A model generated the notes under the pieces. It ran no database searches, was not told where the DNA came from, and saw only the letters and a program-made list of their open reading frames with translations. Source: Candidatus Poribacteria bacterium (GTDB lineage: Bacteria; Abyssobacteria; SURF-5). From it: a stretch of 5,373 bases of DNA. Where the stretch lies: positions 1 through 5,373 of the forward strand of contig JACRIR010000020.1 in assembly GCA_016215705.1 (NCBI GenBank), read 5' to 3'. The position numbers and the translations under genes are program-made. Shown in pieces: positions 1 through 5,373 of this stretch. Every line of letters begins with the position of its first letter. Positions within the stretch are counted from its first letter, which is position 1.

Positions 1-881
1 CAGCGGTGAAGGCCGCTGAGGCGCGGCTGGCGAACGCAAAGGCGGCGCTGAAGCAGGCTGATATTGATTTCGGCAGGGCGGAGGATTTATGCAAGGAGGG
101 TATTGCGCCGAAGGAGATATTGGATAAGGCGCAGACGGGGCATGAGGCGGCGGAGGCGGGTGTGAGGATGGCGACGGAGGAGTTGAGACGGGCGAGGGCC
201 GCATTGGGAGAAGGCGAAAGGCGAAATCCCGCGAGGCGCGGGACTTCCCCCGCCGAGGCGGGGTCAGGGCGCAAAGCAAAGGGCGAAGGGGAAATCGAAG
301 AAGTCCAAGGTCCAAAGTTCAAGGTTCAAAGTCAGGAAAAGGCAAAAACGGAAGAGATGGATTCCCGCTCCCCGATCGGAGTCGAGGACAGACTTCGAGG
401 GAATGACAGCAACGGGGTTCATCCGCTGATAATGAAGAGGCAAGCGGAGTTGGATCGGGCGAGGTTGAATCTGAGTTATACGGAGATTTATGCGCCGGTG
501 AAGGGCAATGTTACGCGGAAGACGGTCGAGGTCGGGAACAATATTGATGCCGGCTTTCCGCCGCTGATGATGATTGTCCCGCTCGAGGGTCTCACTATCA
601 CTGCGAATTACAAAGAGACTCAGCTTAAGAGGGTTAAGGTGGGGCAGCCAGTGGAGATCGAGGTGGATACGTATCCGGGCGTGAAGCTGAAGGGGCGGGT
701 GGAGAGTATTATGGCGGGGACGGGCGCGGTCTTCTCGCTGTTTCCGCCGGAGAACGCGACGGGGAATTTCGTGAAGGTGGTTCAGAGGATACCGGTGAAG
801 ATAGTGTTGGAGGAGAGGGCGAATCCGGATGTGCTGAGGGTGGGTATGTCGGTGACACCGACGATAGATACCACGAGGTAG
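1..881 (+). CDS. emrA: EmrA/HlyD-family periplasmic adaptor of a multidrug efflux pump (5' end outside window)
   Basis: This is the membrane fusion subunit that links an inner-membrane MFS exporter to an outer-membrane channel. The frame is open from the window edge, with the first whole codon at 3, so the GTG at 6 is probably not the start; the N-terminal membrane anchor and first lipoyl half lie upstream. Numbering from that GTG, residues 1-68 are an Ala/Glu/Arg-rich coiled-coil arm and about 141-160 are the returning helix. The second lipoyl half (SYTEIYAPVKGNV) and the beta-barrel follow. The C-terminal GAVFSLFPPENATGNFVKVV stretch is characteristic of the EmrA branch. Residues about 69-139 do not look like EmrA and consist of translated repeats placed at the arm tip. 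emrB follows downstream, separated by a GxxExxY cassette. Family assignment is confident; the substrate is unknown. Confidence 0.93.
   Translation, partial: AVKAAEARLANAKAALKQADIDFGRAEDLCKEGIAPKEILDKAQTGHEAAEAGVRMATEELRRARAALGEGERRNPARRGTSPAEAGSGRKAKGEGEIEEVQGPKFKVQSQEKAKTEEMDSRSPIGVEDRLRGNDSNGVHPLIMKRQAELDRARLNLSYTEIYAPVKGNVTRKTVEVGNNIDAGFPPLMMIVPLEGLTITANYKETQLKRVKVGQPVEIEVDTYPGVKLKGRVESIMAGTGAVFSLFPPENATGNFVKVVQRIPVKIVLEERANPDVLRVGMSVTPTIDTTR
225..267 (+). repeat. Two-hairpin palindromic repeat, copy 1 (inside emrA)
   Basis: A 43-base unit forms two adjacent hairpins: TCCCGCG / CGCGGGA with loop AGG (227-243), and CCCCGC / GCGGGG with loop CGAG (248-263). The inverted copy at 3014-3056 matches at 39 of 43 positions. 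All four differences lie in the loops or the spacer. It looks like a REP-type dispersed element; mobility is inferred from there being two copies in unrelated contexts. Confidence 0.85.
304..333 (+). repeat. Heptamer tandem repeat TYCAARG
   Basis: Four consecutive 7-base units read TCCAAGG, TCCAAAG, TTCAAGG, TTCAAAG, followed by TC. The period is not a multiple of three, so it gives no protein repeat. The same family occurs inverted at 3120-3145. Here it encodes the GPKFKVQSQ part of the insertion in the adaptor. Confidence 0.75.
361..404 (+). repeat. Short repeat with inverted ends ATTCCC...GGGAAT (inside emrA)
   Basis: The unit starts ATTCCCGCT and ends CGAGGGAAT, preceded by GATGG and followed by GACAGC. 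It resembles the common dispersed palindrome of the form GGATTCCCGC...GCGGGAATGAC, here with a longer interior. A related hairpin, GGATTTCCGC with GCGGGAATTAC, occurs at 3846-3870. Only the 6-base ends pair well, so this is a weaker call than the 225-267 element. Confidence 0.55.
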
Positions 882-882
882 C

Positions 883-898
883 TTGGAACCACCGATGA
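883..898 (+). repeat. Outermost left copy of the cassette end repeat
   Basis: TTGGAACCACCGATGA differs by one base from the inverted sequence at 1351-1366. It lies in the same orientation as the 936-961 copy, about 52 bases upstream of it, so the left side carries two end sequences. This suggests a nested or partly duplicated insertion. Confidence 0.6.
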
Positions 899-924
899 CA
901 TAAAGTGCAAGGAAAAGAAGAAAC

Positions 925-937
925 AAAGGAACATATG
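925..937 (+). promoter_or_regulatory. Ribosome binding site and ATG that lead into the wrong frame
   Basis: AAAGGA at 925-930 lies four bases before ATG 935, the best initiation signal upstream of the nuclease-like gene. From this ATG the frame reads MEQPMNADWNWIESLKA and stops at 986-988. With one extra 10-base unit, as in the right repeat, it would read through MNADKRRLELDRI into the nuclease frame. The signal therefore fits an ancestral start now displaced by a contraction. Confidence 0.6.
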
Positions 938-961
938 GAACAGCCGATGAACGCCGATTGG
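936..961 (+). repeat. Left inverted repeat of the cassette, two 10-base units
   Basis: TGGAACA is followed by GCCGATGAAC and GCCGATTGG. Against the right repeat read inward (1365 to 1330) it aligns over all 26 bases with one mismatch, but it lacks one internal unit, GCCGATAAAC. It overlaps an ATG at 935 and an in-frame ATG at 947, which would be the natural translation starts of the cassette gene. Confidence 0.8.
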
Positions 962-1326
962 AATTGGATAGAATCACTAAAAGCATAATTGGCTGTGCCT
1001 ACAAGGTGAGCAATACGCTTGGGGCGGGTTTTGTGGAAAAGGTGTATGAAAATGCCCTTGTTTTGGAACTGCAGAAGGCAGGTCTTAAGTCCGATCAGCA
1101 ATATCCGATTCGGGTGAAATATGATGGCGTAATTGTGGGCGAGTTCACTGCTGACCTGCTGGTAGAACAGGACGTAATCGTTGAATTGAAAGCCGTGAAA
1201 GCTTTTGATGACGTGCATACAGCTCAATGCATGAACTATCTGAGAGCAACAGGACTTCCGGTGTGTCTGCTAATAAATTTCGGTAAACCCAAGGCCGAGG
1301 TAAGACGTATTGTGCAAGATTTCTAA
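958..1326 (+). CDS. GxxExxY-family protein, PDDEXK nuclease-like (start uncertain)
   Basis: The protein (122 residues from TTG 958) matches the GxxExxY family (PDDEXK_3-like): LDRITKSIIGCAYKVSNTLG, then the name-giving motif GFVEKVY at residues 24-30. A nuclease-type core follows, with Asp66 in ADLLVE, Glu76-x-Lys78 in VELKA, and Gln90 in TAQCMNYL. The end, LLINFGKPKAEVRRIV, is also family-typical. These are the residues expected of a PDDEXK fold, but no biochemical role is established to my knowledge. TTG 958 is the first possible start in frame and has no ribosome binding site of its own. The well-placed ATG codons at 935 and 947 are out of frame because of a 10-base contraction in the left repeat. 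The gene may thus be poorly translated or off, although its body is intact. It is the sole gene of the cassette interrupting emrAB. Confidence 0.85.
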   Translation: MELDRITKSIIGCAYKVSNTLGAGFVEKVYENALVLELQKAGLKSDQQYPIRVKYDGVIVGEFTADLLVEQDVIVELKAVKAFDDVHTAQCMNYLRATGLPVCLLINFGKPKAEVRRIVQDF

Positions 1327-1329
1327 TTC

Positions 1330-1365
1330 CCAATCGGCGTTTATCGGCGTTCATCGGCGGTTCCA
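1330..1365 (-). repeat. Right inverted repeat of the cassette, three 10-base units
   Basis: Read inward on the minus strand it is TGGAACC, GCCGATGAAC, GCCGATAAAC, GCCGATTGG. It starts three bases after the nuclease stop codon. On the minus strand it encodes MNADKRRL in an open frame, the start-like peptide the left repeat has lost. It matches the left repeat except for the extra middle unit and one base. Confidence 0.85.
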
Positions 1366-1379
1366 ATCATTGTCTTAGT

Positions 1380-2990
1380 ATGGACGACAGAGTCTACGTA
1401 AATAAGTGGTTGATTGCGGCGACGGTGATGATTCCGACGATCATGGAGATCGTGGATACGAGCGTCGCGAATGTCGCGCTCGACCACATACGCGGGAGCC
1501 TGAGCGCGGGCGTCGATGAGGTGACGTGGGTGCTCACGTCGTACCTCGTGTCGAACGCGATTATCATCCCGATCACCGGCTGGCTCGCACGCACGTTCGG
1601 GCGCAAGCGCTACCTTATGTTCAGCATCATGCTCTTTACGATCAGCTCGTTCATGTGCGGAAGCGCGCCGAACCTGGGAACGCTGGTGTTCTTCCGCGTA
1701 TTGCAGGGGATCGGCGGAGGCGCGTTGCAGCCGATGTCGCAAGCGATACTGTTCGAGTCGTTCCCGCCGAGGCAGCATGGGGTCGCGATGGCCGTGTTCG
1801 GCGTGGGAGTCATGTTTGGGCCGATCGTGGGACCGTTCCTTGGCGGCTGGCTGACCGACAACCTGAACTGGCGCTGGATATTCTATGTCAATATTCCGAT
1901 TGGCGTGGTCGCGCTGATAATGGCGTATTCTTTCATTTATGACCCATCGTATCTCAGAAGGAAGGGGAAAGGAGCACAGCCCCAAGGCGAAAGGGGCAAG
2001 GCGATAGGAGAAATCCAAGAAGAAGAAAAAGAAAGAATAGATTACTGGGGGCTGGCGCTGCTTGTGACGTGGGTCGGCTGCCTGCAGATCGTGCTCGACA
2101 ACGGCCACCGGAAAGACTGGTTCAATTCTCATTTCATCGTGATTCTGTCGGCGATATCGGTCGCGGCGTTTGCTTTCTTTATAGTTGTCGAGTTGACGAC
2201 GCCGAGTCCGGTCGTGAATCTGCGAACGTTCAAGAACCGGTCATTCACGGGCGGAAACATCATGATGTTCGTCGCGTTTTTCTGTTTCTTCGGAAGCATT
2301 GTGCTGCTTCCGCTCTACCTGCAATTGCTGATGGGCTACACCGCGACGCTCGCCGGCATGGCGCTTTCGCCGGGTGGGATCGCGAGTCTCATCTCGATGG
2401 CAATCATGGGGCGGCTTATCGGGAAATTTGATCCGCGATTCATTCTGGCATTCGGGATCTCGCTCACGTGCTATTCGTTCTACATGATGACGCAATTCAA
2501 TCTTGCCTCCAACTACCAATTTGTGCTGATGCCACGCGTAATACAGGGACTCGGGATCGGATGCTTGTTCGTGCCGCTGACGACTCTCACGGTGTCGCAT
2601 ATTCCGAAGCAGGAGATGGGAAACGCAACCGGCATTTTCAATCTTTTGCGCAACCTCGGCGGCAGCTTCGGGGTCGCATTCTCTGCGACGATGCTGGCGC
2701 GTCATACGCAGATAAATCAAAACCATTTGGTTGAGCACTTAGCGCCGACGGGAATCAGTTTTCAGCAGGCTTTTCAGTCGCTGAAGCTGGCGCTGCCGCG
2801 GATGGGAGTCATCCCGGCGCTGCAAGATGACGCGGCTCTCGGCGTCATCTATAGAGAGTTGCAGCGGCAGGCATTGATGCTGTCGTTCAATGACTCGTTC
2901 AGGTATCTATTCATGATCTTCTTCCTGACGGTTCCTTTTCTGTTTCTGCTGAAAAGGCCGCAGTTCGGTGAGGCGGTGGCCGTACATTAA
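1380..2990 (+). CDS. emrB: EmrB/QacA-type (DHA2) drug:proton antiporter, 14 transmembrane helices
   Basis: This inner-membrane MFS exporter uses the proton gradient to drive drugs or toxic hydrophobic compounds through the EmrA adaptor. At 536 residues it is close to the usual DHA2 length of about 510-530. Residues 7-34 (VNKWLIAATVMIPTIMEIVD) form helix 1 with the conserved Asp26. GWLARTFGRKRYL (67-79) is MFS motif A, and residues 138-155 with GGWLTDNLNWRWIFYVNIPIG (155-175) are the DHA2 motif C region and its typical sequel. About 14 hydrophobic segments can be traced to FMIFFLTVPFLFLLKRP at the C-terminus. ATG 1380 gives the expected N-terminus but has no clear ribosome binding site, perhaps because the cassette ends 13 bases upstream. 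The central loop has a charged purine-encoded insertion (about 194-219). Pairing with emrA is clear; substrate unknown. Confidence 0.95.
   Translation: MDDRVYVNKWLIAATVMIPTIMEIVDTSVANVALDHIRGSLSAGVDEVTWVLTSYLVSNAIIIPITGWLARTFGRKRYLMFSIMLFTISSFMCGSAPNLGTLVFFRVLQGIGGGALQPMSQAILFESFPPRQHGVAMAVFGVGVMFGPIVGPFLGGWLTDNLNWRWIFYVNIPIGVVALIMAYSFIYDPSYLRRKGKGAQPQGERGKAIGEIQEEEKERIDYWGLALLVTWVGCLQIVLDNGHRKDWFNSHFIVILSAISVAAFAFFIVVELTTPSPVVNLRTFKNRSFTGGNIMMFVAFFCFFGSIVLLPLYLQLLMGYTATLAGMALSPGGIASLISMAIMGRLIGKFDPRFILAFGISLTCYSFYMMTQFNLASNYQFVLMPRVIQGLGIGCLFVPLTTLTVSHIPKQEMGNATGIFNLLRNLGGSFGVAFSATMLARHTQINQNHLVEHLAPTGISFQQAFQSLKLALPRMGVIPALQDDAALGVIYRELQRQALMLSFNDSFRYLFMIFFLTVPFLFLLKRPQFGEAVAVH
1960..2036 (+). 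repeat. Purine-rich repeat insertion in the emrB central loop
   Basis: Between DPSYLRR and IDYWGL, which I recall as nearly adjacent in related EmrB proteins, lie about 25 extra codons of Lys, Glu, Gly and Gln. The DNA resembles the tracts in the emrA insertion and at 3294-3350: GGCGAAAGGGGCAAGGCG, then GAAATCCAAGAAG compared with GAAATCGAAGAAG at 291-303. It falls in the cytoplasmic loop between helices 6 and 7, where extra length is tolerated. Boundaries are approximate. Confidence 0.55.
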
Positions 2991-3013
2991 GGAGTAAGCG
3001 TTCATCCGCATGG

Positions 3014-3056
3014 CTGACCCCGCCCCAGCGGGGAAAGTCCCGCGCTTCGCGGGATT
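3014..3056 (-). repeat. Two-hairpin palindromic repeat, copy 2 (inverted, after emrB)
   Basis: This is the inverted partner of 225-267, with 39 of 43 bases identical. Both stems are unchanged and all four differences are in loops or the spacer. Lying 23 bases after the emrB stop, the hairpins could slow RNA decay or weakly end transcription. No U-tract follows on the + strand, so I do not call an intrinsic terminator. Confidence 0.85.
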
Positions 3057-3119
3057 CCCCTTGCTCCTGCTTTGTTCAATCCAGAATCCAAGATCACTCG
3101 ACCCTAAACCCTGAATCCC

Positions 3120-3145
3120 GAACTTTGAAAGTTGAACCTTGAACC
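3120..3145 (-). repeat. Heptamer repeat, inverted relative to the copy in emrA
   Basis: On the minus strand the units read TTCAAGG, TTCAACT, TTCAAAG, TTC, the same 7-base family as 304-333. The flank at 3106-3127 (AAACCCTGAA...GAACTTTG) recurs in shortened form at 3911-3928, just ahead of the Lrp-type gene. Confidence 0.65.
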
Positions 3146-3240
3146 GACAAGGGCGTGAGGTGTGTCCACAGCGCGGCGGAGCCGCAACCAAAAGAAGAAG
3201 AAACCAAGAGAGAGAAAAAACTCTGGGAACACGAATGTCA

Positions 3241-3257
3241 TCCCGCGAAACGCGGGA
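3241..3257. repeat. Third copy of the TCCCGCG hairpin
   Basis: TCCCGCG, AAA, CGCGGGA has exactly the same 7-bp stem as the first hairpin of the two-hairpin element (227-243 and 3038-3054), with a third loop version, AAA. The second hairpin of the unit is absent here. Confidence 0.7.
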
Positions 3258-3270
3258 CGCAAGGCGCGAG

Positions 3271-3395
3271 ACGAATTACACGAATAAGAATTCTTGGGGG
3301 GGAAAAGGGGAAAAGGCGAAAAGGACGGGGAATAAGCGAAGAAGAAAAACAAATTGGAACACGAATTCCGCGAATTATGCGAATTCCACGAATGA
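3271..3395. repeat. Nonamer repeats of the ACGAATTNN type with purine-rich tract between
   Basis: Two 9-base units (ACGAATTAC, ACGAATAAG at 3271-3288) and four more (CACGAATTC, CGCGAATTA, TGCGAATTC, CACGAATGA at 3360-3395) flank a G/A-rich tract. The 9-base period creates long open but repetitive frames on both strands, with runs of Ile-Arg-Gly type on the minus strand; these are not proteins. The unit is too short and lacks spacers, so it is not a CRISPR array. Confidence 0.7.
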
Positions 3396-3646
3396 TCTGA
3401 GGCTTCGGGAGAAACGGGGAAAAGGCGAAGCGGCAGCGAGCGAGAAATAAGAGAGAAACAAGGCGGGAATCCGTTGAAGAACACCTGGTTGCAAGGGAAT
3501 GGTCTTGAAAACCACGACGCAAATTCAAGAAATCAACAGTGAGCACTACAGCTTGACGCGGCCCCCTATTGTGTCATTGATATTGCTCTAAATCATCAAT
3601 TATTGAGCTAGAAATTACTGTTTTGCGCATGATTGTTATATTATTC

Positions 3647-3675
3647 TTGACAAAACGCAAATTTATCATTAAACT
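3647..3675 (+). promoter_or_regulatory. Sigma70-type promoter for the lrp-like and hydroxypyruvate reductase genes
   Basis: A perfect TTGACA (3647-3652) is followed, after 17 bases, by TAAACT (3670-3675), four of six matches to TATAAT. The surroundings are AT-rich, unlike the rest of the window. Transcription would begin near 3682, giving a leader of about 260 bases before the first gene. Confidence 0.6.
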
Positions 3676-3754
3676 GTCGTAGGGAGTCGGGGGACACTTC
3701 AAGAAACGACAAGGATTCTACCTATGGCCCCGGATTGTTGAATGGCAAGCAGGA

Positions 3755-3867
3755 GGGCCTGATGGCCCCCATAATTCGGGGACATGATGCCGCATCGTGT
3801 CCCCGAATTAAGGGAAACGGTCGCCGGTTTCCCGGCAGGTGAAATGGATTTCCGCTTTCGCGGGAAT
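3755..3867 (+). other. Hairpin-rich leader ahead of the Lrp-type gene
   Basis: Four hairpins are seen: GGGCC / GGCCC with loop TGAT (3755-3768); an 18-bp stem (3772-3789 with 3793-3810); GGGAAAC / GTTTCCC with an inner GG / CC pair and one bulge (3812-3833); and ATTTCCGC / GCGGGAAT with loop TTTC and one G-T pair (3848-3867). I do not recognise a known riboswitch. The last hairpin is REP-like, so at least part of the leader is repeat-derived. Confidence 0.6.
3772..3810. repeat. 18-bp near-perfect palindrome with GGGGACA / TGTCCCC core
   Basis: The arms TAATTCGGGGACATGATG and CATCGTGTCCCCGAATTA pair at all 18 positions except one T-G, around a CCG loop. A loose copy of the core, GGGGGACAC, lies at 3689-3697. 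Palindromes with this core are ones I associate with REP elements and Y1 (RAYT/IS200-like) transposase ends, but no transposase gene is in the window. Confidence 0.7.
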
Positions 3868-3931
3868 TACGTGTGGTGTTCAGCTTCTCGGAAGTTTAAC
3901 CATGACCCCCAAACCCTGAACCGACTTTATT

Positions 3932-3936
3932 AGGAG
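3932..3936 (+). promoter_or_regulatory. Ribosome binding site of the Lrp-type gene
   Basis: AGGAG lies eight bases before ATG 3945. This supports the ATG rather than the in-frame TTG three bases earlier. Confidence 0.75.
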
Positions 3937-3944
3937 CGACGTTG

Positions 3945-4388
3945 ATGAATGTTGATGAGACGAATATGAAACTTGTCAAACACCTTCGCGACGGACGCAA
4001 ATCATTCAAGGAGGTGGCCACCTCCCTCTCGATTACCGAGAACACCGTCAGAGCACGGGTGCGAAAACTCATCAAGAAGTCCATCTTGCACATAATGGGT
4101 TTGGTGGACCCGGACAAGATTCCGAATCATTACCTTGCGCTTGTCGGTGTGAAACTACAAACCATGCACCTGGTTAAAAAAGGAGAAGAGTTCAGCAAAT
4201 TGAAGGGAGTCGTCTCGGTCGGGGTAGTGACCGGACGCTTCGATCTCATCCTGACCGTCTTACTGAACAACAAATTCGATTTGCTGGAATTCTATACCAA
4301 AGAGGTGTCCAAGATTAAGGACGTCCTCTCGACCGAGACGTTTGTGCTGTACAAGAACTTTAATTGGCGGGTCCCGTATATTTTGTGA
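3945..4388 (+). CDS. Lrp/AsnC-family transcriptional regulator
   Basis: A DNA-binding regulator of 147 residues, the usual size for the family. Residues 1-50 form the winged helix-turn-helix: DGRKSFKEVATSLSITENTV contains helices 2 and 3, and TVRARVRKLIKKSIL is the typical recognition helix and wing entry. Residues about 64-140 are the RAM/AsnC ligand-binding domain, with ALVGVKL as first strand and VVSVGVVTGRFDLILTVLL (89-107) as the effector-binding turn typical of the family. Such proteins form dimers to octamers and respond to amino acids or other small molecules; the effector is unknown here. The gene lies 47 bases ahead of a hydroxypyruvate reductase on the same strand, so it may control its own operon. 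Start chosen by the AGGAG site. Family confident; target inferred. Confidence 0.93.
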   Translation: MNVDETNMKLVKHLRDGRKSFKEVATSLSITENTVRARVRKLIKKSILHIMGLVDPDKIPNHYLALVGVKLQTMHLVKKGEEFSKLKGVVSVGVVTGRFDLILTVLLNNKFDLLEFYTKEVSKIKDVLSTETFVLYKNFNWRVPYIL

Positions 4389-4424
4389 ACTCGCCTGCGG
4401 GATGGTTAATTGTGGAGGAAAAGT

Positions 4425-4438
4425 AGGAGATTTCAGTG
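4425..4438 (+). promoter_or_regulatory. Ribosome binding site that fixes a GTG start
   Basis: AGGAGA (4425-4430) lies five bases before GTG 4436. An in-frame TAG at 4424-4426 lies just upstream, so this GTG is the first available start and has a strong binding site. Confidence 0.8.
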
Positions 4439-5373
4439 AGAAACCAAAAAGAATGGAAAACGCACAATCCCTCCGGCGCCAGGCGCGTGGTCGTCACCAA
4501 AATGCTGCCCGGAGAACAGTGGCTGGAGATTCTCACCAAAGCCAATTGTCGGATTGAGATATGCGCGTCAACGGACATCCTGAACACCGCCGAGATCAAG
4601 GCCGCGATCGGAGAAAGGTGCGACGGGGCAATCGGTCAATTGACTGAAAAGTGGGGAGAGGAACTGTTCTCGGCGCTCAAGGCGGCAGGCGCGAAAGTTT
4701 ACAGCAATTACGCTGTCGGTTTCAACAATGTGGATGTCGGAGCGGCCACCAGGAACGGCCTCGCCGTGGGAAATACGCCGGGCGTATTGACCGAAACCAC
4801 AGCCGAGATGGCCGTGGCTCTCTCTTTCGCGGCGGCGCGTCGTGTGGTCGAGGGTGACAGGTTCATGCGGGCCGGCCTGTACAAAGGGTGGCTGCCAACA
4901 TTGTTCCTTGGAGAGCTTTTCAACCACAAGACTGTGGGAGTCATAGGCGCAGGGCGCATCGGCGCGACATATGCGCGTATGATGGCTGAAGGCGCGAAGA
5001 TGAACCTTATGTATTATGACCTCCACCGGAACAAGGCGCTCGAAGACTATATCGCTGCTTATGGCCGGTTCCTTGAGTCGCAGGGAGAGAAGGCGGTCTG
5101 GTGCGTGCGCGCAGACTCTGTGGAAGACGTGCTCAGACAGGCAGACGTCGTTAGCCTGCATCCCGTGCTCGACGACACCACTTATCACTTGATCAACGCC
5201 GAGCGGCTGGCAATAATGAAACAGAACGCCATCCTCCTCAATGCCAGCCGGGGACAGGTAATAGACGAGACAGCGCTCGTGACTCACTGTCAAAAGCATC
5301 CACACTTCCGGGCGGCGCTCGACGTGTTCGAGGACGAGCCCCGAATGAAGCCCGGACTTGCCGAACTGGACAA
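4436..5373 (+). CDS. Plant-peroxisome-type hydroxypyruvate reductase / D-glycerate dehydrogenase (3' end outside window)
   Basis: A D-2-hydroxyacid dehydrogenase predicted to reduce hydroxypyruvate to D-glycerate with NADH; glyoxylate is a common side substrate. The 312 residues seen run close to my memory of plant HPR1: CDGAIGQLTEKWGEELFSAL (63-82), SNYAVGFNNVDV (90-101), AVGNTPGVLTETTAEMA (110-126) and GLYKGWLP (147-154). The Rossmann motif is GAGRIG (171-176), with Asp195 ending the second strand (YYD), which favours NADH over NADPH. Catalytic Arg272 is in NASRGQVIDE and Glu301 in DVFEDEP; the catalytic His should lie past the window edge. HPR1 proteins have about 386 residues, so some 70 are missing. 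It is probably cotranscribed with the Lrp-type gene. There is no peroxisomal role in bacteria; glycerate, serine or glyoxylate metabolism is inferred. Confidence 0.93.
   Translation, partial: MRNQKEWKTHNPSGARRVVVTKMLPGEQWLEILTKANCRIEICASTDILNTAEIKAAIGERCDGAIGQLTEKWGEELFSALKAAGAKVYSNYAVGFNNVDVGAATRNGLAVGNTPGVLTETTAEMAVALSFAAARRVVEGDRFMRAGLYKGWLPTLFLGELFNHKTVGVIGAGRIGATYARMMAEGAKMNLMYYDLHRNKALEDYIAAYGRFLESQGEKAVWCVRADSVEDVLRQADVVSLHPVLDDTTYHLINAERLAIMKQNAILLNASRGQVIDETALVTHCQKHPHFRAALDVFEDEPRMKPGLAELD

What the first reader, a model, noticed from the sequence alone, without database searches (positions are those of the whole stretch)
210..422. About 70 codons of palindromic repeats carried in frame inside emrA
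Three kinds of dispersed repeat (two-hairpin, heptamer, inverted-end palindrome) are stacked in one coding region, with no stop and with the frame kept on both sides. They lie at the tip of the adaptor's coiled-coil arm. That tip normally contacts the outer-membrane channel, so the insertion may change or abolish docking. Translated palindromes in proteins are known from Rickettsia (RPE elements); I see no sequence relation to those.
Basis: partly seen in the sequence, partly recalled or inferred. Interest (0 to 1): 0.75.

Follow-up and report, generated by a model that had tools for sequence, protein, structure and literature searches.

The report
Repeat-derived insert inside EmrA protein
A short pile of this bacterium's scattered DNA repeats has landed inside a drug-pump adaptor gene without breaking its reading frame, adding a floppy loop of about 65 amino acids at a natural gap in one helix; this is a real but fairly ordinary case of a known phenomenon.

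Summary
Window 210-419 (70 codons, EmrA residues 70-139) is an in-frame insert of dispersed repeats: GGCGAAA heptamers, a two-hairpin element (225-267), a TYCAARG heptamer array (302-332) and an inverted-end palindrome (357-408). Copies of each occur across the genome. The only two other genomes held for the phylum have EmrA with 5-7 residues there. One claim is wrong: the insert is not at the tip of the coiled-coil arm. AlphaFold models put the tip at residues 31-37, next to an RLS-like motif. The insert sits in a natural break of the return helix, about 32 residues from the tip, and is predicted to be disordered. The flanks show purifying selection and no acceleration, so a tolerated loop is the best reading. 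It is not unique here: neighbouring EmrB (21 aa) and a TMEM260-like protein (24 and 25 aa) also carry in-frame repeat inserts absent from relatives. Even so, about 90% of repeat stacks in a 0.94 Mb sample avoid genes. In-frame intragenic REP/RPE inserts, some encoding 43-82 aa, are already described in other bacteria. New are the repeat families, the candidate phylum and the mixed stack. Membership in the RPE or GTAG/CGTC REP families is not supported.

The parts
3..881 (+). emrA (membrane-fusion adaptor), 5' end cut by the contig edge
   Evidence: Pfam HlyD_D23, HlyD_3 and CusB_dom_1; best solved relative E. coli EmrA 8zar/8zal, E=6e-63
75..113 (+). true tip of the coiled-coil hairpin with the RLS-like motif (residues 25-37)
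   Evidence: AlphaFold helices 2-31 and 37-74; G001 EmrA helices 91-147 and 153-184; R25 and L29 at least 90% conserved
210..419 (+). in-frame insert, residues 70-139, in a natural break of the second arm helix
   Evidence: absent in G001 (7 aa) and G002 (5 aa); pLDDT below 50 over most of residues 85-134
206..226 (+). GGCGAAA heptamer pair; the left homology ends at about 209
   Evidence: family D3; the same heptamers lie 5' of element A at C42 and C27
225..247 (+). element A, first hairpin (CCCGCG/CGCGGG)
   Evidence: 23 copies in the 0.94 Mb sample by nhmmer; exact core at about 35 places genome-wide
248..267 (+). element A, second hairpin (CCCCGCC/GGCGGGG) plus TCAG
   Evidence: follows the first hairpin in 9 of 23 sampled copies; others have a short GGAAGCC tract; reverse copy at 3014-3056
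268..296 (+). end of TCAGGGCGC plus degenerate GGCGAAA heptamers, closing a recurrent heptamer-A-heptamer composite
   Evidence: TCAGGGCGCAA also follows element A at C75 and C27
302..332 (+). TYCAARG heptamer array, four degenerate units
   Evidence: period-7 scan; similar arrays next to GGCGAAA heptamers at C265 and C29
357..408 (+). element C, inverted-end palindrome (ATTCCC 361-366 / GGGAAT 399-404)
   Evidence: 23 copies in the sample by nhmmer; also present in G001
1962..2024 (+). second in-frame repeat-like insert (21 aa) in emrB, loop between TM6 and TM7 (boundaries approximate)
   Evidence: absent from G001 EmrB, whose flanks are 88% and 73% identical; GGCGAAA-like heptamers 1984-2013

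Best explanation
A stack of this genome's normally extragenic short repeats was copied into emrA, at a non-helical break of the second arm helix. It survived because three conditions were met: the length kept the frame, the T-poor strand has no stop in the frame used, and the site tolerates a disordered loop. The adaptor probably keeps its tip, lipoyl and beta domains and its function, with a 63-65 residue flexible loop bulging from the arm. Shown: the insert, its repeat origin, its absence in relatives, frame conservation, and the same outcome in other genes of this genome. Inferred: expression, retained function, a single copying event rather than stepwise arrival, and the copying mechanism (replication slippage, template switching or ectopic recombination, or mobilisation by an unidentified transposase).
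For: Relatives lack it: 7 and 5 aa against 70. Repeat copies are genome-wide. Intergenic regions show similar stacks, with heptamer-A-heptamer at C42, C27 and C75. The insert is 11% T, with 2 of 3 forward frames and 0 of 3 reverse frames open; extragenic element A copies have 79% open frames in this orientation against 52% in reverse. The host break is non-helical and confidently predicted in G001, and the insert is predicted disordered. The flanks are not accelerated: lineage-unique changes 17 against 15 and 22; deviations at conserved columns 2 against 3 and 2; third codon positions diverge 3-4 times as much as second positions. Parallel inserts occur in EmrB and twice in a TMEM260-like protein.
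Against: Near-identical copies elsewhere suggest the insertion is recent, so selection on the flanks says little about function after it. The gene's 5' end is missing from the contig. No reads, transcripts or peptides were available. No transposase was tied to these elements: the three Y1_Tnp genes in G000 are not flanked by A or C.
Confidence: 0.8

Rival explanations
1. The insert disables or impairs EmrA, and the gene is at the start of decay.
For: A 63-65 residue insert in the arm of an oligomeric adaptor could block packing; the conserved Q of the GQxL turn is changed, with one extra residue there.
Against: No stop or frameshift in the insert, in emrA or in neighbouring emrB; no excess of changes at conserved columns; the site is a natural break.
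Confidence: 0.12
2. The insert changes EmrA function adaptively, for example docking, partner choice or regulation.
For: EmrB beside it also carries a private insert, and the insert is charged and large.
Against: The docking tip is unchanged. Similar inserts sit in an unrelated TMEM260-like protein, which argues for indiscriminate arrival. There is no sign of structure in the insert.
Confidence: 0.06
3. Assembly artefact: a misjoin or wrong copy number at a repeat in a short-contig draft genome.
For: Repeats often lie at contig ends in this assembly, for example C15 and C27; the contig is only 5.4 kb.
Against: Both flanks are halves of one gene, in frame, and it is the genome's only close EmrA match. 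Independent in-frame inserts occur in other contigs.
Confidence: 0.04

Closest known systems
Intragenic GTAG/CGTC REP elements (PMC3733652)
   Same: small dispersed palindromes, mostly extragenic, sometimes clustered in frame inside ORFs; clusters encode 43-82 aa in Thauera and Rickettsia conorii, and loops or linkers are suggested as tolerant sites
   Different: no GTAG or CGTC end tag here; the stack mixes palindromes with two heptamer families; no RAYT found next to copies
Rickettsia palindromic elements (RPE; reviewed in PMC10969869)
   Same: palindromic repeats translated in frame inside unrelated genes
   Different: RPEs are about 150 bp and nearly half of the R. conorii copies are intragenic; here units are 43-52 nt and about 90% of stacks avoid genes; no shared peptide family shown
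Tandem heptanucleotide repeats, as in Geobacter metallireducens (PMC2700814), Xanthomonas/Nostoc (PMC4692102) and cyanobacterial STRRs
   Same: degenerate 7-nt tandem units dispersed mainly between genes and sometimes within genes
   Different: unit sequences differ (GGCGAAA, TYCAARG, TTCATGG, TTTGGAT); no common origin shown
E. coli EmrA (8zar, 8zal) and Aquifex EmrA (4tko)
   Same: same adaptor fold; E. coli EmrA has a short non-heptad stretch at the same place
   Different: no repeat-derived insert

Membership tests
EmrA/HlyD membrane-fusion adaptor | HlyD/CusB domains and EmrA signature (ANYKETQL, PPENATGNFVKVVQR) | tested here: met
   Foldseek top hit for the G001 orthologue is 8zar, E=3.5e-32
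Rickettsia palindromic elements (RPE) | in-frame position inside protein-coding genes | tested here: met
   emrA, emrB and a TMEM260-like gene against relatives
Rickettsia palindromic elements (RPE) | element of about 150 bp, with nearly half of copies intragenic | tested here: not met
   A is 43 nt and C is 52 nt; 9 of 99 stacks lie mostly in called ORFs, and 3 are internal with coding signal on both sides
Rickettsia palindromic elements (RPE) | sequence relation to an RPE family | not tested
   no RPE sequences were fetched for comparison
GTAG/CGTC REP superfamilies | GTAG or CGTC tag at one end of the palindrome | tested here: not met
   read directly in A (225-267) and C (357-408) and their copies
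GTAG/CGTC REP superfamilies | short, dispersed, mostly extragenic palindromes | tested here: met
REP elements mobilised by RAYT | copies flanking a Y1_Tnp (RAYT) gene | tested here: not met
   3 Y1_Tnp genes in G000, none with A or C in the fetched flanks; flanks are cut by contig ends in two of the three loci
STRR-like heptamer repeats | degenerate tandem 7-nt units, dispersed and over-represented | tested here: met
   44 period-7 arrays against 2-13 for other periods; units listed
STRR-like heptamer repeats | unit sequences of the known STRR families | not tested
   no STRR library was compared

The most novel reading that the evidence does not exclude
In this candidate phylum (three genomes held), unrelated short repeats (heptamer arrays and palindromes) travel together as composites and repeatedly enter genes at loops. 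They act as a continuing source of new disordered protein segments, outside the RPE and GTAG/CGTC families.
Probability: 0.3. Interest if true: 0.55.

Novelty: new member of a known kind. Interest (0 to 1): 0.36.

Why it matters
It gives a clean before-and-after case of extragenic repeats becoming protein: empty sites in relatives, recognisable source families, a mapped structural position, and parallel cases in the same genome. It extends a phenomenon known from Rickettsia and some REP-rich bacteria to a poorly sampled candidate phylum and to mixed stacks that include heptamer arrays. It does not overturn an existing view.

Tried and rejected
Tip insertion and lost docking: rejected from two structure models. 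Structured RNA: no Rfam match, and folding energy equals that of shuffled sequence (z=-0.06). RAYT-driven spread: no A or C copies beside the Y1_Tnp genes of G000. N-terminal repeat peptide in a 393-aa ORF at C185: probably upstream extragenic sequence read into the ORF, because a later ATG fits. A single ancient composite unit for the whole insert: C75 has A and C in the same order and similar spacing but a different middle, so not supported as one unit. A wider phylum search returned only the same three genomes.

Full report
What was checked. The window is the complete contig C47 (5373 nt) of an unnamed 5.47 Mb draft genome with 270 contigs. The ORF at 3-881 is an EmrA-type membrane-fusion adaptor whose 5' end is cut by the contig edge (Pfam HlyD_D23, HlyD_3 and CusB_dom_1; E. 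coli EmrA is the best solved relative, E=6e-63). The frame runs without a stop through 210-419.

The insert is real. The two other genomes held for this phylum (both same family, other genera) each have one close EmrA. Between the conserved ALG and HPL, the window has 70 residues, G001 has 7 (DVPDGAT) and G002 has 5 (SVEGM). Flanks are 60-63% identical on the left and 77-82% on the right. At the DNA level the left homology ends near 209 and the right resumes at about 411-420. Distant homologues have between 0 and 82 residues in the aligned region, where the arm length varies, so length here is naturally flexible.

The insert is made of dispersed repeats. Searching the whole genome with 205-430 gave 42 matches. 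The best separate ones were a 96% identical 52-nt copy of the palindrome (E=1.6e-17) and a 100% identical 43-nt copy of the two-hairpin element (E=2.3e-15). In a 0.94 Mb sample, profile searches found 23 copies of each. Period-7 tandem arrays numbered 44 (42 after masked stretches are removed), against 2-13 for other periods, in several unit families. Element A is preceded by GGCGAAA-like heptamers in 8 of 23 copies (3% expected) and followed by GGCGAAA or TCAGGGCGCAA in 9 of 23 (6% expected), under a loose match of up to two mismatches, so the 5' part of the emrA insert is a recurrent composite. The rest resembles ordinary intergenic stacks, including the one downstream in the same window (2990-3480).

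Where it sits in the protein. An AlphaFold model of the window protein gives helices 2-31, 37-74 and 139-158, with residues 85-134 almost all below pLDDT 50. A confident model of the G001 orthologue (mean pLDDT 90) gives one arm helix 91-147, a turn, then 153-184, a break at 185-193 and 194-211. Its best structural match is E. coli EmrA in the EmrAB-TolC pump. The outer tip is therefore the turn near window residues 31-37, with R25 and L29 conserved in at least 90% of relatives. The RLS-type docking motif of AcrA-like adaptors is established knowledge; here P36 stands where most relatives have S. The insert fills the second-helix break, about 32 residues from the tip.

Is the gene still constrained? 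Lineage-unique amino-acid changes are 17 in the window, 15 in G001 and 22 in G002. Deviations at 56 conserved columns are 2, 3 and 2. Third-position divergence is 0.46-0.57 against 0.13-0.15 at second positions. This is purifying selection without acceleration. Because the repeats are nearly identical to copies elsewhere, the insertion may be recent, and this test mostly reports on the time before it.

Why the frame survived. The insert strand is 11% T. Two of its three forward frames are open and no reverse frame is. A random arrival in this orientation therefore had roughly a one-in-five chance of keeping the gene open (1/3 for length times 2/3 for stops); this is an inference from those counts, not a measured rate.

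Not an isolated case. In the adjacent emrB, 21 residues between TM6 and TM7 are absent from G001, with flanks 88% and 73% identical. A TMEM260-like protein (C148:76-2709) carries two private inserts (24 and about 25 aa) built on ATCCAAA heptamers, both absent from both relatives. An MFS transporter at C246:50739-51986 has a heptamer-encoded stretch in the middle of the protein, but no close orthologue was found for comparison. Overall the repeats avoid genes: 9 of 99 stacks lie mostly in called ORFs although about 75% of the sample is coding.

Comparison with what is known. In-frame palindromic repeats are known from Rickettsia (RPE; PMC10969869). They are also known as GTAG/CGTC REPs in many species, with clusters encoding 43-82 aa and the suggestion that loops and linkers tolerate them (PMC3733652). 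Heptanucleotide arrays within genes are reported in Geobacter metallireducens (PMC2700814). The present elements lack the GTAG/CGTC tag, are shorter and more extragenic than RPEs, and have no RAYT gene beside them in the loci examined. They behave like intragenic REPs but are not shown to belong to those families.

Verdict. A confirmed, well-resolved example of a known kind of event, with new repeat families in a little-known phylum. The suggested functional effect on docking is not supported.

Noticed in passing
window 936-1365: A GxxExxY-type PD-(D/E)XK ORF (958-1326) between emrA and emrB lies between inverted 23-nt repeats (936-958 / 1343-1365). A 78% identical copy with the same 23-nt repeat lies upstream of emrA in G001 in the opposite orientation, so it may be a mobile cassette.
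   Followed up: partly
L209 (C148) 522-556 and 755-785: Two ATCCAAA heptamer inserts in one TMEM260-like gene share the motif FDGIQ(N/T)PKSK, which suggests a common source element with a fixed 5' context.
   Followed up: partly
window 3768-3814: Near-perfect palindrome with GGGGACAT/GTGTCCCC arms, similar to the ATTATGTCCCCGGAAT inverted ends beside the duplicated Y1_Tnp genes on C28.
   Followed up: no
window 2990-3480: Dense intergenic stack: reverse element A (3014-3056), a half copy (3240-3258), heptamers and CGAATTACACGAAT-type repeats.
   Followed up: no
L214 (C225) 1-1060: Y1_Tnp gene bounded by inverted GGGGTCAGGTCTTGAA-like ends; element A also ends in GGGGTCAG, a possible but untested link.
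   Followed up: no
window 547-562: EmrA has GFPPL where relatives have GQPL: one extra residue and loss of the conserved Q in the lipoyl-domain turn.
   Followed up: no
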